Shown here one piece after another: positions 1 through 64,000 of a DNA stretch of 64,000 nt (within the stretch, counting starts at the first letter, position 1; the number at the start of each line of letters is the position of its first letter). The stretch lies in the NCBI GenBank assembly GCA_039679645.1, contig JBDKUO010000005.1, forward strand, positions 1 to 64,000. Direction: 5' to 3'. Source of the stretch: Armatimonadota bacterium. GTDB lineage: Bacteria > Armatimonadota > UBA5829. The position numbers and the translations under genes were made by a program. The notes beneath the pieces are model-generated. The model was not told where the DNA came from. It was given only the letters and a program-made list of their open reading frames with translations, and ran no database searches.

Positions 1-90
<90 letters not shown>

Positions 91-100
91 TTTTATTTGA

Positions 101-139
101 AAATAGCCTGCTGTTCATCAAGAACAGCAGGCTATTTTT
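101..139 (+). terminator. Intrinsic terminator after 5S rRNA
   Basis: A perfect 16-bp stem (101-116 with 122-137) encloses a 5-nt loop ATCAA, and the right arm runs into TTTTT. It ends the rRNA transcript. Its A/T ends make it usable from the other strand as well, for the glycosidase-like gene ending at 171. Confidence 0.92.
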
Positions 140-170
140 GTGTGACTAATATCTAATGCAGTGAGCCGTA

Positions 171-2129
171 TCACATTCTGGCTTTTTTGGTATCGTGGCA
201 GGTCTCGGGAGGCGGATGATAGAGAGCCTCGCTGGGTCGACGTTTCTGCTCCATCAAAGATGTCTGTGGACTGATCGCCTTGAGCGCTGTATGCAGCCCA
301 AATGCCAGATAACCGGCACAACTTGCGTTCGCCATACCACTGAGGGCATGGCCGGTTTCATGATCTGCTACACTGCAAGCGATCTCATCATCGAGTGAGG
401 CGCGCCTGAGAAAATTAAGCCCCTCTTTCTCGCGGCCCGACAACAAGTCGGCAACTACACTTATGATCGATGGTCCAGAACCGTCACTTACCAACTGAGC
501 TTCAAATGCATTGCCCTTGCCCGAGAGCGTATTGTGCTCCGAATGAATCCATGTAACGGTGTTTTTGTATGTCTGGTCACCTGGAGAACAAAAGCCGAAA
601 TAACTGAGCAGTTGCAGGCTGCCGGTCGGATCATCACCGAGCTGATAATTGCCATTCAGATCGATCTCAAACGCGTACATTTTGCCGTAGGGACCGTCCA
701 CAATGAAATTAGCCTGTATCGCTGCCTTGATATTCATTGCAAGGAGTTTGGCTTCCTCAGCCCGGTCAATGTCCCGAATTCGATCATAAATGTAGCTTAT
801 GTCTAATAGAGAACGCCATACAAGCACATTGGAAAAACAGACATACGGATATATGGAAGCCTCGCCGGAAGGCAAAAGCAGAGTCTCAAAAAGCGCTATC
901 TCGAGATGCCTCTGTGCAGCCAGTATCTGCTGAATGGTATTTACACCTGTCTGCACACGCCTGTCAAAGAGGATCGACATATCCGAGGTCGCTTCCACAT
1001 ACATATCGAGCGCGCGAATAGGTGAGCACAACTGGTCGAGTTGAAGTCCCGGCTCCAACACGATCCCGTCGATAAACCGCGAACGCGTTCCCACGTTGGC
1101 CAATTGAGTAGTAAAAGCATATATCAGCATGTTGCGAGCGCGAGGCCAGTCGACCTGCAATACCGCGGGCAACGACCAGCGCATGGCATCACGATCTCTA
1201 TATGATGCGCACGTGTCGTTTCGGCTGCTGCGTGAGGTCATAAGAATCAACTCTTCCGTATCGAGCGTTACAGCCTGCGAATAAAAATAGTTATAGAACG
1301 AATTGACGTTCATCATACGCCTAAAATAAGGATCATCACATTCCATGATGTGCTTGTCCAGCCATTCTCTAAGCCTGGACAACATCCGATCCCAGCTCTG
1401 AACATGCATCTCTTCGGCTGATGCGATTGCCGATACCTCTTCAAGCCCCACACCCACATAGACAGGGATATCCATGGTTCGCCCCGGCTTTAGCACATAA
1501 TCGTCAATCAGTTCGTAATACACCGGTACTCCGGCGGCTGCAGTAAGACTCTCGCCGGTCCACTCTGTTATCTGTCTGTGCTTGTCAAGGTCGCTAATCA
1601 TCGCAGGAACGGAATTTCCGGACACAAGCGCCATTGCAAACAGGGGAGTGTGACCTCGATACTCGACAATAGGCACACCGGGTTTCCAAGAGCTGATATT
1701 GGCGTATTTCATACCGGACATTTGTTTTGAAAGGTTGGCAGTGTGATAACTTGACTTCCAACAACCCTTCCATCCGGCTCTGACATTTACATCGCTGTCG
1801 GATGTGTTTTGAAGCGTAAGCACGCACACAAATCCCCTGCGTTCCAGCGGCGCAAATATCACTGATGTCGCTTTCAGACGGGGGGAAGAGACCTCGAAGT
1901 TTGGTATCCAGAACGATGTCAGGTCGTGCTTGATATCTTCCTCAAATAGGTCCTCACCGTCGAGTTCGACCACAGGCTTTAGCAGAGGTACCTCTTGCGA
2001 GCCATGAAGCTCAACATTCGCTCTGAATGCACGCAGCATAAAACCGATGCACCCTACCCCACCGTTGGCTGTGAGAATTTCAGGTATGGAAACGTACTCA
2101 TTTCCTGTGCTCAGTCGGCTGATACCCAT
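171..2129 (-). CDS. Six-hairpin glycosidase-like protein
   Basis: 652 residues, no signal peptide. The N-terminal third (beta-rich, with phrases such as CVLTLQNTSDSDVNVRAGW) resembles the super-sandwich domain of bacterial glucoamylase/phosphorylase-type enzymes. The rest is helical and carries a YRDRDAMRWSLP segment like the conserved (W)xRD motif of (alpha/alpha)6-barrel glycosidases, then DPTGSLQLLSYFGF and ADHETGHALSG. I infer a cytoplasmic glycoside hydrolase or debranching-type enzyme; family and substrate cannot be fixed by reading. The ATG at 2129 begins 4 bases after the DUF1015 stop and is preferred over an upstream in-frame TTG at 2156, which overlaps that gene. Likely cotranscribed with the DUF1015 gene. 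Confidence 0.6.
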   Translation of the reverse strand: MGISRLSTGNEYVSIPEILTANGGVGCIGFMLRAFRANVELHGSQEVPLLKPVVELDGEDLFEEDIKHDLTSFWIPNFEVSSPRLKATSVIFAPLERRGFVCVLTLQNTSDSDVNVRAGWKGCWKSSYHTANLSKQMSGMKYANISSWKPGVPIVEYRGHTPLFAMALVSGNSVPAMISDLDKHRQITEWTGESLTAAAGVPVYYELIDDYVLKPGRTMDIPVYVGVGLEEVSAIASAEEMHVQSWDRMLSRLREWLDKHIMECDDPYFRRMMNVNSFYNYFYSQAVTLDTEELILMTSRSSRNDTCASYRDRDAMRWSLPAVLQVDWPRARNMLIYAFTTQLANVGTRSRFIDGIVLEPGLQLDQLCSPIRALDMYVEATSDMSILFDRRVQTGVNTIQQILAAQRHLEIALFETLLLPSGEASIYPYVCFSNVLVWRSLLDISYIYDRIRDIDRAEEAKLLAMNIKAAIQANFIVDGPYGKMYAFEIDLNGNYQLGDDPTGSLQLLSYFGFCSPGDQTYKNTVTWIHSEHNTLSGKGNAFEAQLVSDGSGPSIISVVADLLSGREKEGLNFLRRASLDDEIACSVADHETGHALSGMANASCAGYLAFGLHTALKAISPQTSLMEQKRRPSEALYHPPPETCHDTKKARM

Positions 2130-2133
2130 CTCG

Positions 2134-3411
2134 CTAGTCCATCTTTCGCAGCACAAGGCCGCTCAGGAGTTTAGGATAAAAGTAGGTCGCTTTCTGCGGC
2201 ATCTTCTCACCCGCAGACGCGATATCCAATACAGCCTTTACTTCTATATTGTTGAGAAGAAATGCCATCTGCTTCTGGGCGGAGTCGACAAGGCTCATGG
2301 CCTCATCGGCATTGCGCGTGTAGATAATGTGCGTCTGGTCCCGAAGCTTATCTTTATCTATGCCGAGCATAGGCTCAAGCACCAGCTTATGTAAAATATT
2401 CAGTTCGAGGTTTCGGCTTGCGTCACTGCCTTCAAGCAGTGATCCGGTATCGCCTCTGAGCTTTATAGTAGCGGCTCTCCCAGGTCGATATATACCGATA
2501 GCTCCACGCCTGCTCATATCATTTATCAGTTCCGACTTTGTTGATTCCTCGACATCAAAAAACTCAGTGAGACGGTCATCGAGGTTCGCGAGCATATCAT
2601 CGGGTAGATTATCGACAACCCTGTGCGTGGGAAAGATCGTCATATCCTCTTGATATACGTTTGCTATAGTCATCAGAACGTAATCGGAAGCAAGCTCGCA
2701 GCTTCCAGAGCAACAACAGCCGCCTTTGCGGGCTTCTTTTGAATAGGCCAGAGCTGTCTCATAGCGATGATGGCCGTCTGCGATCGCAATCGGCTTATCC
2801 GCCAGAAAATCGACTGCCCTGCGAATTTCATCCACATCAGATAAGACCCAAAGCTGGTGGCGGACACAATCGGCGTCGCGCACATCCTCATTGGGCTGCG
2901 CGTTCATTACCCGGCTCATCATATCGTCAAGCACGCCATTCTCATCGGCATAAAGGCCGTAGACGCTGTCCAGGTTGGCACGTGTCGCGTTCAAGAGTGG
3001 AATAAGATGGCTTTTGGGCTTGGCGAGTGTGTTTTCATGCGGGAGGATCACGCTATCTTCATAATCATGCAGCTTCACAGCCACAGTGAGCCCGCATACA
3101 GCGCAGAGCCTGCCGTCACGCTCAAACTCCTGCTTGTATATATAGATAGACGGCTTCTCGTCCTGCAGCATAACGCCCTTTTTAAGCCAATCTTCGAGGT
3201 AGCCTCTGGCCCGTGTGAACCGATTGTCCGAATCGCTGTCGGCATCATAGTCCTCGCCGAGGATCAGCCGCACAAAATTGTTGGGGTGAAGCTGCAGATA
3301 TCGCTGTTTTTCCTCGGGTGAGATAACATCGTAAGGAGGGCATGTAACTTTGCCCATATCTACCGCGTTTTTGTTGTAACGAATCCCTTTGAATGGTGAT
3401 ATTTCCGCCAA
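2134..3411 (-). CDS. DUF1015 family protein
   Basis: 425 residues. The start MAEISPFKGIRYN, the PPYDVIS segment and the IADGHHRYETALAY motif (about residues 212-225) are hallmarks of DUF1015, a widespread cytoplasmic family whose biochemical role is not settled. I chose TTG at 3411 because a GGAG box lies 7 bases upstream of it; the TTG two codons earlier has only one base of spacing. A cysteine cluster CCCSGSC near residue 230 is unusual and could bind metal (inference). It directly precedes the glycosidase-like gene on the same strand. Confidence 0.85.
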   Translation of the reverse strand: MAEISPFKGIRYNKNAVDMGKVTCPPYDVISPEEKQRYLQLHPNNFVRLILGEDYDADSDSDNRFTRARGYLEDWLKKGVMLQDEKPSIYIYKQEFERDGRLCAVCGLTVAVKLHDYEDSVILPHENTLAKPKSHLIPLLNATRANLDSVYGLYADENGVLDDMMSRVMNAQPNEDVRDADCVRHQLWVLSDVDEIRRAVDFLADKPIAIADGHHRYETALAYSKEARKGGCCCSGSCELASDYVLMTIANVYQEDMTIFPTHRVVDNLPDDMLANLDDRLTEFFDVEESTKSELINDMSRRGAIGIYRPGRAATIKLRGDTGSLLEGSDASRNLELNILHKLVLEPMLGIDKDKLRDQTHIIYTRNADEAMSLVDSAQKQMAFLLNNIEVKAVLDIASAGEKMPQKATYFYPKLLSGLVLRKMD

Positions 3412-3437
3412 TGGCAAGCTCCAGTTTCCACATTGAA

Positions 3438-3463
3438 AGCGGCTGCCGTCATTGCAAGCCGCT
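3438..3463 (-). terminator. Weak hairpin after the peptidase gene
   Basis: AGCGGCT (3438-3444) pairs with AGCCGCT (3457-3463) around a 12-nt loop, between the M14 peptidase and DUF1015 genes. On the minus strand only TTTC follows, so termination may be partial and the flagellar transcript could read on. Confidence 0.35.
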
Positions 3464-3494
3464 CGCTTATTATACCATATGGCGCAGGCGATTC

Positions 3495-4676
3495 CTATGC
3501 CACGCCGGCGTAATCGATGATTTGTGGAGCCTGATCAGTATTGTCGGGTTTGTCCGCTTCATCTTCCGGCTCGGCAGGCGCATATCGAGAGCGCAGACGG
3601 CGGTTTACCCAGCTTCTGGCGGTAATCGGATGAGGGGCGTGGCGATGGACAAGTCGGTCCGATCCTATCTCCGGATCTACCGCGCATAGAATGTAGCGCC
3701 TTGACCACACTGTCTGTTCGTTACGGGAAAATGGTTTCATCAGAGCAACGATAATTACGCATGCGATAGCTAACACGAATGCCCCCATCATAGATGATGC
3801 GGTAGTCGATTCATTTGGAGCCGGATCAAGATAAGTGCTGACAGAGTCCGGTTTGAACTGCATAGACGCCGGTGACAAAACATATCGTCCACCCTGATTT
3901 TGCACTGTCTGCATGACAAGGCTCTTGATTGCCGCTTTATATGTGTTGCATCTGGCATCAAAAGACTCGTTGTTTTGTGTCTCCAGCAAATATGCCGCAT
4001 ATCCGAGTGAGCAGTAGTGCCGGTGAAAAAGTCTTTTATCGCTATAAGGGTGACATAATACAAGTGAAAGACCGCTTGAAGCGCCTGCATGTCTTGCGAT
4101 AGCAGTCATTGCGCTTGCGCGTTCACCAGTCCCTGCGTTCGGCGCTTCTATGGCGTTTCCGGGAGTGGACGATGGCTCGTTCCAATTATGAACGTCAATG
4201 AGCAGGTTCGGCTTCCAGGCGCTTATTACGCCGTTTACGAACCGACTCTCGCGAGTGGTCATGGCTATCCAGTCACGGTTTATGTCTACATCCACGCCGT
4301 TGACGCGCCTGCAGTCAGCAACACCGTCCGGGTTAACCATAGGGATAACGATTATCGCACATCTCTTGAGCAGATCAGGATCACTGCCCACCGTCAGGCT
4401 TTTGCACAGCGCAAGCACGGACTTTACCGGATCAAACTCGTCGCCATGCTGGCCGGCGCATATCAATATCCGGGCTTTGTTTTGCGAGGGAATAGTAAAG
4501 TCGGATAATACAAACGCCGGAATATCGCGTTCGTTATGAGATTTGCCAAATGACAGGAGCCTGACGCAAGAAGAGTCCGAGAGGACTCGGACTGTATGCA
4601 TAGCCTCGGCGTATGGATTGGCTGATACAGCGCCCGCAAGCAAGAGCAGGACTGCTGATATTGCCCATCGAGTCAT
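3495..4676 (-). CDS. M14 zinc carboxypeptidase, membrane-anchored
   Basis: 393 residues with an N-terminal signal peptide (residues 1-19). The M14 catalytic set is visible: zinc ligands His77 and Glu80 in GQHGDE, substrate-binding Asn133-Arg134 in INRDW, third zinc ligand His163 in LLIDVHNW, and the general base Glu232 in YLLETQ. A transmembrane helix (about 295-313) is followed by a basic, then acidic tail of about 80 residues that would be cytoplasmic. The catalytic domain should therefore face the periplasm, where peptidoglycan peptides are plausible substrates (inference). Its ATG overlaps the stop of the fliT-like gene as ATGA, so it is translationally coupled to the flagellar cluster. 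Confidence 0.85.
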   Translation of the reverse strand: MTRWAISAVLLLLAGAVSANPYAEAMHTVRVLSDSSCVRLLSFGKSHNERDIPAFVLSDFTIPSQNKARILICAGQHGDEFDPVKSVLALCKSLTVGSDPDLLKRCAIIVIPMVNPDGVADCRRVNGVDVDINRDWIAMTTRESRFVNGVISAWKPNLLIDVHNWNEPSSTPGNAIEAPNAGTGERASAMTAIARHAGASSGLSLVLCHPYSDKRLFHRHYCSLGYAAYLLETQNNESFDARCNTYKAAIKSLVMQTVQNQGGRYVLSPASMQFKPDSVSTYLDPAPNESTTASSMMGAFVLAIACVIIVALMKPFSRNEQTVWSRRYILCAVDPEIGSDRLVHRHAPHPITARSWVNRRLRSRYAPAEPEDEADKPDNTDQAPQIIDYAGVA

Positions 4677-5167
4677 CTCTGCTTATCCAAAAAGTTCGGC
4701 ACTGCATGCTTGTGAGCAGGACCGTAGGCGGCATCCAGCTTTCTGCGCTGAACCGACGTTTTTAGCGCACGTGAGGTAGATTCCAGACGCGATTTGAGAA
4801 TTATCTCGCACTGCTTTTGGCAGTCAAGTATTTCCTGGGCGAGCGAATCAGACTTGCTCTTTTGCACAAGCAGTTCACTTGCAGCATGTCTCAACTGCCC
4901 ATCCGCTTGCCCGACGGCATTTCTGGCGGTTTCAATCAGAGCTTCGTCGTCTCTGGTTTGCCTGCATATTTCGACAAATTCCAAGCACTGCTGCCCGCGC
5001 TGGGCAAGAATACTGTCAATTGATTCGGAAAGATCGTGATCAAGAGCCGTTCGCAGAGACAAGCTTGACTGAGCTATTGAGATCAGATGCTTGTTTTTTT
5101 CTTCAAGGAGCGCAATATAATCCCTGATCCGACTTGCGTCTGCCCTTGTCGATGAGTGCTCGGTCAT
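4673..5167 (-). CDS. FliT-like coiled-coil flagellar protein
   Basis: 164 residues, almost entirely helical and heptad-rich, without signal peptide or recognisable motif. It sits directly after fliS, with which it overlaps by 4 bases (ATGA), and it overlaps the peptidase gene in the same way. Position, size and helical character match the FliT/FlgN class of export chaperones, which bind hook-associated proteins such as FliD. The sequence alone does not prove this; a general coiled-coil protein remains possible. Confidence 0.6.
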   Translation of the reverse strand: MTEHSSTRADASRIRDYIALLEEKNKHLISIAQSSLSLRTALDHDLSESIDSILAQRGQQCLEFVEICRQTRDDEALIETARNAVGQADGQLRHAASELLVQKSKSDSLAQEILDCQKQCEIILKSRLESTSRALKTSVQRRKLDAAYGPAHKHAVPNFLDKQR

Positions 5168-5565
5168 GCCGCATTCTCCCTCAATGAATCTTCCCTCAGG
5201 ATCCTCTCTGCTTCCACCCAGGCCTCCTGCAACTGAGACAGTATCCTTATTGCCTCGGCCAGTGCAGCCTGATCCTGTTGAAGATTGGCTCGGGCGAGTT
5301 TCTCTATGACGTATGTATAAAGGCTTTTCAGCCTGCCTACAAGCACTGGATCGATATCTTCTCGAAGTGTCGAGAGGAGTTCGGCAACTATTGCAACTGT
5401 CTTATTTATATATTTGCTTTGCTCCGCCAGGTCGCCCTCTTTCATCTTTTGAGAGGCAATATGCGCGAATTTGATCGCGCCTTCATAAGCAGCCAGAAGC
5501 AGCTTAGCGGGAGAAGCAGTAAGAAGCTGGTTTTGCTGATATTGAGCATAACCGTCTGTAGGCAT
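5164..5565 (-). CDS. fliS: Flagellin export chaperone FliS
   Basis: 133 residues. The opening YAQYQQNQLLTASPAKLLL and the LYTYVIEKLARANLQ segment are typical of FliS, the four-helix cytoplasmic chaperone that binds the C-terminal D0 region of flagellin and keeps it unfolded for type III export. Length is normal for the family. It follows fliD by about 100 bases and overlaps the fliT-like gene by 4 bases. Confidence 0.93.
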   Translation of the reverse strand: MPTDGYAQYQQNQLLTASPAKLLLAAYEGAIKFAHIASQKMKEGDLAEQSKYINKTVAIVAELLSTLREDIDPVLVGRLKSLYTYVIEKLARANLQQDQAALAEAIRILSQLQEAWVEAERILREDSLRENAA

Positions 5566-5666
5566 GGATATTGCACCTTCAATTAGTCATTGGATGATAA
5601 AGTTATTTGTTCCACATTTTGCCCGATATGCTCTACCCGCATTATGCGCTTTCCACATAATCCGGG

Positions 5667-7622
5667 CTAGCTGCTACTTTTGCTGTTGCTGGATAGTGCG
5701 GACGATAGCCAGTTTCCCTGCTGCTGCAGATCGGCCATCTTCGACTCCATGGCATTGAATTGGGTCCACAATTGGTCTTCTTTTGCGGTTAATTTTGCTT
5801 TTTCGTCCGCAATCTGATCGTCGAAGTCACTTATAGTCGTGTTAAGTGAGTCTTGGGCCTGTGTGATGGCGCCAGTTGACGATGTCATATTATTCAGTAA
5901 ACTTCTGAGCCTGTCGCCTACACCCTGAGTATACTTGACATTGGATGTCATCGGCGCATTGGCAGTAATAATGAGCGACAGACCATTGGCGTCGTTTTTT
6001 TCATCTTTTACTGTAAGTATCTGCCCGCTTCCCTTGCACGTCGCACCGTTAATTGTTCCCTCAACATCTTTTCCTGGCACCCCAGTAAGATTTGGGGAAA
6101 TCAATACACTGCCAACTCCCGTGGTCCCCGACGCGGATTCGACATTACTGCGCACAGAGAAGTTGGTGTTGGAGCCATATCTGACGCTTTTGAATGTGAG
6201 ATAACTGCCGGTACCAGTGCCGTCGTATCCTGTTGCAGAGACTGTGATGCCGGTATCATTGGAGTTTGCGTTTATCTCCTCTACGACCTGGTCTGTGGTC
6301 CAGCCTTCCTTTAGCTGTATATCCTTACCATTGACTGTCAGTGTTTCATCAGCGCCGAGCGTGTCTGCCATCGCAGTTCCTGCCGTGACGCGCGACTGCG
6401 TAGCAGCCTGGGTAATTTGAACGCTCCAAGAGCTTTTTCCGGATGACTTTGTGTCGGATGTAGACGTGGCAAAGCTGACATAAGTACTGTCTGAGTCCAA
6501 ACCCGCGCTGAACACCCGGTTTACACTATCCATGTTGTTTTCCAGAGCTTTACTGAGGGTCGAATTGTTGACTTGCAAATGGCCGTCGGTGTCGTGCGTA
6601 ATGCCTAAGGAAGCAAGCGAGTTCAAACTGGAATCAAGGCCCGCCACAGGATTGCTGAGGGCAGAAATAATGTTTTGCTGGACCGACTGAAGCTGAAAAT
6701 CGCCGAACAGAGTTCCGGTATCTCCAGAGCTGGTGTCATAACTGAATTGCTCTTTGAACTGATCTACGAGACCGTTGTATTCGTCCACGAAATCCTGAAT
6801 TGCGGTCTTTACTGTGCCGGAATCTCGCGCGATGTCGATCTTGATTGGTTTCGTATCGTCAGCAGAAATAAGGTTCAAAGTCACACCGGGAATAAGGTCG
6901 GTGACAGTATTTGTGCTCTTAGTAATGGTAATAGCGTCGGCACCCGATCCTAATTTTATCTCGGCATTTTGACCTTGCTGGATAACTTTCGTCAGGACAG
7001 GCGCTGTTCCACCGGTTAGAGTGTTGGAGACTGTGAACTGCGAGTCAGCGCCTGAATCTTTGCTGGTCAACAGGAGCTGATATTTAGGATCAGCGGCAGT
7101 CCCGGAGTTTATAATAGCTGCCTTAACACCTTTGCCCGCGCGGTTTATGGCGTCACGCATACCGGCAAGTGTGTTATTGTTTGAGTCCAGACTGACGGTG
7201 AAGTTCTTCGTTGTATCTGTAAATGCAAAGCTTACATCGCCCGTGCCGACGACATCGTTTGTGCTGGCGTAGGTAATGTCGGTTGGTGACGATATCTGAT
7301 GCACTTGTGCGCGCTTTGATACCGTCAGATAGTAACTGCCCGGATCGGCAGAAGTGGACGCGCTCGCGGTGAGGATATCTTCGTTGCTCGACGTGACAGT
7401 ATTGGTTTTGAAATCAGCGGCATCCGCTATTGCGGCGACCTTGGTATTGAGCGACAAGACTTTGGAGTTGAAGCCCTGCCATACCGTGAGCTTTGTTTTT
7501 GCCACTGCCTGGTCTGCTTCAAGAGACTGCTCTGTCTTTTTGGCATACTCCATGATCTTGGTGATGATCGATTGAGTATCAAGACCGGAAGACAAACCTG
7601 CTACCGACATACTACCAGACAT
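5667..7622 (-). CDS. fliD: Flagellar cap protein FliD
   Basis: 651 residues. MSVAGLSSGLDTQSIITKIM is the standard FliD N-terminus (hook-associated protein 2), followed by variable central domains and a heptad-rich C-terminal region (residues about 560-640). FliD forms the distal cap that folds flagellin subunits into the filament. The ATG at 7622 has a GAGGG box 7 bases upstream; an in-frame ATG 10 codons earlier lacks one. The protein ends in a Ser/Asn-rich tail. Longer than the 450-500 residues of enteric FliD because of extra central domains. Confidence 0.93.
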   Translation of the reverse strand: MSGSMSVAGLSSGLDTQSIITKIMEYAKKTEQSLEADQAVAKTKLTVWQGFNSKVLSLNTKVAAIADAADFKTNTVTSSNEDILTASASTSADPGSYYLTVSKRAQVHQISSPTDITYASTNDVVGTGDVSFAFTDTTKNFTVSLDSNNNTLAGMRDAINRAGKGVKAAIINSGTAADPKYQLLLTSKDSGADSQFTVSNTLTGGTAPVLTKVIQQGQNAEIKLGSGADAITITKSTNTVTDLIPGVTLNLISADDTKPIKIDIARDSGTVKTAIQDFVDEYNGLVDQFKEQFSYDTSSGDTGTLFGDFQLQSVQQNIISALSNPVAGLDSSLNSLASLGITHDTDGHLQVNNSTLSKALENNMDSVNRVFSAGLDSDSTYVSFATSTSDTKSSGKSSWSVQITQAATQSRVTAGTAMADTLGADETLTVNGKDIQLKEGWTTDQVVEEINANSNDTGITVSATGYDGTGTGSYLTFKSVRYGSNTNFSVRSNVESASGTTGVGSVLISPNLTGVPGKDVEGTINGATCKGSGQILTVKDEKNDANGLSLIITANAPMTSNVKYTQGVGDRLRSLLNNMTSSTGAITQAQDSLNTTISDFDDQIADEKAKLTAKEDQLWTQFNAMESKMADLQQQGNWLSSALSSNSKSSS

Positions 7623-7659
7623 ACAGATACCCTCGCTTTCCATGCCAACCAATAACCAA

Positions 7660-7712
7660 AAGGCTCAGCGACCGCGAGCGACGATGGATTTTTGTTGCGG
7701 TCGCTTTGCCTT
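7660..7712 (-). terminator. Terminator hairpin after flagellin 1
   Basis: AAGGC plus AGCGACCGC (7660-7664, 7667-7675) pair with GCGGTCGCT plus GCCTT (7697-7705, 7708-7712), interrupted by a 2x2 internal loop; TTTT follows on the minus strand. It probably ends or attenuates the abundant flagellin message before fliD. Confidence 0.55.
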
Positions 7713-7726
7713 ATGTTTTGGGTTAT

Positions 7727-7758
7727 GGGAAAGAACCATAGTAATGCGGCTCTTTCCC
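7727..7758. other. Second hairpin in the flagellin 1 3' region
   Basis: GGGAAAGA (7727-7734) and TCTTTCCC (7751-7758) are perfect inverted copies around a 16-nt loop, about 15 bases after the flagellin 1 stop. It may protect the 3' end of the flagellin mRNA. Confidence 0.4.
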
Positions 7759-7774
7759 ACTAGTTATTGTCGGT

Positions 7775-9211
7775 TTATCGGAACAAGGACAATAGGTTCT
7801 GTCCGCTGGAATTTGCCTGCGAAAGCATAGAAATACCAGCCTGCTGCAGGATCTGATACTTCGTGAAGTTGACCATTTCCGAAGCCATGTCGGTATCGCG
7901 AATCGTTGATTCGGAAGCCGAAATGTTCTCGGATGCGACCGTCAGTGAACTGATGCTACTTTCCAGAGTGTTCTTCTGAGTAGCGCCGAGGTTGGCTCGG
8001 ATGGTGGAAACGTCGGCGATAGCCTTATCCAGAATGTCCAACGCATCCTGCGCGCCGGAAGCTGTGGTAACATCGATGTCGGCAAGAGTCTTAGCTGCGA
8101 CAGCGCCTATGCCGAGGTCAGCAGTAGCTGTCGAAGCGATGTTGATCTCTCTGGTCTGGCCCGAGTAAGCGCCCACCTGGAAGACCAGGCTTCCAGATTC
8201 CGTGGAGACCTGTGCGCCTTTATCACCGGTTGCGGTAGCGGCAGCCACTGTTAGAGCAATCGTGTTGCCCAGGGTGTCCTGAAGCACAGTGCCGTTTCCT
8301 GATGTCCATGACCCATCCGATATGGCAGTAGGAGCTGCATCAACCAAGTGGGTGACTGTGGCCTCTGCATCGATGCCGGTTTTGGCATCAGCAGTCTTTC
8401 CCATAACAGCTGTTGCACCAGCGCCACCAACATACGAAATTGCAGCTTGTCCGCCATAATCCTGGCTTGTCAGGACAAGATGATCGGAGCCATCATTAGT
8501 TGCGACGATTCCTGTCTTATCCGTATGCGCATTGACGGCTGCTATCGCATCATCAATGTCGTCACCAGTGGCTAGATTGATCGCGACGGTTGTGCCATTA
8601 CCTGTGAGATTGAATGATGCGTCTGCTGCCAAAGCAGTACCAAGATCAACTGTGCCGGTTAATTTAGCCTGCGCAGCGGCTGTAGTCACGTTCACACTTA
8701 CTGTATCCGTTGCAGCCAGCGTAGTGGCATAGTTCAGATTAGCGCCGGTGACGTCCAGGCCGGTAACTGTGGTCTTAACACCAGCGGAGCCATCGAGCAG
8801 TTTCTTCTGGCCGAACTGGGTCTCTTCGGAGATCTTGTTGATTGATGCGAGAGCATTTGCTATCTGCTGCTGGTCTGCAGCAACAGCGGCCGTGTCGTTT
8901 GCACCAGCGTTGGATGCATGCACTGCTAGGTCTCTCATAGAGCCCAGAAGGCTGTTGACCTGGGTAAGAGCGCCTTCAGCGGTCTTTATCATGTTGACCG
9001 CGTCACCCGCGTTGGATATGGCCTGATTCAGACCGCCAACCTGCGCGCGCAGTTTCTCGGAAATGACCAGTCCCGCCGGGTCGTCCGCGGCGTTGTTGAT
9101 CTTATAGCCCGAGGACAAGCGCTCGATGCTCTTTGAGAGGGAACTGTCCGATGTGGACAGGTTCCGATACGCGTTGAGAGCTGAACTGTTGAAATTGACT
9201 TTTAGACTCAT
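7775..9211 (-). CDS. Flagellin (copy 1)
   Basis: 478 residues. The conserved D0/D1 N-terminus carries IERLSSGYKINNAADDPAGL (about residues 29-48), and the C-terminus ends in ESTIRDTDMASEMVNFTKYQ and a final LLSLFR. Between about residues 150 and 370 lies a Thr/Ala/Asp-rich variable D2/D3 insert, so the filament surface is elaborate. It contains no cysteine. A strong GGGAGGA box precedes the ATG. No sigma-28-like promoter with the correct -35 was found in the 200 bases upstream, so it may be read from the flagellin 2 promoter. Confidence 0.95.
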   Translation of the reverse strand: MSLKVNFNSSALNAYRNLSTSDSSLSKSIERLSSGYKINNAADDPAGLVISEKLRAQVGGLNQAISNAGDAVNMIKTAEGALTQVNSLLGSMRDLAVHASNAGANDTAAVAADQQQIANALASINKISEETQFGQKKLLDGSAGVKTTVTGLDVTGANLNYATTLAATDTVSVNVTTAAAQAKLTGTVDLGTALAADASFNLTGNGTTVAINLATGDDIDDAIAAVNAHTDKTGIVATNDGSDHLVLTSQDYGGQAAISYVGGAGATAVMGKTADAKTGIDAEATVTHLVDAAPTAISDGSWTSGNGTVLQDTLGNTIALTVAAATATGDKGAQVSTESGSLVFQVGAYSGQTREINIASTATADLGIGAVAAKTLADIDVTTASGAQDALDILDKAIADVSTIRANLGATQKNTLESSISSLTVASENISASESTIRDTDMASEMVNFTKYQILQQAGISMLSQANSSGQNLLSLFR

Positions 9212-9377
9212 GTTCTATACTTCCTCCCTGAACTAATTCGCCAATCCATTGGCGACGGCGCTAGGCCGAAATACTAGTCGGTATCGCTACCAAGGAAGTT
9301 GTTCCATGAAAGATGACAGTAATTCCAACTGTATTTTCAGAAAGTATAGAACTTTTATTTTGGAGCTACCGGACCCC

Positions 9378-9396
9378 CGGCGCATTTTCTGCGCCG
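9378..9396. other. Hairpin between the two flagellin genes
   Basis: CGGCGCA (9378-9384) and TGCGCCG (9390-9396) form a GC-rich stem with a TTTTC loop, just after the flagellin 2 stop at 9414. No T-tract follows on the minus strand, so it looks more like an mRNA stabiliser or pause than a full terminator. The rest of 9212-9413 shows only the flagellin 1 ribosome binding site. Confidence 0.5.
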
Positions 9397-9413
9397 AGAG
9401 CCCGATTTAAGCG

Positions 9414-10859
9414 TTACTGCAGCAGCTTCAACAGGGTCTGCGGTGTCTGGTTTGCTTGAGAAAGCATGGACACACCCGCCTGCTCCAGTATCTGAGACCT
9501 TGTCAGGTTCACGATTTCTTCAGCCATATCGGTATCGCGGATTGTCGATTCCGACGAAGCGATGTTCTCTTTCGCTACGCTCAAACTGTTGATTGAGCTT
9601 TCGAGAACGTTTGTCTGGGTTGCGCCGAGGTTTGCCCGCAAGCTGGAAACGTCGCTGATCGCTTTATCAAGCACATTGATAGCTTCCTGGGCATCATCAG
9701 GCGTCATTACATTCAGGTCCGAGACACTGAGCATTGTCAGGGATGCGCCCATGCCAAGACCGGAAGTGTTGCAGGATTGAATGTTGATATCTCTTGTCTG
9801 GCCGGCGTAAGCGCCAACCTGGAAAACCAGACTTCCTTTTTCAACTGCAAGCTGGTCTAAGTAAGAAGTATTGATTCCGGTGGTAGCGGCAGCCACTGTC
9901 AGGTTAATAGTATTGCCAAGGCTGTCTTTAATAGTTGTGCCGTTGCCGGAGGCCCATGTGGCATCCGAAACGTTCTCCGTATTGCCATTATGAGTTACGG
10001 TTGCTTCTGCATTGACTCCACTCGCGGCTGTCGCCAGTCCGCTTGTCAATATATCTCCTGCGCCGGTGATCGAGATTGTGGTATTTGAACCATAATCCTG
10101 GCTGGTGAATTTGATTACGCCTGAACCATCAGTAGTGGCGACTATTCCAGTCTGGGAAGTTTTGGCATTTATTGCTGCCGCCAATTGAGCTACAGTGGTT
10201 GAAGACGTATAGTCTATATCAACAGTGGTGCCGTTGCCTGTAAGCTGGAATGAGCCATCTGTTAGTGAAACTGCGACATCGTCATCCGCGCCGAAGTCTT
10301 TGCTGCTGAATGTTGCCTGCTCAGCTAATTTAGTAACCTTCACACAAACACTGTCTGTATCATTCAAAGTTTTGGCGTAGTTCAAGTTGCCGCCTGTAAC
10401 CGCCAGGCCGGTAACGGTAGTTTTGACGCCTGCGGAGCCATCCAGCAGTTTCTTGTTGCCGAACTGGGTCTCCTCAGCAATCTTATTAATGGATGCGATG
10501 GCGTTGTCGATCTGGGCCTGGTCGGCGCTTACGGCTGCAGTGTCATTTGCGCCTGCGTTGGCTGCGTGCACGGCCAGGTCTCTCATAGAAGACAACAGAC
10601 TGTTGACCTCGACAAGAGCGCCTTCTGCGGTCTTTACCATGTTTACCGCGTCACCCGCGTTGGAGATGGCCTGGCTCAGACCACCGACCTGCGCCCGAAG
10701 TTTCTCGGAAATTACCAACCCCGCCGGATCGTCTGCGGCAGAGTTTATCCTGTAGCCCGAAGACAATCGCTCTATTGTCTTCGACAGTGTGCTGTCCGTT
10801 TTAGAGAGCAATCGCTGCGCGGTTAGAGCCGCTGTGTTCAGATTTATTCTCAGAGACAT
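9414..10859 (-). CDS. Flagellin (copy 2)
   Basis: 481 residues. It shares the conserved ends with copy 1 (IERLSSGYRINSAADDPAGL near residues 29-48; a final LLKLLQ), while the central domain differs, so these are paralogues rather than a recent duplication. Two cysteines are present, Cys172 and Cys363, both confirmed as TGT and TGC codons; cysteine is rare in flagellins. It lies directly downstream of fliW and csrA, behind its own sigma-28-like promoter and a leader of about 160 nt. AAGGAGG lies 11 bases before the ATG. Confidence 0.95.
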   Translation of the reverse strand: MSLRINLNTAALTAQRLLSKTDSTLSKTIERLSSGYRINSAADDPAGLVISEKLRAQVGGLSQAISNAGDAVNMVKTAEGALVEVNSLLSSMRDLAVHAANAGANDTAAVSADQAQIDNAIASINKIAEETQFGNKKLLDGSAGVKTTVTGLAVTGGNLNYAKTLNDTDSVCVKVTKLAEQATFSSKDFGADDDVAVSLTDGSFQLTGNGTTVDIDYTSSTTVAQLAAAINAKTSQTGIVATTDGSGVIKFTSQDYGSNTTISITGAGDILTSGLATAASGVNAEATVTHNGNTENVSDATWASGNGTTIKDSLGNTINLTVAAATTGINTSYLDQLAVEKGSLVFQVGAYAGQTRDINIQSCNTSGLGMGASLTMLSVSDLNVMTPDDAQEAINVLDKAISDVSSLRANLGATQTNVLESSINSLSVAKENIASSESTIRDTDMAEEIVNLTRSQILEQAGVSMLSQANQTPQTLLKLLQ

Positions 10860-11018
10860 TTGAGTTTTTTCCTCCTTGAACTTTTGCAGCCTGCCGCAGT
10901 AGTTGGTAAATGTCTAAAATTGCAGGCTCTAGTTCTCATTTGTATGGCGCAAACTTCGTGATGCCCGCTCCATCCTTGGGCTGGGCTCTAAGCCGCAAAC
11001 CGGCTTGAGTTTGATCCA
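10860..11018 (-). promoter_or_regulatory. Flagellin 2 leader with candidate CsrA sites
   Basis: The 353-base gap between flagellin 2 and csrA holds a promoter and this leader. Read on the minus strand, it has a small hairpin (AAGCCG/CGGCTT, 10990-11006), GGATGGAG (10968-10975), an inverted pair AGCCTGC/GCAGGCT (10888-10894, 10922-10928), then the AAGGAGG ribosome binding site. GGA motifs upstream of and within the ribosome binding site are what CsrA recognises in the known FliW-CsrA-flagellin homeostasis circuit. That CsrA binds here is inferred from motif plus gene context. Confidence 0.5.
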
Positions 11019-11024
11019 TATGAC

Positions 11025-11052
11025 GTATCGACAGTCGATATGGAGGGCTTTA
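11025..11052 (-). promoter_or_regulatory. Sigma-28-like promoter of flagellin 2
   Basis: On the minus strand TAAA (11052-11049), a 16-nt spacer and GTCGATAC (11032-11025) match the flagellar sigma factor consensus TAAA-N15-GCCGATAA closely. The following bases GTCA are shared with the flgF promoter. Predicted transcription start is near 11018. Confidence 0.72.
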
Positions 11053-11212
11053 GCGATTTTTTGAGGATTCTGAAAATAATTTTTGCGCAATAATAGCGAA
11101 AAGCTAAAGTGAGGGTGGTTTATGTGGGCTATATCCGTGTGTACACGCCAATTTCCCTCCCGAGCCGACATTTGCTTCGGGAGACGGCGCTTGTTATCGC
11201 TCCAGACAAGAC

Positions 11213-11446
11213 CTAATCTATGGGCAGTTTGTTAACGGCCCTGGAGACGATGTCAAGATCGGCTTCGGACGCAGCCTGGACGTTTTCCGCCCGGATCTGC
11301 TCCAGCAGTTCCTTGCGATGCACGGGGATTGTTCGGGGAGCATCAATGCCCAGACGCACCTGATCTCCACGCACCTCGATTACAAGGACCTCTATATTAT
11401 CGTTAATTATTATCGACTGACCGATTTTTCTTGCCAGTACAAGCAT
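11213..11446 (-). CDS. csrA: Carbon storage regulator CsrA
   Basis: 77 residues. MLVLARKIGQSIIINDNIEV and the VRLGIDAPRTIPVHRKEL segment are diagnostic of CsrA, an RNA-binding dimer that recognises GGA in leaders and blocks translation. In flagellated Gram-positives FliW sequesters CsrA until flagellin is exported; the gene order fliW, csrA, flagellin here is the same. It follows fliW by 32 bases. Confidence 0.96.
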   Translation of the reverse strand: MLVLARKIGQSIIINDNIEVLVIEVRGDQVRLGIDAPRTIPVHRKELLEQIRAENVQAASEADLDIVSRAVNKLPID

Positions 11447-11478
11447 GATGAGTGCATCCTTTCACTCGCCGTTATATG

Positions 11479-11946
11479 CTAGGCAGCAACTTTTACAACT
11501 GTCCCGGCGTCGGTGTTGCTTGAAATTGCTTCCAGGGGATGGGTGACCGCGTAGCGGTTATCCTGCAGGACAATCTGCAAGCCCATCATGTTCCTTGAGT
11601 TGATGACGATCGGCGCCGCGAGGTTCAAAGTTATCTGCTGACCGCCATCACCGATTCTGGCAATTGCCAGTACGAAAGCGTCTTTATCACTTTCCAACTG
11701 CAGCTTTTCGACATCCATGTCTGAAATCTCGATGTCATAGTTGTCCATAAACGTGGACGGGTCGACCACCACGAATGCCAGAGACGGTTCCTCGACGCTT
11801 TGCAGCCATCGAAACGCGGTGTCGGCTCTGTGCTGAATAGTGATGAACCGTGTGTTGTCCTCGAACCCGAGTGGGCCTTTGGGCATCTTGATTATAGACT
11901 CCTCATCTATTTCCAGTGCTCCAAATCTTGTCGTTTCAATCTTCAT
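11479..11946 (-). CDS. fliW: Flagellar assembly factor FliW
   Basis: 155 residues. The MPKGPLGFED and IQHRADTAFRWLQS segments are typical of FliW, which binds flagellin and CsrA and so couples flagellin translation to export. Length matches the family. It lies between flgL and csrA on the same strand, with an 18-base gap to flgL. Confidence 0.94.
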   Translation of the reverse strand: MKIETTRFGALEIDEESIIKMPKGPLGFEDNTRFITIQHRADTAFRWLQSVEEPSLAFVVVDPSTFMDNYDIEISDMDVEKLQLESDKDAFVLAIARIGDGGQQITLNLAAPIVINSRNMMGLQIVLQDNRYAVTHPLEAISSNTDAGTVVKVAA

Positions 11947-11963
11947 TTGTTGACCATCCTTTC

Positions 11964-12881
11964 CTAGGACATGTAATCCATACTAGCAAGAGATACGCTC
12001 AGTATTTGAGAAGTGACCGAAAGCGCGGCTTGATAGACATTCTGCTGAGTCTTTAAATTCACCACTGCTTCGGTCATGTCTACATCTTCGGTGTCGGAGA
12101 GCATCTCCTTCAATCTTGTTTTTGTATCGGCCAGCGTGTCTGACGCATTTTCCATTCTTGACTCCCATGAGCCCATTCTTGCCTCGCAAGAGAGCAGGTT
12201 GTCAAGGTTGTCATCAACATTTTTCAACTCGGCACTTACGTCCTTTACACTTCCATGGAGGATCTTGTCTTTCAACTGCGTGACCATGGTAAATACATCG
12301 GTAGATCCTGCTCCGGCGCTGCCATCAAAGTTGAACACGCTGCTGCCCGGTATGTTCACCTGGAGATTAACCCAGGATAGAACCTGTGTTGTACGCGTCC
12401 CTGCATTTCCATCATATTGATACGGATTCGTTGCCGATCCGCTAAGAGAAACAGCAGGCTTGTCAGTTGCCGTTCCGCTGAACACATACTGGTCGGTATG
12501 TTTCGTATTCGCAATGTCCGCCATCTGCTCCAGTATATCGTCCAACTGATCGGAACATGTTTTTGGCGTATCATCAGAAGCATCCGAAGCTGCCGTCATT
12601 AAAATATCTCTAACCGATTGCACACAATCCACCAGAGACGAAAGTGCATCCTCCGTAGCCTGGACTAACGGCTTGCTCACGGTAATATTATCGGCAAACT
12701 GTTGCGTAGTACTTATATCAGATCGCAAACTTAGCGCTTTATTTGTCCCTGGCACATCATCTGAGGGTGTTATTATGCGTTTACCGCTGACTGCCTGGTT
12801 CTGCGCAAGCGAGAGTTTCTGGCTCGAATTGTTTGCATATATCAATGCGCTCTGTATTTGTTGACTCAGCGATGTTCTCAT
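11964..12881 (-). CDS. flgL: Hook-filament junction protein FlgL
   Basis: 305 residues, flagellin-like ends: an N-terminal MRTSLSQQIQSALIYANNSS and a C-terminal LKTQQNVYQAALSVTSQIL. FlgL (HAP3) joins the hook to the filament. ATG at 12881 has GGAGG 6 bases upstream; in-frame starts further upstream would run towards the repeat element at 12902 and lack a ribosome binding site. It follows flgK, as usual. Confidence 0.9.
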   Translation of the reverse strand: MRTSLSQQIQSALIYANNSSQKLSLAQNQAVSGKRIITPSDDVPGTNKALSLRSDISTTQQFADNITVSKPLVQATEDALSSLVDCVQSVRDILMTAASDASDDTPKTCSDQLDDILEQMADIANTKHTDQYVFSGTATDKPAVSLSGSATNPYQYDGNAGTRTTQVLSWVNLQVNIPGSSVFNFDGSAGAGSTDVFTMVTQLKDKILHGSVKDVSAELKNVDDNLDNLLSCEARMGSWESRMENASDTLADTKTRLKEMLSDTEDVDMTEAVVNLKTQQNVYQAALSVTSQILSVSLASMDYMS

Positions 12882-12901
12882 AACGTGCCTCCTAATAACC
12901 A

Positions 12902-12965
12902 AGAATTGAGAGTGGAGAGCAAGAGCCCGGAACTACCACTGCTCAGTCGCTCTTAAAATTGCTCC
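12902..12965. repeat. Heptamer/composite repeat, copy 1 (flgK-flgL gap)
   Basis: Imperfect 7-base units (GAGAGTG, GAGAGCA, then AGAGCCC; 12908-12928) are followed after a short spacer by GCTCAGTCG and an AAATTGCTC tail. The same arrangement occurs at 29543, 46209 and 59310. It fills the gap between flgK and the ribosome binding site of flgL. Confidence 0.7.
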
Positions 12966-12971
12966 GATCGT

Positions 12972-14369
12972 CTATGTGCCGGTGTTTATCAACACTTGTA
13001 GCATCTGATCCATTACAGTCAATACCCTTGATGCGGCATTATATGCCTGCTGGAACTTGATCATATTGGTCATCTCTTCATCGAGCGACACACCTGAAAT
13101 CGCCTGCTGCTGGGTGGTAAACTGCTGCAAAGACAGGCCGCTGGCTTCCGACTGCGTTTCAGCCGACGCTGAAGAGCTTCCGATATCACCAATGAGGGTC
13201 GCATACATCTCGTTGATCGTGTGTCCCGTGCTTGTCGCAGTGCTCTTGAGGTTCGCAATGGCTTTAGCTATGTCCCCATTGCCCGCTCCGGCGCTTGTCG
13301 GATCTGAGCCTGATGCGGCCACAAGCTTGGGATTTGACGCGACATTCGGGTCGAGACTGATATTCGCAGCGGTTGTGCCTGCCTTGAAGAAATCTCCACC
13401 GGCCACACCCGTAAGCGTCTGGCCTGTATGGTGAGCCGCATTTACGGTAGAGACAAGCTCCGTTGCGATATCATCGAGCTGCTGCATATAACCCGGTATT
13501 GTTTCATCACGCAGTTGTAAAGTTGCGTACAACTGCCCGCCGTTTATATTGACCGGCTGCGAGTCTCTCTCCCAAACAACAGCCTGCTGGCCGTTTGTTC
13601 CGGTCTCTGTCGTCAACAAGTTTACCTTTGTGCCCTGAACTAATACGTTGCCTCCCAAGGACACCACCAGATCGCTGCCGCTCTCTCCGTTAACCGTCAC
13701 ATCCATGTACTTGGCAATTTCCTGCACCAGAGCGTCCCGGCGGTTCAAAAGATCGTTTACCGGCATCTCGCCGGATGACAATGCGCCTATTTCATTGTTG
13801 AGCTTTCCAACTTCCTTAGCCATCAGGTTTATCTGGTTTACCGAATCAACTACTGCCAAGTTAAGATCGTCAATCATGTCGGACATCTGGCCATACTGAT
13901 ACTGTATTCTCTCGCACATGGCGCTCGTGTCTTCAAGCAGCGAGCTTCTGATCGATTCATCTTTGGGAGTATTGGCAACTGTCTGCCATGCGTTCCAAAA
14001 AACGTTTATATCATTTTGAAGTCCGGTATCGCTCGGCTCACCGAGCATTGTTTCAAGTTGGGATAGAGTGTTCTGCGTATAATCCCACTGGGCGCTTTTG
14101 GTAGTGGCGTCGCGAAGACGGTTTTCTATGAGCCTGTCAACAATTCGCTCGACATCACCACTGGTCACGCCGGAGCCTATCGCGGAATTGCCGAGCGGCG
14201 AGGCTTCCTGCGAGGTTGCGAGCACCGCCCCCTCGACCTGAATTGTCTGTTGACGCTTATAGGTAGGGTCATTTGCGTTCGCAATGTTGTAGGCGAGCAC
14301 ATCCATGGCGCGCTTTTGCGCCGACAGCCCCGAATATGCAACTCCTAACCCAAAGAAAGTGCTTGACAT
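12972..14369 (-). CDS. flgK: Hook-associated protein FlgK
   Basis: 465 residues. The start MSSTFFGLGVAYSGLSAQKR and the ANANDPTYKRQ segment are the conserved rod/hook family N-terminus; the C-terminus MIKFQQAYNAASRVLTVMDQ is the matching helix. FlgK (HAP1) is the first junction protein between hook and filament. It lies between flgN and flgL, the standard order, and has normal length. Confidence 0.94.
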   Translation of the reverse strand: MSSTFFGLGVAYSGLSAQKRAMDVLAYNIANANDPTYKRQQTIQVEGAVLATSQEASPLGNSAIGSGVTSGDVERIVDRLIENRLRDATTKSAQWDYTQNTLSQLETMLGEPSDTGLQNDINVFWNAWQTVANTPKDESIRSSLLEDTSAMCERIQYQYGQMSDMIDDLNLAVVDSVNQINLMAKEVGKLNNEIGALSSGEMPVNDLLNRRDALVQEIAKYMDVTVNGESGSDLVVSLGGNVLVQGTKVNLLTTETGTNGQQAVVWERDSQPVNINGGQLYATLQLRDETIPGYMQQLDDIATELVSTVNAAHHTGQTLTGVAGGDFFKAGTTAANISLDPNVASNPKLVAASGSDPTSAGAGNGDIAKAIANLKSTATSTGHTINEMYATLIGDIGSSSASAETQSEASGLSLQQFTTQQQAISGVSLDEEMTNMIKFQQAYNAASRVLTVMDQMLQVLINTGT

Positions 14370-14379
14370 ACTTTATAAC

Positions 14380-14886
14380 CTATACGCGAGTATCCAGGCT
14401 CAAGACCATTGTCTGGCCCGCTGATATGTGCGCGTCCTTTGAATATGACGACGGTCCGGGGTCGTTTGCGATTGCGCGCATTGACCCGGTGATGATCTCA
14501 AGTCCATTGGAGAGCAGCTTACGATTGATCTCGTTTGCTCTGCGCATCTTCTCCGCAAGCGACGATATCTCTTTCATCTCGGCCTCAATGGCCAGCGAGT
14601 ATGGCAGGCCCGCCGCCGATGCAAGAGAGTGAGGGTCCGTATTATTAGGGTCCATATCCGCAGCGATAGCAAGGTCTACAGCCAAAGCTGCCGCCCTCTG
14701 GTCGGCCTCGGCGACTCGGCGCAGTATCTCTTCGTGCGCTTTGCAGGTTACCGATATACCTTCAGGATCGCTTGCAACAAGCGCATCACGCTGTTTCAGT
14801 GTGATTGTGTGGGCGTGCGCAAGCAGGGAGCTCACTTCTTTCAGGCAGCCTGCCAGCGCCTCGCCGAGTTCTTTACAAGTCGACAT
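14380..14886 (-). CDS. flgN: FlgN-type export chaperone
   Basis: 168 residues, helical. The leucine-rich N-terminal coiled coil, the LKQRDALVASDPEGI segment and placement between flgM and flgK match FlgN, the cytoplasmic chaperone for FlgK and FlgL. Sequence conservation in this family is weak, so context carries much of the call. It starts 2 bases after the flgM stop. Confidence 0.82.
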   Translation of the reverse strand: MSTCKELGEALAGCLKEVSSLLAHAHTITLKQRDALVASDPEGISVTCKAHEEILRRVAEADQRAAALAVDLAIAADMDPNNTDPHSLASAAGLPYSLAIEAEMKEISSLAEKMRRANEINRKLLSNGLEIITGSMRAIANDPGPSSYSKDAHISAGQTMVLSLDTRV

Positions 14887-14888
14887 AT

Positions 14889-15176
14889 CTACACCTGCCC
14901 TTCGACCGCGCGGTTGATAAGCGATGATGCAATATCACTGCTGCCGGCGAGATTGCCTTCGGCAAGAGCTGCTTTTGCTTTCTCAACTACATCGGTCCTG
15001 ATATCCGGCTGCGCCATAGCACAGGCTCTGGCATGCTCAAGCAGCTCTGAAAACTTGGAAATAGTCACGTTGTCGCTCCTGCCCGTCTGCTGTGCAGATG
15101 TGATTGACTGTGTCTTGTATACTTTGTTCAGGTGGACGCCCAACGCGTTGTCCGCGCTATTGATCGGCAGTATCAT
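14889..15176 (-). CDS. flgM: Anti-sigma-28 factor FlgM
   Basis: 95 residues. The N-terminus is polar and probably disordered; the C-terminal region DIRTDVVEKAKAALAEGNLA with a following ASSLINRAVEG matches the sigma-28-binding helices of FlgM. FlgM holds the flagellar sigma factor until the hook is complete, when it is exported. This fits the sigma-28-like promoters at flgF and flagellin 2. It overlaps flgJ by 4 bases. Confidence 0.88.
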   Translation of the reverse strand: MILPINSADNALGVHLNKVYKTQSITSAQQTGRSDNVTISKFSELLEHARACAMAQPDIRTDVVEKAKAALAEGNLAGSSDIASSLINRAVEGQV

Positions 15177-15535
15177 TGGTCTTCACCTCGCGATTTGCTA
15201 TGATTCGACATATTGAGTTGTGAGCTCAATTGATTGTAAAGCGCACTTGCTATTCCGACGGAATTGCTCTCGGCGGCCGATTTGCAGATTTCGTCGTCCA
15301 TCATGCCCTGGTATATCTCCTCTTCCTGGCTCGAACCCATCAGATCGCTCTTTTCAACGGTCTTGCGCATTGATTTGAGCAGGTAGCCAAGGAATATGGA
15401 CTCAAAATCTTTACATGCCTGCCTGAGCTTTTTGTCATCGGAATCGCTTGCGCCGGTTTTGCTTTTTGTCTTCGCCGCAGATGTGCTGGAACTCGTCGAA
15501 TCCAGTAAACTGCAAGCCGTGCTCTGAACTTTCAT
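15173..15535 (-). CDS. flgJ: Rod-binding protein (FlgJ N-terminal type)
   Basis: 120 residues. The ACKDFESIFLGYLLKSMRKT and IYQGMMDDEICKSAA segments belong to the FlgJ rod-binding domain. The muramidase domain of enteric FlgJ is absent, as in many phyla; another enzyme must open the peptidoglycan for the rod. Its start overlaps the flgI stop by one base (TGATG) and its end overlaps flgM by 4. Confidence 0.9.
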   Translation of the reverse strand: MKVQSTACSLLDSTSSSTSAAKTKSKTGASDSDDKKLRQACKDFESIFLGYLLKSMRKTVEKSDLMGSSQEEEIYQGMMDDEICKSAAESNSVGIASALYNQLSSQLNMSNHSKSRGEDQ

Positions 15536-16638
15536 CAGATGATCTCCAACTGAGCCTGCAGAGCGCCGGCTTCTTTGATTGCCTGAAGAATAGAGATTAA
15601 GTCTCTTGGCGTCACCTTAAGTGCGTTAAGAGCGCGTACCAGTTCTTCAATGCTTGATCCGTCGATCTCGACCAGATGGCTTGGCGGCTCACTTACGTCG
15701 ATGTCCTTATTCTTTGTCACAACCGTCTTTCCTTTTGCGAGAGGATTCGGTTGAGAAACAGTCACATCGGACGAAATCTTAATCGTCAGCGCACCGTGAG
15801 ATATCGCGACCGGCAGCACCCGGACCTGTCCACCGATTATGATGGTGCCTGTGCGCTCGTTAACGATAACCTTGGCAGTCGTATCTGTTGTCAGTTCGAC
15901 CGACTCGAGCATGGCGATCAGCGGTACCGGGTTATCTTTATACTCCACCGGCAGCTTGACGGATATTACATTGCCGTCCATTGCTTCGGCATACTGGCCG
16001 CCTATGCGGTCGTTTATTGCATCGGCTGCACGACATGCTGTCGTAAAGTCGTTCTGGTTGAGTGTTACGTTGAGCTTGTCTTCGGTAGTAAGCTGAGTCT
16101 TGGTCTCACGCTCTACAATTGCTCCGCCGGGAATCCTGCCCACTGTGGCATGGTTTTTGGAGACGGAATCTCCGCCGCCGCCCGCATTGAAGCCGCCTAT
16201 CGATAACGGCCCCTGAGCTACTGCATACACTTCACCGTTTCCGGCCTTAAGTGGAGCCTGGAGGAGCGTGCCTCCCTGCAGAGAACGCGCATCACCCAGA
16301 GATGAGACTACGGCATCGATTGTGCTGCCCTGCCTTGTAAACGGGGGCAGAGTGGCCGTAATCATAACCGCCGCCACGTTCTTCAGTTTCAGCTTGTCCG
16401 CGGACACCGTGATCCCATAACTTTCGAGCATGTTCGCGACAGTCTGGATCGTAAACTTGGACTGCTGGCTGTCACCGGTGCCGTCAAGCCCGACCACTAT
16501 GCCGTAACCGACAAGCTGGTTGCTGCGCACGCCCTCTACATTGGCGATATCCTTGAGCCTGACCTGCGCCTGCGCCGACCCGGCTACAACGGTAAGCAGC
16601 ATTACCGATATTATGATTTGTCTCAAATAAGTTCTCAA
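15535..16638 (-). CDS. flgI: Flagellar P-ring protein FlgI
   Basis: 367 residues with a signal peptide ending near AGSAQA. RLKDIANVEGVRSNQLVGYG and VVGLDGTGDSQ are the FlgI signature. FlgI forms the P-ring around the rod in the peptidoglycan layer, so it implies a diderm cell. The start is a TTG at 16638 or a second TTG four codons in. The upstream GAGGG box is itself part of a heptamer repeat array that fills the flgH-flgI gap. Confidence 0.95.
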   Translation of the reverse strand: MRTYLRQIIISVMLLTVVAGSAQAQVRLKDIANVEGVRSNQLVGYGIVVGLDGTGDSQQSKFTIQTVANMLESYGITVSADKLKLKNVAAVMITATLPPFTRQGSTIDAVVSSLGDARSLQGGTLLQAPLKAGNGEVYAVAQGPLSIGGFNAGGGGDSVSKNHATVGRIPGGAIVERETKTQLTTEDKLNVTLNQNDFTTACRAADAINDRIGGQYAEAMDGNVISVKLPVEYKDNPVPLIAMLESVELTTDTTAKVIVNERTGTIIIGGQVRVLPVAISHGALTIKISSDVTVSQPNPLAKGKTVVTKNKDIDVSEPPSHLVEIDGSSIEELVRALNALKVTPRDLISILQAIKEAGALQAQLEII

Positions 16639-16668
16639 CTCACAACCCTCAACTCTTAACTCTTAACT
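16634..16668. repeat. Heptamer array, flgH-flgI junction
   Basis: Five consecutive 7-base units CTCAACT, CACAACC, CTCAACT, CTTAACT, CTTAACT. The array spans the whole gap between the flgH stop and the flgI start, and on the minus strand supplies the flgI ribosome binding site (GAGGG). Confidence 0.85.
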
Positions 16669-17242
16669 AAAACAGTATCTTGAAAATCTTGCTGATAATG
16701 CCTTCTTTTTGCCTGCTGCTGATGGCGCCGCTTCCGACATGGGTGATCTTGGCATCAGCAATGCACGCGGAAGAGACAGTGTTGTCCGTAGTTATATCCT
16801 GCGGACGGATAATACCGGATAGCTTGACCTCTTCCTTCTCTGCGTTTGTCTGCACAAAACGGCTGCCCTCTATCTGAAAGTTGCCGTTGTCGTTTATTTT
16901 AGTAATGGTAGCGGTCATAGTAGTTGTGAACGTGCTGGTTCGCGTGGTGGCCCCGGAGGCCTTCATGCTGTCACCGCCGCTGTAACTCACTGCGGGAATA
17001 TTCTTTAGAATGGCGCCTGTACCACCGCCGGTGCTAAGGGATGAGTCCTTTTTTGCGTTTGTAGAAGCCGACTGGCTGGATGTAGCCGTCTCCACGATGA
17101 TCACCGTCACTATATCTCCGACTTTGGCCGCGCGCTTATCGGCGTATTGCGACTTCGCCGCCTCCGGCTGCCACAGCGATTCCGCGCAAGCCGAAGCTGC
17201 CATTGTAAAAACAAGCGCTAGAATTATAAATGATCTTCTCAT
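16667..17242 (-). CDS. flgH: Flagellar L-ring protein FlgH
   Basis: 191 residues. The signal peptide ends at MAASACAES, where the cysteine could be lipidated, as FlgH usually is. AAKVGDIVTVIIVETATSSQ and LSGIIRPQDI are conserved FlgH segments. It forms the outer-membrane bushing of the flagellum and is evidence for an outer membrane. It lies between flgA and flgI. Confidence 0.94.
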   Translation of the reverse strand: MRRSFIILALVFTMAASACAESLWQPEAAKSQYADKRAAKVGDIVTVIIVETATSSQSASTNAKKDSSLSTGGGTGAILKNIPAVSYSGGDSMKASGATTRTSTFTTTMTATITKINDNGNFQIEGSRFVQTNAEKEEVKLSGIIRPQDITTDNTVSSACIADAKITHVGSGAISSRQKEGIISKIFKILF

Positions 17243-17270
17243 AATGACCTCTTTGATATCCCTTGATATC

Positions 17271-17293
17271 CCTCCAGGTATCTTACCTGGAGG
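17271..17293. repeat. Palindromic repeat family 1, copy A
   Basis: CCTCCAGGTA and TACCTGGAGG form a perfect 10-bp stem with a TCT loop between flgA and flgH. Two further copies lie at 27658 and 29621. Confidence 0.8.
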
Positions 17294-17305
17294 CCTTCTC
17301 TATTT

Positions 17306-18280
17306 CTACCTGACTATCTCCACCATGCCGGGCTCGACAACCTGTGCCCGGACTTCATCCTGTGAAACCGCGGATACTACACGGACCGTATCACCGGCCC
17401 TGCCGTCCTGTTTGACCTGAGCCGTTGTGTGTAGAATCACGTTGCCGCACTTGACGACAAGGTTCACCGTATCGCCGCGGCGCACATCCGGCGGAAGCTC
17501 GACCGATTCGGTCGTAATAGTGCTGCCGGGCTGAATTGTCCGCTTCGCTATCAATTCCTGGTTGCCCTGATCGGTATTGCGTATAATCGCGCTCTGGACA
17601 AATGTAATGTCTCTTCGCTCCCAGGATGTGTTGGAGGCCGTAATGGCCTCACCCTGGCGCATTGACTTTGTCGCGACCAATACTTCGGCTACCGTCTTGA
17701 TCGTCAGCGCTGCGCTGCTGGTCGCCACCGTCCTGCCGTCTGAGACAACATCGAGCACAATGGTATTTACTCCCGGCCTGAACCCGCCGCTTGCAAGCCT
17801 CGGCCTCACTTCGACATTGTCGCTCTGCGCGATTGTGATCTCTCTGGGAGCGCGATCCACAACTATATCGTAGGTCATCCCTTCGGCAGAAAGACTATTC
17901 ATAACAAACGACTTCGCCTGACTGCTAAGATCGTCCGAACTGATCTTGATGCATTTACCGACTATGTCGACCGAATCGGGTCCCACGAGATCGACTTTCT
18001 TGTCGAGGTTTGCGGACTTCAGCCTTACCTTTATATACTTGGTCTCCACGCTTCGGTGCTTGCCGGGCAGAAGACTTGAAGCCACGACGATATCGCCTAT
18101 ACGCTCCGCCAGTTTCTGTGGAGCTTCTATGCGCGCAATATCCTCGATCTTGACAGACTGTGCGGGCTGCACCTCCGACTCGGGACGCAGGATTACCCTG
18201 GCCGCTGCCGCATCAGCCGCGACGCAAGCAAAGAACGCCATATAGACTGTCTGTATGATCAAGATCGCGCGCTTCATCAC
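17306..18280 (-). CDS. flgA: P-ring assembly chaperone FlgA
   Basis: 324 residues with an N-terminal signal peptide. The SAF-domain region VLVATKSMRQGEAITASNTS and IAKRTIQPGSTITTESVELP followed by VRRGDTVNLVVKCGN is the FlgA signature; FlgA helps FlgI assemble in the periplasm. An extra N-terminal part (about residues 25-190) makes it longer than the 220 residues of enteric FlgA. Start follows flgG by 2 bases. Confidence 0.88.
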   Translation of the reverse strand: MMKRAILIIQTVYMAFFACVAADAAAARVILRPESEVQPAQSVKIEDIARIEAPQKLAERIGDIVVASSLLPGKHRSVETKYIKVRLKSANLDKKVDLVGPDSVDIVGKCIKISSDDLSSQAKSFVMNSLSAEGMTYDIVVDRAPREITIAQSDNVEVRPRLASGGFRPGVNTIVLDVVSDGRTVATSSAALTIKTVAEVLVATKSMRQGEAITASNTSWERRDITFVQSAIIRNTDQGNQELIAKRTIQPGSTITTESVELPPDVRRGDTVNLVVKCGNVILHTTAQVKQDGRAGDTVRVVSAVSQDEVRAQVVEPGMVEIVR

Positions 18281-18282
18281 AA

Positions 18283-19071
18283 TTACCTCTTCAGATTGTT
18301 GGCTATGCTGAGCATATCATCCGATGTCTGAATGCTCTTGGAGTTGACTTCATAGGCTCTCTGAGCCTCGATCATGTTGACCATCTCGTCCACTACACTG
18401 ACGTTTGACATTTCAACCATGCCCTGGCTGAGTGTGCCTGCGCCGTCCTGACCGGGTGTGGCGGTTGCAGGCTCACCGGAGGCGTCCGTGGCGGCATATA
18501 AGTTTTTGCCCAGGCTGTTCAGACCTGCCGGGTTAAGAAACTTGACGATCTGGATTTGCCCGATCTGCTGCGGGGCTGTCTGACCCGAAACAGTGACTGT
18601 TACCGTCCCATCTTCACCGATTGTAATGTCATCAGCCTCAGATGGAATTGTGATCTCAGGCTGCACTGCGTAGCCGTCGGATGTGACCAGTTTGCCGTCG
18701 CTGTCCTTCTTAAATGAGCCGTCACGGGTATATGCAGTTTCACCCGACGGCTGCATCACCTGGAAGAAACCATCACCTTCGATCATGACATCAAGGTCAT
18801 TATCAGTCTGTTTGTAATCGCCCTGAGTAAATATCTTCTGCGTGGCAGCCATGCGGGTTCCAAGACCTACCTGTATTCCCGTGGGAACCTGCACTCCCTG
18901 AGCCTGCGAAGACCCGGCGGAGCGAATAGTTTGATAAAGCAAATCCTGGAAGTCGGCGCGGGTCTTTTTAAAGCCCGACGTGTTGACGTTTGCCAGGTTG
19001 TTTGCAGTGATATCCAGATTGGTCTGCTGGGCTGCCATTCCGGTTGCGGCCGTATATAAAGCTCGGATCAT
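18283..19071 (-). CDS. flgG: Distal rod protein FlgG
   Basis: 262 residues. [20 protein letters not shown], the [13 protein letters not shown] motif and the C-terminal [20 protein letters not shown] are typical of FlgG, the distal rod subunit. Length agrees with the family. It follows flgF by 23 bases. Confidence 0.94.
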
Positions 19072-19094
19072 TCAAATGCCTCCATGTATTTCTG

Positions 19095-19784
19095 CTATAC
19101 GTTTCCTGCGCTGTTGATCAGCTTGTCCAGTGTGCCGTCAACAGCGGTGATTACCTTTTGATTGGCTTCAAAGGAGCGGACGTTGGTGATCATATCCACC
19201 ATTTCTCGAACAATGTTTACGTTCGCGCCCTCTATGCAGCCCTGCATGATTTTTGTTTGACCGGCCTGCGCGCCGACTATCTTTATCTTGCCTACGCTTG
19301 TTCCGTCCACGCTCACTTCGCCATCGGCGGCCACACTCATATTGCCGTTGGGTATCTTGATAGTCCCATTTTCACCAAGCACTTTCGCCCCGTCGGCTGT
19401 GCAAAGCTCTCCAGCGGCGTCGAGCCGGAAGTTGCCTGCACGAGTGAGATTTGTTCCACTCGATGCGCTCACTTCAAATGACCCAGGCCCGTCTATAGCA
19501 AAGTCGAACGAATTGCCCGTGTCGCGAATCGGCCCCTGAGAGTTGTCAGTTGCAGAGGCTGCGCTTACGATCACCGGGTCCACCGGAGAATCCGGATAAG
19601 ACGGACGCTCGCGTTCGACTGCCGTTATCATCTGGCTCTGGAGTTCTTTTGCGAACGAAGATGAGACCACCTTTTCGCGTTTGAAACCAGGGGTCTGCGC
19701 GTTTGCGATATTGTTGGCTATGACATCCTGCCTGTTAGCCTGGGCGACCAGGCCGCTTGCTGCTGTGTAAAGTGCTCTAATCAT
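19095..19784 (-). CDS. flgF: Rod protein FlgF
   Basis: 229 residues, same family as FlgG but shorter: [34 protein letters not shown] and a C-terminal NIVREMVDMITNVRSFEANQ. FlgF is the proximal rod subunit; FlgF and FlgG are paralogues, and order plus length decide the name. ATG at 19784 has GGAG 6 bases upstream. It is the first gene of the long flagellar transcript. Confidence 0.88.
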   Translation of the reverse strand: MIRALYTAASGLVAQANRQDVIANNIANAQTPGFKREKVVSSSFAKELQSQMITAVERERPSYPDSPVDPVIVSAASATDNSQGPIRDTGNSFDFAIDGPGSFEVSASSGTNLTRAGNFRLDAAGELCTADGAKVLGENGTIKIPNGNMSVAADGEVSVDGTSVGKIKIVGAQAGQTKIMQGCIEGANVNIVREMVDMITNVRSFEANQKVITAVDGTLDKLINSAGNV

Positions 19785-19801
19785 ATCTCTCTCCAATTGA
19801 C

Positions 19802-19829
19802 GTATCGACAGCGTGCGGCATCTTGTTTA
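19802..19829 (-). promoter_or_regulatory. Sigma-28-like promoter of the flgF operon
   Basis: On the minus strand TAAA (19829-19826), a 16-nt spacer and GTCGATAC (19809-19802). The core CTGTCGATACGTCA is identical to that before flagellin 2. The predicted start would leave a leader of only about 10 nt before the flgF ATG. Confidence 0.72.
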
Positions 19830-19897
19830 GCTGATTTTGGCATGTGATCGGTTATTTTTCAGCGCTTGATTTATTTTTGGGTCAGGGAAATTCGCCA

Positions 19898-19926
19898 TTG
19901 ACAGACATTAACTCATGTGGTAACTT
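19898..19926 (+). promoter_or_regulatory. Sigma-70-type promoter candidate
   Basis: TTGACA (19898-19903), a 17-nt spacer and TAACTT (19921-19926). It is the best housekeeping-type promoter before the PEP-CTERM gene and would give a leader of about 137 nt. Confidence 0.5.
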
Positions 19927-20069
19927 GCACTTATCAAGTGATCGCTGCGTTTGGCAACTGGGCGACGGCGGCACGAGTAATTATTTCCGACAGCGACAAT
20001 TATAGACGGTAAAAGCCGCGAGTTGTCGTGTCAGGCACTAATGTAGTAGAAATGGAAGGAAGTGTGAGG

Positions 20070-20261
20070 ATGAGGATACTGGGTTTGTTGGCAGCATGCC
20101 TGATCCTTACCGCGTGTGTCGGACCTGCCCTGGCTAATGATGTGGGCAGGACCATCGCCTCAAGTGGGCTGACAGTTCCTGAGCCTGGGAGTTTGCTTGC
20201 GCTTTCAACCGGACTTATAGGTCTTGTCGGTTTTGTATTTAGAAAACGTGGTAAGTTCTAA
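20070..20261 (+). CDS. Minimal PEP-CTERM protein
   Basis: 63 residues. An N-terminal signal peptide (MRILGLLAACLILTA..., ending near ALA) is followed by only about 13 residues, then the PEP-CTERM sorting signal: VPEPGSLLALSTG, a hydrophobic helix and the basic end RKRGKF. Such signals are cut by an exosortase at the membrane. There is almost no passenger domain. ATG at 20070 is preceded by GGAAGGAA; in-frame GTG and ATG codons lie upstream. A strong terminator follows. No exosortase gene is visible in the window. Confidence 0.75.
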   Translation: MRILGLLAACLILTACVGPALANDVGRTIASSGLTVPEPGSLLALSTGLIGLVGFVFRKRGKF

Positions 20262-20287
20262 AAAGCAGACAGTAAAATCATATGACT

Positions 20288-20322
20288 AGCCGGAGGCGCG
20301 ATGACCTCCGGCTTTTTTTTTA
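20288..20322 (+). terminator. Intrinsic terminator after the PEP-CTERM gene
   Basis: AGCCGGAGG (20288-20296) pairs with CCTCCGGCT (20305-20313) around an 8-nt loop and continues into a run of nine T. Confidence 0.93.
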
Positions 20323-20505
20323 TTGCTCCTTACAGGAGGTATTTTCCGGCATGGGGCAGCGATGAGTTGTTCCAGCCATTGGCATGGTCAATAACCGGCT
20401 GGAAATCCGACGTCTCAACCACATTGCGACATTTGTTTCGCGCAATTGCAGCCAGCCGATGAATCTCTCAGGGTCGTCCAGTTAAGGATCTCGCATTCAC
20501 GTTTA
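20323..20505. other. Gap without recognised feature
   Basis: About 180 bases between the terminator and the hydrolase promoter. No start codon with a ribosome binding site opens a convincing frame, and no repeat of the families seen elsewhere is present. Confidence 0.5.
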
Positions 20506-20548
20506 TTGACATGTGTTCGTTTGCCTGAGTATTATATTGCAGTATAAT
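20506..20548 (+). promoter_or_regulatory. Hydrolase promoter with overlapping palindrome
   Basis: TTGACA (20506-20511), an 18-nt spacer and TATTAT (20530-20535). Overlapping the -10 and start site is an 18-bp near-palindrome (20531-20548) with arms ATTATA and TATAAT and a TTGCAG centre, a plausible repressor site. Confidence 0.6.
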
Positions 20549-20573
20549 GCACCATTGTATGAGGTGGCGACAA

Positions 20574-21344
20574 GTGCCGGTTATCAACGTGGATGGCCTG
20601 CGGGTCAGCTACACCGACACCGGTAGCGGTATGCCGATAGTTTTTGTCCCCGGGCTTGCAGGATCGAAGGACTGGTTCGATTATCAGGCTTTGGGACTGG
20701 CCGATCACTATCGCATAATCAGCTACGATCTGCGTCAGACCCGCGGTCAAAATGCATATAACCTTGATGTTCTGGTCGATGATCTGGCTCGTCTGCTATC
20801 CAGACTGAGGATATTCGCTGCCGTGGTAGCCGGGCATGGCCTGGGTGGATTGATAGCTTTGAAGTTCGCTGCAGTGCATCCCGAATGCAGCCCTGCACTG
20901 GTTTTATGCTCCACCACTCCATCATTTCCTCACTCATCCGATGATGAGTTTATCTCACATATGCTTCCGGGAGAGATTAAGTTTGAGAGCGCAATTATCA
21001 GGTGGTGGAAAAAGTGGTTCGGATGCAATAACGCCAATGGGCGCAACGCACTAACCAACTGCCTGACTAATATAGACCATGCGACACTGACCAGGCGTTT
21101 GGACATCCTGCGAAGCTCTGATTTAACTCCCCTGCTCGGCGATATTGAAGTTCCCACACTGGTAGTAGCTTCCACAGACGATGTGCCTTATGTGCTTGCC
21201 GGATCGCAGATTTTGGAAGAGGGCATACCTGATACAAACTTGGAAATAATCGAAGGCGCGGACCGCTTCTATTTCCACACCAGGCATGACCTCTTCAATG
21301 CTTTAATCGCTGATTATCTTTCCGAGAAGATTGCGCAGTTTTAG
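20574..21344 (+). CDS. Alpha/beta-hydrolase fold protein, His at nucleophile site
   Basis: 256 residues with the fold pattern of small esterase/lactonase-type hydrolases: IVFVPGLAGSKDWF (oxyanion region), ISYDLRQTRGQ, then the elbow VVAGHGLGGLIAL, an acid in VVASTDD and a late HTRHDLF. The elbow normally reads G-x-S-x-G; the codon here is CAT, giving His instead of Ser (or Asp/Cys). The protein may be non-hydrolytic or work differently. GTG at 20574 is chosen because GAGGTGG lies just upstream; ATG codons before it lack a site. Convergent with the aminotransferase, overlapping 4 bases. Confidence 0.8.
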   Translation: MPVINVDGLRVSYTDTGSGMPIVFVPGLAGSKDWFDYQALGLADHYRIISYDLRQTRGQNAYNLDVLVDDLARLLSRLRIFAAVVAGHGLGGLIALKFAAVHPECSPALVLCSTTPSFPHSSDDEFISHMLPGEIKFESAIIRWWKKWFGCNNANGRNALTNCLTNIDHATLTRRLDILRSSDLTPLLGDIEVPTLVVASTDDVPYVLAGSQILEEGIPDTNLEIIEGADRFYFHTRHDLFNALIADYLSEKIAQF

Positions 21345-22708
21345 CCTAAAACTTCGTCGACCGCTTCTTCAAACACATCAATCGACTCATGCAGCGCGTC
21401 TTCGGCAATTGTAAGCGGAGGCGCTATCTTGAGGCACTCTCCCCCTATGCCGACAGGCGCAAACATCAGCAGACCCTTGTGCACGCACTTGAGATTGATC
21501 GCAGTGGCGGTCAATGAGTCCGGCTCTTTGGTTCCCGGCTTTACCACCTGGATGCCGCCGACCAGTCCCAATCCGTGGAAGCAGCCCAACCGGTCCGGGT
21601 ATTTCTTCTGTATGCGCTCAAGCTCAGGGTTCATTATCTCGCCAAGGCGAGCCGCTCTTTCGGTGAGCTTCTCGTCGAGTATAAGTTTCAGATTCGCTAC
21701 AGCGGCAGCCACAGGCAGCGGCGAAGCAGAGTGAGTAGATGTCATCGATCCGGGCGGGTACAGACCCATGATATCATCACGACCCATAACCGCCGATATA
21801 GGCAGTGATGACGATATTCCCTTGCCGCAGGGGATCAGGTCCGGCTTGACTCCATAGTGCTCAAAGCAGAACAGCTTACCGGTGCGCCCGAAGCCGGACT
21901 GCACCTCGTCAAATGTCATCACAATATCATATTTGCGGCAGAACTCCTGCAGCTTTTGAGCATACTCCACAGTCAGAAAATCGGGGCCCACACCCTGATA
22001 GCTCTCAGTCATAACCCCAGCTATATCTTCCGGCTTGATCCCCTTTGCTTTGAGTGTGCTCAGGAACAGATCAAATGACCTGTCTACAGTCTTGTAGCCG
22101 TCCGGGAAGGGAACCTGGATAAATGTCTGGTCCCTGTCAACCATCCATTCCTTCTGCCTTTCCATTCCGCCTGCAAGCTGCGAGCCCATCGTCCTGCCGT
22201 GGAAAGCATTTTCAAATGAGACAAAATACTTCTTATGCGGTCCATGCTTTTTCAGCGCATATGTTTTTGAGAGCTTGACGCAGTTCTCAGTGGCCTCGCT
22301 GCCAGTTGAGAGAAGAAATACACGATACTTCTCCGGTTCCGGCGCAAGCGACTGGAGCATCCCGCAAAGTTCAGCACGCTGCTCATGCACAAATACATAA
22401 CTGGCCAGCAGCCCCTGGTCTACAATCTTTTTAAGGGCATCACGTATCTCTTTGCGGCCATGACCCGCGTTAGCGACCAGCACACAGCTCGACCAGTCTA
22501 TCCAACGGTTTCCCCAGCGGTCTTCTATAGTGAAATCATCAGCCTTGTGCCAGATTACCGGCGGCTGGCCGGACATACTCTGCGGTTCGCACTGCCTTAA
22601 TTTCTCGAGTATCGGCAGCGATTCCGGCACCGGAAACTTTGTCTTTATAGTCCTGTATTTTGTATTGACCTGCGGCACATCCACAGGTGTAAGATCATAA
22701 ACAGCCAT
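21341..22708 (-). CDS. Class III PLP-dependent aminotransferase
   Basis: 455 residues. LLSTGSEATENCVKLSK binds the cofactor phosphate, ENAFHGRTMGS and MTFDEVQSGFGRTGKLF (Asp to the pyridine nitrogen) are family motifs, and the Schiff-base lysine is in CGKGISSSLP. The enzyme belongs to the ornithine/4-aminobutyrate group, which transfers amino groups distal to a carboxylate or on sugars; the donor is unknown. It is the last gene of the LacI-controlled operon, 3 bases after the Gfo/Idh gene, suggesting catabolism of an amino compound. Confidence 0.88.
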   Translation of the reverse strand: MAVYDLTPVDVPQVNTKYRTIKTKFPVPESLPILEKLRQCEPQSMSGQPPVIWHKADDFTIEDRWGNRWIDWSSCVLVANAGHGRKEIRDALKKIVDQGLLASYVFVHEQRAELCGMLQSLAPEPEKYRVFLLSTGSEATENCVKLSKTYALKKHGPHKKYFVSFENAFHGRTMGSQLAGGMERQKEWMVDRDQTFIQVPFPDGYKTVDRSFDLFLSTLKAKGIKPEDIAGVMTESYQGVGPDFLTVEYAQKLQEFCRKYDIVMTFDEVQSGFGRTGKLFCFEHYGVKPDLIPCGKGISSSLPISAVMGRDDIMGLYPPGSMTSTHSASPLPVAAAVANLKLILDEKLTERAARLGEIMNPELERIQKKYPDRLGCFHGLGLVGGIQVVKPGTKEPDSLTATAINLKCVHKGLLMFAPVGIGGECLKIAPPLTIAEDALHESIDVFEEAVDEVLG

Positions 22709-22711
22709 TTT

Positions 22712-23785
22712 TTACCTCAACTTGATTACTTCGCCTGTCTTAACGCTCTCATGAACAGCGACAGCGATGCGTGTAACTTCTCTTCCGTCCTCACCTGAAG
22801 CCCAGCAGCCTTTTATCTTGTCGATAGTGCCGCCGTTTTTAAGAAAAGAGACGTTGTATGCAAAGTCTTCAATGCTCTCGATTCCATAACCGCGCAGTAT
22901 CTTGCGGCCGTATTTGTCATCGAGTCTGCGTGTGAAGTTGTTGTTGTACGTTGCCATACCTTCATCAGTAACACAGGAGCTGGTGCCTCTGTCCTGGCTG
23001 TCGCACTCAAAGATTCCCTTTGTGCCGACAATCCGCATCCCCTGGTTTACTACCGCTTCGAAACCTTGAGGGATAACCCACGACGTGTCGCATGCGAATG
23101 CAGCTCCGTTTTCAAATGTTATCTTGGCATTAATGCAATCATATGTGTCCACGCCATAGTCTTTGAGAAGCGTGTTTTTAGTGCCGGTCGCGTAGATGCT
23201 TTTAGCCTCACTCTTTACGATCCAGCGAATGAGATCGTAGAAATGAACACCAAGAAACCATGCCGGCGATGAGTTTGGAGCCCAGTGCGGGAACCATTTA
23301 CTTGGCACCTCAATGCGGTCCTCCATGTATATGCTGCCGTAGAGTATGTCCCCAAGTTCTCCCGACTGCACTCTGCGCTCTATAGCCTGATGGTCCGGGT
23401 CATATCGCTTGTGAAAATCCACCTGAAGAAGCACACCAGAGCCCTTTGCTGCTTGAATAATCTCCTCGCACCCCTCAACGGTGATATCGAGCGGTTTTTC
23501 AACCAATACATGCTTGCCTGCCTTGGCTGCTGCCACGGCGATATTCTTATGCAGATGGTCGGGAGTGGCTATGCTCACGGCATCAATGTCCGCCTTAGCA
23601 AGCATCTCGTTGTAGTCCGTATAGATCGGGCAATTGTACTCTTTGCGCAGCTCATCCGCGCGTTTCGGGTTTGCTTCTGCAATAGCGGCGAGTTCGGCCA
23701 CACCCGTATACCCGAGCTGAGTGAATGCGTCCAGATGCATTTGGCCGAACTTGCCAGCGCCTACTACTGCAATTTTTACTGACAT
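22712..23785 (-). CDS. Gfo/Idh/MocA family oxidoreductase
   Basis: 357 residues. An N-terminal NAD(P) fold starts with IAVVGAGKFGQMHLDAF; VSIATPDHLHKNIAVAAAKAGKHVLVEKP contains the EKP motif; the C-terminal domain holds FHKRYDPDH. Enzymes of this family oxidise or reduce sugars, inositols or related ring compounds in the cytoplasm. Part of the operon with the M20 peptidase and aminotransferase. Confidence 0.9.
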   Translation of the reverse strand: MSVKIAVVGAGKFGQMHLDAFTQLGYTGVAELAAIAEANPKRADELRKEYNCPIYTDYNEMLAKADIDAVSIATPDHLHKNIAVAAAKAGKHVLVEKPLDITVEGCEEIIQAAKGSGVLLQVDFHKRYDPDHQAIERRVQSGELGDILYGSIYMEDRIEVPSKWFPHWAPNSSPAWFLGVHFYDLIRWIVKSEAKSIYATGTKNTLLKDYGVDTYDCINAKITFENGAAFACDTSWVIPQGFEAVVNQGMRIVGTKGIFECDSQDRGTSSCVTDEGMATYNNNFTRRLDDKYGRKILRGYGIESIEDFAYNVSFLKNGGTIDKIKGCWASGEDGREVTRIAVAVHESVKTGEVIKLR

Positions 23786-23819
23786 CTAACAACCTCCAGA
23801 TTATTTATCTGTGATCTCG

Positions 23820-23836
23820 CGCGATATCTGATCGCG
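23820..23836. repeat. Palindromic repeat family 2, copy A
   Basis: CGCGATATCTGATCGCG: stem CGCGAT/ATCGCG with loop ATCTG, between the M20 and Gfo/Idh genes. The same 17-mer occurs in reverse orientation at 56121-56137. Confidence 0.7.
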
Positions 23837-23845
23837 ACCGTATGA

Positions 23846-25081
23846 TTAAGCTCCGCACCAGTCAATCAAGAAGAGCGTCAAGACCTGCGCGGCACGCAGT
23901 ATATCGTCCATTTTGATCTGTTCGTTAAGAGAATGCGCATACCCAAGATCGCCTGCGCCGAAGACGATTGTGGGCATTTGCCCGCCGTGATAGAAGAGCC
24001 TGCCGTCGCACGATGCAATCCAGCCCAACGGTGGTTCCGGTCCAAGCACTGATCCCGCGGCATCACAGAACGACTTCACAGATGGGTGCTCAACATCGGT
24101 TTCAAACGCTTCGTTATGCAACCGCGAGAACTCGAGCTTGTAATGCTTTTTTGTCCATTCGCTCGCTCTGGTTTCGATAAGTTTGCGCACTTCTTCGTAT
24201 ATCTGAGCAATCCGCTTGTTCGGCAGAAATGCGATTCCACCCTCGATCCAGCACTTTTCAGAGACCATTGAAGGCCAATCGCCACCCTTTATCTGGCCGA
24301 TATTTACATTCACCGGACTCGGTTCGAATGGAAACAGAGGGTCGCCCTTCGACTCTTCACGCAGCGCCTGCTCATAATCTCTGAGTACATTGATGACGCC
24401 TACCATCTCATCAATGGCGCTGACACCGTCCCAATACTTGCCCATATGCGCTGATTTGCCGGTGACCGTCAGCTTATACCATACGGCTCCCCTATTGGCC
24501 GGGTGCACCTTAAGGCCGGTCGGTTCCAGCACCACCACAACATCGGCTCTATTGCCCTGCCTGATAACAGAGAGAGAGCCGTTTCCACCCGGTTCTTCTT
24601 CGATTACCAACTGCGCTTGCAGGTTGCCTTTTAGCTTTATTCCCAGCGCTTTTAGGGCTTCAATAGCCAGAATAACGGTCAGCACCTGGCCCTTGGCGTC
24701 ACAGGCGCCGCGGCCATATACTACACCATCTTCATATCTTGCTGAGAACATATTGTCCGGCGCGGGCACAACATCGCTGTGTGAGTTGATGATCGCACTC
24801 TTCCCCTGCCCCGATCCGGGGATGTTTACAAGTACATTACTGCGGCCGGAATAGTTCGTGTGTCCTGGAACGATCGTGTAATCGGGATCGCACACGATGT
24901 TTTCATCAACAGGGGCTAGTTCGGGTGAAAAGCCCTGCTTGTTCAAGTAATCGAACAGAAAAACCTGTACGTCATGCTCAAATCTCGCGGTGCTCTTAAA
25001 TGCAATCAACTCCTGCAGAAGCTTTGCGGCATGCTCTTTTCTCGATGCGAGATACTCAGCCAATCTCTCTTTGATCTCCAC
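23846..25081 (-). CDS. M20 family metallopeptidase/deacylase
   Basis: 411 residues. AIINSHSDVVPAP contains the first metal His and the bridging region, GRGACDAKGQ the bridging Asp, VIEEEPGGNGS the catalytic and metal Glu pair; a dimerisation domain and a late His in YAHSLNEQI follow. It belongs to the acetylornithine deacetylase/succinyl-diaminopimelate desuccinylase group, which remove acyl groups or cleave amide bonds. GTG at 25081 has AAGGA 11 bases upstream and lies 5 bases after the LacI stop; an in-frame ATG at 25117 would overlap that gene by 32 bases. Confidence 0.88.
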   Translation of the reverse strand: MEIKERLAEYLASRKEHAAKLLQELIAFKSTARFEHDVQVFLFDYLNKQGFSPELAPVDENIVCDPDYTIVPGHTNYSGRSNVLVNIPGSGQGKSAIINSHSDVVPAPDNMFSARYEDGVVYGRGACDAKGQVLTVILAIEALKALGIKLKGNLQAQLVIEEEPGGNGSLSVIRQGNRADVVVVLEPTGLKVHPANRGAVWYKLTVTGKSAHMGKYWDGVSAIDEMVGVINVLRDYEQALREESKGDPLFPFEPSPVNVNIGQIKGGDWPSMVSEKCWIEGGIAFLPNKRIAQIYEEVRKLIETRASEWTKKHYKLEFSRLHNEAFETDVEHPSVKSFCDAAGSVLGPEPPLGWIASCDGRLFYHGGQMPTIVFGAGDLGYAHSLNEQIKMDDILRAAQVLTLFLIDWCGA

Positions 25082-25085
25082 GGCA

Positions 25086-26072
25086 CTACTGATCCTTTCT
25101 TTGTATAAGCGTTTCACCTCTCCTGACGCCTACCGGCACTATAATGCTCTCAGGCGGCATCAGAGGGTCTTCCATTTTCTCAAATAGTCTGTGCATGGCA
25201 GTCCTGGCCATTGCCGGATAGATGTCATCAAGGCATGTGATTGTCGGAAACGGGAAGAGCGCTGCCGAGTATGATTGTGCCCACCCGACATAGCTTAAGT
25301 CTTGTGGAACTCGGCAGCCCATTGCGCTCAGAGTGCTCAAGATGATTGCATGATCGGATGTAGTCCATGCAAATATTGCTGTCGGTTTTGCAGCCAGCAG
25401 ATCGCTCAGCAGCTTAGTGTAGACTATGCGTGATTTATGTCGCACCAGCGAGATGTCCGCAGTAATGCCGGCATCCTCATGAGCCTGATGGAACCCTTCC
25501 ATAGGACCCGACCAGGCGACGTTTTCTGGAAACTGAACAATTGCGGCTATTCGCTTATGGCCTGCCTTAATAATTGCACTGGTCAGATCGTATCCCATCC
25601 GGACATAATCCACCTGCACTCTGTCTACGTCAGGGGTTTGAAATTTATCGTCTAGCAGCACAACCGGCATCACATCTGCAAGGTTTCGGGCAAGTTCTTT
25701 TGAGAAGCTGCCTGTGAGGATAACTCCGTCCGCTGCAAGTGGGTTTACATACATACTTACCTGTTTGTATGACGCAAGCTCAGGCATGCCTACCAGAAAG
25801 ACGCGATAACTGTTATGAAATGCTTCATTGCATATCGCCAGATGGAGTTCATGTTGAGCCGGAGCCATCTCTCCGCACACGACAAACGCAATATTGCCGG
25901 TGCGCCGTCTTCTGGGTATATATCCCATCTCCCTAGCGGTTTTGAGAATAAGTTTACGCGTGTCCGAAGCAACCCGGTGCAGCGGATCATGGCCGAGCAC
26001 GCGTGTCACAGTGCTCCGAGAAACACCGAGCTTGTCGGCTATGGCCTGCTGGTCTATTCTGCTTTCAGACAT
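25086..26072 (-). CDS. LacI family transcriptional regulator
   Basis: 328 residues. QQAIADKLGVSRSTVTRVLG is the LacI helix-turn-helix and hinge region, and MGYIPRRRRTGNIAFVV leads into a periplasmic-binding-protein-like sensor domain. It is the first gene of the operon with M20 peptidase, Gfo/Idh oxidoreductase and aminotransferase, so it probably controls that operon and itself. ATG at 26072 is preceded by CGGGAG. A perfect palindrome lies 26 bases upstream. Confidence 0.92.
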   Translation of the reverse strand: MSESRIDQQAIADKLGVSRSTVTRVLGHDPLHRVASDTRKLILKTAREMGYIPRRRRTGNIAFVVCGEMAPAQHELHLAICNEAFHNSYRVFLVGMPELASYKQVSMYVNPLAADGVILTGSFSKELARNLADVMPVVLLDDKFQTPDVDRVQVDYVRMGYDLTSAIIKAGHKRIAAIVQFPENVAWSGPMEGFHQAHEDAGITADISLVRHKSRIVYTKLLSDLLAAKPTAIFAWTTSDHAIILSTLSAMGCRVPQDLSYVGWAQSYSAALFPFPTITCLDDIYPAMARTAMHRLFEKMEDPLMPPESIIVPVGVRRGETLIQRKDQ

Positions 26073-26097
26073 GCATCTCCCGCTTTCTATTTGCATT

Positions 26098-26116
26098 GCA
26101 CAGTGGCGCACTGTGC
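26098..26116. promoter_or_regulatory. Candidate LacI operator
   Basis: Perfect 19-bp palindrome: GCACAGTG (26098-26105), GCG, CACTGTGC (26109-26116), in the divergent region between lacI-type gene and DUF2156 gene. Size and position fit an autoregulatory LacI operator. Confidence 0.6.
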
Positions 26117-26157
26117 GCAGTGTATCTCAACCTGTTTGAAATGTCAACCAGGATTGC

Positions 26158-26187
26158 TTGACCTTTGTCGCCGAATGAGGGTATACT
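26158..26187 (+). promoter_or_regulatory. Promoter of the DUF2156 gene
   Basis: TTGACC (26158-26163), an 18-nt spacer and TATACT (26182-26187), about 35 bases before the ATG. Confidence 0.6.
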
Positions 26188-26221
26188 TTGCCGAACACAA
26201 GTATCCCAAGAGGTGCAGTAA

Positions 26222-27106
26222 ATGGACATACCGGAGTATCCCGATTCAAGAGAAATAACCCTGGAAGACAAGCCGATCTTTGATGTTGTATTCGCAGAAA
26301 AACCGCTGGAAATATCGGCTTATACTTTCACCAATATATTCGCATGGCGCGAGCCGTATAACACTAGATTATCGCGCATTGGTGATTTTCTAATACTTAC
26401 TCAAAGGGTCAAGGATAAAGTTTTATGCCTGGAGCCTTTGGGCATGGGGCATGTTGCAAAAGCAATAGATGATGTGTTTCGACTCTCCAAGAACGATATC
26501 GAGTTTAAGTGCATCCATGCGAATGTAGCGCACCGGATCAGTGCTTCAGACTACATAATAGAAAAAGATCGCGACAACAGTGATTATGTGTACCTCGCCT
26601 CAGACCTGATCGAGCTAAACGGCAGGAAATATGACGGCAAGCGCAACTGGATTACTCGTTTCAAGTCTCAATACGAGTATGAATATATACGCATGCCGCA
26701 TGTCAGCCCCGGAGAGGCCATGGAGTTCGCCGATTACTGGTGTGAGCAGCGTGACTGCCGGAGCAGCGAAGGCCTGCAGAATGAACATACGGCAGTCTAT
26801 GAGATGCTCGCAAACTTCGAGGAGCTAGGTATTATAGGCGGCGCGGTTAAGGTAGACGGCAGCATTGCGGCTTTTTCTCTTGGAGAGGCGCTCAATCCTG
26901 AAACTCTTGTTATCCACGTGGAGAAAGCCGGTTCGGGGATGGACGGCATTTACCAGATCATCAACAACGAGTTTGCAATCCATGAAGCATCTGGATTCAA
27001 ATACATAAATCGAGAGCAGGATCTGGGAATTACCGGCCTGCGCAAGGCAAAGAAATCTTATCATCCCGTTAAAATGGTGGATACCTATCGAATCAGGCGG
27101 GCTTGA
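26222..27106 (+). CDS. DUF2156 protein (GNAT-type, LysX/MprF C-terminal-like)
   Basis: 294 residues. AYTFTNIFAWREPYNTRLSR, GKRNWITRFKSQYEYEY and the C-terminal YINREQDLGITGLRKAKKSYHPVKMV are characteristic of DUF2156, a duplicated acetyltransferase-like fold related to the catalytic part of phosphatidylglycerol lysyltransferases. No membrane helices. Function of the free-standing form is not established; aminoacyl transfer is possible by relationship. Confidence 0.85.
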   Translation: MDIPEYPDSREITLEDKPIFDVVFAEKPLEISAYTFTNIFAWREPYNTRLSRIGDFLILTQRVKDKVLCLEPLGMGHVAKAIDDVFRLSKNDIEFKCIHANVAHRISASDYIIEKDRDNSDYVYLASDLIELNGRKYDGKRNWITRFKSQYEYEYIRMPHVSPGEAMEFADYWCEQRDCRSSEGLQNEHTAVYEMLANFEELGIIGGAVKVDGSIAAFSLGEALNPETLVIHVEKAGSGMDGIYQIINNEFAIHEASGFKYINREQDLGITGLRKAKKSYHPVKMVDTYRIRRA

Positions 27107-27171
27107 TATTGTTTCGGTTTCATTCCCTATGGAAAAAAGTGTTCTTGAACCACTTTACAGGGGGGATGATA

Positions 27172-27591
27172 ATGAATGTCAAAGAGATAATGACGACCAA
27201 TGTGGTCACGTGCGGCCCTAACGAGACCCTTATGCAGGTTGCCCAGAAGATGCAGAGTATGGACGTGGGTTCCTGCCCCGTGGTCTCTCAGGACAACCTG
27301 GTTGGAATCATAACCGACCGCGATATCACCGTCCGTGCAATTTCCAAAGGCTTTGATCCCGCCAATACGTATGTAAACGAGATCATGAGTAAAGACCCCA
27401 TCTTCGGCAGCCAGAACATGAGCGTGGAAGACGCATGCGCTCTCATGCAGGATAATCAGATCCGCAGGCTCCCAATAGTAGACAAAGGAAAACTGGTGGG
27501 AATTGTAACTCTGGCCGACCTGGCGATAGACCTGGAAGAAGATGAGATGGTCGCAGAGACTTTAGAAAAGGTCTCCATGCCGACTTATTAG
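27172..27591 (+). CDS. CBS-domain pair protein
   Basis: 139 residues made of two CBS domains: VKEIMTTNVVTCGPNETLMQ and LVGIITDRDITVRAI, then EIMSKDPIFGSQNMSVEDA and LVGIVTLADLAID. Such pairs bind adenosine nucleotides and act as energy or nucleotide sensors; the partner is unknown. ATG at 27172 follows a GGGGGGA box; in-frame codons further upstream overlap the DUF2156 gene. Confidence 0.92.
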   Translation: MNVKEIMTTNVVTCGPNETLMQVAQKMQSMDVGSCPVVSQDNLVGIITDRDITVRAISKGFDPANTYVNEIMSKDPIFGSQNMSVEDACALMQDNQIRRLPIVDKGKLVGIVTLADLAIDLEEDEMVAETLEKVSMPTY

Positions 27592-27657
27592 AGCTTTTAA
27601 TCACGGGGCTGCCTCAGTGTTAACTTGAGACGGCCTCTATTTTATACACTTTTGTCC

Positions 27658-27679
27658 CTCCAGGTATCCCTACCTGGAG
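27658..27679. repeat. Palindromic repeat family 1, copy B
   Basis: CTCCAGGTA and TACCTGGAG with a TCCC loop, in the convergent gap between the CBS gene and the methyltransferase/MTHFR gene, where it may also act as a terminator stem. Confidence 0.8.
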
Positions 27680-27698
27680 TGGTAAGCTATTGTCGGAC

Positions 27699-29525
27699 TT
27701 ACCCGCCCCCGGCAATAACCTGCCGCACCACCTCAAAGTTGTCGAACGGCGGCATAAAGTATACTCCGCCAAACTCCTGCTTCGCTGAAAGATATATTTG
27801 GCGCGCTATCTTGATGCCCTCTGCTTTTGCGGCCTCGGGGTCGGCTGAAGCGAGAGCCTTGCGGATGTCGGCGGGTATATTTATCCCCGGCACCTCATTA
27901 TGAAGGAACTCGGCATGCCGCGAGCTGCGCAGGGGCAGCACCCCGACAAGTATCGGAATATTCCAATCGCCGGGAATTCTCTTTACGACCTGTCTCAGAG
28001 GTTCGAGATCAAAGACGGGCTGGGTCATCAGAAAGTTAGCCCCTGCCTCCCGCTTCTTGGCAAGCCGGGCGATCTCCTTGTCGATATCTTCTGCAGCAGG
28101 ATTCAGGGCAGTGCCAATCGCAAAGCTGGTCGGCCCGCCTATTTCTCTGCCTGTGTAATCCAGGCCGTGGTTGAGTGAGTTTATTATCTTGACCAGGCCG
28201 TCGGATGTGACATCAAAGACAGAGGTTGCGGCAGGATAGTCTCCCGCGCTGGCCGGGTCTCCAGTCAGGGCAAGGATGCCGTCGATACCCAGCGCCGAGG
28301 CGCCCAGCAGTATTGAATGCATCCCCAGCAGATTAAGGTCACGGCAGGTAAGATGAAGGATTGTAGCAACCCCTAATTCTTGACGCACAAGGTGGGCAAA
28401 TGCAACTGCGCTCATATGCATGCGAGCCATAGGGTTGTCCGTGACGTCTATCGCAGATATCCCCGCTGCCACCAGCGGCCTGAGTTTGTCTATAAGTGTA
28501 TGGTAATCGGCATTTTTTGGAGGTGTGACCTCGACCGTGACAAAGTTGCCGTTCATCCTGCGCAGCAGTGGAGATCTTTCACTCGCCTTGCTGATGGCGA
28601 CACTCTCTCTTTTTCTTGCGTCTCTAACCTTTGCCGGAGCGGGTCTGGCAAGCGTCTTGACCTTTGCCGAAAGGGCTTCTATATGCGCCGGGGAAGTGCC
28701 GCAGCAGCCTCCCACAATAGATGCGCCCGCCCGGACTATCTCAGCGCCTCTGTCGGCAAAATATCCTGCGCCTGAGATAAACAGAGTCCGGCCCTCGATA
28801 TTTGTGGGGTAGCCGGAGTTCGGTTGAGCCGATATCGGAAGGCCGCTGATCTCATGCAGAGCCTCCACAGCTCGAATTGTCTGCTCTGGGCCAACGCAGC
28901 AGTTGACTCCGATAGCGCTCACGGGGTAGTCCGACAGCCTTGAGACGATGTCGTCCAGGCTATCGCCGCGTTCTGTAGTCAGGTCGGTCCCTATCGCGAA
29001 CTGTACTATGACCGGCAGGTCGCAGTTTTCTATTGCCGCTTCGAGCATTATGCATGCCTGGTCGAGATCGGTAAGGGTCTCGAATATGAGCAGGTCTACT
29101 CCGCCGTCGACAAGCCCTCTCACCTGGCCCTTAATGCTGTCTTGCACGTCCTCGATATTTACCGACCCGATAGGGGGCAGGCTCACACCGAGCGGGCCAA
29201 TCGAACCGGCGACCAAGACCTTTGAACCCGCTACGTCTCTTGCAAGTCTGGCTCCCGCGAGATTTATGTCGTAGACTTTACCTTCAAGGCCATGATGAGA
29301 GAGTTTGAACCGGTTTGCGCCGAATGTGTTGGTCTCTATCACGTCCGCGCCCGCCTTGATGTAGTCTGCATGCGCCTGGCAGATGAGATATGGCGAGGAT
29401 AGATTGAGTTCTTCAAAGGGGTGTTTGTGGCTGACACCGCGCTCAACAAGGAGCGAACCCATAGCTCCGTCAAATACTACGACTCTCTGGTTGAAAATAT
29501 CGGGAAGTCTTATGGGGTCGGGCAT
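27699..29525 (-). CDS. Homocysteine S-methyltransferase / methylenetetrahydrofolate reductase fusion
   Basis: 608 residues, two enzymes in one chain. Residues about 10-285 are the zinc-dependent homocysteine methyltransferase barrel, with zinc cysteines in GVNCCVGP and GGCCGTSPAHI. Residues about 320-600 are 5,10-methylenetetrahydrofolate reductase (VTVEVTPPKNADYHTLI; LALTGDPASAGDYPAATSVF; FLMTQPVFDLEPL). The fusion resembles YitJ of Bacillus and joins formation of methyl-folate with methionine synthesis. A GGGAG box precedes the ATG. No SAM or cobalamin riboswitch was recognised upstream, only repeats. Confidence 0.92.
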   Translation of the reverse strand: MPDPIRLPDIFNQRVVVFDGAMGSLLVERGVSHKHPFEELNLSSPYLICQAHADYIKAGADVIETNTFGANRFKLSHHGLEGKVYDINLAGARLARDVAGSKVLVAGSIGPLGVSLPPIGSVNIEDVQDSIKGQVRGLVDGGVDLLIFETLTDLDQACIMLEAAIENCDLPVIVQFAIGTDLTTERGDSLDDIVSRLSDYPVSAIGVNCCVGPEQTIRAVEALHEISGLPISAQPNSGYPTNIEGRTLFISGAGYFADRGAEIVRAGASIVGGCCGTSPAHIEALSAKVKTLARPAPAKVRDARKRESVAISKASERSPLLRRMNGNFVTVEVTPPKNADYHTLIDKLRPLVAAGISAIDVTDNPMARMHMSAVAFAHLVRQELGVATILHLTCRDLNLLGMHSILLGASALGIDGILALTGDPASAGDYPAATSVFDVTSDGLVKIINSLNHGLDYTGREIGGPTSFAIGTALNPAAEDIDKEIARLAKKREAGANFLMTQPVFDLEPLRQVVKRIPGDWNIPILVGVLPLRSSRHAEFLHNEVPGINIPADIRKALASADPEAAKAEGIKIARQIYLSAKQEFGGVYFMPPFDNFEVVRQVIAGGG

Positions 29526-29542
29526 GATTAGCTCCCTAAAAA

Positions 29543-29612
29543 ACAGCTGAGAGCGAAGAGTGGAGAGCTAAGAGCCCGTACTCATGAGCGCTCAGTTGTG
29601 CTGTAAATTGCT
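29543..29612. repeat. Heptamer/composite repeat, copy 2
   Basis: CAGCTGAG followed by 7-base units (GAGCGAA, GAGTGGA, GAGCTAA, GAGCCCG), a spacer, GCTCAGTTG and a TAAATTGC tail. It is just upstream of the ribosome binding site of the methyltransferase/MTHFR gene. The outer CAGCTGAG and CTCAGTTG can pair. Confidence 0.75.
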
Positions 29613-29620
29613 TCTGTTTA

Positions 29621-29647
29621 TACCTCCAGGTATCCTACCTGGAGGTA
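29621..29647. repeat. Palindromic repeat family 1, copy C
   Basis: TACCTCCAGGTA and TACCTGGAGGTA form a perfect 12-bp stem with a TCC loop, the longest of the three copies. It lies immediately after the small membrane protein gene ending at 29669. Confidence 0.82.
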
Positions 29648-29668
29648 AAGGTCAGTTATTGAAAAATT

Positions 29669-30004
29669 TTAGCCAATACCAAGCTGCTTGAGTTTCTTTT
29701 TGCTGCACTCGGAGCATCTGAACTCGGGATCAGGGTCGTCGCGCCTATCATAGCCGCGCGGGTCGAACCGCAGCCTCTTTACGGCAGTGTATTTACCGCA
29801 GTCATGGCACCTGCCCAGTTGCATAAACTCCCATTCCTGGACTTTGGCGCTGAAGATAAACCGGTCAACCCAAAAGAATATGCTCGCCCCGATCAAGTTG
29901 GCCAGGGCGACGGACCAGAACCCCGTACCGAATATGCGCACTATGGGGTAGAGGATCGGGGTTGAGAGCTGCCAGCGCAGCGCATAGAGAAGAAATTTAA
30001 GCAT
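29669..30004 (-). CDS. Small membrane protein with zinc-ribbon-like tail
   Basis: 111 residues, not recognised. Residues 1-53 are hydrophobic with probably two membrane segments (LSTPILYPIVRIFG and SVALANLIGASIFFWV). The C-terminal half is soluble and carries two cysteine pairs, CHDC (about residue 66) and CSEC (about 97), a zinc-ribbon spacing. The ATG lies 4 bases after the panD stop, so the two are cotranscribed. A membrane-anchored metal-binding protein is the most that can be said. Confidence 0.7.
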   Translation of the reverse strand: MLKFLLYALRWQLSTPILYPIVRIFGTGFWSVALANLIGASIFFWVDRFIFSAKVQEWEFMQLGRCHDCGKYTAVKRLRFDPRGYDRRDDPDPEFRCSECSKKKLKQLGIG

Positions 30005-30008
30005 AGGG

Positions 30009-30356
30009 CTATATCCTGCTTACAATCTTATTGTGCTCATCAACCAGCACAACCTTGCGCTGCACCGGTTCATCAGTCAAACAGAATGCGGCAATGATGA
30101 CTTTGTCGCCGACACTGCATCTTCTGGCGGCGGCTCCATTGAGGCAGATCACTCCACTGCCTCTCTCGGCAGGTATGGCGTATGTCTCCAGCCTTTCACC
30201 ATTGTTGATATTCCAGATGTGAACAAGCTCGCCGTCGACTATATCAGCCGCGTCCAACAGGTCCTGATCAACAGTTATACTGCCGACATAATCTACATCA
30301 CATTGCGTGACGGTGGCTCTGTGTATTTTTCCCTTGCAGATAGTTAACAGTTTCAA
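30009..30356 (-). CDS. panD: Aspartate 1-decarboxylase precursor
   Basis: 115 residues. [20 protein letters not shown] contains the Gly-Ser cleavage site (YVG|S) that yields the pyruvoyl cofactor; [28 protein letters not shown] is the conserved substrate region. It makes beta-alanine for pantothenate and CoA. TTG at 30356, with GGAG 8 bases upstream, gives the usual family length; an ATG seven codons earlier would add residues not seen in PanD. Confidence 0.93.
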
Positions 30357-30394
30357 TTTCCTTGCTCCAATTTTCACTAATAGTATATCAAATT

Positions 30395-30422
30395 GAGAAG
30401 CGAGAAGCGAGAGGTGAGAGGC
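30395..30422. repeat. Heptamer array, panD-formiminotransferase gap
   Basis: Four 7-base units GAGAAGC, GAGAAGC, GAGAGGT, GAGAGGC in the divergent region between panD and the formiminotransferase gene, about 37 bases before the GTG start. Confidence 0.8.
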
Positions 30423-30458
30423 GGCAGTAGATCGAATTAATCTTTGGAGGCGTGTATT

Positions 30459-31373
30459 GTGTCAAAGCTTGTCCAGTGTGTTCCTAATTTCAGTGAAGGC
30501 CGCAGGGCTGAGGTCGTTACAAAGATAGTCGAGGCGATAGACTCGGCTTCCGGGGTAAATATTGTCGATTACTCCATGGATGCCGATCACAACCGCTCGG
30601 TCGTCACTTTTATAGGCAGGCCGGAAGATATCCACAGGTCGGTTCTCGCAGGCGCGCGAGTCGCGGTCGATCTGATTGATTTGAACAAACATACCGGCGG
30701 TCACCCGCGGATAGGCGCGATGGATGTTGTACCGGTGGTGCCTCTGGACGAGATGACGATGGACGAGGCTATTGACCTCGGCCATGCTATTGGCCGTGAC
30801 ATAGCGGACACACTGCAAGTTCCTGTATATTTTTATGAGCAGTGCGCATTGCGCAGTGAGTGCGTGAACCTTGCAGATGTGCGCAAGGGCGGATTTGAGA
30901 CTCTGAAAGAGCGAGGGCTTACAAACGGACGTGAACCGGACGCAGGCCCAAGTCACGTCCATCCGACGGCCGGAGCGACAGTAGTCGGCGCGCGAGGTCC
31001 GCTGATTGCATATAATGTAAATCTCAAGAGCAACGATATCTCCGCCGCAAATGCAATAGCCGCAAAAATCAGGCAGCTTAGGAACTCGGGCGAGGCAATG
31101 CCGGGTGTGAAGGCGATAGGTGTATACCTGAAGTCGCGAGACATTGCTCAGGTCTCCATGAATATCACACAACCGCATCTTGTGAGCATGTGGGGTGTCT
31201 ACTCGTTCATCAAGCAGCAGGCGCATGAAATGGGGATAGAGATTTTAGAGTCAGAGCTTATCGGAGCCGTCAGAGAGCATGACCTGACCGATGAAATGGT
31301 TTCTGCGATGAATCTCAAGGGCTTTAGTCGCAAGAGAGTGCTGGATTACTGGATGCGCGAGTTTGAAAGGTAG
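30459..31373 (+). CDS. ftcD: Glutamate formiminotransferase
   Basis: 304 residues. [26 protein letters not shown] and [19 protein letters not shown] are the hallmarks of the formiminotransferase N-terminal and C-terminal subdomains. It passes the formimino group of formiminoglutamate to tetrahydrofolate. The cyclodeaminase domain of the animal enzyme is absent, and no histidine-utilisation genes are nearby. GTG at 30459 has TGGAGG 8 bases upstream. Confidence 0.92.
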
Positions 31374-31469
31374 CAATGAAGATAAATATCGCCCTCCATT
31401 ATCATCCTCCGATATTAATGCTGCATTCAGAGCTGGAAAAGTCGCGACAAAACCAAACTATTTAAAATC

Positions 31470-31498
31470 TTGATAACTCAAATTCATTGTGGTAGAAT
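31470..31498 (+). promoter_or_regulatory. tRNA-Ser promoter
   Basis: TTGATA (31470-31475), 17-nt spacer, TAGAAT (31493-31498). The mature tRNA begins 10 bases after the -10 element. Confidence 0.68.
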
Positions 31499-31507
31499 AT
31501 TAAAGAT

Positions 31508-31599
31508 GGAGAGGTGGCTGAGTGGTCGAAAGCGATCGCCTGCTAAGTGATTGCGGGGGGAAACCTCCGCCCCGGGTTCGAATCCCGGCCTCTCCGCCA
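31508..31599 (+). tRNA. tRNA-Ser (anticodon GCT)
   Basis: 92 bases with a 7-bp acceptor stem (GGAGAGG with CCTCTCC), discriminator G, encoded CCA, a long variable arm as in class II tRNAs, GGTTCGAATCC T-arm and a loop TGCTAAG carrying anticodon GCT, which reads AGC/AGU. Confidence 0.96.
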
Positions 31600-31618
31600 T
31601 TTTTTGTATGTGTAGTAA

Positions 31619-31655
31619 CAGCCCTCACTCGTTTTGATTGAGGGCTGTTGTTTTT
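31619..31655 (+). terminator. Intrinsic terminator after tRNA-Ser
   Basis: CAGCCCTCA (31619-31627) pairs with TGAGGGCTG (31639-31647), followed by TTGTTTTT. The glnS gene ends 25 bases further on from the opposite strand, so the stem may serve both. Confidence 0.88.
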
Positions 31656-31680
31656 GACTCTGTTGCATCAAATGAGCAGA

Positions 31681-33405
31681 TTAGCCTGCCGAACGCTTCA
31701 TAGCTTTTGCAATTTTTGCCCACGAATCGCGTAAGGTAACTGTTCGATTAAAGACGAGCTTCCGGTCAGTAGAGTCGATATCTACACAGAAATAACCCTG
31801 CCTCTCGAATTGGTAGCGTGTTCCAGGTTTTGCTCCGACCACACTCGGCTCTATGTAGCACGCGGCTACATTAAGCGAGTTCGGGTTCAGGTTGGAAAAC
31901 CAGTCTCTGCCTTCCTCAACATCGTCCGGGTCGGGCTTGCTGAAGAGGTGATCGTAGAGACGGACTTCCGCCGGTATAGCCTGGTTAGCAGCAACCCAAT
32001 GCAGAGTGGCCTTTACTTTGCGGCCGTCAGGAGCATCGCCGCCGCGTGTCGCTGGATCGTACGTGCAGTGCAGTTCTGTTATCTCACCGTTTGCGTCTTT
32101 TATTACATCATTGCACTTAATAAAGTAGGCGTTGCGCAGCCGTACCTCGCGGCCCGGAGCCATGCGGAAAAATTTAGGCGGAGGGACCTCACGGAAATCT
32201 TCACGCTCGATATAAAGCTCCCGCGCAAAAGGCACTTTACGCGTCCCGGCGCTCGGGTCTTCAGGGTTATTGATAACATCCAGCTCTTCGGCTTGACCCT
32301 CAGGATAGTTTGTAATGATAACCTTCAGCGGGTCCATAACAGCCATAACCCGCTGCGAGCGCTTATTGAGGTCATCGCGAGCACAGTCTTCCAACACGGC
32401 AACATCCACGACGCTGTCTGTTTTTGCTACTCCGATCCTGCGGCAAAATTCATGAATCGCTTCGGGTGTATAACCTCTTCTACGCAGACCGGCCAGTGTT
32501 GGAAGTCGAGGATCATCAAATCCGCTGACGTAACCGCCATTTACAAGCTCGATAAACCGCCGCTTACTCATCACTGTATGGGTGAGATTAAGCCGCGCAA
32601 ACTCGATCTGACGCGGGTGGTATATCCCAAGCTGATCTAAAAACCAGTCATACAACGGTCTATGGATCTCATATTCCAGTGAACACAGCGAATGTGTCAC
32701 TCCTTCGATGGAGTCCTCCAAGCCGTGAGCCCAGTCATACATCGGGTAGATACACCACTTGTCACCCTGGCGATGATGCTCGGCATGGCGTATGCGATAC
32801 ATGATAGGGTCACGCAGGTTCAGGTTCGGCGAAGTCATGTCTATCTTGGCGCGCAGAGTTTTTGCCCCATCGGGAAACTCACCCGCGCGCATTCTTTGGA
32901 ACAAATCCAAATTCTCTTCAACGCTGCGGTTTCGGTAAGGGCTTTCTTTGCCCGGCTCGGTCGGCGCACCGCGCATATCTATGACCTCCTCGGCAGAGAG
33001 GTCACAAACGTATGCCTTACCTTTTTTTATAAGATCGATAGCCCACTCATACATCTGCTCAAAATAGTCTGAGCCGAAGAATAGCCGATCGTCCCAATCG
33101 GCTCCAAGCCAGCGGACGTCTTCTATAATTGCATCGACAAACTCCTGCTCTTCCTTGGCGGGGTTAGTGTCGTCGAAGCGCAGGTTGAATTGGCCGCCGA
33201 ACTCCTGGGCAATGCCATAGTCTATCCATATGGCCTTGGCATGGCCTATATGTAGGTAGGCGTTTGGTTCGGGAGGAAACCGCGTGTGAACATGGTCGAA
33301 TCGACCTTCGCGCAGGTCTTCTTTGATGGCCTCGCGAATGAAGTCTGTAGATTCGCCCCGGTCCGCACCCGCAGGTTCGGTATCTGGTCTGTTTGTCTCA
33401 TTCAT
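31681..33405 (-). CDS. glnS: Glutaminyl-tRNA synthetase
   Basis: 574 residues. [19 protein letters not shown] holds the HIGH motif, VMSKRR the KMSKS equivalent; [14 protein letters not shown] and [20 protein letters not shown] are typical of the GlnRS group, and the C-terminal anticodon-binding domain is complete. It charges tRNA-Gln directly, so the organism need not rely only on the amidotransferase route. ATG at 33405 has AAGAGA 9 bases upstream and is preferred to a frame start 15 codons earlier. Confidence 0.94.
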
Positions 33406-33622
33406 AATCAAGCATCTCTTTTCCCAAGGTTTGACGACTAATTTTGACACATCACACGCACAAGGTCAAGGCAGGTTTCAAGCAGGCTGATAAGCGGAAC
33501 AATAACTCCGGTCACAACGTAATCTTAAAAAGGTTGGCCTGCCATTAATATATAGTATCGTGCAACCAAAATATAAAATATAATATACTCAATATAAAAT
33601 AGTCTGACTGGAGGCCGGCGAC

Positions 33623-34297
33623 TTGAACGAGAATAAACCAAAAGATGAAGCGCAGATTCTTAAAGACAAGTTGAACCGCGCTCTGCGACGCCTTGAAGGG
33701 CTGAAGGAAAAGAGCAAACTGCTTGAAATGCAGTATGAGGACGCGAAGTCGCGCGAGAATAACTCCAGCGAGCTCGTCATGGAACTGCTCGAACGCCAGC
33801 GTGAACTCAATGTGATGCTCAACCGCACCAACATAATGCTCAATCGGACTCAAGAGGCCATGGCCTTAACGTCTATGGAGTTCAATGAGATCGCCAAGGC
33901 ATTGCCGGAACCAAAGAAAGCTGAGTGGTCCGAACGTGTGGCAAAGGTCAATGAACTCTTTAAGAAAACAGGCATTCAGGACGCTGAGGTGCTTGGGCTG
34001 GACTCTCCGGACCCGACAAAGTTTAGTGCTGAAGAAATAAGAAAAGAGTCTGAGCAGGCTTTTGGCCGCAAGGAATCGTTCTGGACACGAGAAGCACACA
34101 GCGAGCCTCCGCGTGTGGAAGCTGAAATAGTCGATGAGCATGAGGCGGATGTGATCGCAGCAAAGCCTGTTGTGGAAAGCGCAGTTTCAGACAAAGACCC
34201 ACTAAATAAGATCACTGAGGATTATGCTGAATCCGGCGAGTCATGTAAGAAAAGCTGGTGGCAAAAGGCTTTCGCCAAATCCGGAACGGATGACTGA
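33623..34297 (+). CDS. Coiled-coil protein of unknown function
   Basis: 224 residues, not recognised. Residues about 8-90 are strongly helical with heptads (DKLNRALRRLEGLKEKSKLL); the rest is acidic and probably loosely folded, ending in a basic WWQKAFAKSG tail. No signal peptide. TTG start at 33623 has GGAGG 8 bases upstream. It lies 24 bases before the Memo-family gene and is probably cotranscribed with it. Confidence 0.72.
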   Translation: MNENKPKDEAQILKDKLNRALRRLEGLKEKSKLLEMQYEDAKSRENNSSELVMELLERQRELNVMLNRTNIMLNRTQEAMALTSMEFNEIAKALPEPKKAEWSERVAKVNELFKKTGIQDAEVLGLDSPDPTKFSAEEIRKESEQAFGRKESFWTREAHSEPPRVEAEIVDEHEADVIAAKPVVESAVSDKDPLNKITEDYAESGESCKKSWWQKAFAKSGTDD

Positions 34298-34321
34298 TCT
34301 ATAACCTCTGGAGGCGCCGAA

Positions 34322-35185
34322 ATGGCACGCAAACCCGCTGTGGCAGGCATGTTTTATGAAGCCGATGAACAGGACTTGATTCAGAGCATCGAAAAGTGCT
34401 TTGCGAGCAGGCTCGGTCCCGGCAAAATCCCCGAAGCAGCGAAAAAAAGAGTCGGTAATGTGCTTGGGCTTGTCTGCCCGCATGCCGGATATATTTATTC
34501 AGGCCAGGCAGCCGCGCATGCATACTCCGAGCTTGCGAAAGACGGCCTGCCGGATACAGCCGTTATTCTAGGGCCCAATCATCATGGCTTGGGCGCCGCG
34601 GTGGCTGTCGGGACTCAGGACGAATGGATCACCCCTTTCGGATCAATGCATGTTGACCTGGAAATCGCCAATGAGATCGTACGTCTTGCCGAGTTTGCGA
34701 AAGCAGATGATTCGGCTCATGTCCGTGAACACTCCATTGAAGTGCAGCTTCCTTTTTTGCAGTATATAAGCCGTGGTCATAAGGAAATCCGCATCGTTCC
34801 GATTGCGATTGCATACATGAACAAATCAGACGCTCTGCTTTTGACGAAGGACCTTGGAGATGCGATAGCTCAATCGGTCAGGGGAAAGAGTGCTGTTATA
34901 ATTGCAAGCTCCGACCTCACACACTATGATTCACGCGAAAGCGCTCGAGCAAAAGATACTCTGGCATTAGAGTATGTAATGAACCTAGACCCCGAAGGAC
35001 TCATAGAGACTGTGTATGAACGGTCGATAACAATGTGCGGTGTCTTGCCGGCAGCCGTGATGCTCCATGCCTGCAATGCGCTTGGCGCGACCGGCGCACG
35101 CAAACTGGCCTACTACAGTTCCGGTGACGTCACCGGCGAAACGGACCAGGTGGTCGGCTACGGAGCGCTTAGCATAGAAGCTTGA
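34322..35185 (+). CDS. amrB: Memo family protein (AmmeMemoRadiSam protein B)
   Basis: 287 residues. KPAVAGMFYEAD, CPHAGYIYSG (His54), ILGPNHHG (His87/88), ASSDLTHYD and TMCGVLPAAV are the conserved Memo segments; the His, His and Cys residues form the metal site known in human MEMO1. Bacterial relatives are often encoded with AMMECR1 and a radical SAM protein, but neither is present here. Its reaction is not established. GGAGG precedes the ATG. Confidence 0.9.
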   Translation: MARKPAVAGMFYEADEQDLIQSIEKCFASRLGPGKIPEAAKKRVGNVLGLVCPHAGYIYSGQAAAHAYSELAKDGLPDTAVILGPNHHGLGAAVAVGTQDEWITPFGSMHVDLEIANEIVRLAEFAKADDSAHVREHSIEVQLPFLQYISRGHKEIRIVPIAIAYMNKSDALLLTKDLGDAIAQSVRGKSAVIIASSDLTHYDSRESARAKDTLALEYVMNLDPEGLIETVYERSITMCGVLPAAVMLHACNALGATGARKLAYYSSGDVTGETDQVVGYGALSIEA

Positions 35186-35285
35186 CACCTAACTGCCCCG
35201 CTCATATAATCTACCCAGGGTAACTCGCTCCACCCAATGCTATTCAATCCAATGCAGGACGCTGCTAAGTTTGTGAGTTAAATAC

Positions 35286-38200
35286 ATGAAGCACATTAAT
35301 ATCTTTTCAATGATTACCGTTTTTCTAATTCTCGTCACGAGTGCCTCGGTTGCTGATACGACAAATACTACAACAGCTAAGCCCACGGTTCAAACTCAAA
35401 CTGGAACAAACAACGGTACTAACACTAATTTCAGGACCCAAAAACAGGGATCCACGCCCGTAGAGGGCGCTGTTGCTGAGCAAACAAAGGCCGAGGAACT
35501 GCAGGAATCCGAAGTTCTTGTCCAGCAGAAAATGGCGGATATAAAGGGTGTGCTTGAAGACGTTAATACTCGCATTGACGATCTGCGCAGACAAACATCC
35601 CGACCGATGCAGGTAAATATGGATCGTTTGGCCAGGGACCTTAAGGCAGCTGAGGATGAGCTTAATGGGATAGACATTACAAAGCTTTCCCCTCTTACCA
35701 AACTGCAGCGTGAGCAGCTTCAGGACAAGATGTTCGAGTGCGACCTGTCTATGGAGATACTCAACCGGCGTTGGAACAGCGAGTGGAATGTTTTCGGAAT
35801 GGATTTCTTCCAGAGCGCACCACCTGTCGGCTCGCCGGACAACAGGCAGGTGCCTGACAATTATATTATTCGAAAGGGAGATACCCTTCTTATTGTTGTC
35901 CACAGCAGTCTGGGGGCTCAGGATGAGTATTCACGCCAGGTGGATAATGTCGGAGACATCATGCTTCCCGGAGCCGGACGGGTGGCAGCCGCCGGACGAA
36001 CCGCGTCAAGCCTGCGGAAAGTGCTGGCGGGAAGGATATCGTCAAAATTCCGCCAGTTGACTGTAGATGTTACGGTCCAAGCCATGTCTGCGGTTCAGGT
36101 ACAGGTAACCGGAGACGCGGTAAGACCTGGCACATATGTGCTTAACGGTTTGGCTACGGTGACAAATGCCCTTTATCAGGCAGGCGGTCCCCAAAAGACA
36201 GGATCCATGCGCCATATATCGCTTCTGAGGAGCGGCCATCCTGCAAAAAATATCGACCTGTATGATTTCGTCCTGAAAGGCAATAAAGACAAGGATGTCA
36301 TCCTCAAAGATGGGGACTCTATATTTGTATATCCGGTAGGTCCGACAATTGTGATCAGCGGCGAGGTAGTACGCCCTGGCCGCTACGAACCGGATTTCCC
36401 GATGACCCTGGGACAGGCAATCAAGATGGCTGGAGGCACTAAACCTGGCGGGTATCTTAAAAGCGTCCAGGTAGAGCGAGTCGAGAACGGCGAATACAGG
36501 GTGCTGCTCAGCGAAAATATTGATGGAAAAACGTCGTTTGCACTTCAGCCGGGCGACCAGGTCATCGTTTCGACAGTCAGGCAGGATCCCACCAATCAGG
36601 TCGAAATAAACGGGCTGGTGGGCGCACCGGGGATGTACGGTTACAAAGATGGTATGCGCGTCAGCGAACTGATAAAGATGTCGCAGGGCTTGGCAAAAGA
36701 TAAAGAGATATATGGCCCGAGAGCCGATATTTTGCGCATTGAACCGCTGAAGGGCACCCAGATAATATCTTTCAACCTGGACAAAGCTCTAAATGGTGAT
36801 GTGAGCAACAACATAGAATTGCACAAGCTGGATCGCGTGTTTGTTTATTCTCCCGATCAAGTAGCGTTCCAACCCAGGCTTGTTACTCTAGAAGGTTGTG
36901 TGGCTCGGCCGGGAACCTACAAAAGGACCGGCGGGATGAGAGTGAGCGACGCTATCGCGGCGGGAGGCGGCGTGCTGCCTCAAGCCTACTTGCAGCGCGC
37001 AAACCTGATACGCATTAAGCCCGACAATACGACGAGTCTGATTAGAGTAGACCTGCAGGAGGCATTAAGCGGCGTTCCTGAAGCAAATGTGGAATTGCAG
37101 GATCGTGACAAATTGACTGTCTACACTCATGATGAGGTCCAGTGGCAAAACCATAATGTGCGTATCGAAGGGGCCGTACAAAAGCCGGGAACATACACAA
37201 GGTCCGAGAACATGCGAGTCAGCGACCTGATTTTTCTTGCCGGAGGCCTGATGCCTGAAGCGGCGGATACTGTAGAAGTTGCACATTGTTCTCAGCTCGG
37301 CTGCAGTGTGGTAAATAAAATAAAAGCTGCTGACTTGAAGCCGGAAAGCCAGACGAATATACTATTGAGCGACCTCGATGTTGTGACTGTCCCCTCCAAC
37401 AATCCGTATCTGCGCGAACCTAATGTGGTTTATATAGATGGAGAAGTGGCAAAACCCGGACCTTATGTACTGACCAGCCCGGATGAAAAGCTGACCGACG
37501 TGATTAAGAGAGCGGGCGGACTGACACAATATGCCGATATGAGCGGTCTTTTGTTTCTAAGAGATAAAGATACTTTCGAGAATGCGCATCAGAACCGAGA
37601 TTCGGATGTGATCCTGGAGAAAGCACAGCTCTTTGCAGACAAGCAGTTCCTCACACAATTGGCACAAATGGGTGTAAAACTACCTGAAGACTTTATGCTC
37701 TCCGACAACAAAAATGCCGATGTGTTGACCAGGCCGGTGGATGTTCAGGGAAATCCGAAGTTGGAAACCGGCAATACGCAGACCGAAATGGCGGCGGACG
37801 AAGCGAGTAAACAAAAAGCCGAAGACATTATGCGCACGATGGCGAAAGAAAAAGAACCGGACCAACTCAGTGCGATGGGCGCGCCAATGGATGAGAACAA
37901 TGCCGGTTCCAAGGAAGATGAAGTAAAACCAAAGCTCCTTAATGTTACGAGCACGCGAATTTCTATTAATCTTGCAAACGCACTCAAAGATCCAAACTCT
38001 CCCAATAATTTGCCGCTGCGCGATGGTGACAGGATATACATTCCGAAAATTACTACTATAGTTACCGTGATAGGAGCAGTGCTGCACCCGCATCCATCCG
38101 CTGCGGTGCCGGGTCAAAGTGTCGATTACTACATAAAAAGATCGGGCGGTTACGCTCAGGATGCCGCGCGGGCCAATGTGGTCGTCGTTAAGTCTAACGG

Positions 38201-38366
38201 AGATGCGCTGCCGAAAGGCGACGTCAAATATGTGGGCGCAGGCGACATCATTGTTGTTCCTAACTCAGGCCTGATCGATATCGCAAAGAAATGGGAGAGA
38301 GCCGGCACGGTGACTAAAGTAATATCCGATGTGTTCAGCTCGTTATACATGATTGCAAGGCTTTAA
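35286..38366 (+). CDS. Large secreted SLBB-repeat polysaccharide-export-type protein
   Basis: 1026 residues. Signal peptide (1-23), a Thr/Asn-rich stretch, a coiled coil (about 60-160), a Poly_export domain (about 190-270, YIIRKGDTLLIVV) and seven SLBB-like repeats starting near residues 271, 355, 438, 532, 625, 715 and 926, each with a V-x-G-x-V-x-x-PG core. A Lys/Glu-rich linker separates repeats six and seven. Wza-type export channels have two or three SLBB domains, so this one is expanded. It should lie in the periplasm or outer membrane. No glycosyltransferase or polymerase genes adjoin; a membrane NlpC/P60 protein follows. Confidence 0.85.
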   Translation: MKHINIFSMITVFLILVTSASVADTTNTTTAKPTVQTQTGTNNGTNTNFRTQKQGSTPVEGAVAEQTKAEELQESEVLVQQKMADIKGVLEDVNTRIDDLRRQTSRPMQVNMDRLARDLKAAEDELNGIDITKLSPLTKLQREQLQDKMFECDLSMEILNRRWNSEWNVFGMDFFQSAPPVGSPDNRQVPDNYIIRKGDTLLIVVHSSLGAQDEYSRQVDNVGDIMLPGAGRVAAAGRTASSLRKVLAGRISSKFRQLTVDVTVQAMSAVQVQVTGDAVRPGTYVLNGLATVTNALYQAGGPQKTGSMRHISLLRSGHPAKNIDLYDFVLKGNKDKDVILKDGDSIFVYPVGPTIVISGEVVRPGRYEPDFPMTLGQAIKMAGGTKPGGYLKSVQVERVENGEYRVLLSENIDGKTSFALQPGDQVIVSTVRQDPTNQVEINGLVGAPGMYGYKDGMRVSELIKMSQGLAKDKEIYGPRADILRIEPLKGTQIISFNLDKALNGDVSNNIELHKLDRVFVYSPDQVAFQPRLVTLEGCVARPGTYKRTGGMRVSDAIAAGGGVLPQAYLQRANLIRIKPDNTTSLIRVDLQEALSGVPEANVELQDRDKLTVYTHDEVQWQNHNVRIEGAVQKPGTYTRSENMRVSDLIFLAGGLMPEAADTVEVAHCSQLGCSVVNKIKAADLKPESQTNILLSDLDVVTVPSNNPYLREPNVVYIDGEVAKPGPYVLTSPDEKLTDVIKRAGGLTQYADMSGLLFLRDKDTFENAHQNRDSDVILEKAQLFADKQFLTQLAQMGVKLPEDFMLSDNKNADVLTRPVDVQGNPKLETGNTQTEMAADEASKQKAEDIMRTMAKEKEPDQLSAMGAPMDENNAGSKEDEVKPKLLNVTSTRISINLANALKDPNSPNNLPLRDGDRIYIPKITTIVTVIGAVLHPHPSAAVPGQSVDYYIKRSGGYAQDAARANVVVVKSNGDALPKGDVKYVGAGDIIVVPNSGLIDIAKKWERAGTVTKVISDVFSSLYMIARL

Positions 38367-38413
38367 TCTTTCTCAGAGCACGGAACGATAGGCATCGGTG
38401 AGTCGTAAACTGA

Positions 38414-39199
38414 ATGATGACTGACAAGCAATTAAGTAAGGAAGCAGGATCTGAGATGCCGTTTCGAAGGCTTTGCGCATGGATTTTTGCCGGCTTGCTG
38501 GCAGCCACAGCAATAACCGTCAGGCTGGCTATAATGACGCCGGGTGTGAGGATATTGCTGATTGGAACACTGCTTTTTGGCATGTTTACCGGATTGATAT
38601 ATCTCATTAAACAATCCGGCTTACATCCGCGCGCCCTCTATCCAGGACTTTTCTTCATTGCATTGTTTGTGGTCTGGATGGTTCTTGCTGACAGGCCGCC
38701 TAATGTGCCTTTGTTTCGAGCGACTTATGTCAAACGTCTGATGAAATTCGAAGGCACACGCTACGTCCGGGGTGGTGAGACAACCAGCGGGATCGATTGT
38801 GCAGGGCTTGCGCGCAGCGCACTATGGCAGGCTATGTTGGTAGAAGGAGGACGCGAGTTTAATCCGGAGCTTATCGGCAAGAATTTCTGGGAGTTCTGGT
38901 GGCGTGATTTGAGCGTCAATGCAATACTTAATGGTGATTACGGTTATACGAAGAAAATAGGCAGAGCAGCCAGACTTGCAGGGTATGATACTTCTAAGCT
39001 GGAATCGGGGGATATGGCTGTTGTGGGGGATGGGGTCCATGTCCTTGTCTATCTAGGTCATGGCAGATGGATCGAAGCGGACCCGGATAATAAGAAAGTT
39101 GTTATAAACAAGGCTCCTGCAAAATCCAAGCGCGCATGGTTCAATGTTCCCGTTACTTTTGTGCGCTGGAAGATTTTGCAAGAACCTCACAAAAACTGA
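38414..39199 (+). CDS. Membrane-anchored NlpC/P60-type hydrolase
   Basis: 261 residues. Three hydrophobic segments (about 18-40, 45-66, 75-92) precede a NlpC/P60-like domain with catalytic Cys in SGIDCAGLARSAL and His in GVHVLVYLGHG, followed by WIEADP. Such enzymes cut peptidoglycan stem peptides or related amides. ATG pair at 38414; an internal ATG at 38456 has a better AGGA box, so the true N-terminus may be 14 residues shorter. It follows the SLBB gene by 47 bases. Confidence 0.82.
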   Translation: MMTDKQLSKEAGSEMPFRRLCAWIFAGLLAATAITVRLAIMTPGVRILLIGTLLFGMFTGLIYLIKQSGLHPRALYPGLFFIALFVVWMVLADRPPNVPLFRATYVKRLMKFEGTRYVRGGETTSGIDCAGLARSALWQAMLVEGGREFNPELIGKNFWEFWWRDLSVNAILNGDYGYTKKIGRAARLAGYDTSKLESGDMAVVGDGVHVLVYLGHGRWIEADPDNKKVVINKAPAKSKRAWFNVPVTFVRWKILQEPHKN

Positions 39200-39204
39200 T
39201 CTAA

Positions 39205-39227
39205 GCAATTTACGCTAAGTAAATTGC
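39205..39227. terminator. Hairpin between convergent genes
   Basis: GCAATTTAC (39205-39213) and GTAAATTGC (39219-39227) form a perfect 9-bp stem with loop GCTAA directly after the NlpC/P60 gene. There is no long T-run, so it is a candidate only. Confidence 0.45.
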
Positions 39228-39294
39228 ACGTATTGATCTGGAACCGGTATGTTCAAAGCGCATTCCTAAATGCAAGTTCAAGGCCGTATTTTAC

Positions 39295-40098
39295 TTAGTG
39301 CCTTAGTTTGGATATCACCCATCCTGTGATCAGCAGGAGGAACATGCAGGCGACTATCGCCGGGCCTGACGGCAAGTCCATCTTAAAGGAAGCATACAAC
39401 CCGCATACTGTCGCTATGGCTGATGATCCGATTGCGATGGCATAAATCCTACCCAGGCGCTGGCTTAGCAGCAGTCCCGTAACCGCAGGAATCACCAGGA
39501 ATGCAAACACCAGCAGCGTTCCGGCAAGCCGAATAGCCAGAGAGATTATAACCCCCAGTATCAGGAAGAAGAGCAGGTCCCACCATCCGGATTTGATTCC
39601 GCAAGCGCGAGCAGTCTCCGGGTCGAACATAGAGAACAGAAACTGCTTGCAAAGCAGCGAATGCACGGCTATAGCCGCCATGCCTGCTCCAGCCATAAGC
39701 CATATCTGGCCGGGTGTTACGGTCAGTATATTGCCTGAGAGCACATCCAGCATCCGGCCTTCGCCCTGGGCACTTTTGGCGACAAAGAGCACGGCCAGCG
39801 CCGACGCCAGCGCATAGCCGATTCCAATCAGGCTTTCCTGTGTTGTCCGTCGGTCTCTCGACTTTATTGAAAACGCCGCCACTCCACCCAGCGTAAGAAC
39901 CAGAGATACGATAGACGGATTGCTGCCCGTGCACAGCGCCAGACCGACGCCCGCACTCGATACTTGAGCGAGAGCTGCTCCGACAAAAACTATCCGCCGC
40001 AGCACTACGTATACGCCGAGATATGCGCACACCGCCCCTACTATCAGGCTGGCAACCAATGCTGTTTGAAGAAATGAATCGTGAAAAGCGCTAAGCAT
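39295..40098 (-). CDS. Metal ABC transporter permease (ZnuB/MntB family)
   Basis: 267 residues, about eight membrane helices. GVYVVLRRIVFVGAALAQVS and FAFLVIPAVTGLLLSQRL are typical of the ABC-3 permease family for zinc, manganese or iron. Its ATG overlaps the ATPase gene by 8 bases. The metal cannot be settled from this subunit. Confidence 0.92.
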   Translation of the reverse strand: MLSAFHDSFLQTALVASLIVGAVCAYLGVYVVLRRIVFVGAALAQVSSAGVGLALCTGSNPSIVSLVLTLGGVAAFSIKSRDRRTTQESLIGIGYALASALAVLFVAKSAQGEGRMLDVLSGNILTVTPGQIWLMAGAGMAAIAVHSLLCKQFLFSMFDPETARACGIKSGWWDLLFFLILGVIISLAIRLAGTLLVFAFLVIPAVTGLLLSQRLGRIYAIAIGSSAIATVCGLYASFKMDLPSGPAIVACMFLLLITGWVISKLRH

Positions 40099-40882
40099 CT
40101 CTGCCTCCTGTGACTATCACCCTCTGTCCACCGAAAGCGCCGACTTCTACCCCGACCTCGTATATATCCGAGAGGTTTTTTGATGACAGGACTTCGTCTA
40201 TATTGCCGATCATCCGTAACCCTCCATCTATAAGGGCGATTTTCTCGACGTAGTTGATGATGACGTTAAGCAGGTGGCTGACCATTACTATTGTGATATT
40301 ATCGGACTCGTGAAGATCGCTTAAAAGCTCCATTATCGCGTGCTCGCTGCCGATGTCCATGTCGTTAGTCGGCTCATCAAGGATCATTACTTTCGGTTCG
40401 GCTGCGAGGGCGCGAGCAATAAGCGCCCGCTGCTTCTGGCCGCCGCTGAGTTCTCGATACGCCTTTTGCGCAAGGTCTGCGATCCCAACATGAGAAAGGC
40501 ACTCCAGTGCATAGTCTCTATCTCGTCTTGAAGGTCGTCTGATAGCTCCAAGCAGCGGATATCTGCCCATGAGAGCTATATCCATAACGGTAAGCGGAAA
40601 GACCTCGTCTATAAACTGTCTTTGTGGGACGTACCCAAATCGAGTCTCTGAATTTCTGTGGACATGTCCGGCTAAAGGCTTTAATATTCCAAGCATCGCT
40701 TTGAGCATAGTCGTCTTGCCGGTGCCGTTAGGCCCCACTATACCCAGAAAGTCTCCTTCATTGAGCACGAAATTGAGATCGCACAAAACTTTATTGTTGC
40801 CGTAACCTAGATCAGCATGGTCGAAGGAGAGCATTTCATTTATATGTAATTGAATTTCTTTATTGTCTGTAGCTTTAAGCAT
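40091..40882 (-). CDS. Metal ABC transporter ATP-binding protein (ZnuC family)
   Basis: 263 residues. Walker A GPNGTGKTTMLK, Q-loop in FGYVPQRQFID, signature LSGGQKQR, Walker B VMILDEPTNDMD. It energises uptake through the adjoining permease. The ATG at 40882 is chosen because an earlier ATG at 40912 lies inside the intercistronic hairpin and lacks a ribosome binding site. Confidence 0.92.
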   Translation of the reverse strand: MLKATDNKEIQLHINEMLSFDHADLGYGNNKVLCDLNFVLNEGDFLGIVGPNGTGKTTMLKAMLGILKPLAGHVHRNSETRFGYVPQRQFIDEVFPLTVMDIALMGRYPLLGAIRRPSRRDRDYALECLSHVGIADLAQKAYRELSGGQKQRALIARALAAEPKVMILDEPTNDMDIGSEHAIMELLSDLHESDNITIVMVSHLLNVIINYVEKIALIDGGLRMIGNIDEVLSSKNLSDIYEVGVEVGAFGGQRVIVTGGRDA

Positions 40883-40908
40883 AAAAACTTCTTTCTTGAG
40901 GCGTGGAA

Positions 40909-40949
40909 GCATCTCAGTGGCCAGGGTTAAGCCCGGAACACTGAGATGC
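40909..40949. other. Intercistronic hairpin between binding-protein and ATPase genes
   Basis: GCATCTCAGTG (40909-40919) and CACTGAGATGC (40939-40949) are perfect inverted 11-mers; inner GGG and CCC can extend the stem. It follows the stop of the binding-protein gene. Such stems commonly protect the upstream mRNA and keep the binding protein in excess over its permease. Confidence 0.72.
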
Positions 40950-40963
40950 GACAGATATCTGAA

Positions 40964-41866
40964 TTAGCGTAGGGCCTGTTTGTATTTGTCGACCCACATG
41001 TCAATCATATCGATATAGCTCTTAGTGCCCATTGAGCCTACAGAATAAGGAACCACCTGATATTTTGCCCCCGTTTGTCTTTCTATGAGATCAGGAAAAC
41101 GCTTCGGGTAAATGGATTCAATTGCCACAGCCTTAATATGATGATCTTTCATCCGCTTTATCAAGCTCGATATATGAGAAGCGGACGGCGGAATCCCTGG
41201 CTTGACCTCCAGAGTGCCGAAAGACTTCAGGCCGAACCTGCGCAGGAAATAGATTGCGCTTTGATGATAGGTGACAACTCTTTCACCCTTATATGGAGCG
41301 AGTTCTTTCTTCCATTGATCCATTTTGTGGTCTATCTTCTCAGAAAACTCCTTACAGTTATCTTTGAAATATGACTTGTTGTCAGGCGATACTCTATCCA
41401 GACCTTCTAGAATGTTATCAGCTATGATCTTGGCATTTTCCGGATCATAGAAATAGTGCGGGTTTCCATAGACATGAATGTCGCCTGATGCTCCTGTTAT
41501 CTGTCCTTTGGGGACCTCGAGTTTTTTTATTCTCTCCGACGCGTCTACATAGCCGCGAGCACCGCGTCTTACTTTGGGATTACTTGCTGCGTTGGAAAGC
41601 GCATCAAACCACATATCCAGGTCAAGCCCAACGCGCACGACCATATCGGCACGCGCAATCTTAGATACATCGGACGGCCTAGGCTCGATCATATGATAAT
41701 CCTGGTTTGCTTTGGCAATCGAATAGACATGGACTTTATTGCCGCCTACCTGTTTTGCTATGTCGGCAAGTTCGGGTGTAGATGCTACGATATCTATCGC
41801 GGCAAACGCGGATGATGCTCCGCAAAGGAGCGCTAATATTATAGCTATACGCATTAATGCTTTCAT
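40964..41866 (-). CDS. Metal ABC transporter substrate-binding protein (ZnuA family)
   Basis: 300 residues with signal peptide (1-22). Metal ligands are visible: His in QDYHMIEP (about 58), His in GNPHYFYDPENA, His in VTYHQSAIYF, and a C-terminal Asp-containing region. Cluster A-I binding proteins of this type take zinc or manganese. A short GDIHVYGNPH replaces the long His-rich loop of E. coli ZnuA. Start has AAAGGA upstream. It is encoded between the porin and ATPase genes. Confidence 0.9.
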   Translation of the reverse strand: MKALMRIAIILALLCGASSAFAAIDIVASTPELADIAKQVGGNKVHVYSIAKANQDYHMIEPRPSDVSKIARADMVVRVGLDLDMWFDALSNAASNPKVRRGARGYVDASERIKKLEVPKGQITGASGDIHVYGNPHYFYDPENAKIIADNILEGLDRVSPDNKSYFKDNCKEFSEKIDHKMDQWKKELAPYKGERVVTYHQSAIYFLRRFGLKSFGTLEVKPGIPPSASHISSLIKRMKDHHIKAVAIESIYPKRFPDLIERQTGAKYQVVPYSVGSMGTKSYIDMIDMWVDKYKQALR

Positions 41867-41917
41867 TATTATTTCCTTTCGTGTCTGAGTCAGTATTGGG
41901 CATAACGATGACGGCCA

Positions 41918-43195
41918 TTACTCCAAGTTGTGAGTATGCGGGCCGACACCCCAGACCCATTGCAGCCAGCACTCGTTGTAAGAACCACAGTCCGGTCTCG
42001 CTCCGTGGATCGCCTGAAGACGGACATAATACTGCTCCGAGAACTGTTTCGTTAGTATCAGGGACATGGAAGATTCATGTAAATCCACCGCCTGCGGGAA
42101 CTCATTCCAGTCATAGAGCAAGCCGATGCTGCCATATTTGTTCCAGCGGTAGTTGCCGAAGAGGTAGTATCCTTGCGCAGTTGCGTCGTTGGAATCGGTA
42201 GTTCCACTGCGCCAGAAATACTCACTGCGCAGCAGTGTTCGGTTGGAACCCTCGCCAAAATGTCTATAGCTGAGGTCCATTCCCTTTAGGTGAACATAAT
42301 CGGTTTCAGGGTGATCCTGGTCTTCAGCCGATTTTCCGCCTGCCCATGAACCGCCAAACTCCAGTTCACTGTTTTCACTTGTCGGGTAACTTGTCCAGAG
42401 CCTGGCTGTGTTGAACCTGTCGGTCATATTGGCGCCAGGGCCCATTATGATGTCAGGAAGATCGGACTGCTCCCCGCTTTCACCGTTAGCCCATGTGCCC
42501 AGATCGAGCTGAGCAAAGAAATTACAATTTGTCGGGATTACATAACTTGCGCCTATTCCCTGTCCGGTAAGGCTTTCAGGCGCGACAAAGTTGCTGATTA
42601 CTGTCGGTTGGCGCGTATACAGCCATGAATGGTTGTGAAGTAAATTAGTGCGCCCAAAGGCTACGTGTTTCTTGCCAACGTTGAAGTTGAGGCCCTTGCT
42701 AACACCTAGATATGTCAGATAGGCCTCTTCAACGCCAAATGGCTCATCTTCAGCAGGGCTTGCTGCAAAGAACGCGTCTGCTTTCACATTGGGATACACA
42801 TAACCCTGTATGCCCAGTTCGGCTTCTGAAAGTAGGATTTTTTGTTTGTCCGGGTCATTCTTATCATCAGTGAACTTACCTTTAGACTGAACTATCAGGC
42901 TGATATCAGGCAGGGCAAGATGCCTGCCGCCTTCATTAGTCTGGCTGCCGGGTTGATATGTCGCAGGCTCAGTCTGAAGAGTTGAATCGGACTGCCGGCC
43001 CGCTTTGATCTCATTGATCTGTAGCTGCAACTGCTCTATCTTTTCATTGAGCAAGTCCAAATCGGACTTAGGAACGGTTATGGTTTCCTGAGTTTCCTGT
43101 TCATCTTGTATATTCTGTGCGTCATCTGAATCCTGCGCCATTACGCTGCAGGCACACAAAAGCACGCACACGAGCACTGCTAATGTGGTTCTCAT
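41918..43195 (-). CDS. Outer-membrane porin-like beta-barrel
   Basis: 425 residues with signal peptide (to about residue 21), an acidic linker, a short coiled coil (LLNEKIEQLQLQINEIKAG) and then alternating beta strands with aromatic girdles, ending in WVWGVGPHTHNLE. The layout resembles trimeric porins with an N-terminal coiled coil. In an operon with a metal ABC transporter it may admit the metal through the outer membrane (inference). ATG at 43195 has GGGAGG 8 bases upstream. Confidence 0.82.
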   Translation of the reverse strand: MRTTLAVLVCVLLCACSVMAQDSDDAQNIQDEQETQETITVPKSDLDLLNEKIEQLQLQINEIKAGRQSDSTLQTEPATYQPGSQTNEGGRHLALPDISLIVQSKGKFTDDKNDPDKQKILLSEAELGIQGYVYPNVKADAFFAASPAEDEPFGVEEAYLTYLGVSKGLNFNVGKKHVAFGRTNLLHNHSWLYTRQPTVISNFVAPESLTGQGIGASYVIPTNCNFFAQLDLGTWANGESGEQSDLPDIIMGPGANMTDRFNTARLWTSYPTSENSELEFGGSWAGGKSAEDQDHPETDYVHLKGMDLSYRHFGEGSNRTLLRSEYFWRSGTTDSNDATAQGYYLFGNYRWNKYGSIGLLYDWNEFPQAVDLHESSMSLILTKQFSEQYYVRLQAIHGARPDCGSYNECWLQWVWGVGPHTHNLE

Positions 43196-43301
43196 TGCTA
43201 TACCTCCCAAATTGTGCACAACCAACACACCACGCGAACGCAGGATATGGCCTGCCCGCGAAGTGCTGGAAGTCGTTTATATGTGTTGAATTTAAGGGAA
43301 G

Positions 43302-43670
43302 TCAGCTTATTGGAGGATCACGAGAAGATTTTATTGGTATTGCTGCATTATGCAGCGGGGATGGTTTTGCTACAAACGATGACACTATTTCATCGGTGGG
43401 CACATAATCCGCCGGTGAAATAGGTTCATATATGCTGGTTCTTGCGAGTGAGCAAACAGCACAAGGACTGTTATGACTCGAAGCAGTATGACCGGATGAG
43501 TAATGAGCGGGATTTACACTTGCAGTGGTGAGTCTAACGCACACTTGTTCGCGATCACGCGAACAAGTGTGCATAAGCGGGCCGCCTATGCATAAAATCA
43601 CATAAGGCAGCAGCAGCCATAGAATAGTCTTGAATCTGAATTGTTTGCGTGATAAGGACATATCAAGCAT
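43302..43670 (-). CDS. Small Cys/His-rich membrane or secreted protein
   Basis: 122 residues, not recognised. An N-terminal hydrophobic helix (about 15-32) is followed by HTC, two more cysteines, then PCAVCSLAR, with several histidines. Cysteine-pair small proteins of this kind often occur beside metal transport genes, as here upstream of the porin; a metal-binding role is inference. A perfect 15-bp inverted repeat is embedded in the frame (43539-43572). The ATG at 43670 has no clear ribosome binding site; an ATG three codons in is possible. Confidence 0.5.
   Translation of the reverse strand: MLDMSLSRKQFRFKTILWLLLPYVILCIGGPLMHTCSRDREQVCVRLTTASVNPAHYSSGHTASSHNSPCAVCSLARTSIYEPISPADYVPTDEIVSSFVAKPSPLHNAAIPIKSSRDPPIS
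43539..43572. repeat. Perfect 15-bp inverted repeat inside a reading frame
   Basis: GCACACTTGTTCGCG (43539-43553) and its exact complement (43558-43572) around loop ATCA, inside the small Cys/His protein gene. It encodes the CSRDREQVC segment. Confidence 0.8.
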
Positions 43671-43714
43671 CCGGTTAGTTCAACAACCTCACCAATTGCA
43701 TTGTAACTAACCGG
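43671..43714. other. 10-bp inverted repeat at the small-protein start
   Basis: CCGGTTAGTT (43671-43680) and AACTAACCGG (43705-43714), 24 bases apart, directly abut the start codon of the small protein gene. It could be a regulator site or a read-through stem from the upstream dehydrogenase gene. Confidence 0.5.
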
Positions 43715-43732
43715 ACACAGCATGTCAACTAT

Positions 43733-44761
43733 TTACGGAACCATAACTGCCTTAATGATCGGCCCGCTTCCGTCAACAACAGAGGTCATAACAGCCTTCG
43801 CGTCATCAAAACCGAATGTGGTGGTGACAAGGTCTTTTGCGTCCACCAGGCCATCGCGCAGCAAACGGTTTGAAATCGGGAAGTTGATGGCCGGCTCTGC
43901 AAATGTCGGGATGAGTCTTATCTTTCGGAAGATAAGGTCGTTTACGTCAACCTCAATCTTGTTCTTTCCACCGAAGTGCAGACCCAGGAACGTTATCAGG
44001 CCGCCGAACCGGATTATCTTAAATGCATCCAGCATGCTCTGCGGGGGTGATGTGACGATCACCCTGTCCATACCCTTGGGGAACCTGGATAGAATCTCAT
44101 CCTCCACACTCTGCTTGCCTACTTCTATCGCCATATCTACGCCGAACTTCTTTGCCAGATCAAAGCGGGCGCTCTCACGGGCATTGTCGGCGACCAGGCC
44201 GGTTATAGCAACAAAACTGGCTCCCTTGAGTTTGGCAAGCCTTGCAGCCATCAGACCCAGAGGACCGTTTCCAAGCACAGCCACTTTGCCGCCGAGCGGG
44301 ATATCCGCATTGAGCACTGCCGTGAGCGATACGGCCAGCGGCTCGGTCAGAGATGCCGACACATGATCAAGACCGTCATACTTGTTCAGACTGTTGAACC
44401 GGACGGACATATACTCGCCCATGCCGGGCTGACCTTCCATATCATACATATTGCGGCAAAACTGCGGGTTGCCGCTCTTGCAGTCCTCGCAGACCCCGCA
44501 CATGGAGCAGTCTTCCACTATTACGCAGTCGCCTGGTTTGACCGACTTTACGTTCTTTCCGACCTCGACTACCTCTGCCGATATTTCATGGCCCAGCGGC
44601 ATGTGGTCATCTGCCCAGTCACGGACGAAGTTGATATCGGTCCCACACACGCCGCATGCCTTGACCTTCACCAGCACGTGATCCTCGTCAAGCGGGCCTA
44701 TCTCGCTCTCGCGGAGTTGTATGTCAAGATACTTCTTACCGAAGAGTCCTTTGCTTTTCAT
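43733..44761 (-). CDS. Zinc-dependent medium-chain dehydrogenase
   Basis: 342 residues. CGVCGTDINF and MPLGHEISAEV hold the catalytic zinc ligands; CSMCGVCEDCKSGNPQFC is the four-cysteine structural zinc lobe; VAVLGNGPLGLMAARLAKL is the nucleotide-binding loop. The family (threonine, sorbitol, inosamine and related dehydrogenases) oxidises secondary alcohols of sugars or cyclitols. Cotranscribed with a DegT aminotransferase and a ceramidase-like hydrolase under a GntR regulator. Confidence 0.9.
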   Translation of the reverse strand: MKSKGLFGKKYLDIQLRESEIGPLDEDHVLVKVKACGVCGTDINFVRDWADDHMPLGHEISAEVVEVGKNVKSVKPGDCVIVEDCSMCGVCEDCKSGNPQFCRNMYDMEGQPGMGEYMSVRFNSLNKYDGLDHVSASLTEPLAVSLTAVLNADIPLGGKVAVLGNGPLGLMAARLAKLKGASFVAITGLVADNARESARFDLAKKFGVDMAIEVGKQSVEDEILSRFPKGMDRVIVTSPPQSMLDAFKIIRFGGLITFLGLHFGGKNKIEVDVNDLIFRKIRLIPTFAEPAINFPISNRLLRDGLVDAKDLVTTTFGFDDAKAVMTSVVDGSGPIIKAVMVP

Positions 44762-44782
44762 TTTTCACCTCAAATAATGTAG

Positions 44783-44860
44783 GTATTAGGCAATAGGTAA
44801 CAGGCAACAGTGAGAAAGCTATTACCTGTTACCTGTAACCCGTTGCCTGTTACCTAATAC
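44783..44860. repeat. Inverted heptamer arrays (DegT-dehydrogenase gap)
   Basis: Left arm of units GCAATAG, GTAACAG, GCAACAG (44790-44810) and a longer right arm of complementary units (TTACCTG, TTACCTG, ..., TTGCCTG, TTACCTA; ends 44860). The outer 8 bases GTATTAGG and CCTAATAC pair perfectly. The element fills the space between the DegT stop and the dehydrogenase leader. Confidence 0.82.
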
Positions 44861-46191
44861 TAACCTGCGCCATAGAGTTTTCCGTCGGCTCCAGGGTAGA
44901 TCTCGTCATCTGCATGAGCGATAGCAGTATGCAGATCGGCGAAGACCTTCTTCACTGCTACAATAAACTTGTCCATCAGGTCCTTGCCGTTAGGAGCATG
45001 GATTCCGTGAACGATTGTGTAAGTGTCGCAGAGGTTCTTAGCTACAGGGAACTGATCCACGCTGTAGTCATACTTGATGCCCTTGGCCTCATTGATGCTC
45101 CACGGATAGCCCGAGCCGCCGTAACCGAGCTTGCTCTGGAAGAGGTCCTGTGCGGGGACTGGCATGGTCTGCCACTGACCCAGCAGCATTCCCTCTTTAT
45201 AAAGCGCCTTCTCCACAGCGATTCTAAACTTCAGAGGATCACAATCGACTCCGGCAGCCTTCGGATCGAACCTGACGTTATACATAAAGTAAACGTGCTT
45301 GCCCTCCGGCGGGCAATATGGCGGTATGACGCCGGGAATCTTGCTCAGTTCTTTGGTAAGATAATCGGCGTTTGCGATGCGAGTTGTATTGAACTCATCC
45401 AGGTGCATGAGCTGTGCGCGGCAGAGAGCTGCAGGAAGTTCCTGGTTGCGATACATATAGCCCAGAATAGAGGCGTTATATACCCTGCGGCGGCTAACTT
45501 CATCTACCTCGTCGCCGAAACAGCGGACCAGCGCAGCCTTGTTGAGAATATCTTCGTCGTCAGTGATGAACAGACCGCCCTCGCCTCCGCAGAGGTTCTT
45601 GAAGTTGTTCAAGCTGAAGCAACCGACGTTACCGATGGTGCCGACTTTCTTGCCTTTATACAAGGCTCCATGGGCCTGGCAGGCGTCTTCTATCACGAAG
45701 AGATTGTGCTTCTTGGCGATTGCCATTATCGGGTCCATATCGGCGGGGCAGCCCTGGATATGGACGGGAATGATAGCCTTAGTGCGCTCGGTAATTGCGG
45801 CTTCCAGCTTGGCAGGGTCCATGCAGTAGGTCTTGGGGTCGATGTCGACAAAGACCGGGATCGCATTCTGATGAATAGCACATGAAGCTGATGCAAGGAA
45901 CGTGAACGCCGATGTGATAACCTCATCGCCGGGTCCGACTCCTGCAGCGGCGAGAGCCATGTGAAGAGCAGCCGTGCCCGAACAGGTGGTAAGGCAGTGC
46001 TTTGCGCCATTATAGGCCGCCCACTCTTTTTCAAGACCCTTTACCTGCGGGGCAGTACCGCCGGCAAGGATGCCGCTGTCGAGCACCTCGTTAACCAGCC
46101 TGCGCTCGTCATTACCGATAATGGGCCAGTTCTTAAAATCGCTTCGCGCCAGCACCGGGGCGCCGCCGTCAATTGCCAATTTCTCAGACAT
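44860..46191 (-). CDS. DegT/DnrJ/EryC1 family aminotransferase
   Basis: 443 residues. HCLTTCSGTAALHMALAAAG, GDEVITSAFTFLASA, VIEDACQAHGALYKGKKVGT and the Schiff-base lysine in NNFKNLCGGEGG are diagnostic. Members aminate keto-sugars or keto-cyclitols, or work in reverse during breakdown. Its neighbours (GntR regulator, hydrolase, alcohol dehydrogenase) suggest catabolism of an amino sugar or aminocyclitol rather than antibiotic synthesis. A GGGAGG box precedes the ATG. Confidence 0.92.
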   Translation of the reverse strand: MSEKLAIDGGAPVLARSDFKNWPIIGNDERRLVNEVLDSGILAGGTAPQVKGLEKEWAAYNGAKHCLTTCSGTAALHMALAAAGVGPGDEVITSAFTFLASASCAIHQNAIPVFVDIDPKTYCMDPAKLEAAITERTKAIIPVHIQGCPADMDPIMAIAKKHNLFVIEDACQAHGALYKGKKVGTIGNVGCFSLNNFKNLCGGEGGLFITDDEDILNKAALVRCFGDEVDEVSRRRVYNASILGYMYRNQELPAALCRAQLMHLDEFNTTRIANADYLTKELSKIPGVIPPYCPPEGKHVYFMYNVRFDPKAAGVDCDPLKFRIAVEKALYKEGMLLGQWQTMPVPAQDLFQSKLGYGGSGYPWSINEAKGIKYDYSVDQFPVAKNLCDTYTIVHGIHAPNGKDLMDKFIVAVKKVFADLHTAIAHADDEIYPGADGKLYGAG

Positions 46192-46208
46192 TTGTTTCCT
46201 CCCTAGAA

Positions 46209-46270
46209 ATAGTTGAGAGCGGAGAGTGGAGAGCTAAGAGCCCGAACCCGTTGCCGCTCAGTTGGTTGTC
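46209..46270. repeat. Heptamer/composite repeat, copy 3
   Basis: AGTTGAG followed by 7-base units (AGCGGAG, AGTGGAG, AGCTAAG, AGCCCG), a spacer and CGCTCAGTTG. It lies just upstream of the DegT ribosome binding site, like copies at 12902, 29543 and 59310. Confidence 0.75.
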
Positions 46271-46303
46271 GCGCGCTACATCTCGACGTTGTGACGCAAG
46301 ATG

Positions 46304-47602
46304 TTATGACGCATGACAGGTTTCGAGTAGTTTTATGCTCATATCTTCAATTGCCTGGGCTGCATTTTCGTCGACATGTCTTGTCTCGACTTCATAGCCC
46401 CCCTGGCCTATGGCTTCGCGTGTCGGCACGTAACCTACATAGCCATTCGCAAGACCAATTATGTAAGTGTGTTTGAAAGGACTTCGCGCCTTGATCTTTA
46501 GGCCTATCTCTGTAAAGAGTTCACCCGGAAAACTGATAAAAGCCGTGTCGCCGATGCTGAAAGCGATCTGATTTATCCGGATGTCCTGGCCCTGCAGATT
46601 GCGGATCTTTTTGTAGAAAGTCGCCTTGTAATCATCTCCGACTCCATCGGCCACTGCTGCAAATGACCCACCGGTCTGCTTGAGGACTTCATCCGCCCAG
46701 GCGATTTCCTGGTCTGTGACTTGTCTGCGCGGCAGGATATAGCCGGTCTTGGCGAACTTGATCTGTGTAGATTTTGATGCCTCTGAGCCTTTACATGCTG
46801 CGATTACTGCATCTGCAAGGCGTCCGCCAAGTATCTCAACAGCCGCCCAATCGCGAAACCGCCAGTTGTCCATATCTACAGAGCCCTGCGCGCCGTTTAC
46901 AAATATCGCTTCACAGCCGAGTTTTTCGCCAACTATTCTGGCAGCAGCCCCGGTGTAGTCGCTGCTGATCATGTAGTTATCGCCGGACATCACATTCGGG
47001 TGGCCTGCATGGTTAAAGAGCACGCAGATAGGGTCGTTGGTATCGGGGTCGACAACTTTCATCACGCCGACCTCCGGGTCGGGCTTGCCCAACACTTTAA
47101 TCCTGCCCTCGGTTGGGTCCTGCTCCCAATACATGACTATATTGCCGTTGACGTCGGTAAAACGTCTGTAGTGGCTGATTGTCTCCTCACGCCCACTGCA
47201 GCATGAGATGGCTGCCGGCCTTATATTGGCTTTAGCTTTTGCGACCGAGCCGGCTATGAGACCGATCAGTTCATTTACGTATCCTTCTTCCATCTCCTGG
47301 AAGATGCCGAATGCCGCCGGGCCTGAGTGCGAGTGGGTTGCGGCTATGATAACCCTGTCGTGGAATATGCCTGTCTTCTGAGTGATCAGTTCTTTTGCTT
47401 TGTCTACTGACGGTGTGCCGATCACACATACATCCAGTGAGACTATCGCCATGCAGTCGTTAGCGTCTTTATCGTTTGAGATCACAACCGTATGCGCATA
47501 TATAGGGTCATGGACGCCCTCGGATTTGTGGTCCCTTATCATCCCATCCAGCCACACGCTGTAGGCGGGGGTGATATCTGTCCTGTCGGTTCCGGCAAAC
47601 AT
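46304..47602 (-). CDS. Neutral/alkaline ceramidase-like hydrolase
   Basis: 432 residues. FAGTDRTDITP at the start, IIAATHSHSGPAAF, LFNHAGHPNVMSG and FVNGAQGSVDMDN match the zinc-binding N-terminal domain of the neutral/alkaline ceramidase family, which hydrolyses an amide bond. There is no signal peptide, unlike secreted ceramidases, so a cytoplasmic N-acyl or other small substrate is more likely (inference). ATG at 47602 lies 2 bases after the GntR stop, with TTGGAG upstream. Operon with DegT aminotransferase and dehydrogenase. Confidence 0.8.
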   Translation of the reverse strand: MFAGTDRTDITPAYSVWLDGMIRDHKSEGVHDPIYAHTVVISNDKDANDCMAIVSLDVCVIGTPSVDKAKELITQKTGIFHDRVIIAATHSHSGPAAFGIFQEMEEGYVNELIGLIAGSVAKAKANIRPAAISCCSGREETISHYRRFTDVNGNIVMYWEQDPTEGRIKVLGKPDPEVGVMKVVDPDTNDPICVLFNHAGHPNVMSGDNYMISSDYTGAAARIVGEKLGCEAIFVNGAQGSVDMDNWRFRDWAAVEILGGRLADAVIAACKGSEASKSTQIKFAKTGYILPRRQVTDQEIAWADEVLKQTGGSFAAVADGVGDDYKATFYKKIRNLQGQDIRINQIAFSIGDTAFISFPGELFTEIGLKIKARSPFKHTYIIGLANGYVGYVPTREAIGQGGYEVETRHVDENAAQAIEDMSIKLLETCHAS

Positions 47603-47604
47603 AG

Positions 47605-48369
47605 TTATTCTCCAATTACTCCGCGTTCGGTCTTTCTCTGTGCCAGCACTACTGTTCCCGAAAGCCTGCCCCTGTCGGCTCGATACCGGCTGACGATCCA
47701 TGCACACGGCATGTCTTTATTGTCTTGAACAAGTTCGCCTGTGACCAGCACAGGGCAGTCCTGCGTGATCTGTAGGGTCTGCTGGTCATCAAAAGATGAC
47801 TTTTCAGCCCATATCTCGTAATCTGTACGCATGAGTTGAAGCCCGGATGCTTCCTGCCAAAGATGCATAAACGTCGGCGAGGCAGCAATCTCGTTTGTTA
47901 TAGCCGAGGCGAACGCGGGTGGGATAAAGACTTCATCAGTAGAAAGCGGGGCGTTGCCTTCGCAGTCCAACCGGACGAGATGCCGCAGCACCGAACCGGG
48001 CTGCACATGCAATCTTTCGGCTATGTCCGGTGCGGCAGGAATCATTTCATCGGCCAGCAGAGTTCGCACAAGTCTGAGCCTGCCATGAGCAACGTCAGTT
48101 GTAAAGCTGGACATACCGATCACTACGCTGCTGTCTGCAGGTTCACGCACTATATTGCCGACGCCCTGCCGTGGCTCGACCAAACCATCAAGCGCAAGTT
48201 CATGGATGGCCCGGCGTACTGTGATAGTACTGACCCCAAACTCTTCTTTGAGCCTGGGTTCCGACGGCAATGCGTCACCGGGCAGATAGTCTCCAGCTAT
48301 TATTCGCCCCCGAAGAGCTTCATAGACCGCTTTATATAGGTGATTGTTCGTCATTTGCCCAATGGCCAT
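47605..48369 (-). CDS. GntR family regulator with UTRA domain
   Basis: 254 residues. Winged helix (IIAGDYLPGDALPSEPRLKE, VSTITVRRAIHELALDGLV) and a C-terminal UTRA sensor (RLHVQPGSVLRHLVRLDCEG onward), the HutC subgroup that senses small ligands such as sugar phosphates or amino acids. First gene of the operon with ceramidase-like hydrolase, aminotransferase and dehydrogenase. A strong palindrome lies 17 bases before its start. Confidence 0.9.
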   Translation of the reverse strand: MAIGQMTNNHLYKAVYEALRGRIIAGDYLPGDALPSEPRLKEEFGVSTITVRRAIHELALDGLVEPRQGVGNIVREPADSSVVIGMSSFTTDVAHGRLRLVRTLLADEMIPAAPDIAERLHVQPGSVLRHLVRLDCEGNAPLSTDEVFIPPAFASAITNEIAASPTFMHLWQEASGLQLMRTDYEIWAEKSSFDDQQTLQITQDCPVLVTGELVQDNKDMPCAWIVSRYRADRGRLSGTVVLAQRKTERGVIGE

Positions 48370-48386
48370 GTAATGTGTTCCAACTC

Positions 48387-48412
48387 ATAATAGTCATTAT
48401 AATGAGTATTAT
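48387..48412. promoter_or_regulatory. Candidate GntR operator
   Basis: 26-bp palindrome with one mismatched position per arm: core TCATTATAATGA (48394-48405) flanked by ATAATAG and GTATTAT. It lies directly upstream of the GntR gene, as autoregulatory HutC-type sites do. Confidence 0.72.
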
Positions 48413-48445
48413 AATCCATACAATAAGCTTTGTCAACGCGCCGCC

Positions 48446-48475
48446 TTGTATCCGAAACGCCAGGCACTGTATAAT
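48446..48475 (+). promoter_or_regulatory. Promoter of the proA operon
   Basis: TTGTAT (48446-48451), an 18-nt spacer and TATAAT (48470-48475); a second TATAAT lies about 20 bases further on. Confidence 0.55.
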
Positions 48476-48535
48476 ATGCATGGTATGATTGGTATAATTG
48501 AAAGGTTCTCAGCTATTTCCCGAGGAGCAAGGTAA

Positions 48536-49783
48536 ATGTCTGAAGTCGAGTTAATCTGCAAAAAGGCTAAAGCCGCCGCGCCTGGACTGGCTTCACTTGG
48601 AGCCGCCGTAAAAGACAAGGCGCTGATGGCAATGGCCGACTCTTTCGAGGCTAACAAGGCCGCCATATTCGATGCAAACAAAAAGGATCTTACGGCAGCC
48701 GAAAAGTCCGGCATCAGCCCGGCCATGCTCAAACGTCTTGAGCTGACCGATAAGAAGATCTCTCAGATGGCTGACGGTGTCCGGCAAATAGCTGCTCTTC
48801 GCGACCCTGTGGGCGAGACCATCGACGGCTACCTGCGTCCGAACGGGATGGAGGTACGGCGAGTGCGCGTGCCTATCGGTGTGATCGGGATTATATATGA
48901 GTCCAGGCCAAATGTGACAGCAGACGCCGCAGCGATCTGCCTGAAGTCCGGCAATGCGGTGATACTCCGAGGCGGGTCCGAAGCGATCAATTCAAATCTC
49001 GCCATAGCCAAGCTCATAAGCGATGCGATAACTGCACTCGGTGTGCCTGACGGCGCAGTCCAGATTATTACAACCACCGACCGAGCGGCGGCGCGCGAGC
49101 TTATGACGATGAAACCGTACGTTGACTGCCTTATTCCTCGCGGCGGTAAGGGGCTTATCAAAACCGTGATAGAAAACTCGACCATCCCTGTGATCGAACA
49201 CGGCGACGGCAACTGTCACGTATATGTGGACGGCGCGGCGGATATCAAAATGGCCGAAGAGATCGTCTTTAACGCCAAGGTCCAGAACCCCAGCGTGTGC
49301 AATGCAATGGAGACTCTGCTGGTGAGTGAACAAATCGCTTCTGAATTTCTTCCTGTAATATGTAAGCGTCTGGCCGATGCGGGCGTTGAAATAAGAGCTG
49401 ATGAAAAGGCTCGCGCCATCGTGCCCGGGCTCAAAGAAGCGACCCAGGAGGACTGGGCAACCGAATATCTCGACCTGATAATCGCCATAAAGACCGTCTC
49501 GGGGATTGATGAAGCAATCGAACATATAGGCGAGTATGGCAGCAGGCATACTGAGGCGATTGTGACCCAAGACTACAGTGCGGCGCGGAAGTTTACAAAC
49601 CAGGTCGACGCGGCGGCTGTGTTTGTCAATGTCTCTACACGCTTTACAGACGGCTATGAATTCGGCAAAGGAGCCGAGATGGGTATCAGTACTCAAAAGC
49701 TCCATGCGCGCGGGCCTATGGGCATTGAGGAGATGACGACGTATAAGTATATAGTGACGGGCAATGGCCAGCTCAGAGGATAA
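48536..49783 (+). CDS. proA: Gamma-glutamyl phosphate reductase
   Basis: 415 residues. VRVPIGVIGIIYESRPNVTA, ICLKSGNAVILRGGSEAINSN, the catalytic Cys in QNPSVCNAMETLLV and FGKGAEMGISTQKLHARGPM are ProA signatures. It reduces gamma-glutamyl phosphate to glutamate semialdehyde in proline synthesis. proB is not nearby. The 3' end overlaps the longest nadD frame by 20 bases. Confidence 0.95.
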   Translation: MSEVELICKKAKAAAPGLASLGAAVKDKALMAMADSFEANKAAIFDANKKDLTAAEKSGISPAMLKRLELTDKKISQMADGVRQIAALRDPVGETIDGYLRPNGMEVRRVRVPIGVIGIIYESRPNVTADAAAICLKSGNAVILRGGSEAINSNLAIAKLISDAITALGVPDGAVQIITTTDRAAARELMTMKPYVDCLIPRGGKGLIKTVIENSTIPVIEHGDGNCHVYVDGAADIKMAEEIVFNAKVQNPSVCNAMETLLVSEQIASEFLPVICKRLADAGVEIRADEKARAIVPGLKEATQEDWATEYLDLIIAIKTVSGIDEAIEHIGEYGSRHTEAIVTQDYSAARKFTNQVDAAAVFVNVSTRFTDGYEFGKGAEMGISTQKLHARGPMGIEEMTTYKYIVTGNGQLRG

Positions 49784-50444
49784 GCTGTTTCGGGAAAAGG
49801 GTTTCCCGAAACAACAAGAAGCAACCGCCAATCACCCGACACCCAACACCTGTCACCTGGGAGTGATGGGAGGGACGTTCGACCCGATCCATTATGGCCA
49901 CCTGATCCTTGCTGAGCAGGCGCGGGAGAGATTCGGGCTGGACAAGGTGCTCTTTATAACAGCATCCGACCCGCCTCACAAGACGGGCAATGATATAGCT
50001 CCTGCGCTCGCGAGGCACCAAATGGCATGCCTTGCCGTAAAAGACAATGCGTATTTCGAGTGCTCGACCATAGAAATCGAGCGCGGCGGAACGTCTTATA
50101 CAATAGATACGTTATTACAATTGAAGCAGCTCTATGGCGATGTCGACATCCGTCTATTGCTTGGAGCCGACGAGGCCGCAATGCTGATGAGCTGGCGCGA
50201 CCCATACGGCATCCAGGAACTGGCGAAGATAGTCGTAGCGAACAGACCAGGTCAGGAAGTGCAAGACACATTAAAGCTCCTGCCGGATGATTTTGCGAGA
50301 AATATCGAGCCGCTGAAGATGCCCGGTGTGGACATATCCTCCACCGACCTGCGCGAGAGAGTGCGCTCAGGCAAGTCGATCAGATATCTGGTGCCCGAAT
50401 CGGTGGAAAACTATATCATGAATAATGGTTTATACAGGGGGTAA
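49764..50444 (+). CDS. nadD: Nicotinate-nucleotide adenylyltransferase
   Basis: 226 residues in the longest frame. MGGTFDPIHYGHLILAEQAR, the ISSTDLRERV motif and VENYIMNNGLY identify NadD, which adenylates nicotinate mononucleotide in NAD synthesis. The family normally begins a few residues before GGTFDP; here about 30 extra residues are encoded by a palindrome (49787-49812) and a heptamer array (49833-49860). Even the first beta strand (HLGVMGG) begins in the last repeat unit, and there is no convincing start codon between the array and MGGTFDP, so the start at 49764 (overlapping proA) may be real. Confidence 0.88.
   Translation: MASSEDKLFREKGFPKQQEATANHPTPNTCHLGVMGGTFDPIHYGHLILAEQARERFGLDKVLFITASDPPHKTGNDIAPALARHQMACLAVKDNAYFECSTIEIERGGTSYTIDTLLQLKQLYGDVDIRLLLGADEAAMLMSWRDPYGIQELAKIVVANRPGQEVQDTLKLLPDDFARNIEPLKMPGVDISSTDLRERVRSGKSIRYLVPESVENYIMNNGLYRG
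49787..49812. repeat. Palindromic repeat family 3, copy A
   Basis: GTTTCGGGAAA (49787-49797) and TTTCCCGAAAC (49802-49812) form a perfect 11-bp stem with loop AGGG, 3 bases after the proA stop and in the nadD frame. A second copy lies inside the glycosidase gene at 53521. Confidence 0.8.
49833..49860. repeat. Heptamer array at the nadD 5' end
   Basis: Four exact-length units CACCCGA, CACCCAA, CACCTGT, CACCTGG. The array ends 5 bases before the ATG of MGGTFDP. Confidence 0.85.
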
Positions 50445-50446
50445 GG

Positions 50447-51691
50447 ATGCGAGGCACATCCTTTTGGGTAATTGCCCTGGTTGTTGTTGTTGGAGCCGCG
50501 TTAGGAGTTGCCGGGGGAAGTTTCCTGGCTGTAATACTTCCATCCATGCGAGCGACAGGAACCGGCTGGGAGTCGCTGCTGAATGGTCCTTTCGGCAATA
50601 AGCGTCAGGTCAGAATATTGATGATGGGTGAGGACGACACTTCAAAGCGCAATGCCAATGGCTACGGTCTGTCGGACACGCTTGTGGTAATGGCCATCGA
50701 CACCAAGACCAAGGAAGTGCGGGCGGTCTCCATCCCTCGCGACACAATGGTCGAAATTCCAAATCATGGCACATGCAAAATCAACTCGGCTAATGTTCAT
50801 GGCGGCCCTAAGCTGGCCATGCAGGTCGTTCAAAACCTTCTCGGCGTGCCTATCGACTATTACGTCATGACCAACACCACTGGCCTCAGAGGGCTGGTCG
50901 ATTTGGTCGGCGGCGTATATATTGTCGTCGACAAAGACATGCACTACAACGACAATCATGGTGGTCTGCATATCAACCTTCATGCGAGCCCCGATAAGCA
51001 GCTTTTGAGCGGCAGAGAAGCTGAAGGTTACGTGCGATTCAGACATGACGCGACCGGCGACAGCGGCTACAAAATGAAAGACGGCAAGATGGTCGCTGCA
51101 GGCAGGATCGTGCGACAGCAGTATTTTATGCGCGCGCTTGCAAACCGGGTCTTGAGCATTTCGACCAAACGCGGGCGAGCGGACGTATTGCGCCAGGCTT
51201 ATGAAAAGAAATATATAATGAGCAACCTCAACCTGTCCGACTGGGACGGTCTGGCCGATTTCTTAAAAGATTTCAAGCCTGAAGAGATGACTATGAACGT
51301 TCTTCCGGGTCACCCGCAAAATATCCATGGAGCCAGCTACTGGGTCGCCGACATGGACGAGGCTCAATTAGTAATATCGCACAATCTGCTCTTCCTTGGA
51401 AGCAGCAGTAAGGATGCGCCCAAAATCGAGGTCCTGAACGGTTCCGGCATAACGGGAGCCGCGCGCAGGGCTGCAGTAAAATTGCAAAATGCGGGTTTTG
51501 AAGTAACCCACACGGATAATGCGCCGTCCGATTATCCTGAAGGCTGTATTATAACGCATAAAGGCAGAACTAAACCGGTTGAACAAATTGCAAAGCTGAT
51601 GAACTGCAGTGACATTCGCGAGGAATCAAAGTTAGATAGTAAGAATAAAGCGGATATAACAGTTATCGTCGGACGAGACTACAGCGACTAG
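50447..51691 (+). CDS. LytR-CpsA-Psr family protein with LytR_C domain
   Basis: 414 residues. One N-terminal membrane helix (about 6-30), then the LCP catalytic domain: GEDDT, SDTLVVMAIDTKTKEVRAVS, IPRDTMVEI, KINSANVHGG and VRFRHDATGD. A C-terminal LytR_C domain (about 325-410, IEVLNGSGITGAARRAAVKL) follows. LCP enzymes attach polyprenyl-linked glycopolymers to peptidoglycan or other acceptors outside the membrane. In an operon with nadD and rsfS, a common neighbourhood. Confidence 0.93.
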   Translation: MRGTSFWVIALVVVVGAALGVAGGSFLAVILPSMRATGTGWESLLNGPFGNKRQVRILMMGEDDTSKRNANGYGLSDTLVVMAIDTKTKEVRAVSIPRDTMVEIPNHGTCKINSANVHGGPKLAMQVVQNLLGVPIDYYVMTNTTGLRGLVDLVGGVYIVVDKDMHYNDNHGGLHINLHASPDKQLLSGREAEGYVRFRHDATGDSGYKMKDGKMVAAGRIVRQQYFMRALANRVLSISTKRGRADVLRQAYEKKYIMSNLNLSDWDGLADFLKDFKPEEMTMNVLPGHPQNIHGASYWVADMDEAQLVISHNLLFLGSSSKDAPKIEVLNGSGITGAARRAAVKLQNAGFEVTHTDNAPSDYPEGCIITHKGRTKPVEQIAKLMNCSDIREESKLDSKNKADITVIVGRDYSD

Positions 51692-51706
51692 CAAGGAGTC
51701 AAAACT

Positions 51707-52057
51707 ATCGAAACACAAGAAAAACTGGACACAGTAATTAGAATACTCAACGAGAAGAAGGCCGAAAATATCGAGGTGCTGGATGTAGCCAAGCGAACGC
51801 TTTTGGCTGACTATTTTGTGGTCTGCAGCGGCACATCCAATACCCATATCAAAGCCATCGCGGATGGGCTTTTGGTTGACGGCAAACAAGCCGGCCTGCG
51901 CAAGGACCATGCCGAGGGTTATACGCAGGCAAAGTGGGTCCTGGTAGACTACGGAGACGTGGTCGTGCATATATTCGCAGCCGAAGAGCGCGAGTATTAC
52001 GACATCGAATCTCTCTGGAAAGAGGCCGCGGTCAAGCTGGAGCGAGAGACTCAATAA
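51707..52057 (+). CDS. rsfS: Ribosomal silencing factor RsfS
   Basis: 116 residues if read from ATC at 51707. VLDVAKRTLLADYFVVCSGTSNTHIKAIAD and GYTQAKWVLVDYGDVVVHIF are RsfS signatures; it binds L14 and keeps ribosomal subunits apart during starvation. The first ordinary start codon is GTG at 51776, which would remove the conserved N-terminal helix (LDTVIRILNEKKAENIE). AAGGAG at 51693-51698 lies 8 bases before an in-frame ATC, and the stop of the upstream gene is in the same frame, so ATC is the likely start unless the sequence has an error. Confidence 0.85.
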   Translation: METQEKLDTVIRILNEKKAENIEVLDVAKRTLLADYFVVCSGTSNTHIKAIADGLLVDGKQAGLRKDHAEGYTQAKWVLVDYGDVVVHIFAAEEREYYDIESLWKEAAVKLERETQ

Positions 52058-52067
52058 ACCGCAGGAT

Positions 52068-52727
52068 ATGGAAATCAAACAAAAAACAGAATTTGACCGG
52101 CTGATGACCGCCGCGCATGTGCACAGGCGCAGAGGCGACTATGACGAGGCTGAGCGTACAATTAAGCAGGCTCTCGAACTCTCACCCGATGACTTGGGTG
52201 CGCGGGAGTTTGCCGCCGATATGCTCTTTGCCCGCGGCAAGTTGGAGCAGGCTGCCGAGGCATATAAGGCCATAATGTCAGCCGATAAGTCGTGCGCATC
52301 CGCTGAGGAAAAATACGCGAAGGCGATCCTGCAGATAGCCGAAGGCAAGCGTCAGCAGGACCTTCTGCATGACATATTGGAAAACCCCAAGAAATACCGC
52401 CAACCCGCGCGCAGCCCTATTATAGCCGCCATCCTCTCGATTGCTCCCGGCTTCGGCCAGATATATAATGGCGAGTTCGTAAGGGGCGTTGTGATCTTTG
52501 TTGTCACTATGGTCTTCTGGGTGTTCTTCTACCTGCTTACGCCCGACGTAAGCACATATCGTCCCGACGATCGTCTCACGGCCTTTATGCAAAACCTCCC
52601 TCCGTTAGCTGTCATCTTTGCGCTTGCAGCCATCTTTTTGCAAATATATGCGTTCGTGGACGCCCCGGTGTGCGCGAGCAAACAGAAAGAAAAACTCGAC
52701 GCCCAGAATCGGTCGGATTCCGATTAA
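52068..52727 (+). CDS. TPR protein with C-terminal membrane domain
   Basis: 219 residues. Residues about 8-95 contain two TPR repeats (RRGDYDEAERTIKQALELSPDD; GKLEQAAEAYKAIMSADKSC). Three hydrophobic segments follow, beginning with IAAILSIAPGFGQIYNGEF, a TM2-domain-like motif. No signal peptide, so the TPR part should be cytoplasmic. Function unknown; a scaffold at the membrane is the simplest reading. Starts 10 bases after rsfS. Confidence 0.8.
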   Translation: MEIKQKTEFDRLMTAAHVHRRRGDYDEAERTIKQALELSPDDLGAREFAADMLFARGKLEQAAEAYKAIMSADKSCASAEEKYAKAILQIAEGKRQQDLLHDILENPKKYRQPARSPIIAAILSIAPGFGQIYNGEFVRGVVIFVVTMVFWVFFYLLTPDVSTYRPDDRLTAFMQNLPPLAVIFALAAIFLQIYAFVDAPVCASKQKEKLDAQNRSDSD

Positions 52728-52730
52728 ATT

Positions 52731-54950
52731 ATGCCATTACATCGCTGGATAAAGTATTCATCCGCCGTCATCTTCCTTCTGGGTATAGCCGCGCTTTTGT
52801 ATATAAAGCTAAACGTGTCACCGAGGGAATCTCTCTTTGCTGACTTCACTCCTTCGGCAGACGGCAAGCTCTGGACTGTGATAGGCAGTATCGATTCACC
52901 CATAGAAGCATATGTCGGTCTGGATGGATCCATTCAGACCGGCAGGAATGATTACGCCGCCTATTGGTATCTCTACGACCGTCAGTCGCACAGCCTGCTC
53001 AATCCGAAACATGCGCGCAGGTCTTTGCTGGACGGCAGCCTACCCGCTCCGGTAGTTCAATGGTCCGACAAAGGCATCAGCGCGCGGATCATGTCGTTTG
53101 TCATGCCTATTGATGGGACGGACATTTGCTTCTCCTCGATTACCATAAAAAATACCACCCGGCGCACTCGCTCACTTAATATGTTCCTGGCGGCGCTGCC
53201 ATACGGCGTGACAGGCAAGATGCAAAGCGCGAAAAGCATCGGCTACGATCATCAGAAGCGCACATTCCAGATCGGCACACAGAGTATCTATTGCGATAAT
53301 CAGCCGCAGGGTTTCGGAGCCGTCATCTCAGGCAAGAAAAACAACAAGCTGATAGACATAACGAGCTACATAGCAAACGGCACTCTGCCCAGATACGGTG
53401 ATCTCAAAACCAATGCCAAAGCGCAAATCATATCCGGGGCAATCGGCTATGAGATAAACATCAAACCCGGCGAAACCCAAACTCTCACATTCAAAGCGCC
53501 TATGCCGGGCACAACCCGTTGTTTCTGGAAACCCCTTTCCCGAAACGCCGATTACTCCAAGGCTCTAAAATCCTTCAGGCAAAGTTGGGATAAGCAGCTA
53601 AACCATGTAAGGCTGTCACTGTCGGACAAGCGTTACACCAATTGTTTCTATGCAAGCCTCGCATATCTGATGATCTTGAGTGATAACGGCGCGCCCAGAC
53701 CCGGCTCCGCCATATACGGGCCGTTTTGGGTCCGCGACAACGCCTATATAGCCGATGCCTATTACTTTGCCGGTCGGCAGGACCTGGCCGCAAACAGTCT
53801 AAAACAACTCTATCGCATGCAGCTTCCAAATGGAGGCTTTCGCCCGCATACTGGTACAAACGAAGACAGCGAATATGACGCGCCCGGCCAGGCGATATAC
53901 ACATTTGTGCAGCTCTATCGCCGCACGGGCGATATAAAGAGTCTGCGACGGACGTGGCCTGCTATCAAATCCGCAGCACGGTATATCGATAGACAGCGTA
54001 TTGATGCAAATGGAATTTTACCACCATCAATGTCGGCGGAGGACCTGGGTTCAGAGAGGCAGCAGCACTATTGGGACGACTTCTGGGCAGTGCGCGGTCT
54101 TCGCGACGCCTCATATGCAGCCGAAACACTAGACTACCATGAAGATGCAAAGCAGATCAGCAATCAGGCTCAGTCACTTCTGGGCGCGACCTGGGCGAGT
54201 ATCCGCACGCTGGCAAAGAAGCACTCGCTGGACTATATCCCCAACGGGCCGCAGGATATGACAAGTTCGGCTATGGCGCGCGGAACATCCTGTGGAATAT
54301 GGCCGTGCGGAGTATTGGATACATCTGATCCGTTCGTCCGGTCTGCGTTTGATGTGTATTGGAAAAAGTGGATTGAACCGCATAACGGAGGGTTCGAGCA
54401 CAAAGGCGAGTTCTGGCCTTATTCCGGTCTGGACCTTGCAATGGACTATCTGACCCTGCGAGAATATGAGCGCTCGGCATCTATCATGCGATGGAGTATA
54501 AACCACGACCCCACCAACGGCTTCTACTCCTGGCCCGAGGGGATGAATATGAAGAGCTTAGCCCTCGCGGCAGGTGATATGCCTCATGGATGGATGTGCG
54601 CATCATATATCAGCCTGATACGCAACATGCTCGTGCGTGTATCGAACGGCATTGTATTGATCGCGTCAGGCATACCCGCAGAGTGGCTTGCTCCGGGGCG
54701 ACAAATTAAAATCACCGGTTTCCCCATATCCGGCGGCCGCATTACATATTCTCTAGAGGTATCGAAAAACACTATCGACATAGATTTACAGTGCGCTGCA
54801 GACATCAAAACATGCCGGATGATATTGCCCAGGTCGATAAAAGTGACCGGTCTGGAGATTGACGGACGTCAAATGAAGTCGTTCTCAGCCCACGAATGCA
54901 GCTTTCCAACTACTGCTGGCAGCATCAAGATCAACATAATTCGCACCTAA
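52731..54950 (+). CDS. Membrane-anchored six-hairpin glycosidase
   Basis: 739 residues. One N-terminal membrane helix (about 10-24), a beta-rich domain, then an (alpha/alpha)6 barrel with GPFWVRDNAYIADAYY (WxRD motif), LPNGGFRPHTG, EYDAPGQAIYTFVQLYRRTG and YWDDFWAVRGL, typical of glucoamylase/phosphorylase-type glycosidases. The active site should face the periplasm. Substrate unknown. A 26-base palindrome of repeat family 3 (53521-53546) lies in frame and encodes the FWKPLSRN segment near residue 266. Last gene of the proA operon, 3 bases after the TPR gene. Confidence 0.78.
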   Translation: MPLHRWIKYSSAVIFLLGIAALLYIKLNVSPRESLFADFTPSADGKLWTVIGSIDSPIEAYVGLDGSIQTGRNDYAAYWYLYDRQSHSLLNPKHARRSLLDGSLPAPVVQWSDKGISARIMSFVMPIDGTDICFSSITIKNTTRRTRSLNMFLAALPYGVTGKMQSAKSIGYDHQKRTFQIGTQSIYCDNQPQGFGAVISGKKNNKLIDITSYIANGTLPRYGDLKTNAKAQIISGAIGYEINIKPGETQTLTFKAPMPGTTRCFWKPLSRNADYSKALKSFRQSWDKQLNHVRLSLSDKRYTNCFYASLAYLMILSDNGAPRPGSAIYGPFWVRDNAYIADAYYFAGRQDLAANSLKQLYRMQLPNGGFRPHTGTNEDSEYDAPGQAIYTFVQLYRRTGDIKSLRRTWPAIKSAARYIDRQRIDANGILPPSMSAEDLGSERQQHYWDDFWAVRGLRDASYAAETLDYHEDAKQISNQAQSLLGATWASIRTLAKKHSLDYIPNGPQDMTSSAMARGTSCGIWPCGVLDTSDPFVRSAFDVYWKKWIEPHNGGFEHKGEFWPYSGLDLAMDYLTLREYERSASIMRWSINHDPTNGFYSWPEGMNMKSLALAAGDMPHGWMCASYISLIRNMLVRVSNGIVLIASGIPAEWLAPGRQIKITGFPISGGRITYSLEVSKNTIDIDLQCAADIKTCRMILPRSIKVTGLEIDGRQMKSFSAHECSFPTTAGSIKINIIRT
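53521..53546. repeat. Palindromic repeat family 3, copy B, inside a gene
   Basis: GTTTCTGGAAA (53521-53531) and TTTCCCGAAAC (53536-53546) with loop CCCC; one mismatch from the copy at 49787. It is translated as part of the glycosidase. Confidence 0.72.
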
Positions 54951-55031
54951 GGATTAATTGCAAAATTCTTGAAATCAAGGCTCTTGTATTGCGTCTAATG
55001 TATTGTATACGCAATGAGGAGGGCAATCGAA

Positions 55032-56006
55032 ATGTCAACACGAAGTTTCATTCATCCGACTCGCTTTATGCAGGCACTATTAATCCTGTCACTGTGCTTC
55101 GTTATTACCGGAAGCGCATTTGCCGACCGCCCCGACAATAAAGACCACGGCAAAAACGACAAACCAAACGTCTCAAGACGCGATCACGACAGCAAGGACA
55201 ACGCAAGGGACTCCAAGCGCCCGGATAACAACAATCGCGACGCAAAGAATGGCCGCGATGACAAGAATGATCGCTGGTCCTATCCGGCGCAGGATAAGAA
55301 CCGACCAAACCAGCCCGACAGGCACGTAAGCGATTGGGATAGAAACAGAGACCGTGATCGACATGTCGGCCAACCGAGGAATTATCAACCCCCGGTCCGT
55401 CGCAAGATCACGGTTCAATATCGCTACCCATCGCACGCTGACTACAGACCTGCTCATTATACACATTGGGTATTCGATATAAGAAATACATCCAACTGCC
55501 GCAGGTCGGTCTATTTCTACTTCGGCTATCTACCGTATGTGAGTGTGACGCATGTTTATATTGAGCCTTATATCCATGTGCAATATCGCTCTGCGCCGGT
55601 AGTCATCAACAATGGCTACTATCTATACAGGCAGAACGCAACCGAGCTTGATAGTGCGCTCTCCGATATCCGAAGCGCATGGCTCAACGGCAGGGTCGAT
55701 CTCATCAAGAGACATATCAACTCCGGCCAACGGATAGCAATCCTGCTGGACGGCAGCTACGACTACTCAGTCGATTCGGATGATTATGCAAATATGACAA
55801 CCGACGCAATAGACCAGATGGATACAGTCGGGTTTGTATGGGATTCGGTCAGGCAGCGGACGGACGGCTATTATACCGCATTTGCAAAGCATACTTATGT
55901 AGACGATTCCAATCAGCAAAAGTCGGTATATGTAAGTTATACTCTCGACAGATACTATAATATAGTGGAAGTTGGTTCTTCTGAATCTTCCATGAACTAC
56001 TATTGA
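55032..56006 (+). CDS. Secreted protein with charged low-complexity region
   Basis: 324 residues, not recognised. Signal peptide (ends near SAFA, about residue 31), then some 90 residues dominated by Asp, Asn, Arg and Lys (DHDSKDNARDSKRPDNNNRD), then a compact Tyr-rich domain (about 125-324). The latter includes YFYFGYLPYVSVTHVYIEPY and a late stretch with alternating Asp/Tyr. ATG at 55032 follows GAGGAGGG. A strong terminator follows. The charged region could bind surface polymers (inference). Confidence 0.75.
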   Translation: MSTRSFIHPTRFMQALLILSLCFVITGSAFADRPDNKDHGKNDKPNVSRRDHDSKDNARDSKRPDNNNRDAKNGRDDKNDRWSYPAQDKNRPNQPDRHVSDWDRNRDRDRHVGQPRNYQPPVRRKITVQYRYPSHADYRPAHYTHWVFDIRNTSNCRRSVYFYFGYLPYVSVTHVYIEPYIHVQYRSAPVVINNGYYLYRQNATELDSALSDIRSAWLNGRVDLIKRHINSGQRIAILLDGSYDYSVDSDDYANMTTDAIDQMDTVGFVWDSVRQRTDGYYTAFAKHTYVDDSNQQKSVYVSYTLDRYYNIVEVGSSESSMNYY

Positions 56007-56020
56007 TCTCAACAACACTT

Positions 56021-56055
56021 AGGGCCGGGATCGAGTGATCCCGGCCCTTATTTAC
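56021..56055 (+). terminator. Intrinsic terminator after the secreted-protein gene
   Basis: AGGGCCGGGATC (56021-56032) and GATCCCGGCCCT (56037-56048) with loop GAGT, followed by TATTTACTT. Confidence 0.85.
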
Positions 56056-56114
56056 TTATATAACCTATAATGCCCGTCATCTCAAGCTATAGCCAGAAAT
56101 TGCGGGATTTCTGT

Positions 56115-56143
56115 TTCGGACGCGATCAGATATCGCGTCCGAA
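56115..56143. repeat. Palindromic repeat family 2, copy B
   Basis: TTCGGACGCGAT (56115-56126) and ATCGCGTCCGAA (56132-56143), loop CAGAT. The inner 17 bases are the reverse complement of the element at 23820-23836. Confidence 0.75.
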
Positions 56144-56165
56144 CACTAGTAGGAATGGAAACTTT

Positions 56166-56186
56166 CCACTCTCCACTCTCATCTCT
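56166..56186. repeat. Heptamer array after the alpha-mannosidase gene
   Basis: Units CCACTCT, CCACTCT, CATCTCT, abutting the stop codon of the GH38 gene at 56187. Confidence 0.7.
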
Positions 56187-59100
56187 CTACTTTTTGACGT
56201 AGAGCTTTACTGTCTTTATCTCGCTCTTGCCAAAGTCCAGAGCTATGGAGTTGCCGCCCACTTGCAGAGCCTTGCCCTGCTCTTCCAGCATGTTTGTCTC
56301 CTCGGCCTTTATCACAGACCATTTGGTAGAAAGAACCGCCTTAGCGGGCTCACCATTGCTCTCAAAGAGCCTTACTATAACCGCCGCGCCCTCGCCCGGC
56401 TGGTCTTCAGCAAGTTTCACAGCAGAGACAACCACACTATCAGAGTTAAGGCTGAGCATACCCTCACCAGGCTTCAGAGCGCCTGAGTGAGCCGCCTCTA
56501 TTACGCTAACCAGCGGCTGATTCAACTGCGATGCGCCGCTGACTGCATTTGATTCCTTCCAACTTCCCATGTGCGGGAAGATCGAATAAGTGAAGTGGTG
56601 CAGACCCTCGTCCGGGTTGTTGTCCGGCTCATACGAAGCCCTGACAAGCGTGAGAGCAAGAGTATTGCCCTGCGCGCTGTGGCCGTATTTGCAGTTGTTT
56701 GCAAGCGTGATACCTGCTTTGGAGTCGGATAGGTCGGCCCAGCGAAGCGCGGGGACCTCCTGACCGTTGGCCGTGCGCTCAACGGCTCCGAACGGGACCT
56801 CATAAGTCGCTTTGCTGTCTCCGAAGTATGGAGTAAAGGTAGTCTTGAGCATGGGAGCGTCGTGCGTTGCCCCACCCTTTTCGTGCCAATCGACCTCGGT
56901 GACAAAATCAATCCGCTCCATACCTGCGTATACCCTTATCTGCTGAGTGAGGCCGGAGTTGAGGAACTTGTGCTTCACTTCAATAACAGCCACCGCCGGG
57001 CCGCTCTCAATCAATTTGACCTCTGCCCCGGATATCAGGCTCTCCACTTTGGTGATGTCGCCGATATTCCAGGCGGACATAGGGTGCGGCTGCTCAAAGT
57101 AGATCATAAAGCGGTTGAGCATACCGGCGTTGACCTTGCCCTCGGGTCCCCAGCCCTGCCCGGGTTGAGCAAACTCGATGTTGTCTTTCTTGAGCAGGAG
57201 AGAGCTGACCGCGCCGGAGTTCGGATTGACACTTATCTTGATAAGGTCGTTCTCAATTGTCAGTTCAGCCTCATCGACCTTTATGTCGGTGTCGGCATTT
57301 TCATTAACGATGGAATAGACCTTGCAACCCAGTGAAGGCACATCCTTTGCCACAAACACCAGCTTGCCGTCCAGGACCTGGGCGGGGAAGAGATTGCCCG
57401 ATTCGTCTTTTACCGACACATTCGCCGGGTCTTTGCCGATGGACTTCACATCGACCTCTGCAATATCAGTGCGCTCCCAGGCAAGCTGATTGATGACCAC
57501 GATCTTCGGTTCACCCGAACCGGTATCCACTTTGCCGGCGAATTTGGACGCAGAGTCGGAAATTATCGACTTGAACGCGTCCTGCGAAGGCTTCAAGGCC
57601 TTGGCAGCGTCTCGATAAGTCGAGCCTATAGCGCACCCGCAGAGTATATCGTGGAATTGATGGAAGCTCTGGTTCTTCCAGGCATCGGCCAGAGTTTGGG
57701 TCGGATAGTCAAAACCGGCATCGATTGAGGCTAGCGCGGCAAGAGTCTCAGCAGTAAGCAGGCTCGTCTCACCATATCTGTTGAGCCATTTTATATCGCC
57801 ATGGCTGCTGTAACAGCCCTCGAAGATCGTATTCAGCTCGTCCTCGACTACCGGCAATTCAACGCCGGAAGCCTTAATTTTTTTCTGGAAATTGACAAAG
57901 CTGCTCATCCTTGTCTTCGGGTAAAATGGAGTCTTACCGAGCTCGATTCCTCGTTCTATATCTCGCGCAGTCGCCGCTCCGCCATGATCGCCAGTTCCGT
58001 AAACTTTTATTCCTGTTTTCAAACCGGTCTGCTCGTATACGCGTTTGCCCAACTCGCCTACGACCCAGGGGCAAACATCTCCGCCATAACCCAGGTCGTT
58101 ATAAGCCTGCACCTGCGAGCCGTCGGGAGACTGCCACATGAAGACCGGATAACCTTTGCCACTGCGGCAGAAGTAGTAGTAATCGATGCCGCTCTTCTTG
58201 AGAATCTGCGGATAGGTGACCGGGTGGCCAAACGTATCAGGTTCCCAACAGACTTTCGGCTCTATATTGAAGTTTTCACGCAGATAGCGCTTGGAGTGGA
58301 GTATCTGACGGACAAGTGTCTCGCCCATAGCCATGTTCAAATCGCCTTCGACCCAAGTGCTGGCAGTTACTTCCCACTTGCCCTGAGCGACGCGCTCTTT
58401 GATGCGCTCAAATACATCCGGGTGATAGTCCTGCATGGCCTTATAGACCGCCGCCTGGCTCTGCGAGAATACAAAGCCATCATAACGGCTCATAAGCGAG
58501 TCCATGGATGAAAAGTCTCTCTTGCACAGATCGACAGTCTCGTTCCACGGCCAGAGCCAGTTCATATCTATGTGCGAGTGAGCGATGAGATTGATCTCAA
58601 ACTTCTTCGCCTCTGTATCGAACGGCATCAGAATTTCAACCACATTCTTCGCGCACTCACGCCAGCGCGCCCAGTCGTTGCTTTCAAGAGCGTCAAGATC
58701 AATTGCGCCTGCCGCCTTTTGAAGCAGAGACTCTTTTTCAGGGGTGGGAGCTGACTGTGTTAAGTACTTGCATATATCGAGTTGCTCGGCAAATACATCC
58801 AGCTCACAGCCAACTTTATCCAGCGACTCTATTCTAAGGAATGTGTCCAGAAATGCCCCAAAGCCGTCCCCGCTCTTTGCCTTGATAGCAAACTGCAGCT
58901 TTTCACCTGGCTTGCAACTATCCAGCACCTTAAGCTCTATCGCTCTTGTGTCCGACCAGAACGGCTCGTGGTATATCCGCTTACCGTTCAGAAATATAGT
59001 AGAACCTATTGGAAATATAAAGATAAAATCCGCAGGCGAACCTGCTAGGCTGACACCGTAGGCTTCCTCAGGCAAAGTAATCTCTTTCCAAAACCATGCA

Positions 59101-59291
59101 TCGCCGCGTGCGGATGACCAAGTAAATCCGCAGTCCACTACTTCATGCTCACCAGCGAAGAGAGCATCACAAGGCTCATCGAAACCGTCTACAATCTTAT
59201 GAGACCATTTTCTGAGGGCTCCAACCTGCACGAATGCCTCGTGCTTGTCCCTGATCGACTTAACAATTTGATCTAAACCTTTATAGTCCAT
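56187..59291 (-). CDS. GH38 alpha-mannosidase
   Basis: 1034 residues, no signal peptide. An N-terminal beta domain is followed by the catalytic barrel with zinc ligands His240 and Asp242 in AHSHIDMNWLW and the nucleophile Asp352 in CWEPDTFGHP, then the helical and large beta domains of GH38. It removes alpha-linked mannose from glycans in the cytoplasm. ATG at 59291 has GAGGAAAAGG directly upstream; the frame continues further but crosses a repeat element. Divergent from the sugar isomerase and kinase genes, which may process the released sugar. Confidence 0.93.
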   Translation of the reverse strand: MDYKGLDQIVKSIRDKHEAFVQVGALRKWSHKIVDGFDEPCDALFAGEHEVVDCGFTWSSARGDAWFWKEITLPEEAYGVSLAGSPADFIFIFPIGSTIFLNGKRIYHEPFWSDTRAIELKVLDSCKPGEKLQFAIKAKSGDGFGAFLDTFLRIESLDKVGCELDVFAEQLDICKYLTQSAPTPEKESLLQKAAGAIDLDALESNDWARWRECAKNVVEILMPFDTEAKKFEINLIAHSHIDMNWLWPWNETVDLCKRDFSSMDSLMSRYDGFVFSQSQAAVYKAMQDYHPDVFERIKERVAQGKWEVTASTWVEGDLNMAMGETLVRQILHSKRYLRENFNIEPKVCWEPDTFGHPVTYPQILKKSGIDYYYFCRSGKGYPVFMWQSPDGSQVQAYNDLGYGGDVCPWVVGELGKRVYEQTGLKTGIKVYGTGDHGGAATARDIERGIELGKTPFYPKTRMSSFVNFQKKIKASGVELPVVEDELNTIFEGCYSSHGDIKWLNRYGETSLLTAETLAALASIDAGFDYPTQTLADAWKNQSFHQFHDILCGCAIGSTYRDAAKALKPSQDAFKSIISDSASKFAGKVDTGSGEPKIVVINQLAWERTDIAEVDVKSIGKDPANVSVKDESGNLFPAQVLDGKLVFVAKDVPSLGCKVYSIVNENADTDIKVDEAELTIENDLIKISVNPNSGAVSSLLLKKDNIEFAQPGQGWGPEGKVNAGMLNRFMIYFEQPHPMSAWNIGDITKVESLISGAEVKLIESGPAVAVIEVKHKFLNSGLTQQIRVYAGMERIDFVTEVDWHEKGGATHDAPMLKTTFTPYFGDSKATYEVPFGAVERTANGQEVPALRWADLSDSKAGITLANNCKYGHSAQGNTLALTLVRASYEPDNNPDEGLHHFTYSIFPHMGSWKESNAVSGASQLNQPLVSVIEAAHSGALKPGEGMLSLNSDSVVVSAVKLAEDQPGEGAAVIVRLFESNGEPAKAVLSTKWSVIKAEETNMLEEQGKALQVGGNSIALDFGKSEIKTVKLYVKK

Positions 59292-59309
59292 CCTTTTCCT
59301 CTCTCGGAA

Positions 59310-59358
59310 ATAGCTGAGAGCTGAGAGCAAAGAGCCCACAACTGTCAGACTCAGTTGT
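59310..59358. repeat. Heptamer/composite repeat, copy 4
   Basis: TAGCTGAG, two to three 7-base units (AGCTGAG, AGCAAAG, AGCCCA), a spacer and CTCAGTTG. It lies in the leader of the alpha-mannosidase gene. Confidence 0.7.
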
Positions 59359-59504
59359 GATTCGGTTGCGTGAAGTGCGATCTTGTTTGACGCAACCAGA
59401 CTTGGGACACTTTAGCATGCCAAGCAGCATTGGTCAAGCAGATTTGACACCTCTTTTTTCTTTCTCTAGTATATATTCAAAATCCGCAGCAGAGAGGCGA
59501 TCAG

Positions 59505-61001
59505 ATGAGAAGCACACCTATCGGTTTGGTTATGCTCAACGACGAACGCGAGCATGTTTGGACACAAAACATCAGTGAAAATATGGCTGTAGTCGACAGA
59601 TGGGCGGGCATTATCCGCAATGGCATGAAAAACCGGGACGGCAGCGCGCCGGAGGTGATCACGGCATCCAAGACCATCACATCGGTCAGAGTGGCTCAGG
59701 AAGTGGGAGAAGAACTGGCACGGGCTAATGTGAAGCAGCTTGTTATGTGCTATAACGTCTGGAACTTCCCGTTTCTGGCATGGCCGCTGGTCAACAGCCT
59801 TGGCGCCGATGTGCCTATACTCTCGCTCTCAAACAACAACGGCAAATATCCCGGCAATGTCGGTCTGTTGGCAAGCGACGGCGCTCTAAGACAGGCAGGC
59901 AGGCGGACTCACCGTATCGTAGGCGAGATCGACGATCCAGAAGTCCAGAAAAGCGTTTTTGCATGGCTGAGGGCTTCACAGGCCGCTACGACTATGAAAA
60001 ACGAGGTCTACGGGCTCTACGGCGGGCACGCAATGGGCATGGAGACGGGTTATTTCCATCTCACCCCCACCCTCAAGACATTCGGCACGACCTGCTGCCA
60101 GATAGACCAACTCCAGCTTGTCGAAACCCTGAAAACTATCCCTCAAAAAGATATTGAGGCCGGACTCAAGTGGTTCGAACAGCTCCTGGGGGACCGACTG
60201 CTCTATGACGGCAAGATGCTGACCCCCGAAACTCTGAAGACCCAGATCGGGATATACCTGGCCATGGAAGCGGTCAATAAGGAGAAAGGCTTTGATTTCT
60301 GCGGTCTGAAGGGCCAACGGGAGCTTGCCGAATATGTCTGCCTGGGCGATATACCCGAGATGATGATGAACGATCCTTATGACTGGCGGGGGCCCAAAGA
60401 ACCGACCGTCTGCGCTACTGAGGCCGATTCTTATGCAGCCCTCACGATGCAGGCACTCAAATATGTCACCGGCGGGCTGCCTACTCTGTTTATGGATGTC
60501 AGGCTGTATCACCCCGAGCTAGATATCTGGGACTGGTGCAACTCAGGCAACCATTCATCATGGTATGCTGCCCGCAGCAGTGACCCGAAAGAAAATTTCA
60601 AGACAATCACTTTCCACCCTGCCATGGAATTCTACTTCAAAGCAGGCGGAGCATCGGTCGAATTCGATGCCGCGCCCGGCAAAATGACCTTCGCCAGACT
60701 CGGACTCTGGGATGAGAAGCCCTTCATGGCGATTGTGCCGGGTGAAGTTGTGGACCTGCCCGCCGAAGAGCGAAAGAGACTCAATGCGCAGACAGACCCG
60801 ACATGGCCGCACGTGCACGCGAAGCTCGACTGCAGCATAGATGAGTTTATATCCGCATTCCCGGCTAACCATGCCCAGGGAGTCTTTGGTGATGTGGTCA
60901 AAGAGCTTAACTATTACTGCGAGATCAATGGAATAACCCCGATAATCCTCGGCCCGGCAAAAGATAAGCGCACAAAACCCGTCTGGGAGATGGTCCGGTA
61001 A
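59505..61001 (+). CDS. L-fucose/L-arabinose isomerase family protein
   Basis: 498 residues. IGLVMLNDEREHVWTQN, VMCYNVWNFPFLAWPL, YGLYGGHAMGMETGYF and a C-terminal metal-site region (TFHPAMEFYFKAGGASVEFD) indicate the fucose/arabinose isomerase fold, which interconverts aldoses and ketoses with manganese. The exact sugar is unknown. Its stop overlaps the start of the FGGY kinase (TAATG), so isomerised sugar is probably phosphorylated next. Confidence 0.82.
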   Translation: MRSTPIGLVMLNDEREHVWTQNISENMAVVDRWAGIIRNGMKNRDGSAPEVITASKTITSVRVAQEVGEELARANVKQLVMCYNVWNFPFLAWPLVNSLGADVPILSLSNNNGKYPGNVGLLASDGALRQAGRRTHRIVGEIDDPEVQKSVFAWLRASQAATTMKNEVYGLYGGHAMGMETGYFHLTPTLKTFGTTCCQIDQLQLVETLKTIPQKDIEAGLKWFEQLLGDRLLYDGKMLTPETLKTQIGIYLAMEAVNKEKGFDFCGLKGQRELAEYVCLGDIPEMMMNDPYDWRGPKEPTVCATEADSYAALTMQALKYVTGGLPTLFMDVRLYHPELDIWDWCNSGNHSSWYAARSSDPKENFKTITFHPAMEFYFKAGGASVEFDAAPGKMTFARLGLWDEKPFMAIVPGEVVDLPAEERKRLNAQTDPTWPHVHAKLDCSIDEFISAFPANHAQGVFGDVVKELNYYCEINGITPIILGPAKDKRTKPVWEMVR

Positions 61002-62656
61002 TGAGATACGCGCTGGGGATCGACTTTGGAACGCTCTCAGCCCGCGCTCTGCTGGTGGATGTAGAGACCGGCTGTGAGGTCGCGACAAGCGTCTATGAGT
61101 ATCCACACGGTGTGATTGACGATGTGTTGCCCGCCTCGGGCGAGAAACTGCCGCCTGACTGGGCTCTTCAGGACCCTCGTGATTACCTGACGGCTCTTGA
61201 AAAAATCGTCCGAAGCGTAATGGCAGATGCAGACGCGAAGCCTCAATACGTAGTCGGGATAGGCCTGGACTTCACTGCATGCACGATACTGCCCATAGAC
61301 AAAAATGGTGATCCATTGTGCTTCGACCCCAGGTGGGAGAAAAACCCGCATGCATGGGTCAAGCTCTGGAAGCATCATGCGGCTCAGCCGGAGGCGAACA
61401 GAATAACAGAAACAGCCCTGGCACTGGGTGAGACTTTTCTGAACAGATACGGCGGCAAAGTCAGCTCAGAGTGGCTTTTTCCGAAGGTCCTGCAGATACT
61501 CGATGAGTCACCAGAGGTATATGATGCGGCGGACAAGTTCATAGAAGCGGGTGACTGGATCGCAATGAAGCTCACCGGCGTCGAGGCAAGAAGCGCATGC
61601 GCAGCGGGATATAAATCTATGTGGAGCAAAAAAGAAGGCTTCCCGTCAAATGACTTCCTGCGCGCGCTGGACCCGAGGATTGAACACATAATCGATGAGA
61701 AGATGAACCGTAATATCCTGCCTGTAGGAGCAAAATCAGGCGAGCTTACATCAGAGATGGCTCAAATTTTAGGACTTGCGCCCGGAACAGCAGTAGCAGT
61801 CTCTGTTATTGATGCGCATGCCGCTGTCCCGGCTGCCACAGTCACCAAAGACGGCACGATGGTAATAATCATGGGCACCAGCAGTTGCCATATCATTCTC
61901 GGCAGGCAGCCCAGAAATGTCGAAGGCATCTCGGGGTATGTCGAGGACGGAGTCATACCGGGATACTACGGTTTTGAAGCCGGGCAGTGCTGTGTGGGAG
62001 ACCACTTCGCATGGTTTGTCGAAAACTGCGTCCCGGCATCATATATTAATGAAGCAGATTCTCGCGGGGTCGGCATACACGATCTGCTTATCGAAAAAGC
62101 TTCGAAGCTGAAGCCGGGCGAGAGCGGTCTGCTGGCTCTCGACTGGTGGAACGGCAACAGAAGCGTGCTGGTAGATGCCGACCTCACCGGCATGATCGTG
62201 GGCATGAAGCTGGACACTAAGCCTGAAGATATATACCGGGCTCTCATCGAGGCGACTGCTTTCGGCACGAAGGTAATAATCGACGCTTTCGAGCGCAATG
62301 GTATTGCCGTTGACGAAATCGTCGCCTGTGGGGGTCTGGCGGAGAAGAACCAACTGCTGATGCAGATATATGCGGATGTCACAAACAGAGAGTTCAAAGT
62401 AGCCGCGTCCGCCCAGACATGCGCGCTAGGCTCGGCTATGTGGGGAGCTGTAGCCGCAGGCAGGGCAAAAGGCGGGTATGACAACGTAACCCAGGCTGCG
62501 GAGAAGATGGCATCTGTAAAGGACATCAGTTACAAGCCCGATCCGAAAAATCACGCCATATATTCGCGGCTCTTTGCCGAATATATGAAGCTGCATGACT
62601 ACTTCGGGCGCGGCGAAAATAATGTGATGAAAGTCCTCAAAGAAATCGCAGACTAA
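61001..62656 (+). CDS. FGGY-family kinase, ribulokinase-like
   Basis: 551 residues. GIDFGTLSARALLVDVETG is the N-terminal phosphate motif of ribulokinases, and VDEIVACGGLAEKNQLLMQI the C-terminal FGGY region. Length equals AraB. With the isomerase upstream it forms an isomerase-kinase pair for a pentose or deoxyhexose, probably L-ribulose or a similar ketose (inference). Ends convergently with the DeoR gene, overlapping 4 bases. Confidence 0.92.
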   Translation: MRYALGIDFGTLSARALLVDVETGCEVATSVYEYPHGVIDDVLPASGEKLPPDWALQDPRDYLTALEKIVRSVMADADAKPQYVVGIGLDFTACTILPIDKNGDPLCFDPRWEKNPHAWVKLWKHHAAQPEANRITETALALGETFLNRYGGKVSSEWLFPKVLQILDESPEVYDAADKFIEAGDWIAMKLTGVEARSACAAGYKSMWSKKEGFPSNDFLRALDPRIEHIIDEKMNRNILPVGAKSGELTSEMAQILGLAPGTAVAVSVIDAHAAVPAATVTKDGTMVIIMGTSSCHIILGRQPRNVEGISGYVEDGVIPGYYGFEAGQCCVGDHFAWFVENCVPASYINEADSRGVGIHDLLIEKASKLKPGESGLLALDWWNGNRSVLVDADLTGMIVGMKLDTKPEDIYRALIEATAFGTKVIIDAFERNGIAVDEIVACGGLAEKNQLLMQIYADVTNREFKVAASAQTCALGSAMWGAVAAGRAKGGYDNVTQAAEKMASVKDISYKPDPKNHAIYSRLFAEYMKLHDYFGRGENNVMKVLKEIAD

Positions 62657-63414
62657 TCTTCATCTTCGGCAATCAGTACCTTGACGCCGCGTTCTTCAAG
62701 ATTGGCGCGGTCTCGTGGGGAAATTCCGGAATCAGTTACCAGATACTGGACCTGCTGAGGGACTGCAAAGCGAGCAAATGAACGGCGATTGAACTTGGAG
62801 CTGTCCGCTACCACAACAACACGGAACGAAGAACGTATCATCGCCTGCTTCAGGGACGCGGCATGAAGATCGGTAACATAAAAGCCTTCCCTGCTGTCCG
62901 CGCCGTCACAGTCCACAAACAGAGTGTCTACTGTAAGACCCACAAGCGCCTGCTCCGTCAAGGGTCCAAAGAGACTGGGACTGTCGTCTCTGAGAAAACC
63001 GCCTAGAAGCAGAATTTTGACACGTGACCCGTATAGAGCCTGCGCAACTCCAAGAGACGTGGTGGCGAGTGTGATTCCCATATCTCGCGGAAGTTGAAGG
63101 GCAACCTCAAATGAGAAAGGCCCACTGTCCACCATTACGGTTTCCCCATCACTTATCAGGGTTGCCGCAAGCTTTCCCATAGCTATGCTTTTGGAAGAGC
63201 CATCCTGCTCCGGGATTGCACCGCGCAGGTAACGCAGCTTGCCTGCAACTATAGCGCCTCCATGATTTCGAATGGCAAGACCTTCATCCTCAAGATATGA
63301 CAGGTCCCGCCGGATTGTCATCTGAGACACGCCAAAGCGCTCAGCCAAGTCCTGAACACTGACTTCCTGCTCTGATGTTAAAAGTTTGCTTATCTCTGTT
63401 TGGCGAAGATTCAT
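62653..63414 (-). CDS. DeoR family transcriptional regulator
   Basis: 253 residues. N-terminal helix-turn-helix VQDLAERFGVSQMTIRRDLSYLEDEG and a sugar-phosphate-binding domain (SDGETVMVDSGPFSFEVALQL; VVVADSSKFNRRSFA) are typical of DeoR/GlpR repressors. It probably senses a phosphorylated sugar made by the neighbouring kinase and represses adjacent genes. A palindrome lies 43 bases upstream. Confidence 0.93.
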   Translation of the reverse strand: MNLRQTEISKLLTSEQEVSVQDLAERFGVSQMTIRRDLSYLEDEGLAIRNHGGAIVAGKLRYLRGAIPEQDGSSKSIAMGKLAATLISDGETVMVDSGPFSFEVALQLPRDMGITLATTSLGVAQALYGSRVKILLLGGFLRDDSPSLFGPLTEQALVGLTVDTLFVDCDGADSREGFYVTDLHAASLKQAMIRSSFRVVVVADSSKFNRRSFARFAVPQQVQYLVTDSGISPRDRANLEERGVKVLIAEDED

Positions 63415-63457
63415 CTTGTCTGCCAGCTTATATAATAGTCAGATCATATACTAATAC

Positions 63458-63477
63458 GGTACAATACTAATTGTACC
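63458..63477. promoter_or_regulatory. Candidate DeoR operator
   Basis: Perfect inverted repeat GGTACAAT (63458-63465) / ATTGTACC (63470-63477) around ACTA, between the DeoR gene and the divergent uronate-isomerase-like gene. Confidence 0.62.
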
Positions 63478-63622
63478 ACATCCTTGTGTCCGCCGCCATA
63501 TGTAATTTATACAAATGGACAATGAATAAAGGAATTTGATAGTTTACTCGACGCCTGCATCAACGGATTCAATTACCGATCTCGTTGAAGAGACACCGTA
63601 TTATCCATGAACTCAGCCTCTT

Positions 63623-63666
63623 TTGTCAATGTTTCAGTTGACAATGATCGCGAATGGAACTATTCT
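63623..63666 (+). promoter_or_regulatory. Promoter of the uronate-isomerase-like gene
   Basis: TTGACA (63638-63643), 17-nt spacer, TATTCT (63661-63666). The -35 is the right half of an inverted repeat TTGTCAA (63623-63629) / TTGACAA (63638-63644), a likely repressor site. Confidence 0.62.
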
Positions 63667-63706
63667 ATTCCTGACAATGTAAACGGTTACACGATACGGG
63701 AGAATA

Positions 63707-64000
63707 ATGGAAATAACCACTACCAACATCCGAGATATGGTCACGAGGGCTGTCATGGAGACAGCGGTGACCGATATCCACACTCATATCTATCCACACT
63801 GCTTTGGAGAAATTCTGCTCTGGGGAATTGACGAACTGTTGACCTATCACTACCTGGTTGCCGAGACCATGCGCTGGGTCGATATCACGTATGAAAAGTT
63901 CTGGACAATGTCCAAGACCGACCAGGCCGATCTTGTGTGGAAGACACTCTTTATTGATCACTCGCCGGTCAGCGAGGCATGTCGGGGAGTGCTGACCACT
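63707..64000 (+). CDS. Uronate isomerase-like metal hydrolase, 5' part
   Basis: 98 residues to the window end; the gene continues beyond. VTDIHTHIYPHCFGEILLWG carries the HxH metal motif of the amidohydrolase fold, and LLTYHYLVAETMRW is like the N-terminal region of uronate isomerases. They convert glucuronate or galacturonate to the keto forms. GGGAG lies 5 bases before the ATG. Divergent from DeoR, likely part of the same sugar regulon. Confidence 0.75.
   Translation, partial: MEITTTNIRDMVTRAVMETAVTDIHTHIYPHCFGEILLWGIDELLTYHYLVAETMRWVDITYEKFWTMSKTDQADLVWKTLFIDHSPVSEACRGVLTT

Follow-up and report, generated by a model that had tools for sequence, protein, structure and literature searches.

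Sequence comparisons support a conserved non-AUG start codon for the ribosome silencing factor gene rsfS in a family of Armatimonadota, with possible control by IF3

The window, a stretch of 64,000 nucleotides from an Armatimonadota bacterium (contig JBDKUO010000005.1), carries a gene for the ribosome silencing factor RsfS behind a LytR-CpsA-Psr gene (Table 1). Read from an ATC codon, the protein matches PF02410 with 115.7 bits (curated cut-off, 21.6), its residues 9 to 104 covering profile positions 2 to 98 of 98. The gene is single-copy in the source genome, and the RsfS of the nearest named record (UBA5829) is 91% identical to that of the window. Family membership and a full-length alignment to ribosome-bound chains (such as 9q40 and 6sj6) suggest that the protein binds uL14 and blocks subunit joining. 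The upstream TAG stop is followed by a single C, the AAGGAG motif, the 8-nt spacer TCAAAACT (51699 to 51706), and the ATC, after which the codons GAA ACA CAA GAA AAA CTG lead into the RsfS domain. The first-pass annotation had placed AAGGAG 8 bases before the ATC and had reported no ATG, GTG, or TTG between the upstream stop and the GTG at 51776. Both observations were borne out, and none of the three codons occurs in any frame within 51689 to 51775. The sole CTG in that interval, at 51725, is in frame with rsfS. Because the TAG lies in the rsfS frame, no in-frame start is possible further upstream. Folding of the leader RNA was unremarkable (z of -1.3 and -0.4), and no Rfam family matched at the rsfS leader.

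Table 1. Features at the rsfS locus, in window coordinates
Feature	Positions	Strand	Remarks
Upstream LytR-CpsA-Psr gene	50447-51691	+	TAG stop at 51689-51691, same frame as rsfS
Shine-Dalgarno (SD) motif AAGGAG	51693-51698	+	8 nt before ATC; counterpart in all 13 non-ATG relatives
Probable rsfS start codon ATC	51707-51709	+	Relatives, onset of selection, register of solved RsfS chains
rsfS coding sequence	51707-52057	+	116 residues; stop TAA at 52055-52057; PF02410 match
rsfS codons 2-23, N-terminal segment lost with a start at GTG 51776	51710-51775	+	pN/pS, alignment to solved chains
GTG, first canonical in-frame codon	51776-51778	+	Rejected as start: no SD, not conserved, 23 residues lost

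Several lines of evidence indicate where translation of this frame begins. When the ATC is taken as residue 1, the numbering is identical to that of solved RsfS proteins (residue 3 falls on residue 3 of 2o5a, 2 on 2 of 9q40, 8 on 8 of 30qz, and 3 on 3 of 6sj6), so the ATC occupies the position of their initiator methionine, and codons 2 to 23 align to residues 2 to 23 of the solved chains. Codon-level selection sets in at the same place. Within the genus, pN/pS is 0.18 over codons 2 to 16 and 0.12 over codons 2 to 23, compared with 0.85 in the same frame upstream; within the family, the corresponding values are 0.45 and 0.33, compared with 0.87. The two wrong frames at the rsfS start give values of about 1 or more. 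Purifying selection thus acts on codons 2 to 16 and not on the DNA upstream, which places the beginning of translation in this frame at the ATH codon or immediately beside it. That conserved N-terminal coding precedes the GTG at 51776, as first claimed, is upheld by the genus value for codons 2 to 23 and by the alignment to solved chains, and the proposal of a start at ATC is now well supported by relatives, protein register, SD motif, and selection alike. We conclude that AUC at 51707 is almost certainly the rsfS start.

The window belongs to a family of uncultured Armatimonadota, and the gene was found in all 15 genomes of this family that we compared. At the aligned start position, ATC occurs in seven of them (L001, L003, L004, L005, L007, L008, and L015), ATA in four (L002, L010, L011, and L014), ATT in one (L012), ACG in one (L013), and ATG in two (L006 and L009). 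The presence of ATG in relatives had been named beforehand as a finding that would overturn the proposed start, and 13 of the 15 family genomes lack ATG there. Those 13 carry a start other than AUG, GUG, or UUG, together with an SD motif, at a conserved place, and GGAG or GAGG stands 6 to 9 nt (in most, 8 nt) before every one of the starts. The recurrence across genera of the family of an AUH codon, of the SD spacing, and of coding constraint from that codon onward is more than chance would give. Four relatives have a canonical in-frame codon 6 to 18 nt upstream of the ATH codon (GTG and TTG in L002, TTG in L004, GTG in L010, and TTG in L011), so another start is possible in those four. In three genomes from other families of the same order, an rsfS ATG lies three codons further upstream. 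Across the family, the start codon ends in C, A, or T and seldom in G; taken alone, this avoidance of G is not significant, as 4 of 17 fourfold sites are also free of G in the same 11 genomes. In a tree of RsfS, IF3, and HPF, the two genomes with ATG (G011 and G012) sit on long branches; its resolution is too low to give the number of codon changes. The ACG start of L013 has GAGG 8 nt upstream; ACG is a second-position near-cognate codon and serves as a start even less often than AUH.

These relatives also bear on the readings in which the ATC would not be a start at all. ATC, ATA, and ATT are all isoleucine codons, and an internal isoleucine, reached by stop readthrough or frameshifting, would be conserved if translated. 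However, the in-frame stops 3 to 13 codons upstream vary in place among the relatives, the sequence upstream shows no coding constraint, and the same place reads ACG in one relative and ATG in two others. Nor do the two other candidate codons offer a convincing beginning. The GTG at 51776 lacks an SD motif, is not conserved, and as a start would remove 23 conserved residues, and the CTG at 51725 likewise lacks an SD motif. Taken together, an internal isoleucine or a true start at either of these codons is highly improbable. The draft state of the assembly (69 contigs) raises the question of a sequencing or assembly error at 51709, the true codon being ATG, but 12 other separately assembled genomes carry ATC, ATA, ATT, or ACG at the aligned place, which effectively excludes a miscalled base.

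Whether the lineage is generally loose about start codons was addressed with a survey of 336 ortholog pairs in 213 groups, drawn from about 1.4 Mb of stretches from five genomes. The survey flagged 44 pairs. Those without a canonical codon near the alignment start on both sides were the rsfS pairs and four artefacts. In three of the artefacts, the alignment begins before the gene (accA of G007; window 4679 to 5272 on the minus strand, with ATG at codon 79; and position 191205 of contig C2 of G007, with ATG at codon 32), and the remaining one is an antisense shadow. The weaker flags, which were traced in part, mostly come from low-identity or partial alignments. Once these artefacts had been traced, rsfS was the only one of the 213 groups with pairs in which neither member has a usable canonical start. 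The gene for IF3, infC, was flagged by a looser test; it was found in 13 of the 15 family genomes and starts with ATA in all 13, and in eight further readable Armatimonadota it also starts with an AUH codon. The infC ATA mostly stands behind an extended SD motif (AGAGGTGAT) about 6 nt upstream (G000:C9, about 8082 to 8591, locus L111; homologues L099 to L110). In 13 of 14 genomes, the gene for HPF has ATG and an SD motif at the corresponding position; the remaining one (G010) is badly aligned there. These cells appear able to initiate at AUH codons, a use that, as far as the surveyed genes extend, seems limited to infC and rsfS. By these comparisons, the rsfS start is real, conserved, and rare.

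Weak starts of rsfS are also found beyond the family, where our start calls rest on SD motif and register and are less secure. TTG with a good SD motif is a very common rsfS start across the Armatimonadota (many loci in L112 to L175 and L268 to L307). In family f18 (L118, L125, and L130), the frame opens with TAA-CTG, a strong AAGGAGG stands upstream of the CTG, and the in-frame TAA directly before it makes an upstream in-frame start impossible. A further genome, G027 (L299), has CTG behind AAGGAGG. In f18 and G027, rsfS appears to start with CTG. In the window's family, the gene for HPF and the majority of the surveyed genes begin with ATG, unlike the TTG-started rsfS found across the phylum. 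Almost all of the Bacteroidota rsfS loci examined offer ATG. The E. coli ortholog, ybeB, starts with UUG (PMC10917681). The TTG, CTG, and UUG starts elsewhere indicate that weak starts recur for rsfS, with AUH as the extreme form, and selection for weak rsfS initiation may be general.

A weak non-AUG start of this sort is otherwise best known from infC, and E. coli pcnB also uses an AUU start. To our knowledge, very few bacterial genes besides infC keep a start that IF3 rejects. The autoregulated infC (AUU, AUC, or AUA) resembles the present case in that a conserved AUH start stands behind an SD motif in a gene of the translation machinery; it differs in that rsfS does not encode IF3, so that control would act on another gene and would not be autoregulation. 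IF3 destabilizes 30S complexes on starts other than AUG, GUG, and UUG, infC being autoregulated in this way, and it represses such weak start codons in E. coli (PMC5472188). The Streptomyces sigR gene, with a GUC start, is repressed by IF3 (PMC5472188), and like rsfS it is a gene other than infC whose start is of the kind that IF3 would reject to keep expression low. However, its codon is another one, its product is a sigma factor, and its regulation is experimental, whereas for rsfS it is proposed from comparison. Weak start codons are conserved in Staphylococcus aureus at infC (AUA), ccpN (AUA), and cvfC1 (AUU); in the last two genes, the weak codon was shown to reduce initiation (PMC13009471). 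These two share with rsfS a conserved AUH start and a clear SD motif in a gene other than infC; they differ in their unrelated functions and in an extended SD motif, compared with the ordinary one of 4 to 7 nt in rsfS. The E. coli rsfS encodes the orthologous protein and also has a weak start, UUG (PMC10917681), but this codon belongs to the three canonical bacterial starts, and AUC, AUA, AUU, and ACG do not. Judged by its codon, rsfS belongs with infC, sigR, and ccpN among the genes that conserve a start of the type that IF3 discriminates against.

On this basis, we propose that the initiator tRNA would start the rsfS mRNA at the AUC at 51707, held there by the AAGGAG motif 8 nt upstream, and that IF3, by rejecting AUH and ACG starts, would hold RsfS synthesis low. 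A shortage of IF3 relative to 30S subunits would raise RsfS output, in parallel with that of the AUA-started infC. This IF3-dependent reading of rsfS is plausible and gains strength from the AUA start of infC in the same genomes. We infer that IF3 would be the sensor and that the control would matter to the cell. As a whole, an AUC start, kept weak across the family and with IF3 holding RsfS low, is probably the best explanation, though not by a strong presumption. RsfS is described in PMC7125091 as binding uL14 on the large subunit and preventing its joining with the small subunit. IF3 and RsfS would thus work against subunit association, each acting from a different subunit. More tentatively, a single signal, the ratio of IF3 to 30S subunits, could set the supply of two subunit-separating factors through the AUA of infC and the AUC of rsfS, in a circuit joining initiation fidelity to ribosome silencing. 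An AUC-started rsfS in genomes with an AUA-started infC makes this connection between initiation fidelity and the shutdown of ribosomes directly testable. Among the open papers that we searched, which include few subscription journals, none reports an AUH start of rsfS. For annotation, gene callers restricted to ATG, GTG, and TTG will predict RsfS proteins in this lineage that are cut short or wrongly extended.

The main rival to IF3-dependent control accepts the AUC start as real and takes it merely to keep RsfS scarce, IF3 levels varying too little for regulation. Too much of a factor that keeps subunits apart would block translation, and weak rsfS starts are common elsewhere (TTG in many Armatimonadota, apparent CTG in f18 and G027, and UUG in E. 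coli [PMC10917681]), which suggests selection for low initiation. Such a brake on dose without regulation is a serious possibility, yet we lean against it: UUG would give low output outside the class that IF3 rejects, and the family has moved among AUH and ACG instead. Ribosomes finishing the LytR-family gene might also restart at the nearby ATC, the identity of the codon then being of minor importance. The upstream stop lies 15 nt before the ATC in the window and 1 to 12 nt before the start in L004, L012, L013, and L015. However, it is 73 to 128 nt away in six relatives with ATH starts (L002, L003, L005, L007, L008, and L014); coupling is therefore not a conserved feature and does not explain the conservation of the start, and we consider termination-reinitiation very unlikely as the explanation. 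The 128-nt spacer between the LytR-family gene and rsfS in L002 contains an imperfect inverted repeat (CCCCTCTCCCCACCGCGGGAGAGGGTTAGGGTGAGGGG) that is absent from the 15-nt spacer of the window.
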